Shown in pieces: positions 1-64,000 of a DNA stretch of 64,000 nucleotides. Positions within the stretch are counted from its first letter, which is position 1, and each line of letters begins with the position of its first letter. Origin of the DNA: Leuconostoc litchii (GTDB lineage: Bacteria; Bacillota; Bacilli; Lactobacillales; Lactobacillaceae). Location of the stretch: contig NZ_SDGY01000001.1 of NCBI RefSeq assembly GCF_008107645.1, positions 540 to 64,539 of the forward strand. The letters run 5' to 3'. The notes beneath the pieces are model-generated. The model was given only the letters and a program-made list of their open reading frames with translations, did no database searches and had not been told where the DNA came from. A program made the translations under genes and the position numbers.

Positions 1-234
1 TCAACCAGTGTGAGTGACAGCACGTCAGCATCAATGAGTGATTCAAGTAGTTTAAGTACGTCAGCGTTATTAATTAGAGATACGAATCTTTTAAATCAAC
101 AGATTAACAACACTGCTAAATTACCAAAAACCAATGCTAGACAAAGTAATTATGTGGAGGAAATAACAGCAGTAGTTACAATTCTAGCAATATTAGCAGC
201 AAGAAAAGCTAAAAAAACAGATGAATTAAAATAA
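1..234 (+). CDS. C-terminal end of a serine-rich, sortase-anchored surface protein (5' truncated)
   Basis: Only the 3' end is present; the reading frame is open from base 1, so the gene starts outside the window. The visible part begins with a Ser/Thr/Ala/Asp repeat-like stretch (STSVSDSTSAS...) typical of serine-rich repeat adhesin stalks. It ends in a cell-wall sorting signal: LPKTN, then a short hydrophobic segment (VVTILAILAA) and a basic tail (RKAKKTDELK). LPKTN is a variant of LPXTG with Asn in place of Gly, so recognition by the housekeeping sortase is inferred. The hydrophobic segment is rather short and contains acidic residues just before it. The gene is followed by a strong hairpin terminator. 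It lies beside the pilus locus, so this end of the window looks like a surface-protein island. The ligand and the N-terminal domain cannot be judged. Confidence 0.75.
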   Translation, partial: STSVSDSTSASMSDSSSLSTSALLIRDTNLLNQQINNTAKLPKTNARQSNYVEEITAVVTILAILAARKAKKTDELK

Positions 235-256
235 TTGATTTGTGGATTAGTGACTA

Positions 257-300
257 AAAAAACACCTATTACTCGGCTTAAGCTGAAATAGGTGTTTTTC
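257..300. terminator. Bidirectional rho-independent terminator
   Basis: A 14-bp inverted repeat (AAAAAACACCTATT against AATAGGTGTTTTTC, one end base pair imperfect) encloses a 16-nt loop, with A and T runs on its two sides. It can terminate the rightward surface-protein gene and the leftward AraC-type gene, which converge here. Confidence 0.85.
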
Positions 301-312
301 ATATGCATAAAT

Positions 313-1410
313 TTACAAGTCTGGATTTTGACGAAAAAAATTAGGTGTATAGCCAGTTATTTCTTTAAAAGTTTTGACAAAATAACTAGTAGTAGAAAAT
401 GATAGCAAAGTAGAAATTTCAAGTAAGGATAGATTTGAAGTAATGAGTAATTCTTTGGCGATATCTATTTTCGAATATCTAATAAATTTTGTAATAGTTG
501 TACCGTATTCTTTTTTAAAAGCTGGGTTTAATGCTTTTTTTGATGCGTTAAGTTCTTTAGCAATACCATCTAACGTAATATTTTCATGAATATGTTCTTT
601 AATATATTGTTTAATTCTTTGATGAAGAGGTAAAAAATTATTAATTTTATAAATTTTCATAATTTCAAAATAATGCCAAGTGATTTTTCTAATTACTTGA
701 AAAAAATCAATAAATTGTGGTGATAATTCAATTTCTTGGACAAGATTATTATGAATTTGAAACGCTTTTTTGATGGGGTATCCCCACTGGACAATTGCAC
801 GATTTAAGACAGCTACATACGAAATTAAGGTATCTTTTTCACCACGTATAATATTGTTAGAAGCAAACCTTTCACCAATAAGCGTTATATGAGATAAGTC
901 TTCTAGTGCTTTTGTTAATGCTGTTTTATCGGAATATACGATTGCTTTGATAATGACAGTTTCTACCTTAAAAAAAAATGCGGGATCAAACGGCATATAA
1001 TTCTTTTTATCGATATGAATTTTATCAGTAAATCGAGTAATGAGTACTTCATCATTTGGTGCTGAATCATTAGTATACAGAGTATAAATTAATTGTGCAG
1101 TAACTTTTAAATTGGAAAGGGAATGGAGCATTAATAATTCATTGTTTAATGAACTATATTCATTGTAGTTAAATGAGAAACAAATAATTTTTTCAACAGT
1201 GACACGAACAGTCAAAATATGTCCTGAATTATAATTTAACGAATGATATGCATGATTAGTTAATAAATTTACGTTTTCAGTTAATAAATTAACGGCGTCC
1301 TTATCATAATCGTTCGAACAATTGTCTATGTAATTTGCCTTTTTATCTCGAATGCTTAGTAAAATAACGTCAGCATTCAAAATATTTGCTAATTTTTTAA
1401 TATTGATCAT
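313..1410 (-). CDS. AraC/XylS-family transcriptional regulator, probable regulator of the adjacent pilus locus
   Basis: The 365-residue protein has a C-terminal AraC-type double helix-turn-helix (about residues 266-365), with the family hallmarks IKEHIHENITLDGIAKEL, a second helix pair around LSLLEISTLLSFSTTSYF and the terminal FKEITGYTPNFFR signature. The N-terminal 260 residues match no sensor domain I can name; they lack membrane segments. The start is supported by a strong GGGGGA Shine-Dalgarno 5 nt upstream. The gene is transcribed divergently from the pilin operon with a 476-bp shared control region, the usual layout for a local regulator. AraC-type regulators (for example MsmR in streptococcal FCT regions) are known at pilus loci, so control of the pilins is a reasonable inference, not shown. 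Confidence 0.85.
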   Translation of the reverse strand: MINIKKLANILNADVILLSIRDKKANYIDNCSNDYDKDAVNLLTENVNLLTNHAYHSLNYNSGHILTVRVTVEKIICFSFNYNEYSSLNNELLMLHSLSNLKVTAQLIYTLYTNDSAPNDEVLITRFTDKIHIDKKNYMPFDPAFFFKVETVIIKAIVYSDKTALTKALEDLSHITLIGERFASNNIIRGEKDTLISYVAVLNRAIVQWGYPIKKAFQIHNNLVQEIELSPQFIDFFQVIRKITWHYFEIMKIYKINNFLPLHQRIKQYIKEHIHENITLDGIAKELNASKKALNPAFKKEYGTTITKFIRYSKIDIAKELLITSNLSLLEISTLLSFSTTSYFVKTFKEITGYTPNFFRQNPDL

Positions 1411-1469
1411 TTTTCCCCCATTATCGTAAAGTATTTAAATAATGTTTATATTATTGTGATACGTGTGTG

Positions 1470-1498
1470 TTGATACATTTATTCATAATTGTATAAAA
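1470..1498 (+). promoter_or_regulatory. Candidate pilin operon promoter
   Basis: TTGATA and TATAAA are separated by 17 bp, with TG directly before the -10 box. This is the best sigma-A-like match in the gap. It lies about 390 bp before the tip pilin start, so a long leader would result. Confidence 0.5.
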
Positions 1499-1658
1499 AC
1501 TTCGTATTAATAAACACGATTCGAATCCGAAAGTATCTTTATGTGCTATGAAAATCCTTTTTTTGTCATGAAATCATCAGTTAATTCATGGATAATGATG
1601 CTTGTGATATCAATGTTTACTTTGAGAGAATATTCACAATAAAGTTGGAGGAAGAAAA

Positions 1659-1676
1659 ATGGAAAGTAAAAAATAA
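1659..1676 (+). other. Five-codon leader ORF (MESKK) with strong ribosome-binding site
   Basis: GGAGGA ends 6 nt before an ATG that opens only five codons before TAA. The stop codon sits directly before the left arm of a 9-bp inverted repeat. A leader peptide or upstream ORF is possible; so is the remnant of a decayed gene. Translation is unproven. Confidence 0.35.
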
Positions 1677-1774
1677 AATACTGAACACAATATAAGAAAT
1701 ATGAGTTCAGTATAAATTATGTGTAATTTTAATTTCTGAGTTTATAGGTAAAATAAGGTATTTATTACATCGTT

Positions 1775-1792
1775 ATGTTAAACGTTTAACAT
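1775..1792. promoter_or_regulatory. 18-bp perfect palindrome, probable operator
   Basis: ATGTTAAACGTTTAACAT is a perfect 18-bp palindrome with a central CG and AAACGTTT core, the symmetry typical of LacI/GalR-family operators. It does not fit the catabolite-responsive element consensus in spacing. It lies about 95 bp before the tip pilin start. Confidence 0.5.
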
Positions 1793-1886
1793 TAAGGTTA
1801 TTTACTAGATGAAATTATTTGGTCAATAAAAATTAAAATTACTCATTGTTAAGCCAAGAACGGAGGAATTCTTAGAAGGGAAAAAT

Positions 1887-4571
1887 ATGAAAATTAACAT
1901 TCATAAGTTTGTTAACAGCTTATTTGTGCATTGTTTTGGTTTTTTTTTAATATTATCAACCTTAGTAGTGAATGCGTTGATCACACCTCTTACTGTAGTA
2001 TCTGCTGCGAGTGATATTACGCCTCAGTATACAAATAATGATACAGGTGTGTTTCCAACTAATTCATGGACTATTCCAAGACAAAGTAATGTAATAAATC
2101 ATCAGGGTGGAAATATTTTAAGTGGCTGGGATAAGACAAATACTTGGAATGGTGATTCAAATAATACAAGTAATTCTTATCTGAAATTTGGAACAGATAA
2201 TAACAACCCAGATTATCAAATTCGTAAATATGCTAAAGAGACATCTACACCAGGATTATATGATGTTTATTTAAATGCTAAAGGAAATGAAGTTAAAAAC
2301 ATTAAGCCGATAGATATTGTGTTAGTTGTTGATATGTCTGGTTCAATGAATGCATCGGTAAATGGTGGTAATGATCGAGTTGGGGCAGCACGGCAGGGTG
2401 TAAAGAATTTCTTGCAAACTATCAATGATGCCAGAATTGGTAAGTACGTTAATGTCGGTGTGGTTGGTTTTTCAAGTCCAGGATACATAAGTAATTCGGG
2501 AACATTGTCTGAAAATATTGATTCATCTGATAATCCAGCACATATATCAAGAATTAATAATTTGCTGTCTAAAGAGTTTAAAGGCGGAACTTTTACTCAA
2601 TTAGGTGTTCGTACAGGTCAAAACATGCTTACAAATGATAGTAATGATCATAAGAAAATGATGATTCTATTAACAGACGGTGTGCCGACGTTTTCGTATA
2701 AAGTAACTGCAGCAACAACGATTGAAGGAATGGATTATGGTACATCATTTTCTTCAAATCGAGATGAACCTGGATTTACTTCTCAATTATGGCGAGTGAG
2801 TGGAAGAAACAGAGTGCCAACCTCATATTCAGCTACAGGAAAAATTATCCGTGATACATGGCCAGCCACACTAGGGGAATCATTACTTGCCAAAAATCAA
2901 GGTACTGAATTACATGCACTTGGCATTCAGTTATCTAAGGATGTGGGTTACACAAATAATAGTAGCAACACGTATTTGAGTGATATTCAAGTCCGTGAGC
3001 ATATGCAACTATTGGCTTCTGCTGGCCTTTATCGAGATGCTAACAGTGCGTCTGATGTTGAAACCTATTTAAAAAATCAAGCAAAAGATGTTTTAAGTCA
3101 ATTTAATACAGTTAACCAAGGAACAATTTCAGATCCGTTAGGATCTCAATTCATTTATGGGGATGATACGCCGACTGTTAAGAGTGTGGGAGATAGCGTT
3201 GTTCAGAATTTACCAACAGTTACCAAATCAAACGGAAGTATCTCTGTAAGTAATATTAATCTGGGGAAAGATCAAGAAATTCAAATACATTATCAGGTGC
3301 ATTTAAACACTGAATCAGATAATTTTAAACCGGATTACTGGTATCAGATGAATGGCAAAACAACATTTACGCCGACAAAGGATAGTAACGCTGTGGAATT
3401 TGGTGTTCCTTCTGCGAAAGGACCTGGAACGGAGCTAAAGGTTATCAAACAATGGCAAGAGCTGACTGATTCATCGAAGCGACCAGATAGTATTAGTTTT
3501 GAAGTAACGCGAACTATGAACAACCAATCAAACGATTGGCGGGCAACTGGTACTTTAAGTAAATCGGATAATTGGTCTAAAACTTTCAAACAGTTGAATC
3601 GAAATAATCAATCGGTTTCGTTACCAGCTTATGATAACAAAGGTGGAACGTTCAATTATCAGGTGCTAAACGAAAGTACGGATGGTTACGTTTCAAGCAT
3701 TACTAACAAAACAAATGAGTCAACGATAACAAATACACAATATGGTTTGATTATTGATAAGTATGCAAGTAACTCGAAAAATAAACTCATTGGTGCTGAA
3801 TTTATTGTTAAATCAACGGATGGAAAGCAGTCCTATACATTAAAAGATAATCAGTTACAGCAACTGACACCAGGGGATTACACCATTCAAGAAACTAAGA
3901 GTCCATTTGGGTATCAACTTGATTCTACGGTTTATCCAATAACATTAACGCAAGATGGAAAATGGTCAAGTAGCGGTCAAGGTATTAATGTAAAATCACC
4001 AACCACGGATGGCAACGGCTATAAAGATGGTTTTTCTATTGCTACTGACAAATCAAACAATACTGATAAGAATAATGTTGTTAGATTTGTCAAAAATGAT
4101 ACTTTCAAGAAGTTTGATCTGACAGTTAATAAAGTTGACAAAACAACTGGAAATGCGTTAAAAGGTGCTAAATTCACATTAACTGACTCTGATGGCAAAA
4201 CATCAGTTTACAAAGAAACCGATCCAACGTCGACTTTCACTTTTGAAAATCTTTCATCAGGAACATATACTTTGAAAGAATCAAAAGCTCCTGATGGATA
4301 CATTGCTAGTAAAGATGTCACAATGATAATTTCTGATGATGGCAGTGTTAAGGTAACTAACAATAATGGCGATTGGAAATCAACTTTACAAAATGATGCA
4401 GGTAACAATCAGATTAGCCTAACGGTCAACAATTCAAATAAAACTGTTTTCCCATCTACAGGCGGCACTGGTATTGTGCGCTACATGTTGATAGCTGGTG
4501 CCTTTATATTAATTGCCTTGGGTGCTAGCGGTTATTATATTTTCCGAATAATGAGGGGTAACCGATCATGA
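1887..4571 (+). CDS. Pilus tip protein with von Willebrand A domain and Cna-B repeats (SpaC/RrgA-like)
   Basis: The 894-residue protein has a signal peptide ending near VSAA (residue 41). A von Willebrand factor A domain spans about residues 140-390, with the MIDAS motif DMSGS at 149-153 and the second metal-site Asp in LLTDG at 264. Cna-B/SpaA-type beta-sandwich domains follow, at about 510-615, 618-740 and 745-845, the last two with E-box motifs (QETKSPFGY, KESKAPDGY). A sorting signal FPSTG (855-859), a membrane segment and a basic tail end it. vWA domains with MIDAS are typical of tip adhesins such as RrgA, PitA and SpaC; host or matrix binding is inferred. F replaces L in the sorting motif. 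It is the first gene of the pilin operon and overlaps the next by 4 nt. Confidence 0.88.
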   Translation: MKINIHKFVNSLFVHCFGFFLILSTLVVNALITPLTVVSAASDITPQYTNNDTGVFPTNSWTIPRQSNVINHQGGNILSGWDKTNTWNGDSNNTSNSYLKFGTDNNNPDYQIRKYAKETSTPGLYDVYLNAKGNEVKNIKPIDIVLVVDMSGSMNASVNGGNDRVGAARQGVKNFLQTINDARIGKYVNVGVVGFSSPGYISNSGTLSENIDSSDNPAHISRINNLLSKEFKGGTFTQLGVRTGQNMLTNDSNDHKKMMILLTDGVPTFSYKVTAATTIEGMDYGTSFSSNRDEPGFTSQLWRVSGRNRVPTSYSATGKIIRDTWPATLGESLLAKNQGTELHALGIQLSKDVGYTNNSSNTYLSDIQVREHMQLLASAGLYRDANSASDVETYLKNQAKDVLSQFNTVNQGTISDPLGSQFIYGDDTPTVKSVGDSVVQNLPTVTKSNGSISVSNINLGKDQEIQIHYQVHLNTESDNFKPDYWYQMNGKTTFTPTKDSNAVEFGVPSAKGPGTELKVIKQWQELTDSSKRPDSISFEVTRTMNNQSNDWRATGTLSKSDNWSKTFKQLNRNNQSVSLPAYDNKGGTFNYQVLNESTDGYVSSITNKTNESTITNTQYGLIIDKYASNSKNKLIGAEFIVKSTDGKQSYTLKDNQLQQLTPGDYTIQETKSPFGYQLDSTVYPITLTQDGKWSSSGQGINVKSPTTDGNGYKDGFSIATDKSNNTDKNNVVRFVKNDTFKKFDLTVNKVDKTTGNALKGAKFTLTDSDGKTSVYKETDPTSTFTFENLSSGTYTLKESKAPDGYIASKDVTMIISDDGSVKVTNNNGDWKSTLQNDAGNNQISLTVNNSNKTVFPSTGGTGIVRYMLIAGAFILIALGASGYYIFRIMRGNRS

Positions 4572-5692
4572 TTAAAAAAATGATTGTGTTTATCATTACC
4601 TGTATTTCATTTGGGTTGCTTAGCTTTCAACAAGACAATTTAAAGGTTTTAGCCGATACTGATAACCAATTTACGATAGAATTGCATCATCAGTTGAGTG
4701 TGTATGAATCAAATCCAGTATCCAATATTCCTGGCAGCAACGTAACATTTCAATTGTATGATTTGACGGCTGATTACCAGAAGCATGAAAATGATGAAAA
4801 TTATTTTGAAGATTTAAAATCTCAAAATCAGGGTATTCAAAATTATATTCAAGACAATCATATTCGTTTGATGGATACTAAAACTACTGATGCCAATGGA
4901 CAAGCAACATTTCATGTTTCAAAAGAATATGGAAAAGCTTATCTTATTGTGCAACAAAAAAGTAGCCAACTTGAAAGTGATGGTTTGTCTTATGAGCAGG
5001 TTAGTGATCCAGTTGCATTTTCGCTAAGCAATCAAGATATGGATAAAAACAAGCTTGAAATTGAGACCAAATCTGCTATTGTGACACGCATACCATATTT
5101 TTTTAAATATGGAAAAACGCTTGATCATAAAGAATTACCATTAGCAGGTGTCAAATTTGTGTTGTATAAAACAGTTGACAACCAAAAAAAATACCTGACT
5201 GAAGACAATAGTTGGAAAACCACTGATGATCCACTACATGAGAAAGAAGTAAAAAAAGTCGTATCTGACGATGCCGGTTTAGTTGCTTTGAATAATAGTA
5301 AGCTACCAGCGGGTCAATATTATTTTCAAGAGGTTCAAACATTAAAAAACTTTGAAATATCTTCTCAGGCACAACACATTAGTGTTAATATTCCAGCAGT
5401 CACTAGCTTAGCTAATGTATCGCCAATTACTGTTAATGGCGAGCCGTTGTCTAAAATAGCTGCGGGTGTGATACCCAATGACGTGTATCAAAATGCAAGT
5501 CCGAGAGTTTTGAATTACCAACAGAAGCAGCCCACTAAGGAACCACCATTTAGCTTGCCATTCTTACCCGAAACAGGAATAGCAATTGGTTCAATTTCTT
5601 TAGTCGGTTTGTTGATTATTTTATTGGTAATATTGATAAAAATTTATAAGAAAAAATTACAATTAAAAAGGAGTTTTAAAAATGAAAAGTAA
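4568..5692 (+). CDS. Minor/basal pilin with LPETG signal and proline-rich tail
   Basis: The 374-residue protein has a signal peptide cleaved near VLA-DT (about residue 30), two Cna-B/SpaA-like regions (about 35-165 and 170-280) and a Pro/Gln-rich linker. A canonical LPETG (333-337), a transmembrane helix and a Lys/Arg tail follow. A small pilin with a proline-rich tail before the sorting signal is the usual description of the basal pilin, which the housekeeping sortase attaches to peptidoglycan. That role is inferred from family knowledge. The start overlaps the tip gene by 4 nt, so translation is probably coupled. Confidence 0.82.
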   Translation: MIKKMIVFIITCISFGLLSFQQDNLKVLADTDNQFTIELHHQLSVYESNPVSNIPGSNVTFQLYDLTADYQKHENDENYFEDLKSQNQGIQNYIQDNHIRLMDTKTTDANGQATFHVSKEYGKAYLIVQQKSSQLESDGLSYEQVSDPVAFSLSNQDMDKNKLEIETKSAIVTRIPYFFKYGKTLDHKELPLAGVKFVLYKTVDNQKKYLTEDNSWKTTDDPLHEKEVKKVVSDDAGLVALNNSKLPAGQYYFQEVQTLKNFEISSQAQHISVNIPAVTSLANVSPITVNGEPLSKIAAGVIPNDVYQNASPRVLNYQQKQPTKEPPFSLPFLPETGIAIGSISLVGLLIILLVILIKIYKKKLQLKRSFKNEK

Positions 5693-7208
5693 GTCATGGT
5701 CACAAATGGCTAATGCAATTTTACTCGTACTTCCTCTTTTAGTATCAGCTTTGTTCGGTGTTACTAATGTATCTGCGGACACAACAGATAGTGTTAATGT
5801 TACATTGCATAAAAGGGTCTTTGATGAAGGTAAAGTACCGGATAATAAGACCAATACAGGTGAAGTAGATAATAATTTTGGTGGAACGCCATTAGCAGGT
5901 GTTACTTTTACAGCTTATGATGTAACTGATCATTATTTGAACTTACGTTCAAATGGGGACACTGCTGAAAAAGCATCCCAAGAGGTTCAATCAGATGCTA
6001 CTAATGCAGCACCAAGTTACGCCACAAAAGTTGCAGAAGGTGTAACAGCTGGAGCCGATGGCACAGTAACTTTTTCAAATTTGAAGTCTAAGGACGGAGA
6101 TAAAGACAAGGTTTACTTGTTTGTTGAAACAAATTCACCAACAAATGTTACACAAAAAGCTGCTCCAATTGTGTTAGCTTTACCCGTTTATAAGTCAGGC
6201 TCAGACTCAGAAATTAATTCTGATGTTCATGTTTATCCCAAGAACGAACAAGCTGATGCTATTACAAAAGATTTAAGTGACGAAAGTAAAAAAGATTTGA
6301 TTGTGACATTGCCTGATGGATCAAAGGTTTATAATGCCACTTATGGTCAAAAATTTGGTTATCAATTGCAAATAGCAGTACCATGGAACATTGCGGATAA
6401 AGATACATTTAATGTAGTTGATACACCTAACTTAGGGATTGATGATGATGCTACTACAGTAAAGGTTGCAGGATTAACTGAAGGAACTGATTATACAGTT
6501 TCAGCAACTGATGCAACTGACAAAAATGGTAAAGGTTTTAAAATAACGTTTAATCCAACGGCAGCTGCTGTTAAGGCTGCTGCCGGTAAAAAGTTAACAG
6601 TTACTTATAATGCTACCTTGACTAATGCTGCTGTTCCTGACAAAGCATTGAACAACACGGCTACGTTAAATATTGGTAATGGAACAGATGTTACTACTAC
6701 ACCGGCTCAAGGACCTGAAATTTACACTGGTGGTGTGAATTTCGTTAAGCAAGACAAGCAAAGTGCTGCAAAGCTTGCTGGTGCAGAGTTCCAGTTGGTT
6801 AAGTTAAATGCTAATGGTGACAAAGTAGCTTACGCAACGCAAGCAGCTGATGGTTCATATACATGGGCTGCAAATAATAACTCAGCGACAACATATACAT
6901 CAAATGATCAAGGATCAGTTGAATTAAAAGGTCTTGAATATTCAAACAAGTTGGCTGATGGTCAAAGCTATGCACTTGTTGAAACAAAGTCTCCAGCTGG
7001 TTATGCGCTTTTGACAGCTCCTGTTAAGTTTACAGTTACTAAAGGAAGCTATGCTGACAATCAAACAATCACTGTGACAAACATTAAGAAGGGTATCTTA
7101 CCATCAACTGGTGGTTCTGGTATCTACTTGTTCTTGATTGCAGGTGCACTTTTGATGAGTGGCGCATATGTTTGGAATAAGCGTAATAAAAAGAACCAAA
7201 ATATTTAA
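5682..7208 (+). CDS. Major backbone pilin (SpaA family)
   Basis: The 508-residue protein has a signal peptide ending at VSA-DT (about residue 34). The pilin motif VYPK has its Lys at residue 187; this is the nucleophile that sortase C joins to the Thr of the next subunit. Cna-B-type domains follow, and the E-box VETKSPAGY has its Glu at 434. The end is an LPSTG signal (473-477), a membrane helix and a basic tail. Having pilin motif, E-box and sorting signal together identifies the polymer-forming subunit. The start lies inside the preceding gene (11-nt overlap) with a strong AAAAAGGAG 8 nt upstream, consistent with high translation. A terminator follows directly, which would favour pilin over sortase expression. 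Confidence 0.9.
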   Translation: MKSKSWSQMANAILLVLPLLVSALFGVTNVSADTTDSVNVTLHKRVFDEGKVPDNKTNTGEVDNNFGGTPLAGVTFTAYDVTDHYLNLRSNGDTAEKASQEVQSDATNAAPSYATKVAEGVTAGADGTVTFSNLKSKDGDKDKVYLFVETNSPTNVTQKAAPIVLALPVYKSGSDSEINSDVHVYPKNEQADAITKDLSDESKKDLIVTLPDGSKVYNATYGQKFGYQLQIAVPWNIADKDTFNVVDTPNLGIDDDATTVKVAGLTEGTDYTVSATDATDKNGKGFKITFNPTAAAVKAAAGKKLTVTYNATLTNAAVPDKALNNTATLNIGNGTDVTTTPAQGPEIYTGGVNFVKQDKQSAAKLAGAEFQLVKLNANGDKVAYATQAADGSYTWAANNNSATTYTSNDQGSVELKGLEYSNKLADGQSYALVETKSPAGYALLTAPVKFTVTKGSYADNQTITVTNIKKGILPSTGGSGIYLFLIAGALLMSGAYVWNKRNKKNQNI

Positions 7209-7223
7209 TCATATTTGAAAACT

Positions 7224-7259
7224 AAAGTGCAAACCATGTTCGTGGTAAGCACTTTTTTT
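7224..7259 (+). terminator. Terminator between pilins and sortases
   Basis: AAAGTGC pairs with GCACTTT, with an inner ACCA/TGGT helix and a seven-T run. It separates pilin from sortase transcription. Confidence 0.8.
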
Positions 7260-7307
7260 ATAAAAATGAATACTATGTTCATAATTCTTTGGAATAATGG
7301 TTTTCAT

Positions 7308-7316
7308 TGATATTAT
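7308..7316 (+). promoter_or_regulatory. Extended -10 promoter for the sortase pair
   Basis: TGATATTAT is an extended -10 box (TGn plus TATTAT) 31 bp before the first sortase. No good -35 is visible. Confidence 0.45.
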
Positions 7317-7346
7317 GAGCCGTGGTTTCAAAGGATAACTAGAACG

Positions 7347-8534
7347 ATGGCAGAACAAAAACAAAATAACGCTAATATTTTTCTGAAACTGTTCATTGCA
7401 TTAATGTTTTTCATTGGCTTTTTGGTGTTCATGTATCCTTTTATTGCTAATGGCGTGAATAACTATGTGGCCCAAAAAGAATTAAATGCTGTGAATCAAC
7501 TAAATCAAAGCAATCAGAAAGCCAGTGCCAAGAAACTCGAAAAATTAATCAAAAAAAACAATCAAAAGTCAAAAGAAAATCAACAACTTGGTATATCACC
7601 TGTCAAGAATATCTTGGGGCAAACGTTGGAAAATGTACCCAAGGAGAGTAGGGAGTACTATCAAAAGCACTCGTTAGGCAGTATATTCATTCCTAAAATA
7701 TCTCTGAGTTTACCAGTGTTTGATACAACGACTGACAGCCTTTTGTATAAAGGAATTACATTATTGCCTGGCAGTTCTTATCCTGTTGGCGGCAAAAGTA
7801 CGCATACCGTTTTGATGGGGCACAGTGGTTTGCCTAATCAAGAATTATTTACTCATCTGCACGAATTAAAAAAAGGCGATAAGTTTTTTTTGAAAGTGTA
7901 TGGGAAACGTTTAGCTTATCAAGTTATTCGAATCAAAGTCGTTTTACCAACAGATCTAAGTGATATCACAATACAAAATAACCAAGATTTGGCCACTTTG
8001 GTCACATGTACACCCTATATGGTAAACACACATCGATTGTTAGTTACTGGGAAAAGGGTGCCTTTGGATAAGGGTTCATTTGATAAACAAGAAAAAAAGG
8101 CAGTATCGTATCAAGGAAAATATTTACTTTGTTTGACGGCACTGCTTCTTATTTTTATGGCTTTAATTTTTTATATCATCAAACGTGAGCTTATTGAACT
8201 ATTGTCACATAAAAGAAATTATCAGTTATCATTTTTTGTTTATAATAATGGACGTCTCATTTCTGGTTATAAATTCACTGTAGTAGATTATTTTGGTAAA
8301 AGAATATTAAATGACCAAGGTGAGTTATGTGAGTCTACGAGTGACTCAAGAGGCTATGTATCATTTGGTGAAATTAGTGGTGGCAAGTATAAAATAATTC
8401 CGATGAATTCAAACATGAATATCAAACCTTTTAAAGCAACAGTTAAACATTTAAAAGATAAAAAATTCTATATCAGAAAAGTAGTTAAAAATGGTTACCA
8501 AATTGACACAGAAGGTGATGAAACAAATGACTAA
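7347..8534 (+). CDS. Class C (pilin-polymerising) sortase 1 with extra C-terminal cytoplasmic domain
   Basis: The 395-residue protein has an N-terminal membrane helix (about 12-34), a class C sortase domain with His159 (MGHSG), Cys221 in TLVTC and Arg230 (THRLL), and a second membrane helix (about 257-279). The last 105 residues are unusual: class C sortases normally end soon after the second helix. Here a beta-rich segment (SDSRGYVSFGEISGGKYKI) resembles a Cna-B/SpaA domain and, by topology, should lie in the cytoplasm. The region where the autoinhibitory lid normally has DPF/DPW reads GISPVKN, so the lid Asp is missing. The second sortase overlaps the end of this gene. It is expected to link Thr of the LPSTG motif to the pilin-motif Lys. 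Confidence 0.9.
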   Translation: MAEQKQNNANIFLKLFIALMFFIGFLVFMYPFIANGVNNYVAQKELNAVNQLNQSNQKASAKKLEKLIKKNNQKSKENQQLGISPVKNILGQTLENVPKESREYYQKHSLGSIFIPKISLSLPVFDTTTDSLLYKGITLLPGSSYPVGGKSTHTVLMGHSGLPNQELFTHLHELKKGDKFFLKVYGKRLAYQVIRIKVVLPTDLSDITIQNNQDLATLVTCTPYMVNTHRLLVTGKRVPLDKGSFDKQEKKAVSYQGKYLLCLTALLLIFMALIFYIIKRELIELLSHKRNYQLSFFVYNNGRLISGYKFTVVDYFGKRILNDQGELCESTSDSRGYVSFGEISGGKYKIIPMNSNMNIKPFKATVKHLKDKKFYIRKVVKNGYQIDTEGDETND

Positions 8535-9681
8535 GCGAACCAGTAAAAAAAAGAATAAGCAAAGTATATTTTTAAATATTATTTTTCTTATAGGATTTTT
8601 AGTAGCATTGTATCCTTTTTACGTTGGTGCGTTGAATCACTTCATTGACCAGCAACGAATTAAAACCATTCAAAAAGAAACTACTAAAGATATATCAGCA
8701 AAAGAAGCACGTATGCAAGAGGAAAATGCACAGTTAAGGAAAGAAGGTATTCAACTTGGGAGCGACCCATTTTCTGGTTCCACTGACAAAGAAAATGGGG
8801 TATTGAAGGAGCATTTAATTGGTACAATTAGTATTTCTAAAATTAACGTGCATATTCCGCTTTTTGATACGACCAATGAAGAAACACTTAACTATGGTGC
8901 AACCGTCTTACAAGGAACATCTTTTCCTCTGGGTGGGAAAGGCACGCATAGTGTTATTTCCGCGCACCGTGGCTTGGCTTCACGAATGTTATTTACAAAC
9001 TTAAATCATGTTAAGAAAAATGATACTTTTGTATTAACGGTATTTCATAAAAAATTAGCCTATAAAGTTTTTAAAATTGAAGTTGTCAAACCTGAAGATT
9101 ACCAAGGGCTGCAAGTTGAACCTGATAAAGACTTGGTAACGCTAATAACCTGCACACCTTATATGGTCAATTCACATCGTTTGTTGGTGACAGGATATCG
9201 AGTTCCTTATAATAAAAATATGGCAAAAAATATTGAAAACGCTGATAAGTTCAATAATATTAAGCAAGCTCTTACTATTATTGGTATTATTTTATTAATC
9301 ATATTGCAATTTTTCTTTTTGTATAAACGCATCATACGTATCAAGTTAGCCAAAAAAAAGTTTGATTTATCATTTTATCGCTTAGATTCAGATGGTAATC
9401 CTGTTCCATCTGTCGCCTTTCAATTGTTTTCTAAGAACAAAAAAGTTGCTTTAAAAAGAGATAGAGAACTATTAATTCGTCGTTCGAATGATGAAGGGCT
9501 TGTTACATTTGATGCTATTCCAGGTAGACTCTACTATGTTAAAGAAGCTACAACTAACAAAAATAACGGGGTTATTGCTGGCGTAAAAAAGCTAAAAGAT
9601 AAGAATATGACCTTTTACCCAACTAAAAAGTCAAAACCTTTTTTCCATTCGGATAACAATAAACTGTGGATTATTAGATAG
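8527..9681 (+). CDS. Class C sortase 2 with extra C-terminal cytoplasmic domain
   Basis: The 384-residue protein is a paralogue of the preceding sortase. It has an N-terminal membrane helix, a lid segment with DPF, His147 (SAHRG), Cys209 in TLITC, Arg218 (SHRLL) and a second membrane helix (about 245-267). A C-terminal domain of about 110 residues has the Cna-B-like signature SNDEGLVTFDAIPG. Both paralogues share a VKxLKDK motif near the end of this extra domain. The start chosen is the ATG 11 nt after GAAGG; two upstream in-frame ATGs (8491, 8518) have no usable ribosome-binding site. It overlaps sortase 1 by 8 nt, so the pair is co-translated. Two polymerising sortases for one backbone pilin suggests divided roles, which is inference. 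Confidence 0.88.
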   Translation: MTKRTSKKKNKQSIFLNIIFLIGFLVALYPFYVGALNHFIDQQRIKTIQKETTKDISAKEARMQEENAQLRKEGIQLGSDPFSGSTDKENGVLKEHLIGTISISKINVHIPLFDTTNEETLNYGATVLQGTSFPLGGKGTHSVISAHRGLASRMLFTNLNHVKKNDTFVLTVFHKKLAYKVFKIEVVKPEDYQGLQVEPDKDLVTLITCTPYMVNSHRLLVTGYRVPYNKNMAKNIENADKFNNIKQALTIIGIILLIILQFFFLYKRIIRIKLAKKKFDLSFYRLDSDGNPVPSVAFQLFSKNKKVALKRDRELLIRRSNDEGLVTFDAIPGRLYYVKEATTNKNNGVIAGVKKLKDKNMTFYPTKKSKPFFHSDNNKLWIIR

Positions 9682-9735
9682 TAGCGGAAGTTAAAACTGT
9701 AGAAATATTTTAGCTCGGTATTCTGACTTTTCTCG

Positions 9736-9750
9736 TGCTATAATGAAGAA
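9736..9750 (+). promoter_or_regulatory. Extended -10 promoter placing the start site at the tsaE ATG
   Basis: TGCTATAAT is followed by exactly six bases and then the tsaE ATG. No Shine-Dalgarno sequence is present, so the predicted mRNA begins at or next to the start codon. Confidence 0.6.
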
Positions 9751-10200
9751 ATGAAAGAATTTTTGACCAACAATTATGAACAAACACAAGCTTTAGCGAG
9801 AAAAATAGCTGCTTTAGTATACCCCGGGTTAGTTATCACCCTCAATGGTGATTTGGGGGCTGGTAAAACGACTTTTACGCAAGGATTTGCTCAGGAGTTA
9901 GGCGTTGGTACCCGTGTTAAAAGTCCAACGTTCAATATTATGAATACTTACAAGGGGCGAACTTTTCCAGTCTATCATTTTGATGCCTATCGTTTAGAAG
10001 TAACGGGTGCTGCTGATCAAGGGTTTGAGGATTTCATTGGTACAGATGGTGTAACATTGATTGAATGGCCACAATATATGAAAGATTTATTGCCTAGCGA
10101 TCGTTTGGATATTACTTTCACGCGTGGTGAAAGAGATGACGAGCGTAAGTTAAGCATTATCGGATTTGGCTCAGTTGTAGCGATAGAGGAACAATTATAA
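9751..10200 (+). CDS. tsaE: tRNA threonylcarbamoyladenosine biosynthesis ATPase TsaE
   Basis: The 149-residue protein is a P-loop ATPase of the TsaE (YjeE/YdiB) family. The Walker A motif GDLGAGKTTF lies near residues 34-43, followed by the family motif KSPTFNIMNTY and a later LIEWP segment. With TsaB, TsaC and TsaD it makes the t6A modification at position 37 of ANN-decoding tRNAs. tsaB is not adjacent here; instead two unrelated small genes follow. The N-terminus aligns with the family at this ATG. It overlaps the next gene by 1 nt. Confidence 0.93.
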   Translation: MKEFLTNNYEQTQALARKIAALVYPGLVITLNGDLGAGKTTFTQGFAQELGVGTRVKSPTFNIMNTYKGRTFPVYHFDAYRLEVTGAADQGFEDFIGTDGVTLIEWPQYMKDLLPSDRLDITFTRGERDDERKLSIIGFGSVVAIEEQL

Positions 10201-10685
10201 TGTTTGACATGAATCAACCTATCACCTTTAGCTTGGAGGAGGCTAGCCTTTCTAAGGCAGTGGAATGGCAACAACTAATTCAACAGTTAATGAGAGAAAC
10301 CGATACATTTCTGATTGCAAGCATGCGAGATGAAAAAGTTGATGTTGAAAGTACGGACTATCCAGCAATTACTTTATTGCTAATAGCCGAGCAGGGTGGT
10401 GCCTCTTCACCAGTTGGTATTGGATCAATTGAGCACGAAGAAATAGGTATAGCCGTTCTGAAGCAATACCAAGGTGCTGGTTTGGGACAAGAGTTAATGA
10501 ATTCATTGTTAGAGTGGGCTCAAATAAATAACTTACCATCAGTTTGGTTAGATGTTCAGACTGATAATGTTCCAGCTGTGCATATTTATCAGAAATATGG
10601 ATTTCGAAATGTTGGAAGCCAGCAACGGTATATTTTACCGAATGGTCGTGTGACGCAGGTACAGAAAATGATCTTGGAGTTATAG
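10200..10685 (+). CDS. GNAT-family N-acetyltransferase
   Basis: The 161-residue protein shows the GNAT acetyl-CoA-binding motif A, QYQGAGLGQELM (about residues 88-99), then VWLDVQTDNVPAVHIYQKYGF, the usual motif B ending in a Tyr-containing segment. The position after tsaE recalls rimI in other genomes, but the sequence is not close enough to call it RimI; the acceptor substrate is unknown. GAGGA lies 9 nt before the start, and the gene is coupled to tsaE by ATG/TAA overlap. Confidence 0.85.
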   Translation: MFDMNQPITFSLEEASLSKAVEWQQLIQQLMRETDTFLIASMRDEKVDVESTDYPAITLLLIAEQGGASSPVGIGSIEHEEIGIAVLKQYQGAGLGQELMNSLLEWAQINNLPSVWLDVQTDNVPAVHIYQKYGFRNVGSQQRYILPNGRVTQVQKMILEL

Positions 10686-10686
10686 T

Positions 10687-11220
10687 ATGAATTTTATAGC
10701 AATGGATTTCGAAACAGCTAATCGTGAGAAACATTCCGCAGTCTCTATCGCACTTGCCGTTGTTCGTGATAATCAAGTCGTTGATAAATTTTATTCACTC
10801 ATTAAACCAGAAACGAGTTTTAGTGCGTATAATACAGCCATTCATGGCTTAAATGCACAAGATGTAACTGATGCCCCGAAATTTCCCGAAGTTTGGCAAA
10901 AAATTTCGCCTTTTTTTACGGAAAATAAATTAGTTATTGCTCATAATGCCACTTTTGATAATGGTATTTTAAAAGGTACCTTAGAGTATTATGGTATTGA
11001 AGAACCTCACTATTTGTTGCTAGATACTGTTCGTACAAGTCGTAAAGTTTTTCCAAATTTTGAAAATCATAAGTTGAACACTGTTGCTGGTAATTTGGGT
11101 ATTACACTTAATCATCATCATAATGCTCTTGACGATGCGGTAGCAGCTGCAAATATTTTAATTTATGAAGCAGAACACTTCGGCGTAGAAGTGTTAAAGC
11201 CCTATGTAAAAAATAAGTAA
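10687..11220 (+). CDS. DEDDh 3'-5' exonuclease, DnaQ/PolC-epsilon family
   Basis: The 177-residue protein is essentially a single exonuclease domain. It opens with MDFETA (Asp7 and Glu9, motif Exo I), has HNATFDNG for Exo II, and ends with HHNALDDAVAAA for Exo III, which supplies the His of the DEDDh class. Stand-alone proteins of this type remove 3' nucleotides from DNA or RNA; the specific substrate is not evident. It starts 2 nt after the GNAT gene, with GGAG inside that gene's last codons. It converges with exoA across a shared terminator. Confidence 0.85.
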   Translation: MNFIAMDFETANREKHSAVSIALAVVRDNQVVDKFYSLIKPETSFSAYNTAIHGLNAQDVTDAPKFPEVWQKISPFFTENKLVIAHNATFDNGILKGTLEYYGIEEPHYLLLDTVRTSRKVFPNFENHKLNTVAGNLGITLNHHHNALDDAVAAANILIYEAEHFGVEVLKPYVKNK

Positions 11221-11221
11221 T

Positions 11222-11255
11222 AAAAAAGTCGTACAGGCATTGTATGACTTTTTTT
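11222..11255. terminator. Bidirectional terminator between the exonuclease gene and exoA
   Basis: AAAAAAGTCGTACA pairs with TGTATGACTTTTTT around a 4-nt loop, with one G-T wobble. A and T runs on its sides suit the two converging genes. Confidence 0.85.
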
Positions 11256-11256
11256 A

Positions 11257-12075
11257 TTAAATATTAATATCTAGTAGAATTGGTGCATGATCTTGACGGG
11301 CTCCAGTATCTATTACGCATGAGTTTTGTACATGCTTGGCAATCCGATCACTGACTAAATAATAATCAATACGCCAACCAGAATTATTAATTTTACTGGT
11401 TTTACTAATCTGTGCCCACCAAGTATAAACACTTGGTGTATTAGGATTTAAGGCCCTGAAAGTGTCAGTAAATCCGGCCTCTAACAAAGCAGAAAATTTT
11501 TCACGTTCTTGATCAGTGAATCCAGCTGAATGGCGATTTGTTTTAGGATTCTTTAAATCAATTTCTTGATGAGCAACGTTCATATCGCCACTGAATATAA
11601 CTGGTTTATTAGTATCTAAAGTTTGAATGTATGAGCGATACTTATCATCCCATTCACCACGCTCATCTAAACGTGCTAATGAACTCCCTGAATTAGGTGT
11701 ATAAACGGTTGATAAAAAAAATTCAGGGAATTCTAAAGTGATGATTCGACCTTCTGCATCCATATCCCCTGGAGCACCAATAGCAGGATAGGAGACGCTT
11801 TTCGGCTCAGCCTTTGAAAGAACTAACGTGCCAGAATAACCAGAACGCGCTGTACTAGAGTTTAAATATAGGTAATATTCTGGAAAAAGCTCACTAATTG
11901 TCGCGGCTTGTTTCTTCGTTAGTCCTGTTGCTTTAAGTTTTGTTTCTTGGATAGCAAAGACGTCGGGACGTATTGTTGCAATTTCATTTAAAGTCTGCCA
12001 CGTCATTTCGCCACGTATACTTTTGTGTTCAACGGCGGCATTGATAGAGTCAATATTCCATGAGATAAATTTCAA
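11257..12075 (-). CDS. exoA: Exodeoxyribonuclease III / AP endonuclease
   Basis: The 272-residue protein belongs to the Xth/ExoA endonuclease-exonuclease-phosphatase family. Visible motifs are the N-terminal SWNIDS, IQETKL (metal-binding Glu), SGDMNVAH (Asp/Asn pair), the WWAQ region, WRIDYYLVS and the terminal DHAPI catalytic Asp-His. It incises DNA at abasic sites in base-excision repair. Translation starts at TTG: the family N-terminus MKFISWNIDS begins exactly there, with AGGGGG 8 nt upstream. It lies downstream of nnrD on the same strand, 55 nt away. Confidence 0.93.
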   Translation of the reverse strand: MKFISWNIDSINAAVEHKSIRGEMTWQTLNEIATIRPDVFAIQETKLKATGLTKKQAATISELFPEYYLYLNSSTARSGYSGTLVLSKAEPKSVSYPAIGAPGDMDAEGRIITLEFPEFFLSTVYTPNSGSSLARLDERGEWDDKYRSYIQTLDTNKPVIFSGDMNVAHQEIDLKNPKTNRHSAGFTDQEREKFSALLEAGFTDTFRALNPNTPSVYTWWAQISKTSKINNSGWRIDYYLVSDRIAKHVQNSCVIDTGARQDHAPILLDINI

Positions 12076-12130
12076 ATTGTTGTCCCCCTAATTGTAATAT
12101 AATTTATTCTAACATAATTGTGTGTAAATT

Positions 12131-12952
12131 TTATTTAGCATAATGATGCATAAATTCTGGTATTGCAGCACTGATTTTTGTAGGTAACGTGACATATTGT
12201 GTCTTTGACAATTCGTCAGCAATGGCAGAATGAGCATACACTGCTGCTAAAACGGAATCGGAAGTTGAAAACATAAATTGGGCAGTAAAACCAGCAATCA
12301 TACCAGCTAGTGTATCACCCATGCCTCCTGTAGCTTGATATGGACCACCAACAGGTATTTGAAAAACAGAATGTTGTGTATAAATTTGAGTGTGGTGTTG
12401 TTTCAGTACTACAATTGGTTCAATGTTCATTCGGTGTTGTGCTAACATATTAAAAGCTTCAAACGCTTGTTCATTAATAGTTACGCCACTTAGACGTTGC
12501 CACTCCATTTGATGCGGTGTTAATATTAGTTGTGATTTTGGCCATTTTAATTTATGTTCTGCTACTAAAGTTAATGCAGAACCATCAACAATAAGAATTT
12601 GATGTGGAGTAACTGTGTAAAAAGTGTGCTGTACAATATCTACACGGTTTCCCAGACCTGACCCAATTAAAATAACATCTGATTTTTTGATATAGTCTGT
12701 TAAGTCTTCATTGAAATCGACAACCATTGCTTCAGGAAGATGGCAATGTAATGCAGTGAAGTTTGATGAATCAGTAGCAACTGTGACTAGTCCTGCTCCA
12801 GAATTAACCGTGGCTAAAGCATTCATAATCACTGCACCACCAAACTGTGTAGTACCGCCAATAATTAAGACACGTCCATATGTACCTTTGTGCGATTCTT
12901 GTGGCCTCTTATTGATTACACGATATAAAATATCTTCTGTCAATGTTTTCAT
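12131..12952 (-). CDS. nnrD: ADP-dependent (S)-NAD(P)H-hydrate dehydratase
   Basis: The protein has about 273 residues and a ribokinase-like fold. Signatures are IIGGTTQFGGA near the N-terminus, ILIGSGLG, LILTPHQMEW and the substrate-site motif GGMGDTLAGMIAGF. It repairs hydrated NADH and NADPH, using ADP or ATP. The epimerase partner NnrE is not fused here and is not in the window. I chose the internal ATG preceded by AAAGGA seven nt upstream. An in-frame ATG 18 nt further upstream has no ribosome-binding site and overlaps the likely transcription start. Confidence 0.9.
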   Translation of the reverse strand: MKTLTEDILYRVINKRPQESHKGTYGRVLIIGGTTQFGGAVIMNALATVNSGAGLVTVATDSSNFTALHCHLPEAMVVDFNEDLTDYIKKSDVILIGSGLGNRVDIVQHTFYTVTPHQILIVDGSALTLVAEHKLKWPKSQLILTPHQMEWQRLSGVTINEQAFEAFNMLAQHRMNIEPIVVLKQHHTQIYTQHSVFQIPVGGPYQATGGMGDTLAGMIAGFTAQFMFSTSDSVLAAVYAHSAIADELSKTQYVTLPTKISAAIPEFMHHYAK

Positions 12953-13050
12953 AGTTTCGTCCTTTAACATTATTTTATATCAATACACAAGAAGCTGATA
13001 ATAGCAGTGACTAGCAGTTTTAGAATTGTGACTGACACTTTAGATAAGTG

Positions 13051-13062
13051 TACAATATGTTT
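13051..13062 (+). promoter_or_regulatory. -10 box six bases before the DUF2075 gene
   Basis: TACAAT is followed by six bases and then ATG at 13063, with no Shine-Dalgarno sequence. A weak TTGTGA lies 19 bp upstream of the -10 box. The geometry suits a leaderless transcript. Confidence 0.5.
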
Positions 13063-14274
13063 ATGGAAAAAAATAGTTTTATTCTTTCAGACCAAGAAGA
13101 TTTATCAATTGAACAAAAAAAATTAATTCAATCAGTTTTAGATTTTTCTAAACAACAGATAATACAAGAGGAAAAAAAACTCTTTATTATTAAGGGCGGT
13201 GCAGGTTCTGGAAAGAGTGTCGTATTATTTGAAATATTCAAACAAATTCAGCGCGAGGCTTTTGAAAATAAAAATTCACCGCTTTATCAAACGAATAACT
13301 ACTTATTAGTCAACCATGCGGAAATTTGGAAAATATATCGTGATTTAGCCGGTCAAACAGATATTTTAAAGAAAAAGAACGTTTTGAAACCAACAACATT
13401 CATTCATCAAATGGATAAAATATCTACTCAAGCTGATATTGTGTTGATCGATGAAGCGCATTTATTATTAACGGAACCAGACCCCTATAATAAATTTATC
13501 CAAACGAATCAATTAATTGAAATTATTAAGCGGTCTAAGATAATAGTGATTGTTTTTGATAGCCACCAAGTCTTAAAATTTAAAAGCATGTGGACCGAAA
13601 AAAAACTTGAAAATATTGTAAATCAATACAAACCTGTAAGTTATCAATTAACGCATCAATACCGTATGTTAGGTGAGAATAACGACGTCGTTGAGTGGAT
13701 TGATAATTTAACGCAAAATAGGCTGATTACAAAATTAGCGCCAGTTAATGGTTTTGAGTTTAAATTTTTCGCTGACGCCAACCAAATGTATTCATTACTA
13801 CAAAAGCGAAATGAAGAAGTCGGTATGTCAAGACTACTGGCTACGACAGACTACCCTTACACGGTTAATCGTGGCACCTGGTATGTAACAGTAGGAGATT
13901 TTAAATTACCATGGGATAAGTTAGATACCGGCAATACCCCTTGGGCTTTACGACCAGATACATTTAGTGAAGTCGGGTCGGTGTACACCATTCAAGGTTT
14001 TGATTTGAATTACGCTGGGGTTATTATCGGGCCAAGTATCACATTTGATGAAGAAAAAAATAGTATCGTTATTGATACTGATAAATATGAAGATAATGCT
14101 GCTTTTCGTCAAACTAAAGGTCATGTTTTTAGTATTAGAGATAAAGAAGATATTATGCTCAACGCACTCAATATTCTATTGAAACGAGGTCGTTGTGGCT
14201 TATATATTTGTGTCGCAGATGATACATTAAGGCGAAAACTATCGCTATTGTTAGGAAATGCAGATCTTGTCTGA
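13063..14274 (+). CDS. DUF2075-type P-loop ATPase / helicase-like protein
   Basis: The protein has about 403 residues. Walker A GGAGSGKS has its Lys at residue 51, and Walker B VLIDEAH has Asp130-Glu131. A superfamily-1-like motif (LTHQYRM) follows and a C-terminal motif region reads VYTIQGFDLNYAGVIIG. This is the arrangement of DUF2075 proteins (Schlafen/SF1-helicase-like). DUF2075 proteins often accompany nuclease domains, but this one has no obvious fused domain. The biological role is unknown. I chose ATG 13063 because of the promoter spacing; GTG 13048 and ATG 13057 are in frame upstream but would overlap the -10 box. It is monocistronic and divergent from nnrD. Confidence 0.75.
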   Translation: MEKNSFILSDQEDLSIEQKKLIQSVLDFSKQQIIQEEKKLFIIKGGAGSGKSVVLFEIFKQIQREAFENKNSPLYQTNNYLLVNHAEIWKIYRDLAGQTDILKKKNVLKPTTFIHQMDKISTQADIVLIDEAHLLLTEPDPYNKFIQTNQLIEIIKRSKIIVIVFDSHQVLKFKSMWTEKKLENIVNQYKPVSYQLTHQYRMLGENNDVVEWIDNLTQNRLITKLAPVNGFEFKFFADANQMYSLLQKRNEEVGMSRLLATTDYPYTVNRGTWYVTVGDFKLPWDKLDTGNTPWALRPDTFSEVGSVYTIQGFDLNYAGVIIGPSITFDEEKNSIVIDTDKYEDNAAFRQTKGHVFSIRDKEDIMLNALNILLKRGRCGLYICVADDTLRRKLSLLLGNADLV

Positions 14275-14338
14275 AAATATCTTAAAGATTATTCTTAAAA
14301 ACATGACATAACGATTAGAAAAAAACAGAATAACAGGG

Positions 14339-14344
14339 TATAAT
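14339..14344 (+). promoter_or_regulatory. pepV -10 box
   Basis: A perfect TATAAT lies 33 bp before the pepV start. Six bases after it is ATG AAT GAT TAG, a three-codon ORF placed where the transcript should start. Confidence 0.5.
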
Positions 14345-14376
14345 GACCCTATGAATGATTAGAAAGGTTAAAAAAT

Positions 14377-15792
14377 ATGACAGTTGATTGGAAACAAGAA
14401 ACAGAGAAACGAGAAGAAGCTTATATTGAAGATTTGAAGACTTTGCTAGCAGTAGAGTCAGTTCGAGATGATACACAGGCCACCTCAGATGCACCATTAG
14501 GACCTGGACCTAAAAATGCATTAGTTAAGATGTTAGATATTGCAAAACGAGATGGCTTTACAACAAAAAATCTTGATAATATTGTGGGATACATAGAAAT
14601 TGGCCCAAAAGAAGCGGAAGAATATGTTGCTATTCTATCACATGTGGACGTCATGCCGGCTGGTGAGGGATGGGAAACTAATCCATTTGAACCTGTTGTT
14701 ACAGATGGTAAGATTATCGCACGTGGCGCATCAGATGATAAAGGGCCAGGTATGTCAGCATATTACGCGTTCAAAATTTTGTCTGATTTAAAAGTACCTC
14801 TGAAACGTCGCGTTCGTTTAATTTTTGGTACTGATGAGGAAAATGATTGGACGTGCATGACGCACTATTTTAAAGTTGAACCGGCACCAGTATTCGGATT
14901 TTCACCAGATGCGGAGTATCCAATTATCAATGGTGAAAAAGGAAATGTTCAAGTTATTATCCAAGGTGAGGCTACAAACAGTGGTGAAGTAACATTAGTT
15001 ACCTTTGAATCTGGTTTACGGACGAATATGGTCCCTGGAATTGCTCGTGCAACAGTAAAATCATCTCATGCAGAAAAGATTGTAACAGAATTCCAAGAGT
15101 TTTTAGCAGATAATCCTAAGGTTTCTGGTTCAACTGAAACTGATGGTGAAATCATCAAGTTTGTCTTAAATGGTAAGCAAGTTCATGGGGCGATGCCAGA
15201 AACAGGAGAAAATGCTGGAACTTACTTAGCAAACTTCCTGCAAGATTTTGATTTTGGTGGTACAGCTAAGTCATTCTTAACTTATTTGGGAACACCAGCA
15301 CACGATGATACTGTCGGCGAAAAATTCGGTGTTAAGTATACTGATGATGTGATGGGACCTTTGTCCATGAATGTCGGTATCCAGAAATTTGTTGATGATG
15401 GCGAGGCCTTTATCAACTTTAATTTCCGTTATCCAAAGGGAATCACACCGGAAGAAATTGAAGCGGGTCTTGCTTCTCAATTGAATGGATGGGATGTAAA
15501 ACCAACTATCGGTGGCCATGCACAAGAGCCGCATTATGTGGCACCAACTGATCCTGTTGTAAAAACATTGTTACGTGTGTATCATGATCAAACTGGGCTA
15601 CCAGCTCATGATCAAGTAATCGGTGGTGGCACCTATGGTCGTTTGATGGAACGTGGTGTAGCTTTTGGGGCTTTATTCCCAGATTCACCAGATACGATGC
15701 ATCAGGTGAATGAATTTGCTTTACTTGATGACTTGTATCGCTCCATTTCAATTTATGCGCAATCAATTGCTGAAATTACTAATTTAGACTAA
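14377..15792 (+). CDS. pepV: Dipeptidase PepV (M20 family metallopeptidase)
   Basis: The 471-residue length is typical of lactic-acid-bacterial PepV. Metal-site motifs are SHVDVMPAGEGW (first His/Asp), ARGASDDKGP (bridging Asp), GTDEENDW (catalytic Glu pair) and the C-terminal GGGTYGR and MHQVNEF (last His). It is a cytoplasmic two-zinc aminopeptidase-like dipeptidase that completes peptide breakdown in amino-acid-auxotrophic lactic bacteria. GAAAGG lies 8 nt before the start. It has its own promoter and terminator. Confidence 0.95.
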   Translation: MTVDWKQETEKREEAYIEDLKTLLAVESVRDDTQATSDAPLGPGPKNALVKMLDIAKRDGFTTKNLDNIVGYIEIGPKEAEEYVAILSHVDVMPAGEGWETNPFEPVVTDGKIIARGASDDKGPGMSAYYAFKILSDLKVPLKRRVRLIFGTDEENDWTCMTHYFKVEPAPVFGFSPDAEYPIINGEKGNVQVIIQGEATNSGEVTLVTFESGLRTNMVPGIARATVKSSHAEKIVTEFQEFLADNPKVSGSTETDGEIIKFVLNGKQVHGAMPETGENAGTYLANFLQDFDFGGTAKSFLTYLGTPAHDDTVGEKFGVKYTDDVMGPLSMNVGIQKFVDDGEAFINFNFRYPKGITPEEIEAGLASQLNGWDVKPTIGGHAQEPHYVAPTDPVVKTLLRVYHDQTGLPAHDQVIGGGTYGRLMERGVAFGALFPDSPDTMHQVNEFALLDDLYRSISIYAQSIAEITNLD

Positions 15793-15812
15793 ACAGCTAC
15801 GGCTGTTTTTTA
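15791..15812 (+). terminator. pepV terminator
   Basis: AAACAGC pairs with GCTGTTT around a TACG loop and is followed by a T run. It begins just after the stop codon. Confidence 0.75.
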
Positions 15813-15885
15813 TTTTCGTTTAATTGATTTCAATTTAATATAGAAAAGTTAAAATGGTAATCAATCAAATAAAGGAGAAATAACT

Positions 15886-15984
15886 ATGGCATTTTTAATT
15901 ACTGTAGCTGTTGGCTTAATTAGTTTTTCACTCATAAAAGTTTTGCGTGTTGGACAAGCAGTCCGTGTGAAGAATAAGCGTTAA
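15886..15984 (+). CDS. 32-residue hydrophobic miniprotein (hypothetical)
   Basis: A short ORF encodes 32 residues: one hydrophobic helix (FLITVAVGLISFSLIKVL) followed by a strongly basic tail (RVGQAVRVKNKR). The likely topology is a single membrane span with the positive end in the cytoplasm. Support for translation is a textbook AAAGGAG seven nt before the ATG and a -10-like TTAAAAT upstream. It lies alone between the pepV terminator and tig, in a 346-bp region otherwise without genes. I do not recognise the family. Candidate roles such as small membrane regulator or type I toxin are speculation. Confidence 0.6.
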   Translation: MAFLITVAVGLISFSLIKVLRVGQAVRVKNKR

Positions 15985-16078
15985 AATAATTTTTGAACGC
16001 TGATTATTTCTTTAATAAATAAAATAACTTAAAAATATCTAAAAGTCTTATTTGAGCCAACAAAAATAGACAAAACGG

Positions 16079-16107
16079 TTGTGATATTCCTCAATTTAGT
16101 CTAAAAT
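16079..16107 (+). promoter_or_regulatory. tig promoter
   Basis: TTGTGA-N17-TAAAAT ends 31 bp before the tig start. The rest of the stretch between the miniprotein and this site is AT-rich with no other recognisable element. Confidence 0.6.
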
Positions 16108-16138
16108 TATATAGTATTGAAAACTCGGAGGAAATAAC

Positions 16139-17434
16139 ATGTCTAAATGGACACCAGCCGCGGATGAAAAGAACCAAGGCACATTAGAATTTGAAATCGC
16201 ACGTGCGCAAGTTGAAGAAGGTTTGGAACAAGCTTTCCAACGCAACAAGAATGAAGTTAGTATTCCTGGATTCCGTAAGGGTAAGGTAACTAAGCAACTA
16301 TTTTTCCAAAAGTTTGGTGAAGAAGCTTTGTACCAACAAGCGATGGATATCGTTTTGCCTGCTGCTTATGAAGCTGCAATTGATGAAGCTGGTATCACAC
16401 CAGTTGGTCGTCCAAATATCGAACCAGTTTCAATGAACAAGGGTGAAGCTTGGACTTTGAAGGCCGTTATCAAGACAGCGCCAGCTATTAAGTTGGGTGA
16501 ATACTTGAACCTTGAAGTTGAAGCACAAGACGAAGAAGTTACTGACGCTGATGTAGATGCTGAAATCAAGCGTTTGCAAGATGGTCAAGCAGAATTAGTT
16601 TTGCAAGAAGAATCAGTTAAAGCCGAAAATGGCGATACTGTTGTGATTGATTTTGACGGTTCAGTTGATGGTGTTAAGTTTGATGGTGGACAAGGTAAGG
16701 ACTTTTCTCTTGGATTGGGTTCAGGTCAATTCATTCCTGGTTTCGAAGAACAATTAGTTGGTCACACGGCTGGTGAAGATGTCAATGTTAATGTGACATT
16801 CCCTGAAGACTACCAAGCTGCTGAGTTGGCAGGCAAGGAAGCTTTGTTCGAAGTAACAATTCATGAACTGAAGCGTAAAGAATTGCCTGAATTAGACGAT
16901 GAATTTGCTAAGGATGTTGATGAAGAAGTTGAAACTTTGGCAGAATTGAAGGAAAAGACATCTAAGAAGTTATCTGATGAAAAAGCACAAGCTGCTAAAT
17001 CTGCTTTTGAAGATGCTGCTATTGCCAAGGCTGTTGAAAATGCTTCAGTTGATGGGGATGAAATTCCAGCCGAAATGATTGATGAAGATGTACATCGTCA
17101 AATCGATCAATACTTGGGACAATTGCAACAACAAGGTATTTCTCGTGAAATGTTCTTCCAAATCTCAGGTCAAACTGAAGATGATTTGCACAAACAATTT
17201 GCAGAAGGTGCTGAAACGCGTGTTAAGACTAGCTTGGTATTGGAAGCGATTGTTGCCGCTGAAAAGATCGATCCTTCAGCAGAACAAGTTTCTGAAGAAG
17301 TTGCTAACTTAGCTGCGCAATACAACATGGAAGAAGATAAGGTGCGCGCTGCCATTTCTGAATCAATGTTGAAGCATGATATTGCTATGCGTGAAGCTAT
17401 TAAGAAAGTTACCGACTCTGCTAAAGCAGTTTAA
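16139..17434 (+). CDS. tig: Trigger factor, ribosome-associated chaperone
   Basis: The 431-residue protein is standard in length. It has the N-terminal ribosome-binding domain with its loop signature GFRKGKV (about residues 43-49). A central FKBP-type prolyl isomerase domain (about 160-245) includes VVIDFDGSVDGVKFDGG and the GQFIPGFEEQL segment. The C-terminal domain is helical and acidic. It binds nascent chains at the ribosome exit tunnel. CGGAGG lies 7 nt before the start. The gene precedes clpX, a common neighbour in Firmicutes, but a terminator separates them. Confidence 0.97.
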   Translation: MSKWTPAADEKNQGTLEFEIARAQVEEGLEQAFQRNKNEVSIPGFRKGKVTKQLFFQKFGEEALYQQAMDIVLPAAYEAAIDEAGITPVGRPNIEPVSMNKGEAWTLKAVIKTAPAIKLGEYLNLEVEAQDEEVTDADVDAEIKRLQDGQAELVLQEESVKAENGDTVVIDFDGSVDGVKFDGGQGKDFSLGLGSGQFIPGFEEQLVGHTAGEDVNVNVTFPEDYQAAELAGKEALFEVTIHELKRKELPELDDEFAKDVDEEVETLAELKEKTSKKLSDEKAQAAKSAFEDAAIAKAVENASVDGDEIPAEMIDEDVHRQIDQYLGQLQQQGISREMFFQISGQTEDDLHKQFAEGAETRVKTSLVLEAIVAAEKIDPSAEQVSEEVANLAAQYNMEEDKVRAAISESMLKHDIAMREAIKKVTDSAKAV

Positions 17435-17445
17435 TGTCTCGTTAT

Positions 17446-17467
17446 AAAGGACCGTGAGGTCTTTTTA
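17446..17467 (+). terminator. tig terminator
   Basis: AAAGGACC pairs with GGTCTTTT around GTGA, with one G-T pair, and ends in a T run. Confidence 0.75.
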
Positions 17468-17523
17468 TTTTGCACCTAATTTAATGTTAATCGTAAATTA
17501 TTGTTTCGTGTATACAGATAAAC

Positions 17524-17532
17524 TGGTAAAAT
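17524..17532 (+). promoter_or_regulatory. clpX extended -10 promoter
   Basis: TGGTAAAAT is an extended -10 box identical to those before rpmB and yloU. A TTTCGT lies at the 17-bp -35 position. No CtsR or CIRCE site was seen. Confidence 0.5.
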
Positions 17533-17565
17533 GGAATGAGTAACTAAAAGTTTAGGATAAAAATC

Positions 17566-18816
17566 ATGGCGAATACACCAAATTTTGAAGAAGAAATTCA
17601 CTGCAGCTTTTGTGGTAAATCAGCAAGTGAAGTAAAAAAAATTGTTGCTGGGCCAAATGATGTGTACATTTGTAATGAATGTGTCGCTTTGGCAGAAGGC
17701 ATTATTGAAGAAGAGTTAACAGTTGACCGTGCAACTGAAGTATTAGCATTACCAACGCCACATGAAATTGTTGATGAATTAAATGATTATGTTATCGGAC
17801 AAGACGATGCTAAAAAGACGTTGGCTGTAGCTGTATACAATCATTATAAGCGTATTAATGAAAATGTTGCGCCAACACTGGACGTTGAATTACAAAAATC
17901 AAATATTGCCTTGATGGGTCCAACTGGATCTGGAAAGACTTATTTAGCGCAAAGTTTAGCACGTATTTTGAATGTGCCATTTGCTATCGCTGATGCAACA
18001 ACGTTGACTGAAGCAGGATACGTTGGTGAAGACGTTGAAAATATTATTTTGAAATTATTACAAGCGGCTGATTTTGATGTTGAATCAGCTGAACGTGGTA
18101 TTATCTATGTTGATGAAATTGATAAAATCGCTAAAAAATCAGAGAACGTATCTATTACGCGTGATGTTTCTGGCGAAGGTGTTCAACAAGCACTTTTGAA
18201 AATGTTAGAAGGAACAACAGCTAGTGTGCCACCCCAAGGGGGACGTAAGCATCCGCAACAAGAATTAATTCAAGTGAATACCACGAACATACTATTTATT
18301 GTTGGTGGGGCGTTTGCTGGGATTGATACGATTATTAAGGAACGTTTAGGTGAGCGCGTAATAGGTTTTGGTTCTGATGCTAACGAAAATGCAGAAGCTC
18401 TTAACGATGATAATATTTTGCATCATGTGCAGCCCGAAGATATGACAAAGTTTGGTTTGATTCCGGAATTTATTGGTCGGTTGCCTATTGTGACAGTATT
18501 AGACGAACTAACTGTTTCTGATTTAACACGTATCTTAACGGAACCTAAAAATGCTTTGATTAAGCAATACACAGCACTTTTGGGGCTTGACGATGTTGAA
18601 CTAGAGTTCCAAACAGATGCACTAGAAGCTATGGCAGAAGTTGCCATTAAACGTCACACTGGTGCACGTGGCTTGCGTTCAATCATTGAAAATGTAATGA
18701 AAGATGTCATGTTTGACATTCCAAGTCGCGATGATGTAGCTAAGGTTATTATTACAAAGGCTAGTGTAGAACAAGGCGAACAACCTGAGTTACAGTTAAA
18801 AAAGGTGAGTGAATAG
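17566..18816 (+). CDS. clpX: ATP-dependent Clp protease ATP-binding subunit ClpX
   Basis: The 416-residue protein has an N-terminal zinc-binding domain (CSFCGK and CNECV, two CxxC pairs). The AAA+ module has Walker A GPTGSGKT, Walker [10 protein letters not shown], pore-loop and sensor regions, and the ClpP-docking loop IGFGS. It unfolds tagged proteins and feeds them to ClpP. The stop codon is directly followed by the engB start codon, so the two are translated as a unit, as in many Firmicutes. Confidence 0.97.
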
Positions 18817-19401
18817 ATGGACGTACACAATGTTGAAATGGTCATGAGCGCTGTGTCTGCAGCTCAGTATCCCACAGATGGAAAACCGGAAATAGCATTA
18901 GTTGGTCGCTCAAATGTTGGGAAGTCCTCATTGACTAACACGTTGATTCAAAGGAAAAATTTTGCACGTACATCTTCGCAACCTGGTAAAACACAAACCT
19001 TGAATTTTTATGATGTCGAAGATAAGCTATATTTTGTGGATGTGCCAGGCTATGGATATGCTAAAGTGTCAAAGGCGCAACGTGAGGCTTTCGGCGTCAT
19101 GATTGAAGAATATATTACGAGTCGTAAACAATTACGTGGCGTTATTAGTTTAGTTGATGCTCGTCATGAACCCAGTGAAGATGATATTTCAATGTATGAA
19201 TGGTTACACTACTATAATATCCCGATCTTGGTTGTAGCTACTAAATCTGATAAAATATCACGTGGTAAATTCAACAAAGCTGAATCAGTCATCAAAAAAT
19301 CGCTTGGTTTTAGCAACGAAGATAGTGATTTTCAGTTTTTTTCGTCAGAGACGAAATATGGTAAAGAAGAAGTATGGCGTTGGATTGAAAATCATCTTTA
19401 A
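18817..19401 (+). CDS. engB: Ribosome biogenesis GTP-binding protein EngB/YsxC
   Basis: The 194-residue protein is a TRAFAC-class small GTPase. Visible motifs are G1 GRSNVGKSS (about residues 29-37), G2 KTQTLNFY, G3 [10 protein letters not shown] and G4 ATKSDK. It acts in late assembly of the large ribosomal subunit in Bacillus. The start codon abuts the clpX stop, and AAGGTGAG inside clpX serves as the ribosome-binding site. A terminator follows at once. Confidence 0.95.
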
Positions 19402-19429
19402 AAAGTTGACATCGTTGTCAGCTTTTTTT
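19401..19429 (+). terminator. clpX-engB terminator
   Basis: AAGTTGACA pairs with TGTCAGCTT (one G-T pair) and is followed by T7. Confidence 0.8.
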
Positions 19430-19456
19430 ATTACGCTAACTTAAAAGCTGAATTAG

Positions 19457-19484
19457 TTGACGTATAGTGAAACACGTGTAAAAT
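19457..19484 (+). promoter_or_regulatory. msrB promoter
   Basis: TTGACG-N16-TAAAAT lies 22 bp before msrB. The -35 matches consensus in five of six positions. Confidence 0.6.
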
Positions 19485-19506
19485 TGAAAAATAAAAAGGG
19501 GTTTTT

Positions 19507-19944
19507 ATGGCAAATTATAGTGATGAAGAATTGCGTGAGCGTTTAACACCCGAAGAATATGAAGTAACACAACATGCTGCAACAGAGCGCCCTTTCACTG
19601 GTAAATATGATCAATGGTGGGAAGACGGTATTTTTGTTGATGTAGTTAGTGGCGAACCGTTATTTAGTTCAACTGACAAGTATGATGCAGGATGTGGTTG
19701 GCCATCTTTTACGAAAGGAATTGATGATGACCAACATTTACAAGAGCGCACAGATCATTCATTGGGCATGATCAGAACAGAGATAACATCTAAAGAAGCT
19801 AATTCGCATTTGGGTCATGTTTTTAATGATGGGTTACCGGAAAAAGGTGGATTACGCTACTGTATTAATTCAGCTAGTCTACGTTTTATTCCTAAAAAAG
19901 AGTTGGATGAAAAAGGGTACGGAAAGTACTTGGTATTATTTTAA
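19507..19944 (+). CDS. msrB: Peptide-methionine (R)-S-oxide reductase MsrB
   Basis: The 145-residue protein has the MsrB signatures DAGCGWPSF and the catalytic [11 protein letters not shown], with Cys in the second motif attacking the sulfoxide. It repairs methionine-R-sulfoxide in oxidised proteins. The two zinc-binding CxxC pairs found in many MsrB enzymes are absent ([10 protein letters not shown] at the first site), so this is the zinc-free type; the Cys in CGWPSF could act as the resolving residue. AAAAGGGG precedes the start. Confidence 0.95.
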
Positions 19945-20002
19945 AATAACTACAGCTTTTTATTTAAATTTCTCCGTTCAATAATTTTTTCATGACGATT
20001 AC

Positions 20003-20011
20003 TGATATAAT
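20003..20011 (+). promoter_or_regulatory. pnuC extended -10 promoter
   Basis: TGATATAAT lies 30 bp before pnuC. No convincing -35 is visible. Confidence 0.5.
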
Positions 20012-20041
20012 AAAATAAATAATTTATTAGGGAGAAATATG

Positions 20042-20806
20042 ATGGTTAAGGAGCCAGTTTGGCAGCGTTTTTGGCATTATTTTAACCCGATTAACATTAC
20101 TAAAGAGTTGTTATTCGGTTGGAAGTTAGCTGAAGGTATGTTATTTATAGTGTTAATTGCTCTTCAGATGTTAGTATGGACACTTGGTGTTTTGCATAAC
20201 CAAACTTTGGATTGGTTTGGATTAGCAACTGGAATAATGAACATTATTACTGTTGTTTTAGTTGCAAAAGGCCGTATTACTAACTATTTTTGGGGTTTGG
20301 TGTACTCACTGATGTACATGCCTTTGGCTTTTCAATCACAATTATTTGGTGAAGTCGCTTTAAGTGCGTTCTGGGTTGTTATGCAATTTGTTGGTGTTGC
20401 TGCTTGGCTAGGGTTTATGAAGCGTGATGTGTTGTCCGAAAAAGATGAGCAAGATGTTGTATCAACAAAGTATATGACTTTAAAGCAATGGTTGTTTGTT
20501 ATACCCATATTTTTAATCATTTTAGTAATTGTTGGGATGATATTACACCAGGCTGGTTCTAGACAACCTTATATGGATGGTCTCACAACGACTATATCAA
20601 TGGGTGCACAAATTTTACAAACAGCTAAATTTGCCGAGTCTTGGTATGCTTGGTTACTTTTTGATATTGTAGAAATCATTTTGTGGGGACGTGCTTGGAC
20701 GGGGCATGCGGATCCTAGTGCATTTGCTATGTTAGGAATGAACCTCGCACTAACAGTGAACGCGATTTACGGTATCATACAGTGGCGAAAGCTGACACGA
20801 AAATAA
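20042..20806 (+). CDS. pnuC: Nicotinamide riboside transporter PnuC
   Basis: The 254-residue protein has about seven predicted membrane helices and the family core WGLVYSLMYMPLAFQ and WLLFDIVEIILWG. PnuC carries nicotinamide riboside by facilitated diffusion, with phosphorylation inside trapping it. The next gene encodes the matching kinase/adenylyltransferase, which strongly supports the substrate. Two consecutive ATG codons are possible starts; GGGAG is 7 nt from the second, which I chose. Confidence 0.93.
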   Translation: MVKEPVWQRFWHYFNPINITKELLFGWKLAEGMLFIVLIALQMLVWTLGVLHNQTLDWFGLATGIMNIITVVLVAKGRITNYFWGLVYSLMYMPLAFQSQLFGEVALSAFWVVMQFVGVAAWLGFMKRDVLSEKDEQDVVSTKYMTLKQWLFVIPIFLIILVIVGMILHQAGSRQPYMDGLTTTISMGAQILQTAKFAESWYAWLLFDIVEIILWGRAWTGHADPSAFAMLGMNLALTVNAIYGIIQWRKLTRK

Positions 20807-20854
20807 CGAACATCTTAATGTTCACAGAATAATGGAATAAAACAGTATACAATT

Positions 20855-21997
20855 ATGAGAACAATTGCAGGAAATTTATTTACAGATGATCTCCATGGAG
20901 ATCACATTGGCGTTTTTTTTGGTACTTTAGCGCCTATGCACGTTGGACACCAAGCAGAAATTTACAAAGCTGCTGCGTTAAATGATGGCGTTGTGGTTAT
21001 TGCATCGGGGTATACAAACGATCGCGGTTACCAAATAGGTTTACCTGTTGAAAAGCGTTTTCGCTATTTACGTGAAGCCTTTAGTGATGAGACGGACATC
21101 AAAGTAGATTACATTAATGAAGATAATATACCTATGATGCCTGATGGCTGGGATGAATGGACACGTATTTTAGTTGAAACTGTTAAAAGAAATATCGTTA
21201 ATAAGGATGCAAAAATAACTTTTTATACAGGAGAACAAAATTATAAGACAGAATTAGAATCCCGATTACCTCAAAATGGTCAATTCAAAGTGAGCTTAAT
21301 GGATCGTACAGTTTTGAAAATATCAGCTACTGAAATTCGAAAAAATCCTATTGGAAACTGGGACTATATTAATCGGGTTTTCCGACGTCATTTTGCCAAA
21401 AAAGTTACAGTCATGGGATCAGCTTCAACTGGGAAGTCGACACTAGTTCGTCGTTTAGCTAGAACAAGTAATTCGCCATTTTCTGAAGAATATGCTCGCG
21501 AATATCAAGAACGATCTAATGTTAGTGATGACGAATTAGTTGTTAAAGATTATATTCGCTTGATTCAAGGTCAATATGATGCTAACTCACGAGAAATTAA
21601 TTCTCCTGCCAATAACGGTTTAACCATATTTGATACTGATGCCATGGTGACTAAAGTTTATGCAGATATGTGGTTAAATGAAGCAGACAATGCACAATTA
21701 AAACCACTTTTTGACAATACTATTGGTGAAGAATTGATTGATTTAATTTTATTAATTCCACCAGTTACACCTTATGTAAATGATGGTTTTCGTAATATGT
21801 CGACTGCTGATGACGATTCACGTTGGCAGTTCCATCGTCATTTGTTGAAAGTTATTGAAGAATATGGCTTTATGGATAAGGTTGTTATTCTTGATGCAAA
21901 AGGCGGGAGCGACGATCCTTATGGCTATTATGCAAGATATTTGCAGGCGTTAGAGGCCATTCAAACAAGAACAGGATTCAATATTAAACATATCTAG
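20855..21997 (+). CDS. nadR: Bifunctional NadR: NMN adenylyltransferase and ribosylnicotinamide kinase
   Basis: The 380-residue protein has an N-terminal nucleotidyltransferase domain with GVFFGTLAPMHVGH (the HxGH-type motif, about residues 18-31) and the ISATEIRKNP motif. A C-terminal P-loop kinase domain has MGSASTGKSTL (about 189-199). It lacks the N-terminal DNA-binding domain of enterobacterial NadR, so it is a pure enzyme. It phosphorylates imported nicotinamide riboside and adenylates NMN to NAD, directly after pnuC. No Shine-Dalgarno is visible before the ATG, which stands out among its neighbours. Confidence 0.93.
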   Translation: MRTIAGNLFTDDLHGDHIGVFFGTLAPMHVGHQAEIYKAAALNDGVVVIASGYTNDRGYQIGLPVEKRFRYLREAFSDETDIKVDYINEDNIPMMPDGWDEWTRILVETVKRNIVNKDAKITFYTGEQNYKTELESRLPQNGQFKVSLMDRTVLKISATEIRKNPIGNWDYINRVFRRHFAKKVTVMGSASTGKSTLVRRLARTSNSPFSEEYAREYQERSNVSDDELVVKDYIRLIQGQYDANSREINSPANNGLTIFDTDAMVTKVYADMWLNEADNAQLKPLFDNTIGEELIDLILLIPPVTPYVNDGFRNMSTADDDSRWQFHRHLLKVIEEYGFMDKVVILDAKGGSDDPYGYYARYLQALEAIQTRTGFNIKHI

Positions 21998-21998
21998 A

Positions 21999-22025
21999 AA
22001 AACTGGTTTTATACCAGTTTTTTTG
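21999..22025 (+). terminator. Terminator or attenuator between nadR and the GNAT gene
   Basis: AAAACTGGT pairs with ACCAGTTTT around a 5-nt loop and runs into T7. It ends directly at the ribosome-binding site of the next gene, leaving no room for a promoter between them. Confidence 0.75.
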
Positions 22026-22035
22026 AAAGGTGAAA

Positions 22036-22584
22036 ATGATAACATTACGAAAATTTAAAACAGATGATTTGGCACTTTTTTGGGATATTGCTTATAGCGA
22101 TCCAAATGCAGAATGGACAAAGTGGAATGGCCCATACTTTAAAGATATCCTACCAACAAGAGAAGAGTTTATTAATAAAATCGGTCCGGAAAACTATGTA
22201 AACAATAGCAATCGTCGCTTGGTTATTATGAATGATCAAATTATTGGTGCTGTTAGTGCTTATTTTGAGGATGGGCAACTGCAATCATGGTTAGAAGCAG
22301 GTATTGTGATTTATCGTCAAAATATATGGCAACAAGGCGTAGGTTCAACAGCATTTAAAATGTGGTTAGCTGCATTATTTCAACAATATCCAAATTTACC
22401 GCATATCGGATTAACGACATGGTCAGGCAACAAAGCAATGATGCGTGTTAGTGATAAAATAGGATTAAAGTTAGAAGGACAAATTCGTCAAGTACGTTGG
22501 TGGCAAGGTAAATATTGGGATAGTATGAAATATGGTATTTTACGAGAAGAAATGACGGCTTTAAGCTCATTTGGTAAAATGTAG
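22036..22584 (+). CDS. GNAT-family N-acetyltransferase (RimJ/RimL-like)
   Basis: The 182-residue protein resembles the RimJ/RimL subgroup of GNAT enzymes. It starts MITLRKFKTDD, has a substrate-proximal tryptophan-rich region, the acetyl-CoA region RQNIWQQGVGSTAFKMW and the ending GLTTWSGNKAMMRVSDKIGLKLEGQIRQ-like motif around residues 125-155. The acceptor is unknown. The start has GAAAGG five nt upstream; a GTG six bases earlier would overlap this site. The gene follows a terminator without its own promoter and is 2 nt before priA, so it is read by leakage or from a promoter inside nadR. Confidence 0.8.
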   Translation: MITLRKFKTDDLALFWDIAYSDPNAEWTKWNGPYFKDILPTREEFINKIGPENYVNNSNRRLVIMNDQIIGAVSAYFEDGQLQSWLEAGIVIYRQNIWQQGVGSTAFKMWLAALFQQYPNLPHIGLTTWSGNKAMMRVSDKIGLKLEGQIRQVRWWQGKYWDSMKYGILREEMTALSSFGKM

Positions 22585-22586
22585 TT

Positions 22587-24998
22587 ATGACGAAACAATT
22601 TGCACAAATCATTGTTGATGTACCAACAATGCAAACTAATCAGCCCTACACATATATTGTGCCTCAAAATATGGTTGATTCATTAATGTTAGGAATGCGT
22701 GTGACGGTACCCTTCGGGGCACGGCAAGTTATGGGGTTCGTTGTTGGCTTAATATCCCAAACAGAATTATCTGAAGAACAATTAAGGCCAATTACAAAAA
22801 TATTGGATTTGACACCAGTGATAAATACTGAGTTATTAAGTCTATCTTCTTATTTGGCTGAGGAGACATTTGCCTTCCGAATTACAATTTTACAAACAAT
22901 GCTACCCAGTGCATTTAAAGCAAACTACGAACGTACAATAAAAATTATTGATGAAGTTGATGAGGACGTGCGTGAGCGAATATTTAAAGGACTAGATGAA
23001 ATTCCATTTAAATCTAGTGATTTTAATGATACAGACATCGCAATGCTATTAAAGTTACGTCGCCAACATAAAATTGAAGTGACAATAGAAGTTCATAACA
23101 AGGTTAAAATCAAAACACAATTAGCTTACCAGTTTAGTAATGATATTGCATTTTTAGAAGAAGAGTTAGAGGGTCTGAATAAGTCCGCGAAGAAACAAAA
23201 AATTGTACTACAATTTATACTAGGTCATTTAGGAGAAACTTGGGCCAAAAAAGAATTACAAGAAGTTCTTGGCCTGAGTAATGAGATATTTAATCAGGCG
23301 GCGATTAAAAAATGGCTCAAAAAAACGCAAGTTGAATTACTTCGTGACCCTTTTCGTAGTGAGGTTCAACCTACAGAATTATTAAAATTAAATCAACAAC
23401 AGCAAGAAGCATATGAACAAGTTGTAGGTGCTTCTGATACTCACAAATTCCAGCCATTTTTGTTAGAAGGTATCACTGGATCAGGAAAAACAGAAGTATA
23501 TTTGCAGGCAGCACAACATGTCTTTGAACAAGAGAAAACAGTTCTTTTTTTGGTACCAGAAATTGCTTTAACACCACAAATGGTTAGACGAGTGAAAGGA
23601 CGTTTCGGAGCACAAACGGCAGTTTTACATTCAGGGCTAAGTGATGGTGAGCGTTATGATGAGTGGCGGAGAATTGAACGTGGTGATGTCAAGATAGTTG
23701 TGGGTGCTCGATCAGCTGTCTTTGCACCTTTAGATAATATTGGTTTGATTATTGTCGATGAAGAGCATGAAACAACTTATAAACAATCCGATAATCCAAG
23801 ATATGATGCAAGAAAAATCGCACTTTGGCGTGGTGATTATTATCAAATACCAGTTGTTTTAGGTTCAGCAACCCCTTCATTAGAAAGTCGTGCACGTGCA
23901 CAAAAAGGCATTTATGAATTATTAACATTGACCGAAAGAGCTGGTGATGCAAAGCTCCCAAGTGTACAAATTATTGATATGAAAGAGACATTGGCACAGG
24001 GACCAGAGACTAATTTTTCAAACGAATTACGCATACAATTGATTGACCGATTAGAAAAAGGTGAACAAACTGTTTTGATGCTTAATCGTCGTGGCTTTTC
24101 AAGTTTTGTAATGTGCCGTGATTGTGGTTACGTCCCTTGTGATCCGAATTGTAATTTGGCCATGACGCTACACATGGATACGCATACCCTGAAATGTCAT
24201 TATTGTGGTCATGAAGAATCTATTCCAACTGTTTGTGCTCAATGTGGTTCTAACCGTATCCGTTATTATGGTACTGGGACGGAAAAGGTTGAAGCTGAAT
24301 TACATGAATTGTTACCCAAAGCACGCGTTATTCGTATGGATCAAGACACAACAAGAAAAAAGGGTAGTATGGACCGTATGTTACAAAAATTCGGTAACCA
24401 TGAAGCAGATATTTTATTGGGGACACAGATGATTGCTAAAGGATTAGACTTTCCTGATGTTACCCTAGTGGGTGTTCTGAATGCAGATACATCTTTGGGC
24501 TTACCAGATTTTCATGCCAGTGAACGCACTTTTCAGTTGTTAACACAGGTTAGTGGTCGTGCTGGACGTGCTCAAAAACCTGGTGAAGTTTTTGTACAAA
24601 CATTTAATCCGCAACATTATGCAATTGCTTACGCTCAAAAACATGATTATGAAGGCTTCTATCGTCAAGAAATGGCAATTCGGCATGCTGGTAATTATGC
24701 GCCATACTATTACACCGTACAAATACAAGCTAGTCACTCAGAAGAAAATCAAGTAGCAATGCAAATGCTGAAGGTTGCGCACTGGTTACGTTTACACGCT
24801 GATAAAAATGTTATTATTTTAGGTCCATCACCTAAACCTATTGCTAAAATGCGCAAGCGCTATTATTTTCAAATTATTTTAAAATTCAAGCAACGACATG
24901 AAATGGATAAACTATTGCAGGAATTGCAATATCGCGCGCAAAAAGCAAAAGGAGATTTACAATTGAGCATTGACCGTGATCCGGTGTCATTTATGTGA
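22587..24998 (+). CDS. priA: Primosomal protein N' (replication restart helicase PriA)
   Basis: The 803-residue protein has an N-terminal 3'-DNA-end-binding domain, Walker A GITGSGKTEVYL (about residues 296-307) and a DEEH box (IIVDEEHE). The zinc module keeps all its cysteines (CRDCGYVPCDPNC and CHYCG...CAQCG), and helicase motifs IAKGLDFP and QVSGRAGR follow. It rebuilds replication forks away from oriC. In many Firmicutes priA precedes fmt and rsmB, and the same order is seen here. Confidence 0.96.
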   Translation: MTKQFAQIIVDVPTMQTNQPYTYIVPQNMVDSLMLGMRVTVPFGARQVMGFVVGLISQTELSEEQLRPITKILDLTPVINTELLSLSSYLAEETFAFRITILQTMLPSAFKANYERTIKIIDEVDEDVRERIFKGLDEIPFKSSDFNDTDIAMLLKLRRQHKIEVTIEVHNKVKIKTQLAYQFSNDIAFLEEELEGLNKSAKKQKIVLQFILGHLGETWAKKELQEVLGLSNEIFNQAAIKKWLKKTQVELLRDPFRSEVQPTELLKLNQQQQEAYEQVVGASDTHKFQPFLLEGITGSGKTEVYLQAAQHVFEQEKTVLFLVPEIALTPQMVRRVKGRFGAQTAVLHSGLSDGERYDEWRRIERGDVKIVVGARSAVFAPLDNIGLIIVDEEHETTYKQSDNPRYDARKIALWRGDYYQIPVVLGSATPSLESRARAQKGIYELLTLTERAGDAKLPSVQIIDMKETLAQGPETNFSNELRIQLIDRLEKGEQTVLMLNRRGFSSFVMCRDCGYVPCDPNCNLAMTLHMDTHTLKCHYCGHEESIPTVCAQCGSNRIRYYGTGTEKVEAELHELLPKARVIRMDQDTTRKKGSMDRMLQKFGNHEADILLGTQMIAKGLDFPDVTLVGVLNADTSLGLPDFHASERTFQLLTQVSGRAGRAQKPGEVFVQTFNPQHYAIAYAQKHDYEGFYRQEMAIRHAGNYAPYYYTVQIQASHSEENQVAMQMLKVAHWLRLHADKNVIILGPSPKPIAKMRKRYYFQIILKFKQRHEMDKLLQELQYRAQKAKGDLQLSIDRDPVSFM

Positions 24999-25000
24999 TG

Positions 25001-25009
25001 TGTTATAAT
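25001..25009 (+). promoter_or_regulatory. fmt operon extended -10 promoter
   Basis: TGTTATAAT, a perfect extended -10, starts two bases after the priA stop codon. It would give a leader of about 88 nt before fmt. Confidence 0.6.
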
Positions 25010-25023
25010 GAATATGATAACTG

Positions 25024-25046
25024 TCCGAGAATACTCGGATATTTTT
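25024..25046 (+). terminator. Terminator-like hairpin in the fmt leader
   Basis: TCCGAG pairs with CTCGGA around AATA and is followed by TATTTTT. It lies just downstream of the fmt -10 box, so it may end priA transcripts or attenuate fmt transcripts. Confidence 0.5.
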
Positions 25047-25103
25047 GTGTTGTCATGTGAAAAAAATAAAACGTTAGCGCAACACCTGCTTGAGAGGTAT
25101 AAA

Positions 25104-26066
25104 ATGACATATTCAGTAGTATTGATGGGAACCCCAGCTTTTGCGGTGCCGATATTAGAAGCACTGATTAAAAATAACGATTATGATGTAAAAGCTGTTG
25201 TAACGCAACCAGACCGTCCACAAGGAAGAAAACATACTTTAACGCCAAGTCCGGTTAAAACTGCAGCGCAAATATATGGTATCACTGTGTTACAACCAGA
25301 AAAAATAAGTGGTTCGCCTGAAATGCAGGAAATTATTGATATTAATCCTGATTTTATTGTGACAGCTGCATTTGGACAATTCTTGCCAACTAAGCTATTA
25401 AATGCAGCTAAGATTGCTGCTGTTAATACACATGCATCTTTATTACCAAAGTATCGAGGTGGTGCACCAGTTCATTATGCGATTATGAATGGTGACAAAG
25501 AAACTGGTGTTTCAATTATGTATATGGTAAAAACAATGGATGCAGGGGATGTTATCGACACGGTTAAAATCCCTATAACTGACCAAGATAATGTTGGTAC
25601 TATGTTTGAAAAGTTGAGTATAGCTGGACGTGACTTACTTTTAGAAACACTTCCCAAAATCGCAACAGGGGACATTAGCCCTGTGGCACAAGACAAAGAA
25701 AAAATTACTTTCTCACCAAATATTCCACATGAAATGCAAAATTTAAATTTTGCAACGGAAACCGCCAAACAACTGGATTGGCATATACGAGGTTTATATC
25801 CAACTCATCCTGCGTTTGCACAAGTGTTGAACCAACGCATGAAAATCACTGATGTTACACCTTTATTAGATGAAACTAACCAAACCCCAGGTAGTATTGT
25901 TGAGAGAAATAAAAAACAACTAAAAATTGCAGCTGCAGATGGTACAGTGGTTCAAATAAATCGCCTACAACCTGCTGGAAAATCAGAAATGGCAATCAGT
26001 GCATACTTGAATGGTGCTGGAAAAGATCTTGAAGTAGGTCAGAAATGGGCAATAATTAATGAGTGA
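25104..26066 (+). CDS. fmt: Methionyl-tRNA formyltransferase
   Basis: The 320-residue protein begins MTYSVVLMGTPAFAVPIL-like, the exact family N-terminus, preceded by GAGAGG six nt upstream. In-frame codons further upstream lie in the leader and are not supported. Visible motifs are TQPDRPQGR, the formyl-tetrahydrofolate site region NTHASLLPKYRGGAP (with catalytic Asn/His) and MDAGDVI. It formylates initiator Met-tRNA. It overlaps rsmB by 8 nt. Confidence 0.96.
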   Translation: MTYSVVLMGTPAFAVPILEALIKNNDYDVKAVVTQPDRPQGRKHTLTPSPVKTAAQIYGITVLQPEKISGSPEMQEIIDINPDFIVTAAFGQFLPTKLLNAAKIAAVNTHASLLPKYRGGAPVHYAIMNGDKETGVSIMYMVKTMDAGDVIDTVKIPITDQDNVGTMFEKLSIAGRDLLLETLPKIATGDISPVAQDKEKITFSPNIPHEMQNLNFATETAKQLDWHIRGLYPTHPAFAQVLNQRMKITDVTPLLDETNQTPGSIVERNKKQLKIAAADGTVVQINRLQPAGKSEMAISAYLNGAGKDLEVGQKWAIINE

Positions 26067-27405
26067 TAAACGAGTTTACAGTGATAATCCCCGTGTTTTA
26101 GCGGTTCAAACACTAGCTAAAATCAAAAACGGTGCATATTCAAACTTGCAATTAAATCAAATAATTAAGCAACATAAATTAGGTGAAGCAGATACTCGCT
26201 TGCTAACAACATTAGTTTATGGTGTGATTCAACATCGTTTAACTTTTGAATACTGGTTGGAACCATTTATTGGTAGCAAAAAAATTAACCCGTGGGTTCG
26301 TGAATTGCTTTATACAGCTGTTTTCCAAATGCAATATCTGGATAAAATACCACAACATGCTATTTTTAACGAATCAATTGAAGTTGCTAAAATTCTTGGA
26401 CATGTTGGCATAGGAAAGTTTGTTACTGCTATTTTACATAATATTAGTCGTCAAGGATTGCGTGATGTGGCTGATATTAAGGATGATGTTGAGCGTCTCT
26501 CAATTGAATATAGTTTGCCTGTGTGGTTGGTTGAAGAACTAATTAAGCAGAATGGGGATAAGCACGCACGCCAAATTATTACGTCAATTAATGACGCACC
26601 AAAGCAATCCGTACGAGTTAATACGGTGATAACCACTGATGAAGAAGTGGTGCAAGCATTAGAAGCAGAAAATTTCATTGTGGAGTCGTCAAAAGTTGCT
26701 GCTCATGCATTTGTAGTGAGTGGCGGTCATGTGGCGAGTTCTAAAGCCTACCACGATGGTTGGTTGACATTGCAAGATGAAAGTGCGATGTTGCCTGTAG
26801 AAAGTTTACATTTAACACCGGATGTTAAAAACATTTTAGATGCTGCTGCAGCACCAGGTGGTAAAACAACACAGTTAGCACAATACAGTGCACCAGATGC
26901 AATAATTACGGCGTTAGATGTTCATGAGCATAAAATTAAATTAATTAATCACAATGCTGAAAGATTGCATGTAGCTGATAAAATTCATGCTCGTGTCCTT
27001 GACGCACGTAAAGTACCTGAACAAATTGACAAAAAATTTGAACGTATCTTGGTTGATGCGCCATGCTCAGGGTTTGGGCTGTTACGTAGAAAACCTGAGA
27101 TTAGATACGATAAAACAATTGAAGATGTCGCTAGTTTAGCGCGTCTTCAAGCAGAAATATTGGATTCAGTTAGCCAAAACCTTGCAAAAAATGGTATCAT
27201 GGTTTACAGTACTTGTACAATATTGCGTCAAGAAAATGACGATGTTGTAACAAAATTTTTAAAAAACCATCCGAATTTTGAATTGATGCCAACAAAAACA
27301 TCATATAAATTGAAATTAGATGACAGTGAAAAAGCCTTGCACGTTTATCCAAGTGATTATCAAACTGATGGTTTTTTCGTAGCTACATTGAGGAAAAATG
27401 ATTAA
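26059..27405 (+). CDS. rsmB: 16S rRNA m5C967 methyltransferase RsmB (Sun)
   Basis: The 448-residue protein has an N-terminal NusB-like RNA-binding domain (about 1-140) and a C-terminal Rossmann methyltransferase. The SAM motif is DAAAAPGGKTTQLA, and the two cysteines of m5C enzymes lie in VDAPCSGFG and YSTCTI. It methylates C967 of 16S rRNA by family assignment. It overlaps fmt and prpC, placing it in the fmt-rsmB-prpC-prkC-rsgA operon known from Firmicutes. Confidence 0.95.
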   Translation: MSDKRVYSDNPRVLAVQTLAKIKNGAYSNLQLNQIIKQHKLGEADTRLLTTLVYGVIQHRLTFEYWLEPFIGSKKINPWVRELLYTAVFQMQYLDKIPQHAIFNESIEVAKILGHVGIGKFVTAILHNISRQGLRDVADIKDDVERLSIEYSLPVWLVEELIKQNGDKHARQIITSINDAPKQSVRVNTVITTDEEVVQALEAENFIVESSKVAAHAFVVSGGHVASSKAYHDGWLTLQDESAMLPVESLHLTPDVKNILDAAAAPGGKTTQLAQYSAPDAIITALDVHEHKIKLINHNAERLHVADKIHARVLDARKVPEQIDKKFERILVDAPCSGFGLLRRKPEIRYDKTIEDVASLARLQAEILDSVSQNLAKNGIMVYSTCTILRQENDDVVTKFLKNHPNFELMPTKTSYKLKLDDSEKALHVYPSDYQTDGFFVATLRKND

Positions 27406-28139
27406 TGGCAATTGCCTATCACACGGATCCCGGATCCAAGCGTCGAGATAATGAAGACTATGTTGGCGCCTTTACAAATCAAGCTGGTAGAACGATGGTT
27501 ATTGTAGCTGACGGGGTTACCTCCAATGAAGGAGGCGAAGTTGCTAGTGCAATGACTGTCGAACATTTTGGTCATGCTTGGCAGAACAGTAGTATGGAAA
27601 CAATTGTGCCCACAATTACATGGATAAAAGAACAAGCTAAGATTGAAAATAAGGCTATTATCGATGCTGGGCAACGATTTCAAGAATTGTCACAGATGGC
27701 AACAACGGTTGTACTAGCTATATTATTTGATGAAAAAATAGTTGTTGCTAATCTTGGGGATTCAAAAGCTTTTCTACTTCATCGGGACCAACTGATACAG
27801 TTATCAAATGATCATGTTTTAAAAAATGAAATGGTGCGTCGTGGCGTAATGGCCACAGATGATGCTAAAAAAATAGCGCATGCTAATAGTGTGACACGAT
27901 TTTTAGGTGTTGATAAATATGCAGATATCGAGATTTCTCAACATAAATTTGTTGATGATGATATTTTGTTTTTAACATCCGATGGTATTACAAAAGTACT
28001 AAGTGATGATACAATTAAACGAATCATGCGTTATGAAGAAACGCTAGAAATTAGAGTTTTTGATATGATTCAGCAAGCAAATATAAAAGGCGCACCAGAT
28101 AATGTGACAGCGGTACTTGTCACACATGAAAAGGATTAA
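27405..28139 (+). CDS. prpC: PP2C-type serine/threonine phosphatase
   Basis: The 244-residue protein has the metal-dependent PP2C motifs: SKRRDNEDYVG, VADGVTSNEGGE, NLGDSKAFL, TSDGITKVL and PDNVTAVLV, supplying the Asp residues that bind two manganese ions. It reverses phosphorylation by the PrkC kinase encoded next, 2 nt downstream. Its start codon overlaps the rsmB stop by 1 nt. Confidence 0.95.
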   Translation: MAIAYHTDPGSKRRDNEDYVGAFTNQAGRTMVIVADGVTSNEGGEVASAMTVEHFGHAWQNSSMETIVPTITWIKEQAKIENKAIIDAGQRFQELSQMATTVVLAILFDEKIVVANLGDSKAFLLHRDQLIQLSNDHVLKNEMVRRGVMATDDAKKIAHANSVTRFLGVDKYADIEISQHKFVDDDILFLTSDGITKVLSDDTIKRIMRYEETLEIRVFDMIQQANIKGAPDNVTAVLVTHEKD

Positions 28140-28141
28140 AG

Positions 28142-30064
28142 ATGTTACCAGATACACTAGTTGACAATAGATACCGTATTATTAGATCGCTTGGCGATGG
28201 CGGTATGGCCAATGTTTATTTGGCGCATGATGAATTTCTTAATCGTGATGTAACGTTTAAAATGATGCGTCTTGATATGAAAAATGACTTAGATTTAGCA
28301 AAACGTTTTCAAAGAGAAGCTTTATCTGTAACTGAACTAATAGATGACAATATTGTTCAGGTTTATGATGTTGGCGAATACCAAGGGTCACAATACATTG
28401 TCATGGAATATGTTGATGGCACAACGCTTAAGTCATACATTAATGAAAAATTTCCAATTGCCTATCAACAAGTAGTTGATATTATGATGCAGATTTTGCG
28501 CGCTGTTCAAGCAGCCCATGATGCTGGTATTATTCATCGAGACTTAAAGCCTCAAAATATTTTAATTGATAAAAATGATCAAGTGAAAATTACTGACTTT
28601 GGCATTGCTATTGCTAAGGCAGATCAAGATATCACACAAGCACATACTGTTATTGGTTCAGTGCATTACTTATCTCCTGAGCAAACACGTGGTGGCATGG
28701 CTTCAGCAAAATCAGACATCTATGCATTAGGTGTCATGTTGTATGAAATGTTAACAAAGCAGGTACCATATGAAGGAGATACACCGGTTGCAATTGCATT
28801 GAAGCATGCCACAGCGGACATGCCTTCAGTACGTGATTTTGATCCTAGAATTCCTCAAGCACTAGAAAATGTTATTTTAAAAGCTACCGCTAAAAAGCCG
28901 CAAGATCGATATGCTGATGTATCGGTTATGGCTGATGATTTAAAAACGGTCTTGTCACCAAGAAGATCAAACGAACAACGCTTTGCACCAACCACTGATA
29001 TTGACAACGAAACACGTATCATTCCCATGGCACAAATTCAAGATCAATTAAAAAATGGTGTGTCTTCAGTTAATTCTTTGCCAGAAGAGGTTCCAGAAGA
29101 GCCGTCAATCAAAGATCAGATTATTGAATATGGTAAAAAAGGTTATTCAGTAAAAAATATTGCCAAAATTGTTGACCGTACACCTAATTATGTAAGAAAC
29201 GTACTAAGAGGCAACGGTATAAAGTATAGGGATAGTAAGTTATTCAAAATTGTTGGTTTTTTGGCACTACTTATCATTGTATTAATTGCTATTTTTGCAT
29301 TTATACATATTCAAGCCAGTCAAATTACCGTTCCAAGTTTGTCGAATCTGACTCAAGCACAAGCTGAAAAGAAAATACAAGATGCTGGGCTAAACGTTGG
29401 TACAGTAACATCGACTACCTCAACAACAGTCAAAAAGGGTAGCGTCGTACGCTCAACGCCAAAAGAAGGAGCAGATGCCAAAAAGGGTGATAATATCAAC
29501 TTAGTTATCTCTTCTGGCAAGGCTAAAGTGCGTTTTGGAGACTACGTTGGTTCAGATTACGATGTAACAGCAGCGCAATTACGTTCACAAGGTTATGATG
29601 TGCAGAAAGTACAACAAGCTTCTGATAGTGTAGCGTCGGGCACAATAATTGCCCAATCTGTTAATGCCAATAATAAGGTTGATCCAACCGCGACAGGAGT
29701 AACATTTACAGTTTCTACCGGACCGATTAAAATTACAGTACCTGATTTTACTAAAAATAGTACACAGAGTGATGTTCAAAATTGGGCAACTCAAAATGAT
29801 GTAACGGTAAACTTCAACACAACTTATTCTAATTCAGTCAAGAAAGATCATGTCATTAGTCAGTCTATTCGTGGTGGCTCAAAAATTACTAAAGATAATA
29901 CGTTGCTTATCACAATTTCTCAAGGGCCAGAGCAATCAAGCTCAAGTAGTAGCTCATCGTCATCAAGTTCTAGTAGCAGCTCCTCAAGTAGTACATCAAA
30001 TAACAATGATTCTAGTGATGTGTCTTCCAATTCTTCGCAATCTGAAAGTACTTCAAGCCGATAG
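28142..30064 (+). CDS. prkC: PASTA-domain serine/threonine protein kinase PrkC/StkP, with HTH-like linker and poly-serine tail
   Basis: The 640-residue protein has a Hanks-type kinase domain (about 10-275): LGDGGMANVYL loop, HRDLKPQN catalytic loop and DFG in ITDFGIA. Residues 323-363 (IIEYGKKGYSVKNIAKIV and onward) look like a helix-turn-helix, which is not usual in PrkC. A transmembrane helix (about 370-393) and three extracellular PASTA domains (about 395-598) follow. The tail has 19 serines in a row (about 602-620) and more Ser/Asn. PASTA domains sense muropeptides or lipid II in relatives. It is paired with prpC. Confidence covers the kinase; the roles of linker and tail are open. Confidence 0.95.
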   Translation: MLPDTLVDNRYRIIRSLGDGGMANVYLAHDEFLNRDVTFKMMRLDMKNDLDLAKRFQREALSVTELIDDNIVQVYDVGEYQGSQYIVMEYVDGTTLKSYINEKFPIAYQQVVDIMMQILRAVQAAHDAGIIHRDLKPQNILIDKNDQVKITDFGIAIAKADQDITQAHTVIGSVHYLSPEQTRGGMASAKSDIYALGVMLYEMLTKQVPYEGDTPVAIALKHATADMPSVRDFDPRIPQALENVILKATAKKPQDRYADVSVMADDLKTVLSPRRSNEQRFAPTTDIDNETRIIPMAQIQDQLKNGVSSVNSLPEEVPEEPSIKDQIIEYGKKGYSVKNIAKIVDRTPNYVRNVLRGNGIKYRDSKLFKIVGFLALLIIVLIAIFAFIHIQASQITVPSLSNLTQAQAEKKIQDAGLNVGTVTSTTSTTVKKGSVVRSTPKEGADAKKGDNINLVISSGKAKVRFGDYVGSDYDVTAAQLRSQGYDVQKVQQASDSVASGTIIAQSVNANNKVDPTATGVTFTVSTGPIKITVPDFTKNSTQSDVQNWATQNDVTVNFNTTYSNSVKKDHVISQSIRGGSKITKDNTLLITISQGPEQSSSSSSSSSSSSSSSSSSSTSNNNDSSDVSSNSSQSESTSSR

Positions 30065-30075
30065 TTACTATATTT

Positions 30076-30101
30076 AAAAGTCGATATTATCGGCTTTTTT
30101 T
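30076..30101 (+). terminator. prkC terminator
   Basis: AAAAGTCGAT pairs with ATCGGCTTTT around ATT, followed by T7. The rsgA -10 box begins within the next few bases. Confidence 0.8.
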
Positions 30102-30115
30102 GTTATTATTAATAT
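30101..30115 (+). promoter_or_regulatory. Extended -10 promoter placing the start site at the rsgA ATG
   Basis: TGTTATTAT is followed by six bases and the rsgA ATG, with no Shine-Dalgarno sequence. TCGATA lies 17 bp before the -10 box, inside the prkC terminator stem. Confidence 0.55.
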
Positions 30116-31003
30116 ATGAAAACAGGACGAATAATTAGATCGCTCAGCGGTTACTACGACATACAATTATCGGATGGGGACATTGAGCGTGCACGCGCAC
30201 GTGGTGAATTTCGAAAATCTAAACAAAAACCATTAGTAGGTGATTTTGTGGATTTTGAAAGTCAAAACAATGAAGGGTTTATTTGGGCTATTCATCAAAG
30301 AGAAAACAGTTTAGTTCGCCCGTTAGTTGCAAATATCGATTTGGCGGTTATTGTGACTGCTGTAAAAGAGCCGGATTTTGCTTCGAATTTGTTAGATCGT
30401 CAACTTGTTGCACTAGAGGCTGCCAATGTTACACCTCTGATTTATTTTTCCAAAGTGGACTTGTTAAATGAATCAGAAATTAAGCACCTTCATCAGATAG
30501 CCGTTGATTATCAAAGTATAGGATATAATGTTATTCTTTCAGATGAAAAAAATGTTTTAAAAACACTTGAATTTTCTTTACAAAAGAAGGTTTCAGTTTT
30601 CATGGGACAAACTGGTGCAGGAAAATCTACGCTGCTCAATCATTTATCTCCACGATTAGGGTTAGAGACAGGTGAAGTGTCTAAAGCCTTAAGTAGAGGA
30701 AAGCACACAACGCGTCAAGTAACATTAATTCAAATTAATGAAGCTTTAATTGCGGATACACCAGGTTTTTCATCTTATGAAGTGTTTGATTTTCCCGTTG
30801 AAGACTTAGATGACTACTTTCCGGAATTTGTTGAGAAAAGGCCAGGGTGCCGTTTTCGAGGATGTTTACATCTAAATGAACCCAAGTGTGCGATTAAAGA
30901 GGCTGTTGCTGTTGGCACAATCCTTACGTCAAGGTATAATAGTTACAAAGCGTTTTATGAATTAATTAAAGCGCAGAAACCAAAATATAAGACAGATAAT
31001 TAA
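30116..31003 (+). CDS. rsgA: Small ribosomal subunit biogenesis GTPase RsgA
   Basis: The 295-residue protein has an N-terminal OB fold and a circularly permuted GTPase domain in the order G4 (YFSKVDL), G1 ([12 protein letters not shown]) and G3 (DTPGFSS). The C-terminal zinc knuckle reads [14 protein letters not shown] (Cys, Cys, His, Cys). It checks late 30S subunit maturation. The N-terminus [12 protein letters not shown] matches the family at this ATG, which supports the start even though no ribosome-binding site is present. Confidence 0.96.
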
Positions 31004-31017
31004 AAAGAGGTAATAGC

Positions 31018-31674
31018 ATGTCAGGAATTATTGCACCATCAATTTTGAGCGCAGATTACACAAATTTGGAACGTGATGTCAAGCTTGTTGAAGCTGCTGG
31101 TGCAGAGTATTTGCACATTGATGTTATGGACGGTACATTTGTACCAGCAATTTCTTATGGACCTAATTGGGTGAAACAATTACGTCCGGAAACTAATATG
31201 GTTTTGGATGTTCATTTGATGGTTCAAAATCCAGAACGCTTTGTAGAAGAGTTTGCCGATGCTGGTGCAGATATTATCGGTGTTCATGTTGAAGCTACAC
31301 CACATATTCACCGTGCTTTGCAAATGATTAAAAATAAGGGTGTTAAAGCCGAAGTTGTGATTAACCCGGGAACACCTGTCTCAGCTATTGAAGCTGTATT
31401 GGACATTGTGGATCAAGTATTAGTTATGACGGTTAATCCCGGTTTTGGCGGACAAAAATTCTTACCATCAACACTTCAAAAAATTGCACAATTAAAAACA
31501 TTCCGTGAAGAACGTGGTTTTGATTTTGATATTGAAATTGATGGTGGTGTCAACAACGAAACAATTCAGTCAGCTTATGAAGCTGGTGCTAATGTATTTG
31601 TGGCTGGTTCTTACGTGTATGATAAAGTTGACCCTGCTGCTAAAATTAATATTTTGAAAGACTTGATCAAATAA
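31018..31674 (+). CDS. rpe: Ribulose-phosphate 3-epimerase
   Basis: The 218-residue TIM-barrel enzyme has SILSADYTNL, the metal-site HIDVMDG, HLMVQNPE and VMTVNPGFGGQKF. It interconverts ribulose-5-phosphate and xylulose-5-phosphate. This is central in heterofermentative lactic bacteria, where xylulose-5-phosphate feeds phosphoketolase. AAAGAGG precedes the start. It overlaps thiN by 1 nt. Confidence 0.96.
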   Translation: MSGIIAPSILSADYTNLERDVKLVEAAGAEYLHIDVMDGTFVPAISYGPNWVKQLRPETNMVLDVHLMVQNPERFVEEFADAGADIIGVHVEATPHIHRALQMIKNKGVKAEVVINPGTPVSAIEAVLDIVDQVLVMTVNPGFGGQKFLPSTLQKIAQLKTFREERGFDFDIEIDGGVNNETIQSAYEAGANVFVAGSYVYDKVDPAAKINILKDLIK

Positions 31675-32321
31675 TGCAAATTAACATCTTAGCTGGTGGT
31701 CCCACTGAACTGTGGCCAAAAAATTTATTTCAAGAGCCAGGGGTTTGGATTGGTGCTGATCGCGGTGCTTGGTATTTATATCAAAGAAAGATACCAATGA
31801 TTCTGGCTGTCGGTGACTTTGATTCGTTAACAGTCGAGGAGTTATCAGTTATTAAAAAACACCTTTCAACCCAAAATATTATCCATGTGAAAGCTGAGAA
31901 GGATGAAACAGATACTGAGTTGGGGTTAATGTATGCTCAAGGTCAACATCCTGATACTATTAAAATTTTTGGCGCAACTGGCGCAAGAATTGATCATACG
32001 TTAAGTAATTTGTGGTTGATGGCTGATGAGAAATTTCATAGTATTGTTGAAAAAACACAATTCATTGATTATATGAACGTTGTTAGCTATGCTAAGCCAG
32101 GGTTGCGTGAAATTATCAAGCAAGCTAACACCAAGTATTTGGGTTTTATGCCACTTAACGATGTCTCTAACTTTGAAATTAAAGATGCTAAGTATACATT
32201 GACACTAACAAAAAATAAGTATAAAATGTGGTCATCAAATGAATTTGTTTCGGATTCTGTTCACATATCCTTTGATACAGGAATCGTAATGATTACACAA
32301 TCAGTAGATGGAGGTAAATAA
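31674..32321 (+). CDS. thiN: Thiamine pyrophosphokinase
   Basis: The 215-residue protein has family motifs GADRGAWYL, AVGDFDSL, KDETDTELGL and GATGARIDHTLSN, which bind thiamine and ATP-magnesium. It converts thiamine to thiamine diphosphate, the cofactor of phosphoketolase and transketolase. The rsgA-rpe-thiN order is typical of Firmicutes. The start codon overlaps the rpe stop. Confidence 0.94.
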   Translation: MQINILAGGPTELWPKNLFQEPGVWIGADRGAWYLYQRKIPMILAVGDFDSLTVEELSVIKKHLSTQNIIHVKAEKDETDTELGLMYAQGQHPDTIKIFGATGARIDHTLSNLWLMADEKFHSIVEKTQFIDYMNVVSYAKPGLREIIKQANTKYLGFMPLNDVSNFEIKDAKYTLTLTKNKYKMWSSNEFVSDSVHISFDTGIVMITQSVDGGK

Positions 32322-32322
32322 T

Positions 32323-32637
32323 ATGTCAGTCAAAACAGTAGAAGATGCAACTTTTGTTGAAGAAACAAACACTGGTGTCAGCATTACAGACTTCTGGGCT
32401 ACGTGGTGTGGACCATGTCGCATGCAATCACCAGTTTTAGATGTTTTATCAGATGAAATTGATAATGTAAAATTTGTTAAAATGGACGTTGATGCTAATC
32501 CTGAAACACCGGCCGAATTTGGTATTCGCGCTATTCCCACACTGTTAATTAAAAAAGATGGGGAAGTAATGGATCGTTTGACAGGTTTTCATAACAAGGA
32601 ACAATTAGCAAAGATTTTAGCGAAATATACAAATTAA
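32323..32637 (+). CDS. trxA: Thioredoxin-family protein
   Basis: The 104-residue protein has a thioredoxin fold with active site WATWCGPCRM (Cys pair near residues 30-33) and the conserved cis-proline in IRAIPTLLI. It is a cytoplasmic thiol-disulfide reductant. The start chosen has GGAGG eight nt upstream inside the end of thiN; an in-frame ATG 15 nt earlier overlaps this ribosome-binding site. It begins 1 nt after the thiN stop, so it is read with that operon. Confidence 0.92.
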   Translation: MSVKTVEDATFVEETNTGVSITDFWATWCGPCRMQSPVLDVLSDEIDNVKFVKMDVDANPETPAEFGIRAIPTLLIKKDGEVMDRLTGFHNKEQLAKILAKYTN

Positions 32638-32638
32638 C

Positions 32639-32667
32639 TTGTCAAAGGGTTGAGTTTCTGGTAAAAT
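32639..32667 (+). promoter_or_regulatory. rpmB promoter
   Basis: TTGTCA-N17-TAAAAT with TGG before the -10 box is one of the best promoters in the window. The leader of about 55 nt contains GAGCT and AGCTC arms that could pair. Confidence 0.7.
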
Positions 32668-32727
32668 TTAATATTGTTGTAGAAAGAGCTTTTAAAAAAT
32701 AAATAGCTCGAAGAAGGAGGGTTAAAC

Positions 32728-32928
32728 ATGGCAAAAGATGCTATTACTGGTGCACGTACACGCTTTGGTAACCAACGTTCACACGCGTTGAACTCAAGTC
32801 GTCGTAGCTGGAAGCCAAACTTGCAAAAAGTTACGGTTAAAATTAACGGTGCTGCAGCAAAAAAGGTTTATTTAACAGCACGCACTTTGAAGGCTGGATT
32901 GAAGAACGGATCTATCGAACGCGTCTAA
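32728..32928 (+). CDS. rpmB: 50S ribosomal protein L28
   Basis: The 66-residue protein shows the L28 pattern [26 protein letters not shown] and [11 protein letters not shown]. It has no cysteines, as in zinc-free L28 forms. AAGGAGGG, an extended ribosome-binding site, lies 6 nt before the start. It is monocistronic, with its own promoter and terminator, and is next to the yloU-fakA pair as in Bacillus. Confidence 0.97.
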
Positions 32929-32958
32929 ACTAATGTTTTTTAGTTTAATAACGTTTTG

Positions 32959-32984
32959 AGACCACCATTGGGTGGTCTTTTTTA
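32959..32984 (+). terminator. rpmB terminator
   Basis: GACCACC pairs with GGTGGTC around a 4-nt loop, followed by T6. Confidence 0.88.
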
Positions 32985-33025
32985 TTAATAGTTTGAGTGC
33001 CTGTCAATGCAACATAATCTATCTA

Positions 33026-33034
33026 TGGTAAAAT
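33026..33034 (+). promoter_or_regulatory. yloU extended -10 promoter
   Basis: TGGTAAAAT gives a predicted transcript start near 33041 and a leader of about 86 nt. Confidence 0.5.
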
Positions 33035-33056
33035 ATACCTAGTAAACTCTTTTGTG

Positions 33057-33126
33057 AGGAGGAAAGGCATTTATTAGTATCAAAGTAATTGAATTTTTTT
33101 GATATTAATAAACGTTCTAAAAAAAT
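33057..33126 (+). promoter_or_regulatory. yloU leader with Shine-Dalgarno separated from the ATG by a 15-bp hairpin
   Basis: AGGAGGAAAGG (33057-33067) is followed not by a start codon but by a 15-bp stem (33070-33084 with 33098-33112, one G-T wobble, 13-nt loop). Fourteen A/T-rich bases then lead to the yloU ATG, which has no local Shine-Dalgarno. Folding the hairpin would bring the site to within about 16-21 nt of the ATG. Confidence 0.55.
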
Positions 33127-33486
33127 ATGGCGATTATAATTAAAACGCAAAATGGTGACATTAGCCTAGAAAATGACGTTATTGCTACAATAGTTGGTGG
33201 TTCTGCAATTGAAAATCCTGGGGTTGTAGGTATGGCTTCTAAAGCTACTTTTCGTGATGGTGTCAATCAAATTTTGAATCGTGAAAATTATGCTAAGGGT
33301 GTTGTAGTACATCAAAAAGATAGTGGTGTAGCAGTGGATGTATATCTAGTTGCACAATACGGTACTAAATTGTCCGAGATTTCAAAATCAGTTCAGGGTA
33401 AAGTAAAGTATAATCTTGACGCATATTTGGGTATTCATGTTTCCGAAGTTAATGTGATTGTTCAAGGTGTTCGTGTCAGTGACTAG
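33127..33486 (+). CDS. Asp23/Gls24-family envelope stress protein (YloU-like)
   Basis: The 119-residue protein belongs to the Asp23/DUF322 family. Signatures are the N-terminal QNGDISLENDVIATIVGGSA, GVVGMASK, the central VAVDVYLVAQYGTK and the terminal VNVIVQGVRV. It lies next to the FakA gene, exactly as yloU-yloV in Bacillus. The function of YloU is not settled. The N-terminus aligns with relatives at this ATG, and an in-frame stop lies just upstream, so the start is firm despite the lack of a nearby ribosome-binding site. Confidence 0.92.
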   Translation: MAIIIKTQNGDISLENDVIATIVGGSAIENPGVVGMASKATFRDGVNQILNRENYAKGVVVHQKDSGVAVDVYLVAQYGTKLSEISKSVQGKVKYNLDAYLGIHVSEVNVIVQGVRVSD

Positions 33487-33494
33487 GAGAGAGT

Positions 33495-35201
33495 ATGTCA
33501 GTTAATTCACTAACAACAATTACCAATGTTGAATTTGGTAAGATGATTAATGCTGCTGCATCAATGCTTGCTGCAAATGCAGATAAAATTAATAAATTAA
33601 ATGTATTTCCCGTACCAGATGGTGATACTGGAACAAATATGAGCCTCTCAATGGCTAGTGGTGCCCAGTATGAGCGAGATTCACTTGAAACAAGTATTGG
33701 TGCGTTGGCCAAAGCTACATCAAAAGGATTGTTGATGGGTGCACGAGGTAACTCTGGTGTCATTCTCTCACAAATTTTCCGTGGATTTTCAAATAGTATG
33801 TCTGATAAAGACACTTTGTCTGCTCGTGATTGGGCGGATGCCTTGATGAGTGGTGCTCAAGTAGCTTATAAATCAGTAATGAAGCCTACTGAGGGTACTA
33901 TATTAACAGTTATTCGTGAAGCTGCAGCTAAAGCAAATAAAGTGGCCAACCAAACAGATGATATTATTGAATTAATGGCAGCTGTCCAAGAAGCTGCTCA
34001 AGCTGCCTTAGATTCTACTCCGGACTTGTTGCCGGTGTTAAAAGAAGTTGGTGTTGTTGATTCTGGCGGACAAGGCCTGGTTTTTGTGTTACAAGCATTT
34101 TATCAAGTGATCAGTGGTGATTTCAGCGAGGAAGATATCAAAGCACCTGATAATGCTGAACTCGATCAAATGGTCAAAGAACTTCACGCTGGCGCTCAGG
34201 CTAATAGTAATTTGAATCCGGACGATATTACCTATGGGTACTGTACTGAAATTATGGTTCAAATTGGCAAAGGTACGACTTATGATCATGAGTTTGATTA
34301 TCAAACGTTTTATGATTACTTAGCAAAATTGGGTGATTCATTATTAGTAATTAATGATGATGAAATTGTTAAAGTTCACGTCCATACAGAAAACCCTGGG
34401 AAAGTAATTAGCTGGGGAACTCAATTTGGTTCTTTGTTGAAGGTCAAAGTTGATAATATGCGTGACCAACAACAGTCAGTTATCGATGCCCAACGGGCTG
34501 AAGAAGCCCGCAATGAAAAGGTGGCAACTATGCAGGTTCCTGTATCTGATACTGCAGTGATTGCCATTGCAGCTGGTGACGGTATCGCTGATCTTTTCAA
34601 AAGTTTGGGTGTTCATACTGTGATTTCAGGTGGGCAGACTATGAATCCGTCAACGGCAGATATTGTCAATGTTATTGAAAATAGTGGTGCAAAGAGAGCT
34701 ATTATATTACCAAATAACAGTAATATCTTTATGGCAGCTGAACAGGCGGTTTCCTTGTCTAAAATTCCGGTTGAAGTAGTGAAGACACGTACTATCCAAC
34801 AGGGACTAACAGCAATGATGGGATATAATCCTGAAGCAGACATTGACCAAAATGCTTTGTCAATGTCTGAAATGATGGCTGATGTCAAATCAGCACAGAT
34901 TACCCAAGCTGTCCGAGAAACTAAGTTCAATGGACATGACATTCGTCATGGTGATTGGATGGGAATCATCGATGGGGATATCGAAGTAGTGGCTTCTGAT
35001 ATTGAATCTGCTACTAAAGAAGCTATTGAAAAAATGATTGATGATGATTCTGAAATTGTAACAATCATTTTTGGTAAAGAGACCAAAGAAAAAATTGCTC
35101 AAAAAATTAAAGCATTTGTTGAGACATTGGATGATAATTTAGAAATTGAAGTTCACGATGGTGGGCAACCACTTTATCCGTTCTTTATTGCAGTAGAATA
35201 A
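33495..35201 (+). CDS. fakA: Fatty acid kinase FakA-like (DAK1/DhaL plus DegV-like) protein
   Basis: The 568-residue protein starts with a DhaL-type nucleotide-binding domain: PVPDGDTGTNMSLSM binds magnesium-ATP through Asp residues, and MGARGNSGVILSQI follows. It continues with the FakA middle and C-terminal domains. With a FakB fatty-acid-binding partner it phosphorylates exogenous fatty acids for phospholipid synthesis; no fakB is in the window. TAGGAGAG precedes the start, 8 nt after yloU, so the two genes form an operon. Confidence 0.92.
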   Translation: MSVNSLTTITNVEFGKMINAAASMLAANADKINKLNVFPVPDGDTGTNMSLSMASGAQYERDSLETSIGALAKATSKGLLMGARGNSGVILSQIFRGFSNSMSDKDTLSARDWADALMSGAQVAYKSVMKPTEGTILTVIREAAAKANKVANQTDDIIELMAAVQEAAQAALDSTPDLLPVLKEVGVVDSGGQGLVFVLQAFYQVISGDFSEEDIKAPDNAELDQMVKELHAGAQANSNLNPDDITYGYCTEIMVQIGKGTTYDHEFDYQTFYDYLAKLGDSLLVINDDEIVKVHVHTENPGKVISWGTQFGSLLKVKVDNMRDQQQSVIDAQRAEEARNEKVATMQVPVSDTAVIAIAAGDGIADLFKSLGVHTVISGGQTMNPSTADIVNVIENSGAKRAIILPNNSNIFMAAEQAVSLSKIPVEVVKTRTIQQGLTAMMGYNPEADIDQNALSMSEMMADVKSAQITQAVRETKFNGHDIRHGDWMGIIDGDIEVVASDIESATKEAIEKMIDDDSEIVTIIFGKETKEKIAQKIKAFVETLDDNLEIEVHDGGQPLYPFFIAVE

Positions 35202-35239
35202 AAAAAGCGTACCATTCGTTAAAAATGGTACGCTTTTTA
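35202..35239. terminator. Bidirectional terminator between fakA and the small membrane protein gene
   Basis: A 15-bp perfect stem (AAAAAGCGTACCATT with its complement) has A and T runs on its two sides. It serves the converging genes. Confidence 0.92.
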
Positions 35240-35242
35240 TTC

Positions 35243-35449
35243 TTATAACCAACCGAGAGCGCTAATTGCTGCGTAAATAACAGACCCAGCCATTAAAATA
35301 ACCATAAACCATGACATCACTAATGTCATTTTTTCAAGACGAGTACGTGGCTTTTTATCCACCTTTGGTATTTTATGTTGGTTGAGTTTAGCTTCGATTT
35401 CAGCTTGTAGTTTTGGGTTAACCGGTCGATTTTGTTGTTCGTCAGTCAT
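35243..35449 (-). CDS. Small membrane protein, DUF4044-like
   Basis: The 68-residue protein has a charged N-terminal half (EAKLNQHKIPKVDKKPRTRLEK) and one C-terminal transmembrane helix (TLVMSWFMVILMAGSVIYAAISAL). The pattern TRLEKMTLVMSWFM resembles the DUF4044 family of short lactobacillal membrane proteins; that assignment is by eye. AGGTGAA lies just before the start on this strand. Function unknown. Confidence 0.7.
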   Translation of the reverse strand: MTDEQQNRPVNPKLQAEIEAKLNQHKIPKVDKKPRTRLEKMTLVMSWFMVILMAGSVIYAAISALGWL

Positions 35450-35549
35450 TCATTTCACCTCTAATATGTTACCTTATAGTCTAACATATCTTTTAAAAGA
35501 ATTGAAATTTCGACACGAATTCGCTAAAGTAAGATACGAGGTAATTAAC

Positions 35550-35891
35550 ATGGAATGGTGGTTTTGGCCAGTAGGCGGATTGAGTTTTTGGTTAGTAGTG
35601 ATTATTTTAAAAAAATGGACGCTTTTGAAGAAGTTTCCTCTTGGAACACTTGATATTGTGACATTATCTAACTGGATAGTATTGCACCAAACGATGGGAT
35701 ACATATTTGGTGTGAGTTATATTACATGGATTTTAATTAGTTGGTTAGTTGTGGGTATGTTGTTAGCATGGGTTCTGTTGCAACGCAGTTGGCGCTGGCA
35801 ATTTTTTTGGCATCGATATTGGCAATGGAGTGGCATGGTTGCAGCGGTATTGTTTATTTTGCTAACAATTATTGGGTTATTCCTCCACTAA
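35550..35891 (+). CDS. Membrane protein, DUF3397-like, upstream of mraZ
   Basis: The 113-residue protein has four predicted hydrophobic helices (about 3-22, 43-58, 60-79 and 92-111), with a tryptophan-rich WRWQFFWHRYWQW segment before the last. It fits the DUF3397 proteins that precede mraZ in many Lactobacillales and Bacillales. The start chosen has GAGG eight nt upstream; in-frame codons further upstream run over the divergent gene and are not supported. Function unknown; position suggests a link with the division cluster. Confidence 0.72.
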   Translation: MEWWFWPVGGLSFWLVVIILKKWTLLKKFPLGTLDIVTLSNWIVLHQTMGYIFGVSYITWILISWLVVGMLLAWVLLQRSWRWQFFWHRYWQWSGMVAAVLFILLTIIGLFLH

Positions 35892-35900
35892 ACACCACAA

Positions 35901-35937
35901 AAAAAGGCTTGACTATCACTGATAGTCAAGCCTTTTT
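35901..35937 (+). terminator. Terminator after the DUF3397-like gene
   Basis: A 17-bp perfect stem with a three-base loop and T5 insulates the dcw cluster from upstream transcription. Confidence 0.92.
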
Positions 35938-35977
35938 ACATATTAAAATTTACTAGTTTGTGACAAAATGAGAAATT

Positions 35978-36007
35978 GGGTGGAGGGAAGTGGTGAAATG
36001 TGGTAAA
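35978..36007 (+). promoter_or_regulatory. MraZ-type operator: 10-bp periodic repeats
   Basis: TGG recurs at 35981, 35991 and 36001, within the repeats GGGTGG, GAAGTGG and AATGTGG. MraZ is known to bind arrays of short direct repeats with a 10-bp period upstream of its own gene (for example AAAGTGK-N3 in mollicutes). A -10-like TGGTAAATT overlaps the last repeat, which would fit autorepression. Confidence 0.6.
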
Positions 36008-36041
36008 TTAATAGTATAGAAATTTTAATGGAGGTGACTCT

Positions 36042-36473
36042 ATGTTCATGGGTGAATATTCACATACGCTTGATACAAAGAGCCGTTTAATTATTCCAGC
36101 GAAATTTCGTAATCAACTTGGGGACCAGTTCATTATTACAAAGTGGATGGAAAAGTCACTTCGTGCAATGCCAATGTCTGTCTGGGAAAAGCTACAAGAG
36201 CAGTTAAATCAATTACCAATAGGCAAAAAGGATGCACGTGCCTTTAGGCGCTTTGTTATGGCTGGCGCATTAGAAGCTGAGTTTGATAAGCAGGGACGAA
36301 TTGTTGTTCCCAATAATTTAAGAGAATACGCGTCATTAGAAAAAAGTGTTGTAGTTACTGGTGTTGGTGATTCATTTGAAATATGGAGTGCAGAAAATTG
36401 GGCAGACTATACTGCTGAAACTGCGGAAGATTTTGATAATATTGCTGAGGGTTTGGTAGACTTTGACCTTTGA
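36042..36473 (+). CDS. mraZ: Transcriptional regulator MraZ, first gene of the dcw cluster
   Basis: The 143-residue protein has two SpoVT/AbrB-like repeats with the MraZ signatures GEYSHTLDTKSRLIIPAKFR and EAEFDKQGRIVVPNNLREYA. It forms a ring-shaped DNA-binding oligomer in relatives and controls the dcw promoter. The start has a strong GGAGGTG. The 10-bp-periodic sites just upstream support autoregulation. Confidence 0.96.
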   Translation: MFMGEYSHTLDTKSRLIIPAKFRNQLGDQFIITKWMEKSLRAMPMSVWEKLQEQLNQLPIGKKDARAFRRFVMAGALEAEFDKQGRIVVPNNLREYASLEKSVVVTGVGDSFEIWSAENWADYTAETAEDFDNIAEGLVDFDL

Positions 36474-36509
36474 ACTAATTGAACATAGTTTTAAGAAATG
36501 AGGTCTGCG

Positions 36510-37448
36510 ATGCCATTTGAACATGTAACAGTACTCTTACATGAGGCCATTGCCTTATTAGATATCAAACCAGAGGGTATTTATGTTGATGCAACTTTAG
36601 GTGGTGGTGGTCATACTGGTGAAATTTTAAAAAAACTCACGACTGGCACGCTATACAGTTTTGACCAAGATGACACAGCCATACAATATAATACAGAACA
36701 ATATGCCACTGAAATATCTGATGGGAAATTAGTTCTAATCCATCAGAATTTTCGTACATTAACATCAGCGTTAGCATCACATCACATCACATCAGTTGAT
36801 GGAATTGTTTATGATTTAGGGGTTAGTTCGGTACAATTTGATGATGGGCAACGAGGTTTTAGCTATAATTACGATGCAGAACTTGATATGCGCATGGATC
36901 AGCGCCAAATTTTAACGGCTAAAACAATTGTGAATGAATGGCCTTTTAATGAATTGATGCGTGTCCTTAGTCGATATGGAGAAGATCGTTTTCCAAAGCA
37001 AATTGCTCGGAAGATTGAGCAACATCGCGAAATAAAACCAATTAATACAACTTTTGAATTAGTTGACATTATTAAAGAAGCGATTCCAGCTCCAGCTCGC
37101 CGCAAGGGCGGACATCCAGCAAAACGTTCATTTCAAGCATTTCGTATTGCTGTAAATGATGAACTAGGTGCTTTGGAAGACTCTTTGACTCAAGCACTTA
37201 ATTTGTTAGCAAAAGATGGCAAAATCAGTGTAATAACTTTTCAATCTTTAGAAGATCGTTTAGTAAAGCAAATGTTTCGTGAAAAATCTTCATCACCTGA
37301 ATTACCGGCTGGGTTACCCGTTTTGCCAGGACAGTTTGAGGCAGATTATGAGCTATTAACGCGCAAACCTATACTACCAAGTACTGAAGAAATGTCTGTC
37401 AATCATCGTGCTGAATCAGCAAAATTGCGTGGCATACGTCGAAAGTAG
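36510..37448 (+). CDS. rsmH: 16S rRNA m4C1402 methyltransferase RsmH (MraW)
   Basis: The 312-residue enzyme has the N-terminal [10 protein letters not shown] and the SAM-binding [16 protein letters not shown]. The conserved [19 protein letters not shown] and [12 protein letters not shown] follow. It methylates C1402 of 16S rRNA. The start chosen has GAGGT seven nt upstream; an in-frame ATG 12 bases earlier contains that site. It lies directly after mraZ as in most bacteria. Confidence 0.96.
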
Positions 37449-37490
37449 CTTATTATAATTAATGATGACAAATAAATTGGAGAATGTTAC

Positions 37491-37865
37491 ATGGCACAAA
37501 ATGCATATCAATATACGCCTTTAACACAACAGGCACCTTTAAAAACTACTAAGCCAGTTACCAAGACTAAAAGTCATCAAAAGTATAAGGCTGCAACATG
37601 GACTAAAAAAGAACGAGCAATGGTAGCAATGGTAGCAATTGTTGTGTTAGCTCTAATGGTGGGTGTGGTGTATACAAGTATGCAAACAACAAAGGCATCT
37701 ACTAGTGTTAGTGCTATTCAAACAAAAATTGATGAGACTAAGCAGAACAATGATGACTTGCGTACACAAGTACAAACTGCCATGAGCAAAAAAAATCTAG
37801 ATAAGGTCGCAAAAAAATATGGCATGACACTGTCTGATAACAGTGTGCGCAATATTAATCAATAA
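37491..37865 (+). CDS. ftsL: Cell division protein FtsL
   Basis: The 124-residue bitopic protein has a basic cytoplasmic N-terminus, one transmembrane helix (about 43-64, AMVAMVAIVVLALMVGVVYT) and a short extracellular coiled-coil region ending SLSDNSVRNI-like. Sequence conservation is low in this family; identity rests on size, topology and its place between rsmH and the penicillin-binding protein gene. TTGGAG precedes the start. Confidence 0.9.
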   Translation: MAQNAYQYTPLTQQAPLKTTKPVTKTKSHQKYKAATWTKKERAMVAMVAIVVLALMVGVVYTSMQTTKASTSVSAIQTKIDETKQNNDDLRTQVQTAMSKKNLDKVAKKYGMTLSDNSVRNINQ

Positions 37866-37867
37866 TT

Positions 37868-40006
37868 ATGAAAAATAGAGCGAGACGGATACCAGTAAAA
37901 AAAATCACTAAGAATACCAGAATATTTGGTATTCTGTTGCTTAGCGCAACAACTGTTGTGATTTTAGGGCTTGGTGTACGTCTTTTTATTATTGCGGGCA
38001 ATAAATCAGTGGATGGTCACAATCTTACAAAAGCCACCCGAGAAGCTTTTATGGGCAAACAAAATGTTATCGCTTCACGTGGTAAAATATTTGATTCTGA
38101 TGGGCAAGTACTGGCGGAAAATACGACTGTTTATAATATGTATGCCATACTGAATAAAAATCAAAAAGATACTAATGGTAAGCCACTTTATGTAACAGAT
38201 AAATCAAAAGTAGCACGGCAACTTAGTAAAGTAATCAATTTAAAAGAAAAAGAAATCTATAAAAGACTATCAAGTAAACATTTTCAAGTTGAATTTGGAA
38301 CAGCTGGAAAAAATTTGACTATTGCGCAACATAACAAAATTGAAAAAATGAAACTGACAGGTATTTCCTTCACGTCTCACCAAGCTAGAACGTATCCTAA
38401 TGACCAAATGGCTTCTCATCTGATTGGAAATGTTAATATGACTGAGAAAAGCAACGGACAGTCAACTATTACAGGAACCATGGGCATTGAGGCTGCAGCT
38501 AACACATTGTTGTCAGGTAAAAATGGTATTAAAAGTTACATTGGGCAAAAGGCAGATAGTAGCCAAAGCGTTAAGAACGGTGATAATGTGTATCTGACAT
38601 TAGACTCGTCATTGCAGACAACATTAGAAACACGAATGGACACATTTGTTAAGTCTACAAAACCAGCAAGAGCTGTCGCGGTGCTTATGGAGGCTAAAAC
38701 TGGACGAATAGTAGCAGCGACACAACGACCAAATTTTAATCCAAATAATAAGGCCACATCACCTACAGTTTGGTCAAACTTACTAGATCAAGGTGCATTT
38801 GAACCTGGATCAACCATGAAAGGTATCACTATGGCAGCTGCCATTGATACAGGGAAATGGCAGCCTAATGCTACCTTCCAGTCAGGAACTTACTTGATTG
38901 ATGGTAAACAAGTGACAGATTCCTTTGGAAATGATCAGGGCGTAATGACCTATCGTGAAGGTTTTTGGAGATCATCAAACGTAGCTTTTGCAAAAACAGA
39001 GCAAAAAATAGGTTCGCAAACTTGGCGTAATTATTTAGAAAAGTTCAAATTTTTACAGTCAACTCAATCAGGACTAAATGGCGAGGAATCTGGATCGTTC
39101 TCATTCTCTTATGGTATTGATCAAGCTAACACGGCGTTTGGACAAGCTATACGGGTCACGCCGTTGCAGATGATACAAGCTTATTCGGCCATTGCTAATA
39201 ATGGCAAAGAAATTAGACCGTATTTTATTGATAAAGTAGTAGATTCTGCTACTGGCGAAATTGTTAAACAAGGTAAGACTAAAACTGTTGCGCACCCAAT
39301 TAAAGCTAGTACTGCAAAACAAGTTAGAAAATATATGATTGACGTTGTTAACAAATCAGATGGTACAGCAAAGGAATTTGATTTAAGGGATTATGGTTAT
39401 CAAATTGCCGCTAAGACAGGTACAGCTCAGATTAGTAAGAACGGTCAATATTCGCAAACTTATAAAGATGCGATCCATTCAGTTATGGTTTTAGCACCAG
39501 AGAAGAATCCTAAATATATATTTTATATGGCCGTTCAACAACCATCACAGTTGCCCGATGGTGATATACAGCCTACAATGAGTAAATTATTTAAGCCGTT
39601 GATGTTACAAGCTTTAAATGATAGTGATAGTGCGGTAAAATCAAAGACAACTAAGCAGACAGTACCTAATGTTGTTGGTAAATCAGTTGCTGATGCTAAA
39701 AGTATTATGACAAAAGCTGGTTTCAGAGTGGCCTTAGTTGGTTCAAAAGGGAAGGTTAACAGTCAATCATTGCAAGCTAATCAAAAGTCATTAACGAATC
39801 AATTAGTGATTTTAACGGCGAAAGGCAATACTTATATGCCAAATATGATTGGTTGGAGTTTAGTTGATGCACAGTCTTTTGCTAGACAAGTAGGATTTAA
39901 ATTGACGTGGGACGGCTCTGGGTATATAACACAGCAGAGTGTCGGTGAAAATCAACTCATTGTCAAGAGTAGCGTTATATCAATTGCTTTAAAAGAGAAG
40001 GAGTAG
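37868..40006 (+). CDS. pbpX: Division-specific penicillin-binding protein (PBP2x/FtsI type) with PASTA domains
   Basis: The 712-residue protein has an N-terminal membrane anchor (about 20-41), a PBP dimerisation domain and a transpeptidase domain. Catalytic motifs are STMK in EPGSTMKG (active-site Ser), SSN in WRSSNVAF and KTGTAQ. Two C-terminal PASTA domains follow (TVPNVVGKSVADAKS and YMPNMIGWSLVDAQS). It crosslinks septal peptidoglycan. No ribosome-binding site precedes the start, which is 2 nt after ftsL, so translational coupling is likely. Confidence 0.95.
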   Translation: MKNRARRIPVKKITKNTRIFGILLLSATTVVILGLGVRLFIIAGNKSVDGHNLTKATREAFMGKQNVIASRGKIFDSDGQVLAENTTVYNMYAILNKNQKDTNGKPLYVTDKSKVARQLSKVINLKEKEIYKRLSSKHFQVEFGTAGKNLTIAQHNKIEKMKLTGISFTSHQARTYPNDQMASHLIGNVNMTEKSNGQSTITGTMGIEAAANTLLSGKNGIKSYIGQKADSSQSVKNGDNVYLTLDSSLQTTLETRMDTFVKSTKPARAVAVLMEAKTGRIVAATQRPNFNPNNKATSPTVWSNLLDQGAFEPGSTMKGITMAAAIDTGKWQPNATFQSGTYLIDGKQVTDSFGNDQGVMTYREGFWRSSNVAFAKTEQKIGSQTWRNYLEKFKFLQSTQSGLNGEESGSFSFSYGIDQANTAFGQAIRVTPLQMIQAYSAIANNGKEIRPYFIDKVVDSATGEIVKQGKTKTVAHPIKASTAKQVRKYMIDVVNKSDGTAKEFDLRDYGYQIAAKTGTAQISKNGQYSQTYKDAIHSVMVLAPEKNPKYIFYMAVQQPSQLPDGDIQPTMSKLFKPLMLQALNDSDSAVKSKTTKQTVPNVVGKSVADAKSIMTKAGFRVALVGSKGKVNSQSLQANQKSLTNQLVILTAKGNTYMPNMIGWSLVDAQSFARQVGFKLTWDGSGYITQQSVGENQLIVKSSVISIALKEKE

Positions 40007-40015
40007 TAGGAGAAA

Positions 40016-40978
40016 ATGGCAGATAATTTGTGGGCGTTTACTCGCGCATTTATTGTTACCGTAGTATTCATGCCCGCGGTAATTAAGTTTTTAAAACAAT
40101 CTAAAGAACAGGCTGTAATTAGAAAGTTAGGGCCTGATCATCAATCAAAAGCTGGAACACCAAGTATGGGTGGAGCACTATTTATAGTAGCTGCGATTTT
40201 AAGTGCATTGATTGGTAGTGTTACTTACGCTGGTAAAGTAGGGTTGGTAGTCATGTTAATACCAGTTTTGGCAGTCGTAGCGTATGCTTTAATTGGTGGT
40301 ATTGATGATGCTTTAAAGATGATACATCATGCAGACGACGGATTTCGTTTTATACCCAAGTTAATAGCACAAACAGTTTGTGCTGTTGTGTTAATGGGAA
40401 TTATGTGGTTCATGCATATGCCTTTGGGGATACATATTCCTATGATTGGGGATGTTAATTTAGGTATATTTTATTTTATTTTCCTATGGTTTTGGCTAGT
40501 TGGTTGGTCAAATGCAACAAATTTAACAGACGGATTAGATGGACTACTTACTGGGATAAGTATTATAGTTTATCTGGTGTACACTTTGATAGCATTTAAT
40601 GTTCATAATCAAATTATTGCTATATTTAATCTTTCGATTATTGGTGCTTTAGTTGGATTCTTGATTTTTAATAAGCCGAAAGCAAAAATTTTTATGGGTG
40701 ATACGGGATCTTTAGCTTTAGGAGCTGGATTAGCTATTGAGTCAATTCTCTTAGGTATTCCTTTTTCACTTTTATGGTTTGGATTAGTATTTGTTATCGA
40801 AACATTATCAGTTATTATTCAAACTATTGGATACCATTATTGGAAAAAACGTATTTTTCCAATGGCACCTATACATCATTCTTTTGAAAAGTTTGGCTGG
40901 AATGAATGGCAAATTGATGTGTTATTTTGGATTGTTACGGCAATACTAGGAGTTATTGGTATTGCATATATGAATTAA
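40016..40978 (+). CDS. mraY: Phospho-MurNAc-pentapeptide transferase MraY
   Basis: The 320-residue protein has about ten membrane helices and the MraY motifs KAGTPSMGG, the Asp pair GGIDDALK, NATNLTDGLDGL, FMGDTGSLALG and the HHSFEKFGW cytoplasmic loop. It transfers phospho-MurNAc-pentapeptide to undecaprenyl phosphate to make lipid I. GTAGGAG precedes the start. Confidence 0.97.
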   Translation: MADNLWAFTRAFIVTVVFMPAVIKFLKQSKEQAVIRKLGPDHQSKAGTPSMGGALFIVAAILSALIGSVTYAGKVGLVVMLIPVLAVVAYALIGGIDDALKMIHHADDGFRFIPKLIAQTVCAVVLMGIMWFMHMPLGIHIPMIGDVNLGIFYFIFLWFWLVGWSNATNLTDGLDGLLTGISIIVYLVYTLIAFNVHNQIIAIFNLSIIGALVGFLIFNKPKAKIFMGDTGSLALGAGLAIESILLGIPFSLLWFGLVFVIETLSVIIQTIGYHYWKKRIFPMAPIHHSFEKFGWNEWQIDVLFWIVTAILGVIGIAYMN

Positions 40979-41023
40979 AGCGGAATTACCGCGTACATAA
41001 TTATAGAAATCAGGTTAGTGTTT

Positions 41024-42382
41024 ATGAAAACAACAGATTTTAAAAATAAAAAAGTAATGGTATTTGGTTGGGCACGTTCCGGAAAAGCTGCGGCAAAACG
41101 TTTACTGGAATTAGGGGCTTATGTTACTGTAGTTAATGGAGGGGATTTCGATACTCAAGATGCCACATACCGTGAACTATTAGCTGCAGATGTAGACTTA
41201 GTTAACACTGATCAACCAGATATACTTGATAATACGTATGACTATTTAATAAAAAATCCCGGAATTAATTATGAACACGCATTGGTTAGAAAAGCTACAA
41301 AACTGAATATTCCTATTCTGACTGAAGTCGAAGTCGCATTAAGCTCTTTTGAAGGGCGTTTAATTGTTGTAACTGGTTCAAACGGTAAAACAACGACTAC
41401 CTCCCTGATTCGCGATATGCTGAGTGCTGATGGTCAAAAGGTAACGACCGCAGGTAATATTGGAATACCAGTTAGTGAGGTTGTTGCTGAACTAACGAAA
41501 GAAGATACGCTATTACTTGAATTGTCTAGTTTTCAGCTATTAGGGTTACCCGATATTCAACCAGATATTGCTTTGATTACTAATATTTTTACAAATCATT
41601 TAGATTATCACAAAACACGTGAAAATTATGTTGCGGCCAAATTCCGTGTGACGCGCAACCAGACACCTAATCAATATTTAGTTTTAAATGCGGATGGAGA
41701 AGATACGGAAGCATTCAAACTTCAGACAAATGCTCGAGTTGTAGAATTTTCAAGAACAAAAAAAGGATTTTCAGTTGAATTTATAGATGATACTTTAATG
41801 GTGGCAGAAAATCGTGTAATGCTTACAAAAGATATCCAACTCGTTGGCCCACACAACCAAGAAAATATACTAGCAGCGGTGACAGTTGCTAAGCTAGCTA
41901 ATGTATCCATAGAAGCTGTGCAAGAAGTGCTTAAAACTTTTAGTGGCGTGGAACATCGCTTACAATACTTATTTACTGTGAATGATGTTAAATATTTTAA
42001 TGACTCTAAAGCAACAGATATAGAGGCAACGCAGACGGCTTTAAATAGTTTTGACAGTCCAACGATTTGGATTGGTGGTGGACTAGACAGAGGGGATAAT
42101 CTTAATCGTTTATTACCAAACCTAAAGAACGTAAAAGCAGTTATTGCCATTGGTGAGACGCAACAAAAGGTTGTTGCGTTAGCCCGAGATGCTGAGAAAC
42201 CAGTTATTGCAGTAACAGATGTAACACAAGCTGCGCCAATAGCTACTCAGTTAGCTTCCCCTGGAGATGTGGTATTGCTTTCACCGGCTCATGCTAGTTG
42301 GGATCAATATAGCAGTTTTGAGGAACGTGGCAATCAATATGTGCAGGCACTCAGAGAAGTATTGAAATTACGAAAGGATTAA
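41024..42382 (+). CDS. murD: UDP-N-acetylmuramoylalanine-D-glutamate ligase MurD
   Basis: The 452-residue Mur ligase has the N-terminal UDP-binding [14 protein letters not shown]-loop [35 protein letters not shown] (carbamylated-Lys region nearby) and the C-terminal FNDSKATD. It adds D-Glu to UDP-MurNAc-L-Ala. I chose the ATG nine nt after AGG over a GTG two codons upstream. It is 2 nt before murG. Confidence 0.96.
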
Positions 42383-42384
42383 TT

Positions 42385-43476
42385 ATGAGAGTAATTCTAT
42401 CAGGTGGCGGAACTGGCGGGCACATTTACCCAGCATTAGCACTAGCAGAAGTAATTAATAAACATGAACCAGATACAGAGTTTTTGTATGTTGGCTCAGA
42501 ACGTGGTGTAGAATCAAGTATTGTTCCTGCTACCGGCATGCCTTTTGAGAAACTTACTGTACAAGGTTTTAAGAGATCGTTATCATTGGATAATATAAAA
42601 ACAGTATCGTTATTTTTAAAAGCTGTTAAGCAAGCTAAAAAAATTATTAAGGATTTTAAACCAGACGTTGTTGTGGGTACAGGTGGATATGTTAGTGGTG
42701 CTGTGGTATATGCAGCTCAAAGGCTACACATCCCAACTGTTATTCATGAACAAAACTCTGTTGCCGGTGTCACAAATAAATTTTTGTCTCGTGGTGCAAC
42801 AAAAATAGGTGTCGCTTTTGATATAGCTCGAACACAGTTTCCTCAAGGAAAGGCTTTTTTTGTAGGAAACCCGCGTGCGCAACAAGTAGTATCATTGCAG
42901 TCTGATTTTTCTTGGCAACAAATTGGTTTAAGTGACAACAAACCATCTTTGTTGATTTTTGGTGGTTCACAAGGTGCACCAGCTATTAATTTAGCTGTTA
43001 TTGATGCAATGCAAGAGTTTAACACAAGAAATTATCAAGTAATTCTTGTTACTGGGCCTAAAAGATATGACAATGTTTTGGAAAAGTTAACAACACAACC
43101 GGCAGATAATGTGAGAATTTTACCGTATATTGACAATATGCCTGATGTACTTTCAAAAACGTCAGCTATTGTATCCCGAGCTGGTGCAACATCTATTGCT
43201 GAAATTACTGCTTTAGGTATCCCGTCTATATTGATTCCAAGCCCATTTGTTACTGGCGATCATCAAACTAAGAATGCACAAAGCTTAGTTGATACAGGTG
43301 CTGCACTAATGATTTCAGAACCAGCATTATCAGGGGAGGCATTGTTAGTTGCGGCTGATTCTTTATTGCTTAACGAATCAGTTAGTAAGAAAATGGCCAA
43401 AAATGCTAAAAAAGTTGGTATGCAAGATGCTGGTGATCGATTATATGCATTAATACTTGATGCGATTGGTGAATGA
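42385..43476 (+). CDS. murG: Undecaprenyldiphospho-muramoylpentapeptide GlcNAc transferase MurG
   Basis: The 363-residue GT-B glycosyltransferase has the N-terminal [41 protein letters not shown] and the UDP-sugar motif [21 protein letters not shown]. It converts lipid I to lipid II at the inner membrane face. It overlaps divIB by 4 nt. Confidence 0.97.
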
Positions 43477-44180
43477 TGAATAACATTAAATCACAATTTA
43501 CGAAAAAAAGACCGCTACAACTCTGGTTAAGTTTAGCGGCTTTTGCCGTTTTAATTGTTGGTTTAATTTTGAGTTTACAACCATGGCGTACTATTAAATC
43601 AGTGAACATTGATTCGAGTATGTTAACAGCGAAACAGGTCGAAAAATATGTTGGTATTAATAGTAAAACACCATTGTGGCGTATCGTTGGTCAAGAGCAG
43701 TTTATAGCTCATCAATTGATAAAAAAAGATAGTAAAGTATATTCAGCGAAAATATCTTTAGAAAATAACACGATATCTATTAAAGTAGTCGAGAATGTTA
43801 GTGCAGGTTTTATTAAAAAGCAGCAGCAGTGGTATCGACTAAATCGGCGCGCAGAGTTAAAAAAAGTTAGCCAGCCAGATGGTAGTGCACCGATTTATAG
43901 TAATTTTAAAAATGATCAATCTTTAACGAAAGCAGCTATAACATTTTCAAAATTTGAATTATCACTACGGCAAAATATTAGTCAAATTATTTACTCACCA
44001 ACAAAAGATAACAGTAATCGTCTTAAAATAATTATGGTTGATGGCAATACAGTATTTGCAACGTTGAAAACTTTTGGTCAAAAAATGGTTTACTATTCAG
44101 GAATCGCTGCTCAAATGGAAAGTAAAGGTGTAGTTGATTTACAATATGGTGCCTATTCATATGCATATGGCGCAAAATAG
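43473..44180 (+). CDS. divIB: Cell division protein DivIB/FtsQ
   Basis: The 235-residue bitopic protein has a basic cytoplasmic start, one transmembrane helix (about 17-36) and a POTRA-like region beginning [22 protein letters not shown], followed by the beta domain. It joins FtsL and DivIC in the divisome. It is shorter than many Gram-positive DivIB proteins because the N-terminal cytoplasmic part is short. The position after murG supports the call. The start overlaps the murG stop. Confidence 0.9.
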
Positions 44181-44271
44181 ACTATCAAATCAGTAGTCAA
44201 ACACTTATATTTTATGGTACCATTAGTATTAGGTATATTTTAAAAAAATAATTTATAAAGGGGCACAACGC
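44181..44271 (+). promoter_or_regulatory. divIB-ftsA gap with possible internal promoter
   Basis: The 91-bp gap is the largest inside the dcw cluster. It contains the palindrome ATGGTACCAT, a TATATT that could be a -10 box and an AAAGGGG ribosome-binding site for ftsA. No terminator hairpin is present, so it may add ftsA-ftsZ transcription rather than end the upstream unit. Confidence 0.35.
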
Positions 44272-45603
44272 ATGAATAATTCAGGCGTGACGGTTGGATT
44301 AGACATCGGAACTACTTCAATTAAAGTTGTCATTACACAAATGGCTGGTAATCAGTTTAATGTAATTGGTGCAGGGAATGCCCCATCTAGGGGTTTGCGT
44401 CGTGGTGTGATTGTGGACATCGATGCAACTGCTAATGCAATTCGCGAAGCGATTAATCAGGCACAAGAAAAAGCAAATATTCAAATTAATGAAGTGGTAG
44501 CTGGTATTCCAGCTAATCAAATTAAAATTATTGATGTTGATGGTTTGGTGTCAATTGCAAACCAAAATAAACGAATTACATATCAAGATGTACAAAATGT
44601 TGCAACACAAGCATTATCACGAGGTTTGCCAGCTGATCAAGATGTTATAGAATTAGTTGCTGAAGAATTTATCGTTGATGGGTTTGATGGCATTAAGGAT
44701 CCACACGAGATGATAGGTGTGCGTTTAGAAATGCATGGGATTGCTTATGTGGGACCAGAAAAAGTTCTAGATAATACACGAATGGCCATACAAAAAGCAG
44801 GATTAACTCTTCGTGAGTTTGTATTAGCACCGTTAGCGATGGGGTCAGTCATTTTAAACGACGGGCAACAAGATTTTGGAACTGTTTTGATTGATCTCGG
44901 CGGTGGACAAACAAGTACATCTATTATTCATGATCGCAAACTTAAGTTCACTTTTGTGGATATTGAAGGTGGTGATAATGTTACTAGAGATATATCTACA
45001 GTATTAGGAACATCATATATCAATGCTGAAAAAATTAAACGGGATTATGGATATGCCGATCCTAAACAAACAATATCTGCCCATGAATTTCCTGTTGAGG
45101 TAATTGGTGAAGACGTTACAAAGCAATTTGATGAGCAATATCTTTCAGAAATTATTGCTGCTCGTTTAGAGCAGATGTACACTAGGTCTTTTGAACAACT
45201 AAAACAAATTGGTGCGCTGAATTTACCAGGTGGATTTGTGCTTACAGGTGGAAACGCCGCTTTACCTAAAATGGTTGATTTTGCAAAACGAGTGTTGGGT
45301 GATAATGTTCGTTTGTTTGTGCCAGATCAAATTGGCTTGCGGCATCCTTCTTATTCACGAGCATTATCGTACGCTATATTTGCTTCACGTGAAACCATGA
45401 CACAGCAAGTTATCAAGCAAACAATTATGCAAAGACGTGAACTAGGACAACAGGATGTCGTATTAGCGAACGATTTTGGAGAAGATGTGGCGCAACAGTC
45501 ACTAGAAACTTTTCAATATGATGGTGAAATTGTTAATGAGCCGGAACAAAGTTTTTTTAACAAAATACGCCAAAAAATTAGCAATTTATTTAATGAAGAA
45601 TAA
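44272..45603 (+). CDS. ftsA: Cell division protein FtsA
   Basis: The 443-residue actin-like ATPase has the phosphate-1 motif [23 protein letters not shown] (phosphate 2), the adenosine motif LTGGNAALP, and at the C-terminus the amphipathic membrane-targeting helix [13 protein letters not shown]. It tethers FtsZ to the membrane. It is followed 23 nt later by ftsZ, the invariant order. Confidence 0.97.
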
Positions 45604-45626
45604 TCGAACATTTAAGGAGACGACTC

Positions 45627-46919
45627 ATGGATTTTTCAATTGATGACGCGCAACAAGCTGGCGCAATCATTAAAGTTATTGGTGTTGGTGGAGGTGGTTC
45701 CAACGCTGTTAACCACATGATAGAAGAAGGTGTTAGTGGCGTTGAATTCATCGTTGCCAATACTGATGTACAAGCGTTAGACAAATCAAAAGCTGATACT
45801 AAGATTCAAATTGGTCCTAAATTAACAGGCGGTTTGGGGGCAGGCTCTAATCCAGAACGAGGAACTAAGGCTGCTGAAGAATCTTCAGAAGCAATTGCTT
45901 CTGCAATGTCAGGTGCTGATATGGTTGTTATTACTGCTGGAATGGGTGGCGGAACTGGTAATGGTGCTGCTCCAGTCGTAGCACGCATTGCTAAAGAGCA
46001 AGGAGCCTTAACTGTTGCTGTTGTTACACGTCCATTTAAGTGGGAAGGCCCTAAGCGTGGCCGTTATGCCGCAGAAGGACTACAAGCATTGTCGGAATCT
46101 GTTGATTCTTTGATTGTAATTACAAATGAACGTTTGAAAGATCGTATAGATTTACGCACACCGCTATCAGAGGCCTTTAAAGTAGTTGATGAAGTTGTGG
46201 CTCAAGGTGTTCGTGGTATTTCAGAATTAATTACAAATCCTGGATTCATTAACCTCGATTTTGCGGATGTTAAAACAGTAATGCAAGATGCTGGACCTGC
46301 TTTGATGGGTGTCGGGCAAGCAAGTGGTGAAACACGTGCTGCTGATGCAACAAAGCAAGCTATTTCTTCTCCCCTTTTGGAAGTAGATATGGCAGGAGCC
46401 GAAGATGTTTTGTTAAATATTACAGGCGGTTTGGATATGTCATTATTTGAAGCACAAACAGCTTCAGAAGTGATTAGCCAAGAAGCAGGTCATGATGTTA
46501 ACGTTATTTTTGGAACATCAATCGACGAAAACCTAGAGGATTCTATTCGAGTAACAGTGATTGCAACAGGATTACAAAATATTACTGAAAAACCTCAAAT
46601 GACTGAACAGACAGCTGCCTCAGCTGCTACAGTTTTTGGTACAAACACAAAGAATAGCAATGAGGCACCAACAACTAACTCTGTATTTGAAAATCCAGTA
46701 CCAACCAATGTGACGCAAAAACCAACAATAACACAAAATGATCCATTTGCAGATTGGAACATTACGAACGATACAAAGGATGTGTTTACTGAAGAAAAAC
46801 GTTTTGATGACGTTCAAAAGCAGTCATTTGACGTGTTTAACACACCCACTTCAAGTACATCAATTGATTTGTCAAATGATGACGATGTTGATCAACCACC
46901 ATTTTTCAAGAAGCGTTAA
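45627..46919 (+). CDS. ftsZ: Cell division protein FtsZ
   Basis: The 430-residue tubulin homologue has the tubulin signature [12 protein letters not shown], the N-terminal [13 protein letters not shown], the T7-loop NLDFADV and a disordered linker. It ends in the C-terminal peptide DQPPFFKKR that binds FtsA and SepF. AAGGAG precedes the start. Confidence 0.98.
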
Positions 46920-46928
46920 GGAGAATTC

Positions 46929-47375
46929 ATGGCATTAGGGGATACAATAAAACGTCTGTTCAGTAATGAAGAAGACGATTATTATGAAGAAGATGGCTAT
47001 GAACAAAGCCATCAGCAAGATCAAACAGGTCAACAGAACGCTTCTCAAACACGATTTGTTCGTCAAAATCCACAAACGCATGCTACTACAGGATTGAACA
47101 GCGCCAACAGTAAAATTGCGTTGTTCGAGCCGAAAGTATACTCAGATTCTCGTTCAATTGCTTCACAAATATTAGGTGGAGAAGCAGCTATTGTTAATTT
47201 TACCCAAATTGATGAAGCTCAAGCTAAGCGAATTTTGGATTTCTTAGGCGGAACAATATACGCTGTTAATGGAGAAATTGAGCGCATTGGACAGTCTATA
47301 TTCTTGGTTACGCCAAATACATTTGAGATTTCTGGTACTTTAACAGATAACCTTGAACCCAATAGTCGGTACTAG
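46929..47375 (+). CDS. sepF: Cell division protein SepF
   Basis: The 148-residue protein has an N-terminal amphipathic membrane anchor ([11 protein letters not shown]), an acidic and Gln-rich linker, and a C-terminal SepF domain with [18 protein letters not shown] and the [15 protein letters not shown] core. It bundles FtsZ filaments and can replace FtsA in tethering. It lies between ftsZ and yggT as in Bacillus. GGAG precedes the start. Confidence 0.95.
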
Positions 47376-47378
47376 TAT

Positions 47379-47642
47379 ATGATAGTAGAAATTATTAAAT
47401 GGGTTTTCGGATTAATTCAAATTTATGAGTACGCAATTGTTGTATACGTGTTGATGTCTTGGTTACCTGGCGCGCGTGAATCTGGTTTAGGACGTTTTCT
47501 TGGTAGAATTGTTGAGCCATACTTGAACATGTTCCGATTTATTCCACCGGTCGCAATGATTGATTTTTCACCAATTGTTGCAATTATTGCTTTAAATTTT
47601 GCACGAAATGGCTTGGCTCATTTGGTTAATTTGTTCCTATGA
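47379..47642 (+). CDS. YggT-family membrane protein
   Basis: The 87-residue protein has two hydrophobic helices flanking the conserved YVLMSWLPGARES and the PYLNMFRFIPPVAMIDFSPIVAI core. This family sits after sepF in Gram-positive division clusters. Its precise role is unknown; membrane-linked division or osmotic roles have been suggested for relatives. It overlaps ylmH by 4 nt. Confidence 0.9.
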   Translation: MIVEIIKWVFGLIQIYEYAIVVYVLMSWLPGARESGLGRFLGRIVEPYLNMFRFIPPVAMIDFSPIVAIIALNFARNGLAHLVNLFL

Positions 47643-48436
47643 CAAACAATCTAGCAGTTATTGAACAGCATTTTCGTTCAAACGAACAGTCTTTTATTAG
47701 GCAAGCTAGTAATTGGATTCAACAAGCAGAGGATAGCTATCGTGTTGTATTAACACAATTTCTTAATCCGAGAGAACAGTATATACTGAAGTCTCTAATA
47801 AATCATTCAAACGAATTGTCCATACATTTTAGTGGGGGTACTTTCGGTGCTGAGAGCCAAAGAGCTATTATCTTACCAAAAGGTTATCCAATAGATAATT
47901 TAGATTTTAAATTATCTCTTCTTGAAATAGACTATTCCTATAAGTTTGTCACGTTACATCATGCAATGATTTTAGGAGCCATATTAAGTAGCGGTGTCGG
48001 CCGAACAGTTGTTGGTGATATTTTATATGATTCAGATCATACTCACTGGCAAGTAATAGTTGACTCTAAAATGTTGAATTATATCCAAGACACAGTTACT
48101 CAGATTGGACGTACAAAGGTGGCGTTAGTTAACCGTGATATCGCTGAGGCAATGCCAGTTTTATGTGATTGGAAAGAAGAATTCTTATTGATTTCTTCCT
48201 TACGAATTGACACAGTTATTTCGGCAGGTTTTGGCTTGACACGTGCTAATACTAAAAATTTAATTGAAGAAAATCATGTTCGAATGAATTGGACTGAAAT
48301 ATCTAAAGCTAATGTCGAAGTAGCAATCGGAGATATTATTTCAGTGAGAAAGTATGGTCGAATTCAAATTAAATTATTGGATGGGTTGAGTAAAAAAAAT
48401 AAAATTAAGTCCATCATTAATATTATTCGACGTTAG
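47639..48436 (+). CDS. ylmH: YlmH-type S4-domain RNA-binding protein
   Basis: The 265-residue protein has the YlmH N-terminal fold (FLNPREQYILKSL, GGTFGAESQRAIILP) and a C-terminal S4 RNA-binding domain (about 185-260: ISSLRIDTVISAGFGLTR, then EENHVRMNW and the IGDIISVRKYGR-like strand). In Bacillus, YlmH acts on stalled 50S subunits in ribosome quality control. It lies between yggT and divIVA as usual. Confidence 0.92.
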   Translation: MTNNLAVIEQHFRSNEQSFIRQASNWIQQAEDSYRVVLTQFLNPREQYILKSLINHSNELSIHFSGGTFGAESQRAIILPKGYPIDNLDFKLSLLEIDYSYKFVTLHHAMILGAILSSGVGRTVVGDILYDSDHTHWQVIVDSKMLNYIQDTVTQIGRTKVALVNRDIAEAMPVLCDWKEEFLLISSLRIDTVISAGFGLTRANTKNLIEENHVRMNWTEISKANVEVAIGDIISVRKYGRIQIKLLDGLSKKNKIKSIINIIRR

Positions 48437-48489
48437 GGAAATAGGGATAAATATCTATAGTTCACAAAAACATACTAAAGGAGAAAATT

Positions 48490-49152
48490 ATGGCACTCAC
48501 ACCTGATGAAATTTTAACTCATGAATTTACCAAAAAAGGAAGCAAGGCGTATATTGCTACAGATGTTGACGCATTTTTAGATCAAATTAACGGTGATTAT
48601 GAAGCCCTTATTGCTGAACGAGATGACCTTAAGCGACAAAATGAACAAGCACAGGTGAAAATTGATGAGCTTGAGGCAAAGCGTGATCAAGTTAATCAAT
48701 CCATATTTGTTGCCCAAGAAGCTGCAGATCGTTTAAAGCAAGATGCTGATATTGAAGTTAAAAAGCAGTTAACGCATGCACAAGAATCAGCTACAAAAAT
48801 TATTAATGATGCACGTGCAAAAGCAGATGCAGATGTAATTCGTTTAGCACAAGAAAATGCTGAATTAACAAATGAGCAAAACCAATTACGTGAAGAAGTT
48901 GAGAATTTTAAAAATTCATTCTTGCAATTATTGGAATCTCAGCGTAAACTATTAGAAAGCGGTGAGTTGGCAGAAGCAGTTCATCGTTTACCAATAGGGC
49001 AAATAACTGCTAATCGTGTTGGAGAAATTGCAAAACCTGAGCCAGTAGCTTTTTCGGAATCAGATGATACCGAGCAAGATTCAGGACAGGATAATGTACA
49101 AGGTCCGGTTGTAGTGTTTCCGGAAGAAGAACAAAAAGAAGACAATAATTAA
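48490..49152 (+). CDS. divIVA: Cell-pole/septum protein DivIVA
   Basis: The 220-residue protein has the N-terminal membrane-curvature-binding domain beginning ALTPDEILTHEFTKKGSKAY, then a long coiled coil (about 35-160, heptads rich in Glu/Gln/Lys) and an acidic tail with Asp/Glu and Pro. It marks strongly curved membrane at septa and poles. AAAGGAG precedes the start. It closes the division cluster before the ileS leader. Confidence 0.94.
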   Translation: MALTPDEILTHEFTKKGSKAYIATDVDAFLDQINGDYEALIAERDDLKRQNEQAQVKIDELEAKRDQVNQSIFVAQEAADRLKQDADIEVKKQLTHAQESATKIINDARAKADADVIRLAQENAELTNEQNQLREEVENFKNSFLQLLESQRKLLESGELAEAVHRLPIGQITANRVGEIAKPEPVAFSESDDTEQDSGQDNVQGPVVVFPEEEQKEDNN

Positions 49153-49157
49153 TTATA

Positions 49158-49392
49158 AAAAGCGTAACACAGCAAGGTTGGCGTTCATACGCGCAGCGAG
49201 TCATGGTGGTTAGAGATGATCGTCCCTGTCGTCAATCGGATCAGTTACTTTTTGTTTAGCTGAACTTTCAAGTAAGCTAAAACGGTGAAGTCCGTTAAAA
49301 CTATTTTGAGGGTAATATTTGATATATTACTAAAACCTTGGGTGGTACCACGCTAATGCGTCCCTATGCTTTTGAGCATAGGGACGCATTTT
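49158..49392 (+). ncRNA. T-box leader riboswitch of ileS (Ile-specific)
   Basis: The leader has the invariant T-box sequence GGGTGGTACCACG (49340-49352), then a terminator stem GCGTCCCTATGC/GCATAGGGACGC with a T-containing end. At the base of stem I, GTAAC (49164-49168) can pair with GTTAC (49244-49248). Just before it stands ATC (49240-49242) followed by A, the expected position of an Ile specifier codon and purine. Uncharged tRNA-Ile would favour the antiterminator. Confidence 0.93.
49356..49392 (+). terminator. T-box-controlled terminator
   Basis: A perfect stem (ATGCGTCCCTATGC with its complement, 6-nt loop) overlaps the 3' side of the T-box sequence, as needed for exclusive antiterminator pairing. 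Confidence 0.9.
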
Positions 49393-49449
49393 CATTATTG
49401 TTTAAATATATTGAATGGCTAACAAATTATAAATTAAGGAGAATTATTA

Positions 49450-52242
49450 ATGAAGTATAAAGATACATTGAACCTCGGGAAAACAGGTTTTCCGATGCGT
49501 GGTTCCTTACCTAAAACTGAACCAGAGCGTCAAGCTAAATGGTATGCACAGAATTTGTACCAGAAAAGACTATCTCAAAATCAACAAAAGCCACATTTTA
49601 ACCTACATGATGGACCGCCATATGCTAATGGAAACATTCATATTGGTCACGCATTAAATAAGATTACAAAAGATATTATTGTTCGTTATAAAAATATGTC
49701 AGGTTTCTATGCCCCATATGTACCAGGATGGGATACACATGGTTTGCCTATTGAGCAACAATTGACAAAATTAGGGCATGATCGTAAAAGTATGCCAAAG
49801 CACGAGTGGCGTAATTTAGCAAAAGATTTCGCCCTAAAGCAGGTTAATACACAACGTTCTGACTTTAAAAGACTAGGCGTATTAGGCGACTGGGATAATC
49901 CATATATCACTTTACAACCTGAATTTGAAGCAGCACAAGTTCGAGTATTCGGTACAATGGTTGCCAAAGGTTATATCTTCAAAGGTGCTAAACCTGTTTA
50001 TTGGTCATGGTCTTCTGAGTCTGCTTTAGCTGAGGCCGAAATTGAATATCATGATATTGATTCAACATCCCTATTTTATGCTAATAAGGTAAAAGATGGT
50101 CACGGTATTTTAGATGATAATACCTACTTTGTGGTTTGGACAACAACACCATTTACGGTTACGGCTTCTCGAGGAATCACATTAGGACCTGATTTTGATT
50201 ATTCTGTTGTTCAACCTGAGGGTGAAAACCGTAGGTTCGTTGTGGCGACTGAATTACTTGAAACGGTAGCTCCTAAATTTGGTTGGAATTCTTGGGAAAC
50301 TGTGGCCTCTTACAAAGGCCAAGAACTTGATAAAATTACAGCCTATCATCCATGGGATGCTGATCAACAAGAGGTTGTTATGAATGCAGATCATGTAACA
50401 TTAGATTCAGGAACTGGCCTGGTCCATACAGCGCCAGGATTTGGTGAAGATGATTATAACGTTGGTAAGCAGTACGATCTACCAGTTGATGTCACGGTTG
50501 ATGCCAAAGGATTTATGACTGCCGCTGCTGGTGATGATTTCGAAGGCAAATTCTATGATGATGTGACTGGCATTGTGATTAACAAATTAACAGAAGCTAA
50601 CTTATTTTTAGCTAAAGAAAAAATTACACATTCGTACCCATTTGACTGGCGAACAAAAAAGCCTATCATCTGGCGCGCAGTCCCACAATGGTTTGCGTCT
50701 GTTGAAAAGTTTCGTGATGAAATTCTATCAGAGCTAGATAAAGTTGAATATTTCCCAGAATGGGGTAAAGTTCGTCTGCATAACATGATTCGTGATCGTG
50801 GTGATTGGGTTATTTCACGTCAACGTGTTTGGGGTGTGCCGTTGCCAATTTTTTACGCAGAAGATGGCACAGCTGTTTTGGATGAACAAGTAATTGAACA
50901 TGTTGCTGAATTATTTGCTAAACATGGTTCGAACTATTGGTTTGAGCATGAAGCTAAAGAATTACTACCAGAAGGATATACTAACGAACACTCTCCAAAC
51001 GGTGAATTTACTAAAGAAGAAGATATCATGGATGTTTGGTTTGATTCTGGATCTTCATGGAATGGTGTCTTAAACACACGGCCACAATTGGATTACCCAG
51101 CAGATATGTATTTAGAAGGTTCTGATCAATATCGAGGTTGGTTCAACTCTTCTTTGATTACTTCTGTTGCGGTGAATGGAATTGCACCGTATAAATCAGT
51201 ATTGTCACAAGGATTTACATTAGATGGTAAAGGCAATAAAATGTCTAAGTCACTTGGTAACACAATTTCACCAATTGAAGTGGCAGATAAGTTAGGTGTT
51301 GAAATTTTGCGTTTGTGGACAATTTCTGTCGATACTTCACAAGATATGCCCGTATCAAATGAAATATTAAAACAAGTTTCAGAAAATTATCGAAAGTTAA
51401 GAAACACATTGCGTTTCTTAATGGCGAATACGGCAGATTTTAATCCTGAAAAAGATGCTGTAAAATATAGTGAGTTGGCTGCGCATGATCAGTATTTTTA
51501 TGCGTTGGAAAACAGGTTTGTTGGTGATGTACGTGAAGCGTATGATAAGTATGCCTTAAATGATATTTTCAAGCGTGTGATTAATTTCGTTAATGTCGAT
51601 TTGTCAGCATTCTATTTAGATATTGCTAAAGATGTAGTGTATGTTGAAGCACCAACAGGACATGCTCGTCGTTCAATGCAGACAGTATTTTATAAGGTTT
51701 TGACCGATCTTACACGTTTGTTATTACCTATTTTGCCACATACGGCTGAAGAAGTTTGGGAATATTTGCCACATGAAACAGCTGAATTTGCTTATTTGAC
51801 AGAAATGCCTGATGCAGAGAATCTGGGTGATACTACTGAATTGTTTGAAAATTGGTCAGTATTTATGAACCTGCGTGATGCAGTAAATAAAGTCTTAGAA
51901 GAAGCTCGTGAAGCAGATTTGATTGGAAAAAACGCGGAAGCTGCATTGACAATTTATCTCACTGCTGAGCAAAAGCAATGGTTGGATACATTAAACGCAG
52001 ATGTTCGGTTATTATTGATGGTTTCACAGTTACACACTAATGATACTGATACTACTGATAATATTAAGGAGTACGATGGTTGGAAACTATCTGTTGCTCA
52101 TGCAGATGGTAGTGTTTCGCCGCGTGATCGTATGTTCCATGAAGATTTAGGAGCTGATCCAACATTCCCAGAATTATCAAGGCATGAAGCTGAAATTATT
52201 CGTGAATTCTATCCTGAAGCCATCACTGAAGGCTTTGAATAA
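49450..52242 (+). CDS. ileS: Isoleucyl-tRNA synthetase
   Basis: The 930-residue class I synthetase has the HIGH motif in [12 protein letters not shown] (about 58-69), the CP1 editing domain with [11 protein letters not shown], and the KMSKS motif in [10 protein letters not shown]. It ends with the region homologous to the C-terminal zinc finger, but the zinc ligands are gone: it reads [27 protein letters not shown]-like where CxRCW...CxxC is expected. I see no cysteine anywhere in the protein. AAGGAGAA precedes the start, and a T-box controls the gene. Confidence 0.97.
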
Positions 52243-52246
52243 ATAG

Positions 52247-52280
52247 AAAAGCATTACACTTGTTAAGTGTAATGCTTTTT
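52247..52280 (+). terminator. ileS terminator
   Basis: A 15-bp stem (AAAAGCATTACACTT with its complement) and three-base loop end in T5. Confidence 0.9.
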
Positions 52281-52425
52281 ATAACCATGAAATTCATGAC
52301 AATATATCAAAAATGTTAAATTGGATTAAGTTTATTTTATGAAGAGTTAGTATATGGTAACTTGTTTGTTATTTTATTATAATTTTGATAGAATAGTTGT
52401 TAAAGTGTTTATAGGAGTAAGGATA

Positions 52426-52629
52426 ATGGTTGGAAATGATCAGCTTAGAATTTGGCAAGATGAATTGATAAAGGTTATTAATGATTTAAACACGCCACAC
52501 ACACTTGGTGGTATTACGAATCCAGCAAATCGTAAGCATGATTCCATATTAGCACGCCGTGCACTAGACAAATTAATTATTTTAAGTGAAGAAATGAATA
52601 CAGCGCGTCATGATGATGAGAAACAGTAG
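52426..52629 (+). CDS. Small hypothetical protein between ileS and rpsP
   Basis: The 67-residue hydrophilic protein reads as two helical stretches (DQLRIWQDELIKVINDLN and ILARRALDKLIILSEEMNTA) linked by PHTLGGITNPANRK. I do not recognise the family. The start chosen has GGAGTAAGGA a few nt upstream; an in-frame ATG 72 bp earlier would add a hydrophobic segment but overlaps a promoter-like stretch (TTGATAGAATAG) and has no ribosome-binding site. It has no cysteine and no signal or membrane segment. Confidence 0.65.
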   Translation: MVGNDQLRIWQDELIKVINDLNTPHTLGGITNPANRKHDSILARRALDKLIILSEEMNTARHDDEKQ

Positions 52630-52654
52630 TCATCATTAACACGGCTCAAAAAAG

Positions 52655-52706
52655 TAATTTATGTCAAGGACTTTTACTTGACATAAATTAAAACTTGTGG
52701 CATACT
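52655..52706 (+). promoter_or_regulatory. rpsP promoter overlapping a 14-bp inverted repeat
   Basis: TAATTTATGTCAAG and its exact complement (52655-52668 and 52677-52690) are spaced by 8 bp. The right arm contains a perfect TTGACA -35 (52678-52683), followed after 17 bp by TGG-CATACT as -10. The repeat could be an operator or the terminator stem of the preceding gene, although no T run follows. Confidence 0.5.
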
Positions 52707-52760
52707 TATATAGTAAATTGATGTGTAAAAAACACAAAAGAAATTTGGAGGACTACCACA

Positions 52761-53165
52761 ATGGCAGTTAAAATTCGTTTGAAGCGCATGGGTGCAAAGA
52801 AGCGTCCGTTCTACCGTGTCGTTATTGCAGATTCACGTTCACCACGTGATGGTCGTTTTATTGAAACAGTTGGTACATACAACCCAATCTCACAACCAGC
52901 AGAAGTTAAGCTAGATGAAGCAAAAATTTTGTCATGGTTGGGTAATGGTGCACAACCTTCTGACACAGTTCGCAATTTGTTGAGCAATGCTGGTATTTTG
53001 GCAAAGTACAACGAATCAAAGTCTGGTAAAAAGTCAGCTAAGCCATCTTCAGCTAAGAAGCCAACTGATAAGAATACAGTTGCAGAAATCAAAGCATATT
53101 TGGATGCCGAAGGTACTTCATACCCATCTTCAGCTAAGAAAGCTGATTTATTAGCACTTGTTTAA
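52761..53165 (+). CDS. rpsP: 30S ribosomal protein S16 with C-terminal HeH/SAP-like extension
   Basis: The first 80 residues are ordinary S16: [36 protein letters not shown] and [16 protein letters not shown]16 is normally about 80-100 residues; this one has 134. The extra part is a Lys/Ser/Ala linker (about 85-103) and a terminal segment (104-134, [29 protein letters not shown]-like) that resembles a HeH/SAP helix-extension-helix nucleic-acid-binding motif. TTGGAGG precedes the start. rimM, its usual partner, lies about 10.5 kb downstream. Confidence 0.95.
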
Positions 53166-53176
53166 TATAAATGATC

Positions 53177-53214
53177 AAACAGTCGCTTCTAGAAATTAGA
53201 AGTGGCTGTTTTTC
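53177..53214 (+). terminator. rpsP terminator
   Basis: A 15-bp stem with two G-T wobbles and a GAAAT loop runs into a T run. Confidence 0.88.
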
Positions 53215-53268
53215 TTTATTTAGATAAGATTTGTTGTTTGTAACACTATTAATAGGGAGAGAGTTAAT

Positions 53269-55050
53269 ATGCTACTAAGTTTTATAAATGTTACCTTGGT
53301 ATTTTTGATTGGTACGTTGATTGTTAATGTGGTCGCTTTACTATTGAATCGTAAAATAAAATGGTTCATTATGAGTACAGTGATTGAATTTATTTTGGCG
53401 TATTTTGTATTGTATATTCAATTACCACCTAAAAATTTAACAACATTAATTAATATTAATCTTTTATTTGCTTTTGTGGCAGCAGTAATCAATTTAATTG
53501 GTTACGCTGGTATTTCTTCATTTAACAAAATTAATAGTTGGATGAATCAAAATGGTACCAAAAATGTAAGTGATAGAACAAAAACTTACTTTTTTCGTCG
53601 CTATATTTTTGTAGTAGCTGCGCTGTTCTTATTATGGATTACTGTTGGTGCGATTGCGTTCGTTACAAAAATAACGAGTATTAATAACGTGTATCAATCT
53701 ATTCCATCTAAAACAAAAGAATCTGCTGAATTATTGACATCTGCAAAGGATATGCCTATTGCTTTGGCACCCGATACAGCGAAAAGAAAAATGCAACAAA
53801 AATTTAGTGTGATTCCAAATTCAAATATGTATGAATTGGATGGGATAACAGCACAAGTTGTTGATGGAAAGTATGTGTATGTAGCGACAGTCGAGTTTAA
53901 TGGATTTTTCAAATGGTTGAAAAATAAATCAGTACCAGGATACTTTATCATTAGTGCAACTGATGTAAATGCGCAGCCTAAATTTGTTAAAAAGCCATTG
54001 AAGTATAGTCCGTCAGCTTACTTAAATAATGATGCAGCCCGTAAAATTTACGCAGCAGCACCCACATATGCTAGTATGGGGCGTATGAACTTAGAAATTG
54101 ACGAGAAGGGTACACCATATTATGTTCAAACATTATATCGTGAATATGGTGTTTCTGGGCGAATGAAATTTAATGAATTTAAGACGGCTGTTTTAAATGC
54201 ACAGACTGGCGAAGTTAAAGTCTATCAAGCCAATAAGGCACCTAAATTTGTAGATGCCCCAATTACGAGTTCTGCAGCCAATAAAATGAATGAGTTTTAT
54301 GGTCGGTACCAAAATGGATGGTGGAATCAAACCTCTTTTGGTGCCAAGCGTAATGTAAAAGTACCTACTGACAATGGCGTTTATGCAGCCGGTCAAATTA
54401 CCCCTTTAATTGATTCAAAGGGGAACTTATTGTACTTTACTGATTTTACTTCTGGTAATAATAATCAAGATTCTGCATTAGGATATTCTTTAATCAACGC
54501 TCGAACAGGGCAACTAACTTATTATCGTGACAAACATACAGGATTAATGGACTCAGATGGTGCAATAAGCATTGCTGATAAAATTTATCCTGAGAAAAAA
54601 TGGGTTGCACAGATGCCTATTTTATATAACATTGATGGTACACCAACGTGGGTTATATCTTTGTTAGATAGTAAAGGGATATTTAAGAAGTATGTTTATA
54701 TCAATGCTATCGACAATGATATTGTTATCGATGGTGATAATGCCCAAGAAGCACTCGATGCTTATCGTAATGATTTAGCTTCTAATGGGACAAATAATCA
54801 TTCAACTAATAAGAAATACGATAAAAGTATTAGTGGCAGTGTGACACGTGTTGCAATCGTTAATGATAGTAAAAATACAATTATTAATTTCATGGTTGAA
54901 GGGCAAAAAGCTATCTTTAAAATTGACACAAATAACGAACCGAAAGCAGTTTTCTTAAAAGAAGGTGATAAGGTAAGTTTTAGAGCTAATATGTTAGATA
55001 ATGCTAAAATAGCAACAATCGAAGAAATTAAAATTAATGGATTAAATTAA
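53269..55050 (+). CDS. Membrane protein of unknown function with large extracellular domain
   Basis: The 593-residue protein has four N-terminal membrane helices (about 3-27, 32-52, 58-80 and 109-133) and then about 460 residues outside the membrane. The outer part is rich in beta-strand patterns and aromatic residues (YQNGWWNQTSFG, TPTWVISLLDSKG) and contains two similar-looking segments ending in strand-turn motifs (NAQTGEVKVYQ and NARTGQLTYYR), suggesting repeated domains. The end (about 500-593) has an OB-fold-like strand rhythm. I do not recognise the family; a cell-envelope role is inferred from topology only. GGGAGAGAG precedes the start. Confidence 0.75.
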   Translation: MLLSFINVTLVFLIGTLIVNVVALLLNRKIKWFIMSTVIEFILAYFVLYIQLPPKNLTTLININLLFAFVAAVINLIGYAGISSFNKINSWMNQNGTKNVSDRTKTYFFRRYIFVVAALFLLWITVGAIAFVTKITSINNVYQSIPSKTKESAELLTSAKDMPIALAPDTAKRKMQQKFSVIPNSNMYELDGITAQVVDGKYVYVATVEFNGFFKWLKNKSVPGYFIISATDVNAQPKFVKKPLKYSPSAYLNNDAARKIYAAAPTYASMGRMNLEIDEKGTPYYVQTLYREYGVSGRMKFNEFKTAVLNAQTGEVKVYQANKAPKFVDAPITSSAANKMNEFYGRYQNGWWNQTSFGAKRNVKVPTDNGVYAAGQITPLIDSKGNLLYFTDFTSGNNNQDSALGYSLINARTGQLTYYRDKHTGLMDSDGAISIADKIYPEKKWVAQMPILYNIDGTPTWVISLLDSKGIFKKYVYINAIDNDIVIDGDNAQEALDAYRNDLASNGTNNHSTNKKYDKSISGSVTRVAIVNDSKNTIINFMVEGQKAIFKIDTNNEPKAVFLKEGDKVSFRANMLDNAKIATIEEIKINGLN

Positions 55051-55069
55051 TTTGATGATCTAGATTGTC

Positions 55070-55098
55070 AAAAGCGTACGAACACTCGTACGCTTTTT
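55070..55098 (+). terminator. Terminator after the membrane-protein gene
   Basis: AAAAGCGTACGA pairs with TCGTACGCTTTT around ACAC, with T5. Confidence 0.88.
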
Positions 55099-55099
55099 C

Positions 55100-55108
55100 T
55101 GTTAAAAT
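55100..55108 (+). promoter_or_regulatory. Esterase-rexBA operon extended -10 promoter
   Basis: TGTTAAAAT starts two bases after the terminator T run and 41 bp before the esterase gene. The -35 position falls within the terminator stem. Confidence 0.45.
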
Positions 55109-55140
55109 AACAGTAATAAATAAATGGAAAGTGGTGTGAA

Positions 55141-55932
55141 ATGGCTTATTTAGAGGTTAATTATTATTCAACAGTACTTGGTATGGATCGCATGATGAGT
55201 GTGATTTTACCTGAATTATCAGATCATAATCCCACATGGACGTCAGAAACATTAACAGATATTCCTGTACTCTATTTACTTCATGGTATGTCTGGAGATT
55301 ATGCGACATGGCAACGTCGAACATCAATTGAACGTTTAGTGAGACAAACACCTATAGCGATTATTATGCCGTCTACTGATTTAGCATGGTATACAAATAC
55401 GACTTATGGTTTAAACTATTTTGATGCTCTTGCGAACGAATTACCAGAGAAAGTGGCTACATTATTTCCACAACTGTCGATTAAGAGAGAAAAAAATTTT
55501 GTTGCCGGATTGTCAATGGGTGGATATGGTGCATTTAAATTGGCACTAGGAACTAATAAATTTAGTTATGCTGCCTCCTTGTCTGGGGCCTTGGTAGGGC
55601 AAGCAAGAGAAGAAGATTTTTTAAGTATGGGTAAGTTACCTTATTGGGAAGGCATATTCGGTAGTTTTAAGGACTTTTCAGGTTCCAAAAATGATCTTCT
55701 GGCACTAGCAAATCAATGTGAAAAGCGTCCAGAATTATATGCATGGATTGGTGAACAAGACTTCTTGAAGCCAATGAATGATCAGACAATAGCAACTTTG
55801 AAACAACTAAATTACGATATTGTTTATGAAACCGCACCTGGTAAACATGAATGGTATTATTGGAACAAACAGATAGAACGTGTGCTAGAATGGTTACCAA
55901 TTGATTATGTTCAGGAAGAGAGATTGAGTTAA
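55141..55932 (+). CDS. Alpha/beta-hydrolase esterase (EstA / tributyrin-esterase-like)
   Basis: The 263-residue protein belongs to the esterase D/FrmB-like family that includes lactococcal EstA. It has the oxyanion region YLLHGMSGDYATW, nucleophile elbow GLSMGGYGAFK (catalytic Ser) and the C-terminal PGKHEWYYW with the catalytic His; the Asp is probably in WIGEQDFL. No signal peptide is seen, so it is cytoplasmic and acts on short acyl esters. It overlaps rexB by 1 nt, an unexpected operon partner for a recombination nuclease. Confidence 0.88.
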   Translation: MAYLEVNYYSTVLGMDRMMSVILPELSDHNPTWTSETLTDIPVLYLLHGMSGDYATWQRRTSIERLVRQTPIAIIMPSTDLAWYTNTTYGLNYFDALANELPEKVATLFPQLSIKREKNFVAGLSMGGYGAFKLALGTNKFSYAASLSGALVGQAREEDFLSMGKLPYWEGIFGSFKDFSGSKNDLLALANQCEKRPELYAWIGEQDFLKPMNDQTIATLKQLNYDIVYETAPGKHEWYYWNKQIERVLEWLPIDYVQEERLS

Positions 55933-58900
55933 TGACACTCAACATCTTGATGGGAAATGGCCGACACGATTTACGTGGTGAAATGTTGGAGAATATTCAA
56001 CAACAATTTCAACAACACAGTGCACTAGCAGTTTATTACATTGTTCCTAATCACGTGAAATTTGATAGTGAAGTAGATGTACTGCAACGTTTTTCTATAA
56101 TTAATGGTAACGATGAAACTAAATTGTATGCACAAAGTCGATTACAGGTTTATTCATTAACTCGTTTGGCCTGGGCTTTGATGAAAAATACTCCTGAAGA
56201 TCAACCAGATATTATTGCACCAACTGGTTTATTTATGATGGTTTCAAATATTTTACGCGAGCAAGCTGATAAATTGCCGGTCTTTTCTCGTATGCAAGCT
56301 AAAAGTGGTTTTGTTGCAGCACTTGTATCTCAATTAGTTGAGTTGCGTGCTAGTAATGTTACGCCAGAAAATTTACTAGAGATTTTGGAACAATCTGCTG
56401 ACAATGTATTCTTACGTCAAACATTGAATGCTAAATTACGCGATTTAGCAATTGTATCAGAGATTTTTAATCAACTAATGGGTAACAATCAAATTACTAA
56501 TCAAGAGGTGCTGTTAACTTTTGCAAAGCAGTTAAGTACTTTTGATTTGTCCAATGTTGCTTTTTATTTCGACGGCTTTAATGGCTTTACTAGTGCAGAG
56601 ATGATGGTTGTTAATCAACTTGTAATAAAATATCCCGTAACAATTTCAATTCTTGGGAATACTAAACAATTAGGCCACCAGCAATCAGGCGATGTCTTTT
56701 TTAAACCAATGACTACCGTGCAACAACTGACAGATGTAGCGCAGATGGCGCAACAAGAAGTGAAAGTGGTGGCTGCTAAACAAGAAAGAAAACAATCTAG
56801 AACAAGTAGGCAAGTTTTGGAAGCATGGGAAAGTTTAGGTGAGTATCGGCCATTTAAGGGTTCACGCAATGATGTTAATTTAAAAGCTTTTGCTGCTGAA
56901 AATCCAATTACTGAAATTAAAGAAGTTGCCCGTCGTATTAGAGCATCATTGGCTGAAAATCCAGAGTTGCATTTACGTGATATTATTATTTTAGCTAGAG
57001 ACTTAACGCCTTATGAAGCACATATTAAAGCAATTATGGCACAATTTGATTTACCATATTTTTTAGATGTTGACATCAATATGATGAATCATCCATTAGT
57101 AGAATTAATTTTAAATTTACTTGGACCAAATAAATTTAATTATCAAACTATTTTAGCCATTTTAAAAACAGGTTTATTACGACCAATATCTGATAATAAA
57201 TTGGTGTCGCGTGATGAGTTTTTTGATATTGTTTCGTATATGGATAATTATTTGTACGCTTATCGACCTTATGAGTCAAAATGGCGTGATTTTTCACGAG
57301 AATTCAAATTATTTCAAGTAACTCGTGACAATGATGATACAGAAGTATCTAAAGATGAAAAAATAAATCATCGTTTAGAATATCTACGCCATTTTATTGT
57401 TGACGCATTTGATGAATTAGATCAAGGATTTTCACAGGCACAAAATCTACGTCAATCAGTAACGCATCTTATACTATGGTTACAAAAATATCATGTTACC
57501 GAGGCACTTATTGAGCAGAAAAATGATTTTATTGCGCAAGGTGATTTATCACGTGCACAACAAATAGAAGAAGTTTGGCAAATGTTTACGCAAACTCTAG
57601 ATGAAATGGTCAACATTGATGGAACACGTCAAGTCTCGTTGATAGATATGGTGACTACATTGCAAGCTGGATTATCAGGTGCAAAGTTTTCCGGCATTCC
57701 GAACAATCTTGATCAACTCATGATTTCTGAAGCTGGTATAGTTCAGAGTACACAATATAAGCAGTTGTATTTTATTGGCGGTACACGTCAAAATTTACCT
57801 GCGCAATCTAAGACTACGGCATTGATTAATGACGCAGAACGTACTATCGTACAACCAGCTTTACAACAGGGGTCAAATCCACGCTATCTACAAAATACTG
57901 CACAACAGCAAATGGCTGAAGAAAATCTTCTTTTTTACGGTAGTTTAATGAGCTCTACCGGTGATATAACTTTATCATATCCAATTTTAGAGCCCAGCGG
58001 ACAAATTGCTGAAATGTCACCATTTTTTAAACGACTAGTCGATACATTTTCTAGTGAGGTCAATATAGTGAATAGCACACCAGATAATGCTACTTTGCTA
58101 TTAAAAAACTACATAGGTACGGCACGATCTACATTATCTGATTTAGTAAAAATAATGCCTCAGTATGCTAAAACTTCAGCTTTTAAGGCCATACAAAATA
58201 TTATTTCTAACACGACGCAGAAACGGCTTGAAATTGTTCTATCAGCACCATACTACAAAAACAAGACTGAAAAATTAAAACCAGAATTAGTGATGCGGTT
58301 ATTTGGTCAACAGTTGAATGTTTCAATTTCACAATTAGAAAGTTATTATAACAATCCCTTTGGTTATTTCTTACAATATGGATTGAAGTTAAGGGAACGC
58401 GTCACAAATGAATTAAATGTTGCACAAACAGGGACGTTTTATCACGCTATTCTTGAAAATGTTCTTCATGATTTGATTATTAAAAATCAAAGTTTACGAG
58501 ATGTTACAGGGGATGAATTGCGTTCATTAGTCCGAAGACATATTCAAAGTCAATTAAATCTACCAGCCTTTGAGATGCTAAATGAAAGTGGTAAAATGCG
58601 TGCAACAACATCATACTTAGGAAAAGTTTCGGAACAGCTGGTACTGAATTTGCAAGCGGCTGCACGAGAGAATGCAAGCAAACCGCAAGCAGTAGAGCAA
58701 TTGTTTGGCTTTTCAAAGCAATCATTGCCCCCCTTAATTTTTCCACGACTGCGAGTTCGTGGAAAAATTGATCGTTTTGATAAGCAGGATTTAACCGGTG
58801 AATTCGGCACGATTATTGATTATAAGTCTAATGGTAAAACTTTTAATTGGGGGCAAGCTTATGATGGCTTGCAAATGCAATTATTGACTTACTGGGATGC

Positions 58901-59411
58901 TGCCCAACAAAATGCTGAAAAATTAGGCATTCAGGCAGTAGGAGGTGCTTTTTTTGCTAAGATTGCGCCAGAAAAAACAAAGTTAAATGATAAAATTAAT
59001 TTAGAACAACTCTTTAGCGGTAGTTTATTGCCTGAAACATTTAAATATCGTGGTCTTTTTATTTCTGAATCTGCTTATGTGGAAGCCTTAGCAACACTAG
59101 AACCAAAAGAAAAATCACGTCATTACCCATTAGCTATTTTACAAACAGGAAAAATTGGTAAAAGCGGTGTTGATGCAGTTGAACCAGATGAGTTCGAGTT
59201 ATTATTACAACATAATCGTGAAAATATTGTTACTGCTGGAGATCTCATCTTAGCTGGATATTTTCCTATTATGCCGGTGGAAGGTGGCTTAACTTATTCG
59301 CCATATCTTGATATCATTCGCTTTGATCGTGCCCTTGGTGATATTTATAAAATGCAATCACCAGCTGATAAAAATGCAATCATCCAATTATTGAAAGGGG
59401 GAAAAGATTAA
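55932..59411 (+). CDS. rexB: ATP-dependent nuclease subunit RexB (AddB)
   Basis: The 1159-residue protein is the AddB-type partner of the following rexA. The C-terminal RecB-like nuclease domain shows [18 protein letters not shown] (catalytic Asp and Lys) and the QMQLLTYW helix. The N-terminus ([12 protein letters not shown]) lacks a Walker A motif, as in streptococcal RexB. The iron-sulfur cluster cysteines of Bacillus AddB are missing: the site reads YYNNPFGYF where a Cys is expected, and I see no cysteine in the whole protein. It processes double-strand breaks with RexA. Confidence 0.94.
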
Positions 59412-62400
59412 TGGCAACGAAGTTTACGGATAATCAACAGCGTGCTATTAAAGAAAAAGACCATAATATTTTAGTTGCTGCTTCAGCTGGATCCGGTAAA
59501 ACAACAGTTTTAATCGAACGTCTTATTCAAAAAATTTTAAATGGTACCAGTGTTGAAAGATTTTTAATTGTTACATTTACAAACGCAGCAGCTAAAGAGA
59601 TGCGTGAACGGTTAGAAGTTGCTATTGAAAAACGTCTTCAAGTAGCCGACGAACAACAAAAAAGATTTTTACAAGAACAGTTACTTATTCTTCCAGCAGC
59701 CAACATTTCAACCATTGATGCCTATGCGTTGAGAATTATTGAAATGTATTATCATATTATAGGGTTAGATCCTCAGTTTCGTTTATTGTCAGATACAGCA
59801 GAGCGAAGTTTATTACAGCAAGATGTCTTGACAAAAGTTTTGGCTGATTTCTATGAAGAGAATCATGAACAACACCAGTCATTTTTATCGTTAGTTAATA
59901 ATTTTGGAAACCCTAATCAAGATGAACCCTTACAAAAAATTATTTTAAAATTATCTGATTTTGCTGAAGCACGTGCAGATGGGGAAGAATGGTTGAAAAA
60001 CTTGCTTGTACCGTACGAAGTTACTGACCAGCCATTAGTAAAAACAACACTGTATAAGCATAGTATTCGACCAATTATTTTAGAAACTATAAATGATTTA
60101 ATTGACAAGGCACAAGTAGTTCTGATGGATATAGCTGGCGTTGATGAACTAAAAAAGACACAAGATGGATTTTCAGAAATAATAGATTATTTACTTGCTA
60201 TCAATAAAAAAACAATGACATCCAGTTGGGACGAGTTACGGTCAGCAATATTAGATATGCCAGCGGGAAAAATTAATACGCAAACAAGTAAAATAAAAGA
60301 GAATCCTGAAATATCTGCTTTACTTGAAAGTGCTAGGCAAATCAAAGGGCAAATTATTGGTGCTAAATCTCAAATTAATGATTTAAAGACATCATTCTTT
60401 TCACTAGATGAAAAATCATGGCAACAAGTTCAAAAAGCATCTTATCAACTAATTAATACACTGATTGTCGTCACTGAGACTTTTAGAAAGGCTTTTAAGC
60501 AGGCCAAACGTGAGGATAATTTACTTGATTTTCCTGATTTAGGAACGTTAGCATTGGAAATATTAGCCGATGAAAACACAAAGAAAACGATTCAGGGGCA
60601 GTTTGACGAAATTCTTGTTGATGAATATCAAGATATTAACCAGTTGCAAGAAACGTTGCTAACAAGTGTTTCCAATGGGCACAATATGTATATGGTTGGC
60701 GATGTTAAACAAAGTATCTACGGGTTCCGTCAAGCAGAGCCATCTTTATTCACCAATAAATATAAGAGATTTTCACAAGCAAAAAATGATGATATTCGTA
60801 TTGATTTAGCCGATAACTTTAGATCTCAAAATAATGTAACTAATGTGACTAACTTGATTTTTACACAGATTATGGACGAATCTTTGGGTGATATTGCCTA
60901 CACTGGGGAAGCAAAATTAGTGCCTAAAGCATCTTATCCAGATGAAGTGCCAGCTGTATTTGATTTAGATATTATTGTTGATGACGGTGAAGATAGCAAT
61001 GAAAACGACGCTGAAACGTTTGAAAAACGCCAGGCACAATATGCCTTATTAGCAGAAAAAATACGTCATTTACGTGAAACAACGATTTATGATCGTAAAG
61101 CTGATCCGGCTCGTATGAGGCCAGTGCAATATAGTGATATTGCTATATTGACTCGTGCTAAATCTGGATATATTGATTTGGTTTCGACTTTAAGAGCTGC
61201 CGGAATTCCTGTACAAATTGATGGAGTAGGAAATTATTTTCAAACTATGGAAGTTTATTTGATGTTAGATATCTTACGTGTAATTGATAATCCACATCAA
61301 GATATTCCATTAGCAGCAGTTTTACGGTCGCCCATATTTAATTTTGATGAAAATGAATTAGCTGAAATTCGCATCGCTGATAATGTGCATGATTACTGGA
61401 CAGCATTAAAATCTTATGCGAAAGATAGTAAGAAAGCACAACATTTTCTCGATCTAATTGATAAGTGGCATACACTGGCAACTCAGAATGATTTAGTATC
61501 CTTAATTTGGTCAATTTATGATGATACTGCTTGGCTTGATTATGTAGCCGGTATGCCTGGTGGTAGACAACGTCAAGCTAACTTACATGCACTATACGAA
61601 TATGCACGGAGTTACCAAAATAATACGCACAGTGGTTTATTCCGCTTTGTCCGGTATATTGAGCAATTGCAAGTTGGAGATAGCGATTTAGGTGAAGCAG
61701 CACAAGAAACCGATACTCAAGCAGTAAGAATCATGACCATACATGCTTCAAAAGGCTTAGAATTTCCCATTGTCTTATTACCAGAATTCGATAAAGCATT
61801 TAATAAACAAGATTTGAATGGTGGTCTACTTATTCAAAAAAATGAGGGTGTAGGCTTGGAATATGTCCAGCCTGATGCCTTAGTGACAATACCTACCTTA
61901 CAAAAAATGGTTGTGAAACAGGCATTGAAGCGACAAAGTTGGTCAGAAGAAATGCGGTTACTCTATGTAGCGTTAACCCGAGCTGAGCAGCAATTATTTA
62001 TCATTGGTTCAGTTAAGGTAACCACTGAAAAAGATAATCAGGCGTTAAAAATGTTGTGGCAGCAGGCTAAAAATGTAAATGGTCAGTTTTTACCAGAATT
62101 TTTAAGATTGCAAGCTGATTCTTATTTAAAATGGTTACTCATGAGTTTGGCTCGCTCTAAAAATAGTGTACTTGAAGAGTGGTTGGGAGATGGTCAGCTA
62201 CCACGATTGCTTGGCCCAGAGACTTCGTTGACGGGAAAAATCAATGTTCATATTAAGGAGCAGTCAGCTATTCACGCGCCTACGGTTACGGCGATTAACG
62301 AAGATAAAAATACGACTGAAAATTATTCCCAACAAGATTTTAATCATGCGAAAAGAATTCTTAATTATCAATATCCAAATATTGCAGCAACACAAACTGC

Positions 62401-63103
62401 TGCTTATCAATCAGTGAGTGAAATCAAACGCTTATTTGAAGATCCAGATCAAAGCCAAATGGAAAATGCAGTTATTTCAGAAGACGGACAATTAAGGCCG
62501 GCTAATGTTTTAATGTCTGATGAATTACTATCACCAACGTTTATGAGCGATGGCTCACAAAAGCCATCGAAATCTGCGGTTGGTACAGCTACGCATTTAA
62601 TACTCCAATTAATCGATTTTACAAAAATAAACACTTTACAAAAAATTGAAACGCTACGTGATCAGTTAGTTGAAAAGCATCGAATACTTGATAATGTGGC
62701 AGCAATGATTGATATTGATGGCATTATTACCTTTTTACAATCAGATTTTGCGCAACAAATTATTGCTCATCACGAGACTTTGAATAGAGAAGCAACTTTT
62801 GCAATGATTATGCCTGCAAATGAAATATATCAATCATTAGATGATAAGGCACCAGTTTTGATTCATGGTATTATTGATGGTTACTTTGTTGATGAATTTT
62901 CAAAAACAATTACCTTATTTGATTATAAAACAGACTTTGTACGGCACAATCGTATTGAAGAGGATTTAGATAAGTTGCGGGCGCGTTATAAAGGACAATT
63001 ATTGTTATATAAGCGAGCACTGCAACAAGAATTTTCTGATTATATAATTAATGAGCCACAACTTATTTCACTGAGTTCAGGACGTGTTATTAATATTAAG
63101 TAG
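59411..63103 (+). CDS. rexA: ATP-dependent helicase/nuclease subunit RexA (AddA)
   Basis: The 1230-residue UvrD-type superfamily 1 helicase has Walker [13 protein letters not shown] (about 24-35), Walker [25 protein letters not shown] (motif III), [12 protein letters not shown] (motif V) and [10 protein letters not shown] (motif VI). A C-terminal RecB-family nuclease domain has LFDYKTDFV. With RexB it unwinds and resects DNA ends for RecA loading. I see no cysteine in the protein. It overlaps rexB by 1 nt. Confidence 0.96.
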
Positions 63104-63146
63104 CATATTAAACGTGTAAAACACTAAATTGACTAGGGGAACAATG

Positions 63147-63623
63147 ATGATAAAATACGAAACCATACCATTTTTGAATGGCAAATTAACATTATTTAAG
63201 CAAGAAGATACGATAGTGTGTCTTAGTTTAGCGGTAAATGGTATAGCTGAATTTGAAGAAGATTTCCCCGGCTATATGCTGCAACAAGAAAATTTACCTG
63301 AAATAGCATTATTTAAACAGTACGCAACTGGCGTTAAAATAGACTTTACCGTTTTGAAGATTGGTTATCTGAAATCAACGCCTTTTCAAGAGGCGGTTTG
63401 GCAAGCCCTAAATTGTTGTCGAGGACTGCTAACTTATGAACAATTAGCTCAAAAAATTAATCGACCAACTGCTATTCGTGCTGTGGCAACGGCTGTTGGT
63501 AAGAATCCAATACCAATTATTAATGCATGTCATCATATTGTGCCTAAAAGTGGTGGCGTTGGTAAATTTAGATACGGCACAGCGTTGAAACAACAATTAT
63601 TGACGTTAGAAAATCTAATATAA
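63147..63623 (+). CDS. ogt: Methylated-DNA-[protein]-cysteine methyltransferase (Ogt-type)
   Basis: The 158-residue protein matches the Ogt family: TPFQEAVWQAL, LTYEQLAQKINRPTAIRAVATAVGKNPIPI and the active-site region. The acceptor Cys is kept, but the usual PCHRV reads ACHHI, with Ala for Pro and His for Arg. The DNA-intercalating Arg (IRAVA) is present. It should remove alkyl groups from O6-alkylguanine, with activity needing test because of the variant. AGGGG is seven nt before the chosen ATG; the ATG one codon earlier and a TTG 18 nt earlier are alternatives. Confidence 0.85.
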   Translation: MIKYETIPFLNGKLTLFKQEDTIVCLSLAVNGIAEFEEDFPGYMLQQENLPEIALFKQYATGVKIDFTVLKIGYLKSTPFQEAVWQALNCCRGLLTYEQLAQKINRPTAIRAVATAVGKNPIPIINACHHIVPKSGGVGKFRYGTALKQQLLTLENLI

Positions 63624-63670
63624 AAGTGAGAAACAGTGGTCTTATAAAGATCATTGTTTCTCACTTTTTT
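63622..63670 (+). terminator. ogt terminator
   Basis: An 18-bp-class stem (GTGAGAAACA with TGTTTCTCAC, extended through wobble pairs to a 3-nt loop) ends in T6. Confidence 0.9.
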
Positions 63671-63690
63671 GCATGTGAATTTTAAAAACC

Positions 63691-63705
63691 TGATACAATA
63701 GAATT
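63691..63705 (+). promoter_or_regulatory. Extended -10 promoter placing the start site at the rimM ATG
   Basis: TGATACAAT is followed by six bases and the rimM ATG, with no Shine-Dalgarno sequence. TTGCAT lies 19 bp before the -10 box. Confidence 0.6.
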
Positions 63706-64000
63706 ATGACTAATACAGAAAATTATTTTAAAGTTGGAACAATCGTTAACACACACGGCATTCGTGGTGAAGTAAAAATCATGGCAATTACTGACTTTGC
63801 TCAAGATCGATTCAAAAAAGGAACTGCTTTATTTATTGACACAAAACAAGGTCGTGTGCCAGTTAAGGTACAATCATCTCGACTACATAAAAATATGTGG
63901 TTGGTTTTATTTGTTGGTGTTACAAATATTAATGAAATTGAAAAATATAAAGGTGATGATGTTTACATTGAGGGTACATCACGTCCGGAATTAGCAGACG
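63706..64000 (+). CDS. rimM: Ribosome maturation factor RimM (3' truncated by window end)
   Basis: The 98 visible residues begin MTNTENYFKVGTIVNTHGIRGEVKI, the characteristic RimM N-terminal PRC-barrel-like start with the THGIRGEVK motif, and continue through KGTALFIDTKQGRVPV and INEIEKYKGDDVYI. It assists 30S head assembly near S19. The gene runs past the window edge. It usually follows rpsP directly, but here it has its own promoter after a strong terminator. Confidence 0.95.
   Translation, partial: MTNTENYFKVGTIVNTHGIRGEVKIMAITDFAQDRFKKGTALFIDTKQGRVPVKVQSSRLHKNMWLVLFVGVTNINEIEKYKGDDVYIEGTSRPELAD

Follow-up and report, generated by a model that had tools for sequence, protein, structure and literature searches.

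What a class C sortase might do with an additional domain placed after its second membrane helix is the question raised by a pilus operon of Leuconostoc litchii. To our knowledge, how pilus sortases select and order their subunits is unsettled. The operon lies within a window of 64,000 nucleotides (the whole stretch of DNA that was analysed) on a 1.24-Mb contig, and the genes of its tip, minor and backbone pilins succeed each other in that order directly upstream of two sortase genes (Table 1). The minor pilin is probably the basal one, and the SpaA domain of the tip pilin (about positions 4107-4295) is matched by a profile of the sortase extensions discussed here (E 4.8e-6). The hairpin that separates the backbone pilin from the sortases was missed by a consensus terminator scan, which returned 0 terminators; it could attenuate transcription and so leave the pilins more numerous than the sortases.

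Table 1 Features of the pilus locus, in positions of the window
Feature	Positions	Strand	Basis or remark
AraC-type regulator, divergent	313..1410	-	HTH_18; TIGR04094 107 bits, under its cut-off of 200
Tip pilin, VWA + GBS104-like + SpaA domains	1887..4571	+	Pfam domain matches
Minor pilin, LPETG	4568..5692	+	GramPos_pilinD1, SpaA
Backbone (major) pilin, SpaH/EbpB family, LPSTG	5682..7208	+	NF033902 272.6 bits
Codons of backbone-pilin inner tail KRNKKNQNI (proposed partner of the extension)	7179..7205	+	fits -[EDNQ][IVAG], not the stricter -[ED][IVA]
Terminator-like hairpin, then T run, between backbone-pilin and sortase genes	7224..7255	+	-13.3 kcal/mol, z -3.67
Class C sortase 1, 395 aa	7347..8534	+	NF033745 246 bits
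Second membrane helix region of sortase 1, residues 252-287	8100..8207	+	hydropathy
CnaB-like C-terminal extension of sortase 1, 119 aa as modelled	8175..8531	+	
Class C sortase 2, 396 aa	8491..9681	+	NF033745 239 bits
Second membrane helix region of sortase 2, residues 253-287	9247..9351	+	hydropathy
CnaB-like C-terminal extension of sortase 2, 120 aa as modelled	9319..9678	+	

The original prediction recognised two class C sortases at this locus, and both proteins do score above the curated cut-off of NF033745 (160 bits; 246 for sortase 1 and 239 for sortase 2). The TCTP motif with the catalytic cysteine begins at residue 220 in both, and the residues predicted to be catalytic (H159, C221 and R230 in sortase 1 numbering) are invariant in 21/21 aligned sequences. 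According to hydropathy, the hydrophobic stretches are found at residues 6-39 and 252-287 of sortase 1 and at 21-52 and 253-287 of sortase 2, so that the first stretch, the catalytic domain and the second stretch (TM2) precede the extension; a C-terminal membrane helix is described as a characteristic feature of class C sortases (PMC3493515). Sortase 2 could start at the first ATG of its ORF or 12 codons downstream, the latter being implied by the numbering (275-384) originally given to its extension. The lid DPX motif reads DPF in sortase 2; sortase 1 and its nearest aligned relatives have SPV (the form in sortase 1) or SPI in place of this usual lid, and self-inhibition may be altered in their group.

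The long stretch announced after the second helix measures 117 residues in sortase 1 and 118 in sortase 2, counted from the TM2 window, and the strand-turn motifs and the VKxLKDK motif pointed out in it are present in both ORFs. The VKxLKDK patch falls in a conserved basic stretch where too few pilin domains align for a comparison. The two extensions share 24% identity with each other, and the Cna-B/SpaA-like fold attributed to them is supported by structure prediction, in which both model as a CnaB beta-sandwich matching CnaB domains. The profile search proposed to check this fold gave a weaker answer: the full proteins remain under the gathering score of PF17802 (17.5 bits, E 0.0048, for sortase 1 and 20.7 bits, E 0.00047, for sortase 2, against 23.1), the second extension taken alone slightly exceeds it (23.3 bits), and SpaA matches at E up to 0.1 are found in 13/21 family members. 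The extension is conserved across genera, profile position Y72 being kept in 149/149 extensions and G60 in 146/149. In the one species pair compared, the dN/dS of the two extensions (0.33 and 0.17) indicates purifying selection, though they evolve faster than the catalytic parts (0.013 and 0.054). Since conservation across genera, purifying selection and the CnaB models of both extensions concur, the extension represents more than a chance appendage.

The extensions nevertheless differ from the pilin domains that they resemble. In the alignment columns that we take, from general knowledge of the CnaB family, to be those of the isopeptide lysine and the E-box glutamate, the lysine is found in 0/140 extensions versus 53/55 aligned pilin domains, the glutamate in 17/146 versus 69/71, and both together in 0/137 versus 51/53, the pilin domains being those that the extension profile picks out in frames of 200 codons or more. 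The alignment therefore suggests that the extension lacks the combination of a first-strand lysine and an E-box glutamate that defines isopeptide-forming CnaB domains. Its charge also differs: the extensions have a net charge of +10.7 per 100 residues (n=151; mean net charge of the whole extension, +13.9) versus -1.6 in pilin-type SpaA domains (n=57), a set whose contrast with the extensions would be lessened by the few sortase fragments that it may include; within the 70-residue SpaA-like core the value is only +4.1 per 100 residues (n=146). A basic residue occupies model position 39 in 107/149 extensions versus 8/64 pilin domains, position 42 in 128/149 versus 24/69 and position 47 in 95/136 versus 4/30. 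As far as models and alignments can tell, the extension is a pilin-domain fold that has lost its isopeptide-forming residues and turned basic.

The distribution of this architecture was studied in a collection of 389 complete sortase ORFs, 286 of them distinct, from which frames cut by the end of a locus, lacking TCTP or scoring below 100 bits had been excluded. The extension is present in 151 and absent from 135 of them, a proportion that is not a population rate, as the loci were picked partly for long frames. The short ending after the second helix, originally given as normal for class C sortases, therefore holds for only a part of the family; in 124/135 of the sequences without the extension the tail has at most 40 residues, with a median of 13 residues and a mean net charge of +5.2. 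Other kinds of tail were also observed after TM2: an unrelated, low-complexity and very basic tail in class C sortases of another lineage (89 residues, net +29; L299 7871 and L300 7858), low-complexity tails of 57-65 residues (net 0 to -4) in some Lactobacillaceae (L036, L037, L048 and L049) and, beside an extended sortase, a basic extension of 109 residues unmatched by the extension profile (L292 8705), which is possibly a diverged form.

The genome surveys are samples in which the best 11-12 first-look candidates of each genome were scored. A class C sortase above the cut-off is encoded in 51/201 Lactobacillaceae genomes, and at least 17 of these 51 carry the extension, as counted from the fetched loci. 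At the level of the order, the extension profile matches 45/395 genomes with E <= 1e-10. The sites listed at this threshold fall in open frames 381-458 codons long, apart from two shorter frames of 196 and 119 codons; the weaker matches, among those listed, are mostly long frames resembling pilins. In a class sample, 4/348 genomes matched at 1e-8; three of these belong to the order, while the fourth match sits in a frame too long for a sortase gene (1801 codons), and in a phylum sample of 398 genomes the sole match at 1e-9 was the window's own genome. The carriers include Leuconostoc, Oenococcus, Enterococcus, Vagococcus, Lactococcus and Ligilactobacillus among the best 80 of 389 loci, a set biased toward relatives of the query. 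The nearest relatives of sortase 2 in a plasmid collection, about 66% identical, come from Lactococcus, Leuconostoc carnosum and Latilactobacillus, and the Leuconostoc plasmid operon is flanked by transposase genes. Within the family sample of 201, a class C sortase match is found in 2/8 genomes of the window's genus, a pattern in keeping with acquisition by transfer. In an Enterococcus faecium plasmid (L308 5660-7662), an IS66 element separates the backbone pilin from the paired sortase genes, and another extended pair (L076 6962-9324) has no directly adjoining LPXTG pilin gene according to a simple anchor search. Three plasmid records annotate the combined protein merely as a "class C sortase", and a literature search of open-licence papers found no title or abstract opening that describes the extension, although a description may exist elsewhere. 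The enzyme family and the fold are already known, and their combination is widespread.

The original prediction placed the extension in the cytoplasm, and we infer the same because two predicted helices flank a domain that must act outside. TM2 has a mean hydropathy of 2.55 (minimum 1.67) over the 151 extended sortases, and no 19-residue stretch past it exceeds a mean of 1.6 in any of them. The flanking charges do not reinforce this orientation: lysines plus arginines are practically equal in number over the 20 residues that precede and the 20 that follow TM2 (4.65 after and 4.77 before; more after in 50/151, with 23 ties) and net charge differs only slightly (+3.7 after, +2.0 before). This equality would suit a TM2 that does not fully span the membrane, or a topology otherwise reversed, with the domain outside near the assembling pilus; yet the hydropathy of TM2 and the basic character of the extension, which the pilin SpaA domains outside do not share, make such an arrangement improbable. 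A cytoplasmic domain had been deemed to lie on the wrong side for exported pilins. That objection overlooks that each LPXTG pilin precursor keeps its C-terminal tail in the cytoplasm until cleavage, and it is this tail that correlates with the extension.

The backbone was taken to be the nearest upstream LPXTG protein, which was found for 106 extended and 108 short sortases; these gave 166 distinct backbones, 159 of them no more than 400 bases from the sortase gene, and 134 after clustering at 85% identity. The strict tail -[ED][IVA] ends the backbone in 38/63 extended operons versus 0/71 short ones, and the wider form -[EDNQ][IVAG] in 53/63 versus 11/71, so that the wider tail is absent from 10/63 extended operons and present in 11/71 short ones. 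The backbone of the window, ending in NQNI, has the wider form only. Among the other LPXTG proteins of extended operons, the wider tail is found in 3/48 of the next ones upstream and in 9/41 of those after, so in these sequences the motif is a feature of the backbone that minor pilins mostly lack. The motif was chosen after seeing the data; in representatives fetched after the idea, the strict form is present in 6/13 extended versus 0/31 short operons and the wider one in 8/13 versus 2/31. Four sortases with shorter extensions (83-93 residues after TM2; L083-L086) accompany backbones whose tails lack the motif (RRAN, RRAF, RRAA), which fits a joint loss.

Shared ancestry was taken into account with a sortase tree built without the extension columns, on which the extension label changes 11 times, 6 of these changes being forced by well supported branches. 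An independent-pairs test on the 6 supported pairs was not significant (median p = 0.375 for the wider motif and 0.25 for the strict one); on average, 3.5 pairs varied the same way, 0.5 the opposite way and 2.0 showed no difference for the wider motif, versus 2.6, 0.0 and 3.4 for the strict one. In a Pagel-type test on the same tree, LR reached 29.5 (wider) and 19.4 (strict); none of the 95 independence simulations that finished for the wider motif attained 29.5, their maximum being 11.8. The highest values for single traits were those of residue -2 (EDNQ; LR 31.8) and of a basic residue at -8 (30.0), position -7 giving 9.9. Among the controls, the residue before LPXTG reached 25.2, the glycine after it 17.7 and five further sorting-signal traits 2.0-9.2; as the first of these exceeds the strict motif, shared ancestry may account for part of the link. 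On the backbone tree, the tail motif (LR 39.1 and 34.2) stands above seven extracellular or membrane controls (9.7-23.6). The last residue alone (IVA) is uncorrelated with the extension (51/63 extended versus 34/71 short; LR 7.2 on the sortase tree and 6.5 on the backbone tree), so an aliphatic end is unsupported by itself. In these comparisons, the link with the tail passes through the next-to-last residue; among the traits tried this link is the strongest, though not the sole one.

The explanation that we favor, with a probability of roughly 0.38, is that the extension is a docking module that reads the backbone tail. Each sortase would carry a cytosolic CnaB docking domain. As long as the backbone precursor remains membrane-bound, its short C-terminal tail protrudes into the cytoplasm, and the extension would hold that tail, its basic surface reading above all the acidic or amide next-to-last residue, as well as the free C-terminus. 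Docking would keep the polymerase beside its own backbone subunit and away from minor pilins and SrtA substrates, and cleavage at LPXTG would release the tail peptide. The binding of the tail is suggested by covariation, and a benefit for the choice of substrate would be its consequence.

A somewhat less probable reading, tentative in its turn, is one of retention: the extension, folded and basic, would hold the sortase at a focal site of the membrane, through anionic lipid or the secretion site, and would read no tail. It would then correspond to the short basic tail that ordinary class C sortases have, enlarged from a mean net charge of +5.2 to +13.9, and the unrelated long basic tails found elsewhere among class C sortases (those with net +29) would be congruent with it. 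Nevertheless, retention explains neither the need for a folded domain nor the link with the backbone tail, and the long tails that are neutral or slightly acidic speak against it. Whether it reads tails or localises the enzyme, the domain would act at the inner face of the assembly site, an option already contained in the original prediction.

Binding to another extension or to a cytosolic factor, by which paired sortases or a sortase-secretion complex would assemble together, seems rather unlikely. Adjoining extended sortases, both matched by the profile, occur in the operon of the window and on an Enterococcus faecalis plasmid, and pairs of extended length are annotated, with no profile score, on Leuconostoc carnosum pKLC3 and an E. 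faecium plasmid; yet a lone extended sortase is common (e.g. L079, L080, L081) and some operons combine an extended with a short one (L077, L078). According to the original idea, the extension would contact pre-pilins, or their SpaA domains, inside the cell prior to their secretion; the fold common to both partners is in favor of this, but Sec-exported proteins are normally unfolded before export, so a folded SpaA partner would be unexpected inside the cell and we hold this engagement to be improbable. Hardly more can be said for a functionless leftover of a fusion carried along by the operon, the least probable of these readings: the faster evolution of the extensions would agree with it, but purifying selection persists in them, Y72 is invariant and G60 nearly so, and the domain has been kept in several families.

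Comparison with known systems indicates that the extension is compatible with normal piliation. The SrtC of Ligilactobacillus ruminis DSM 20403 (L192, L079) is extended and its backbone ends in RRNRRENI, as does LrpA of strain ATCC 25644 (PMC5536039), whose lrpCBA operon, with a single srtC, is reported to produce pili in L. ruminis and in Lactococcus lactis, sortase identity among L. ruminis strains being 96.9-100% (PMC4692528). The resemblance to the window thus concerns the extension and the tail RRENI of DSM 20403, the piliation was shown for ATCC 25644, and one extended sortase replaces the pair. An extended class C sortase is probably responsible for these normal pili. The SrtC/YhhA of L. 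lactis IL1403, required for polymerisation, is described as having 432 residues, a catalytic signature at 221-225 and N- and C-terminal membrane domains (PMC3516528), figures that imply a long C-terminal part. The class C sortases of NF033745, such as SrtC1 and SrtC2 of GBS PI-1 (PMC3493515) and the Ebp SrtC (PDB 24rr), share with those of the window the catalytic domain with its His, Cys and Arg, the N- and C-terminal membrane helices and the pilus operon; where those without the extension have a median of 13 residues after TM2, the window's two sortases have a folded CnaB domain of about 118. The pilin CnaB/SpaA domains (PF17802), e.g. those of BcpA and CnaB2 of FbaB, share with the extensions the beta-sandwich and a core of the SDxxGxVxFxxLPGGxYxL type; unlike them, the extensions are basic, lack the isopeptide lysine, rarely have the E-box glutamate and follow a sortase membrane helix. 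CnaB2 of FbaB is the source of SpyCatcher. Loci of like organization, with tip, minor and backbone pilins followed by two class C sortases of extended length, are found on Enterococcus and Leuconostoc plasmids, whereas the window's copy is on the 1.24-Mb contig. The enterococcal Bee locus is presumably one of these paired-sortase pilus loci, although its name is absent from the plasmid records examined.

Two GBS sortase C enzymes are reported to have cleaved every LPXTG-like peptide tested (PMC3493515). The docking module that we favor leads to a broader proposal, slightly less probable than the module itself: a cytosolic "tail code", in which a CnaB domain unable to form its crosslink would recognise the C-terminal residues of the backbone, so that the substrate of polymerisation would be partly chosen inside the cell, beyond the outer LPXTG. 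If this holds true, an inner domain tracking the backbone tail would provide a second, testable layer of selection, and a CnaB domain would be used without its crosslink and inside the cell.
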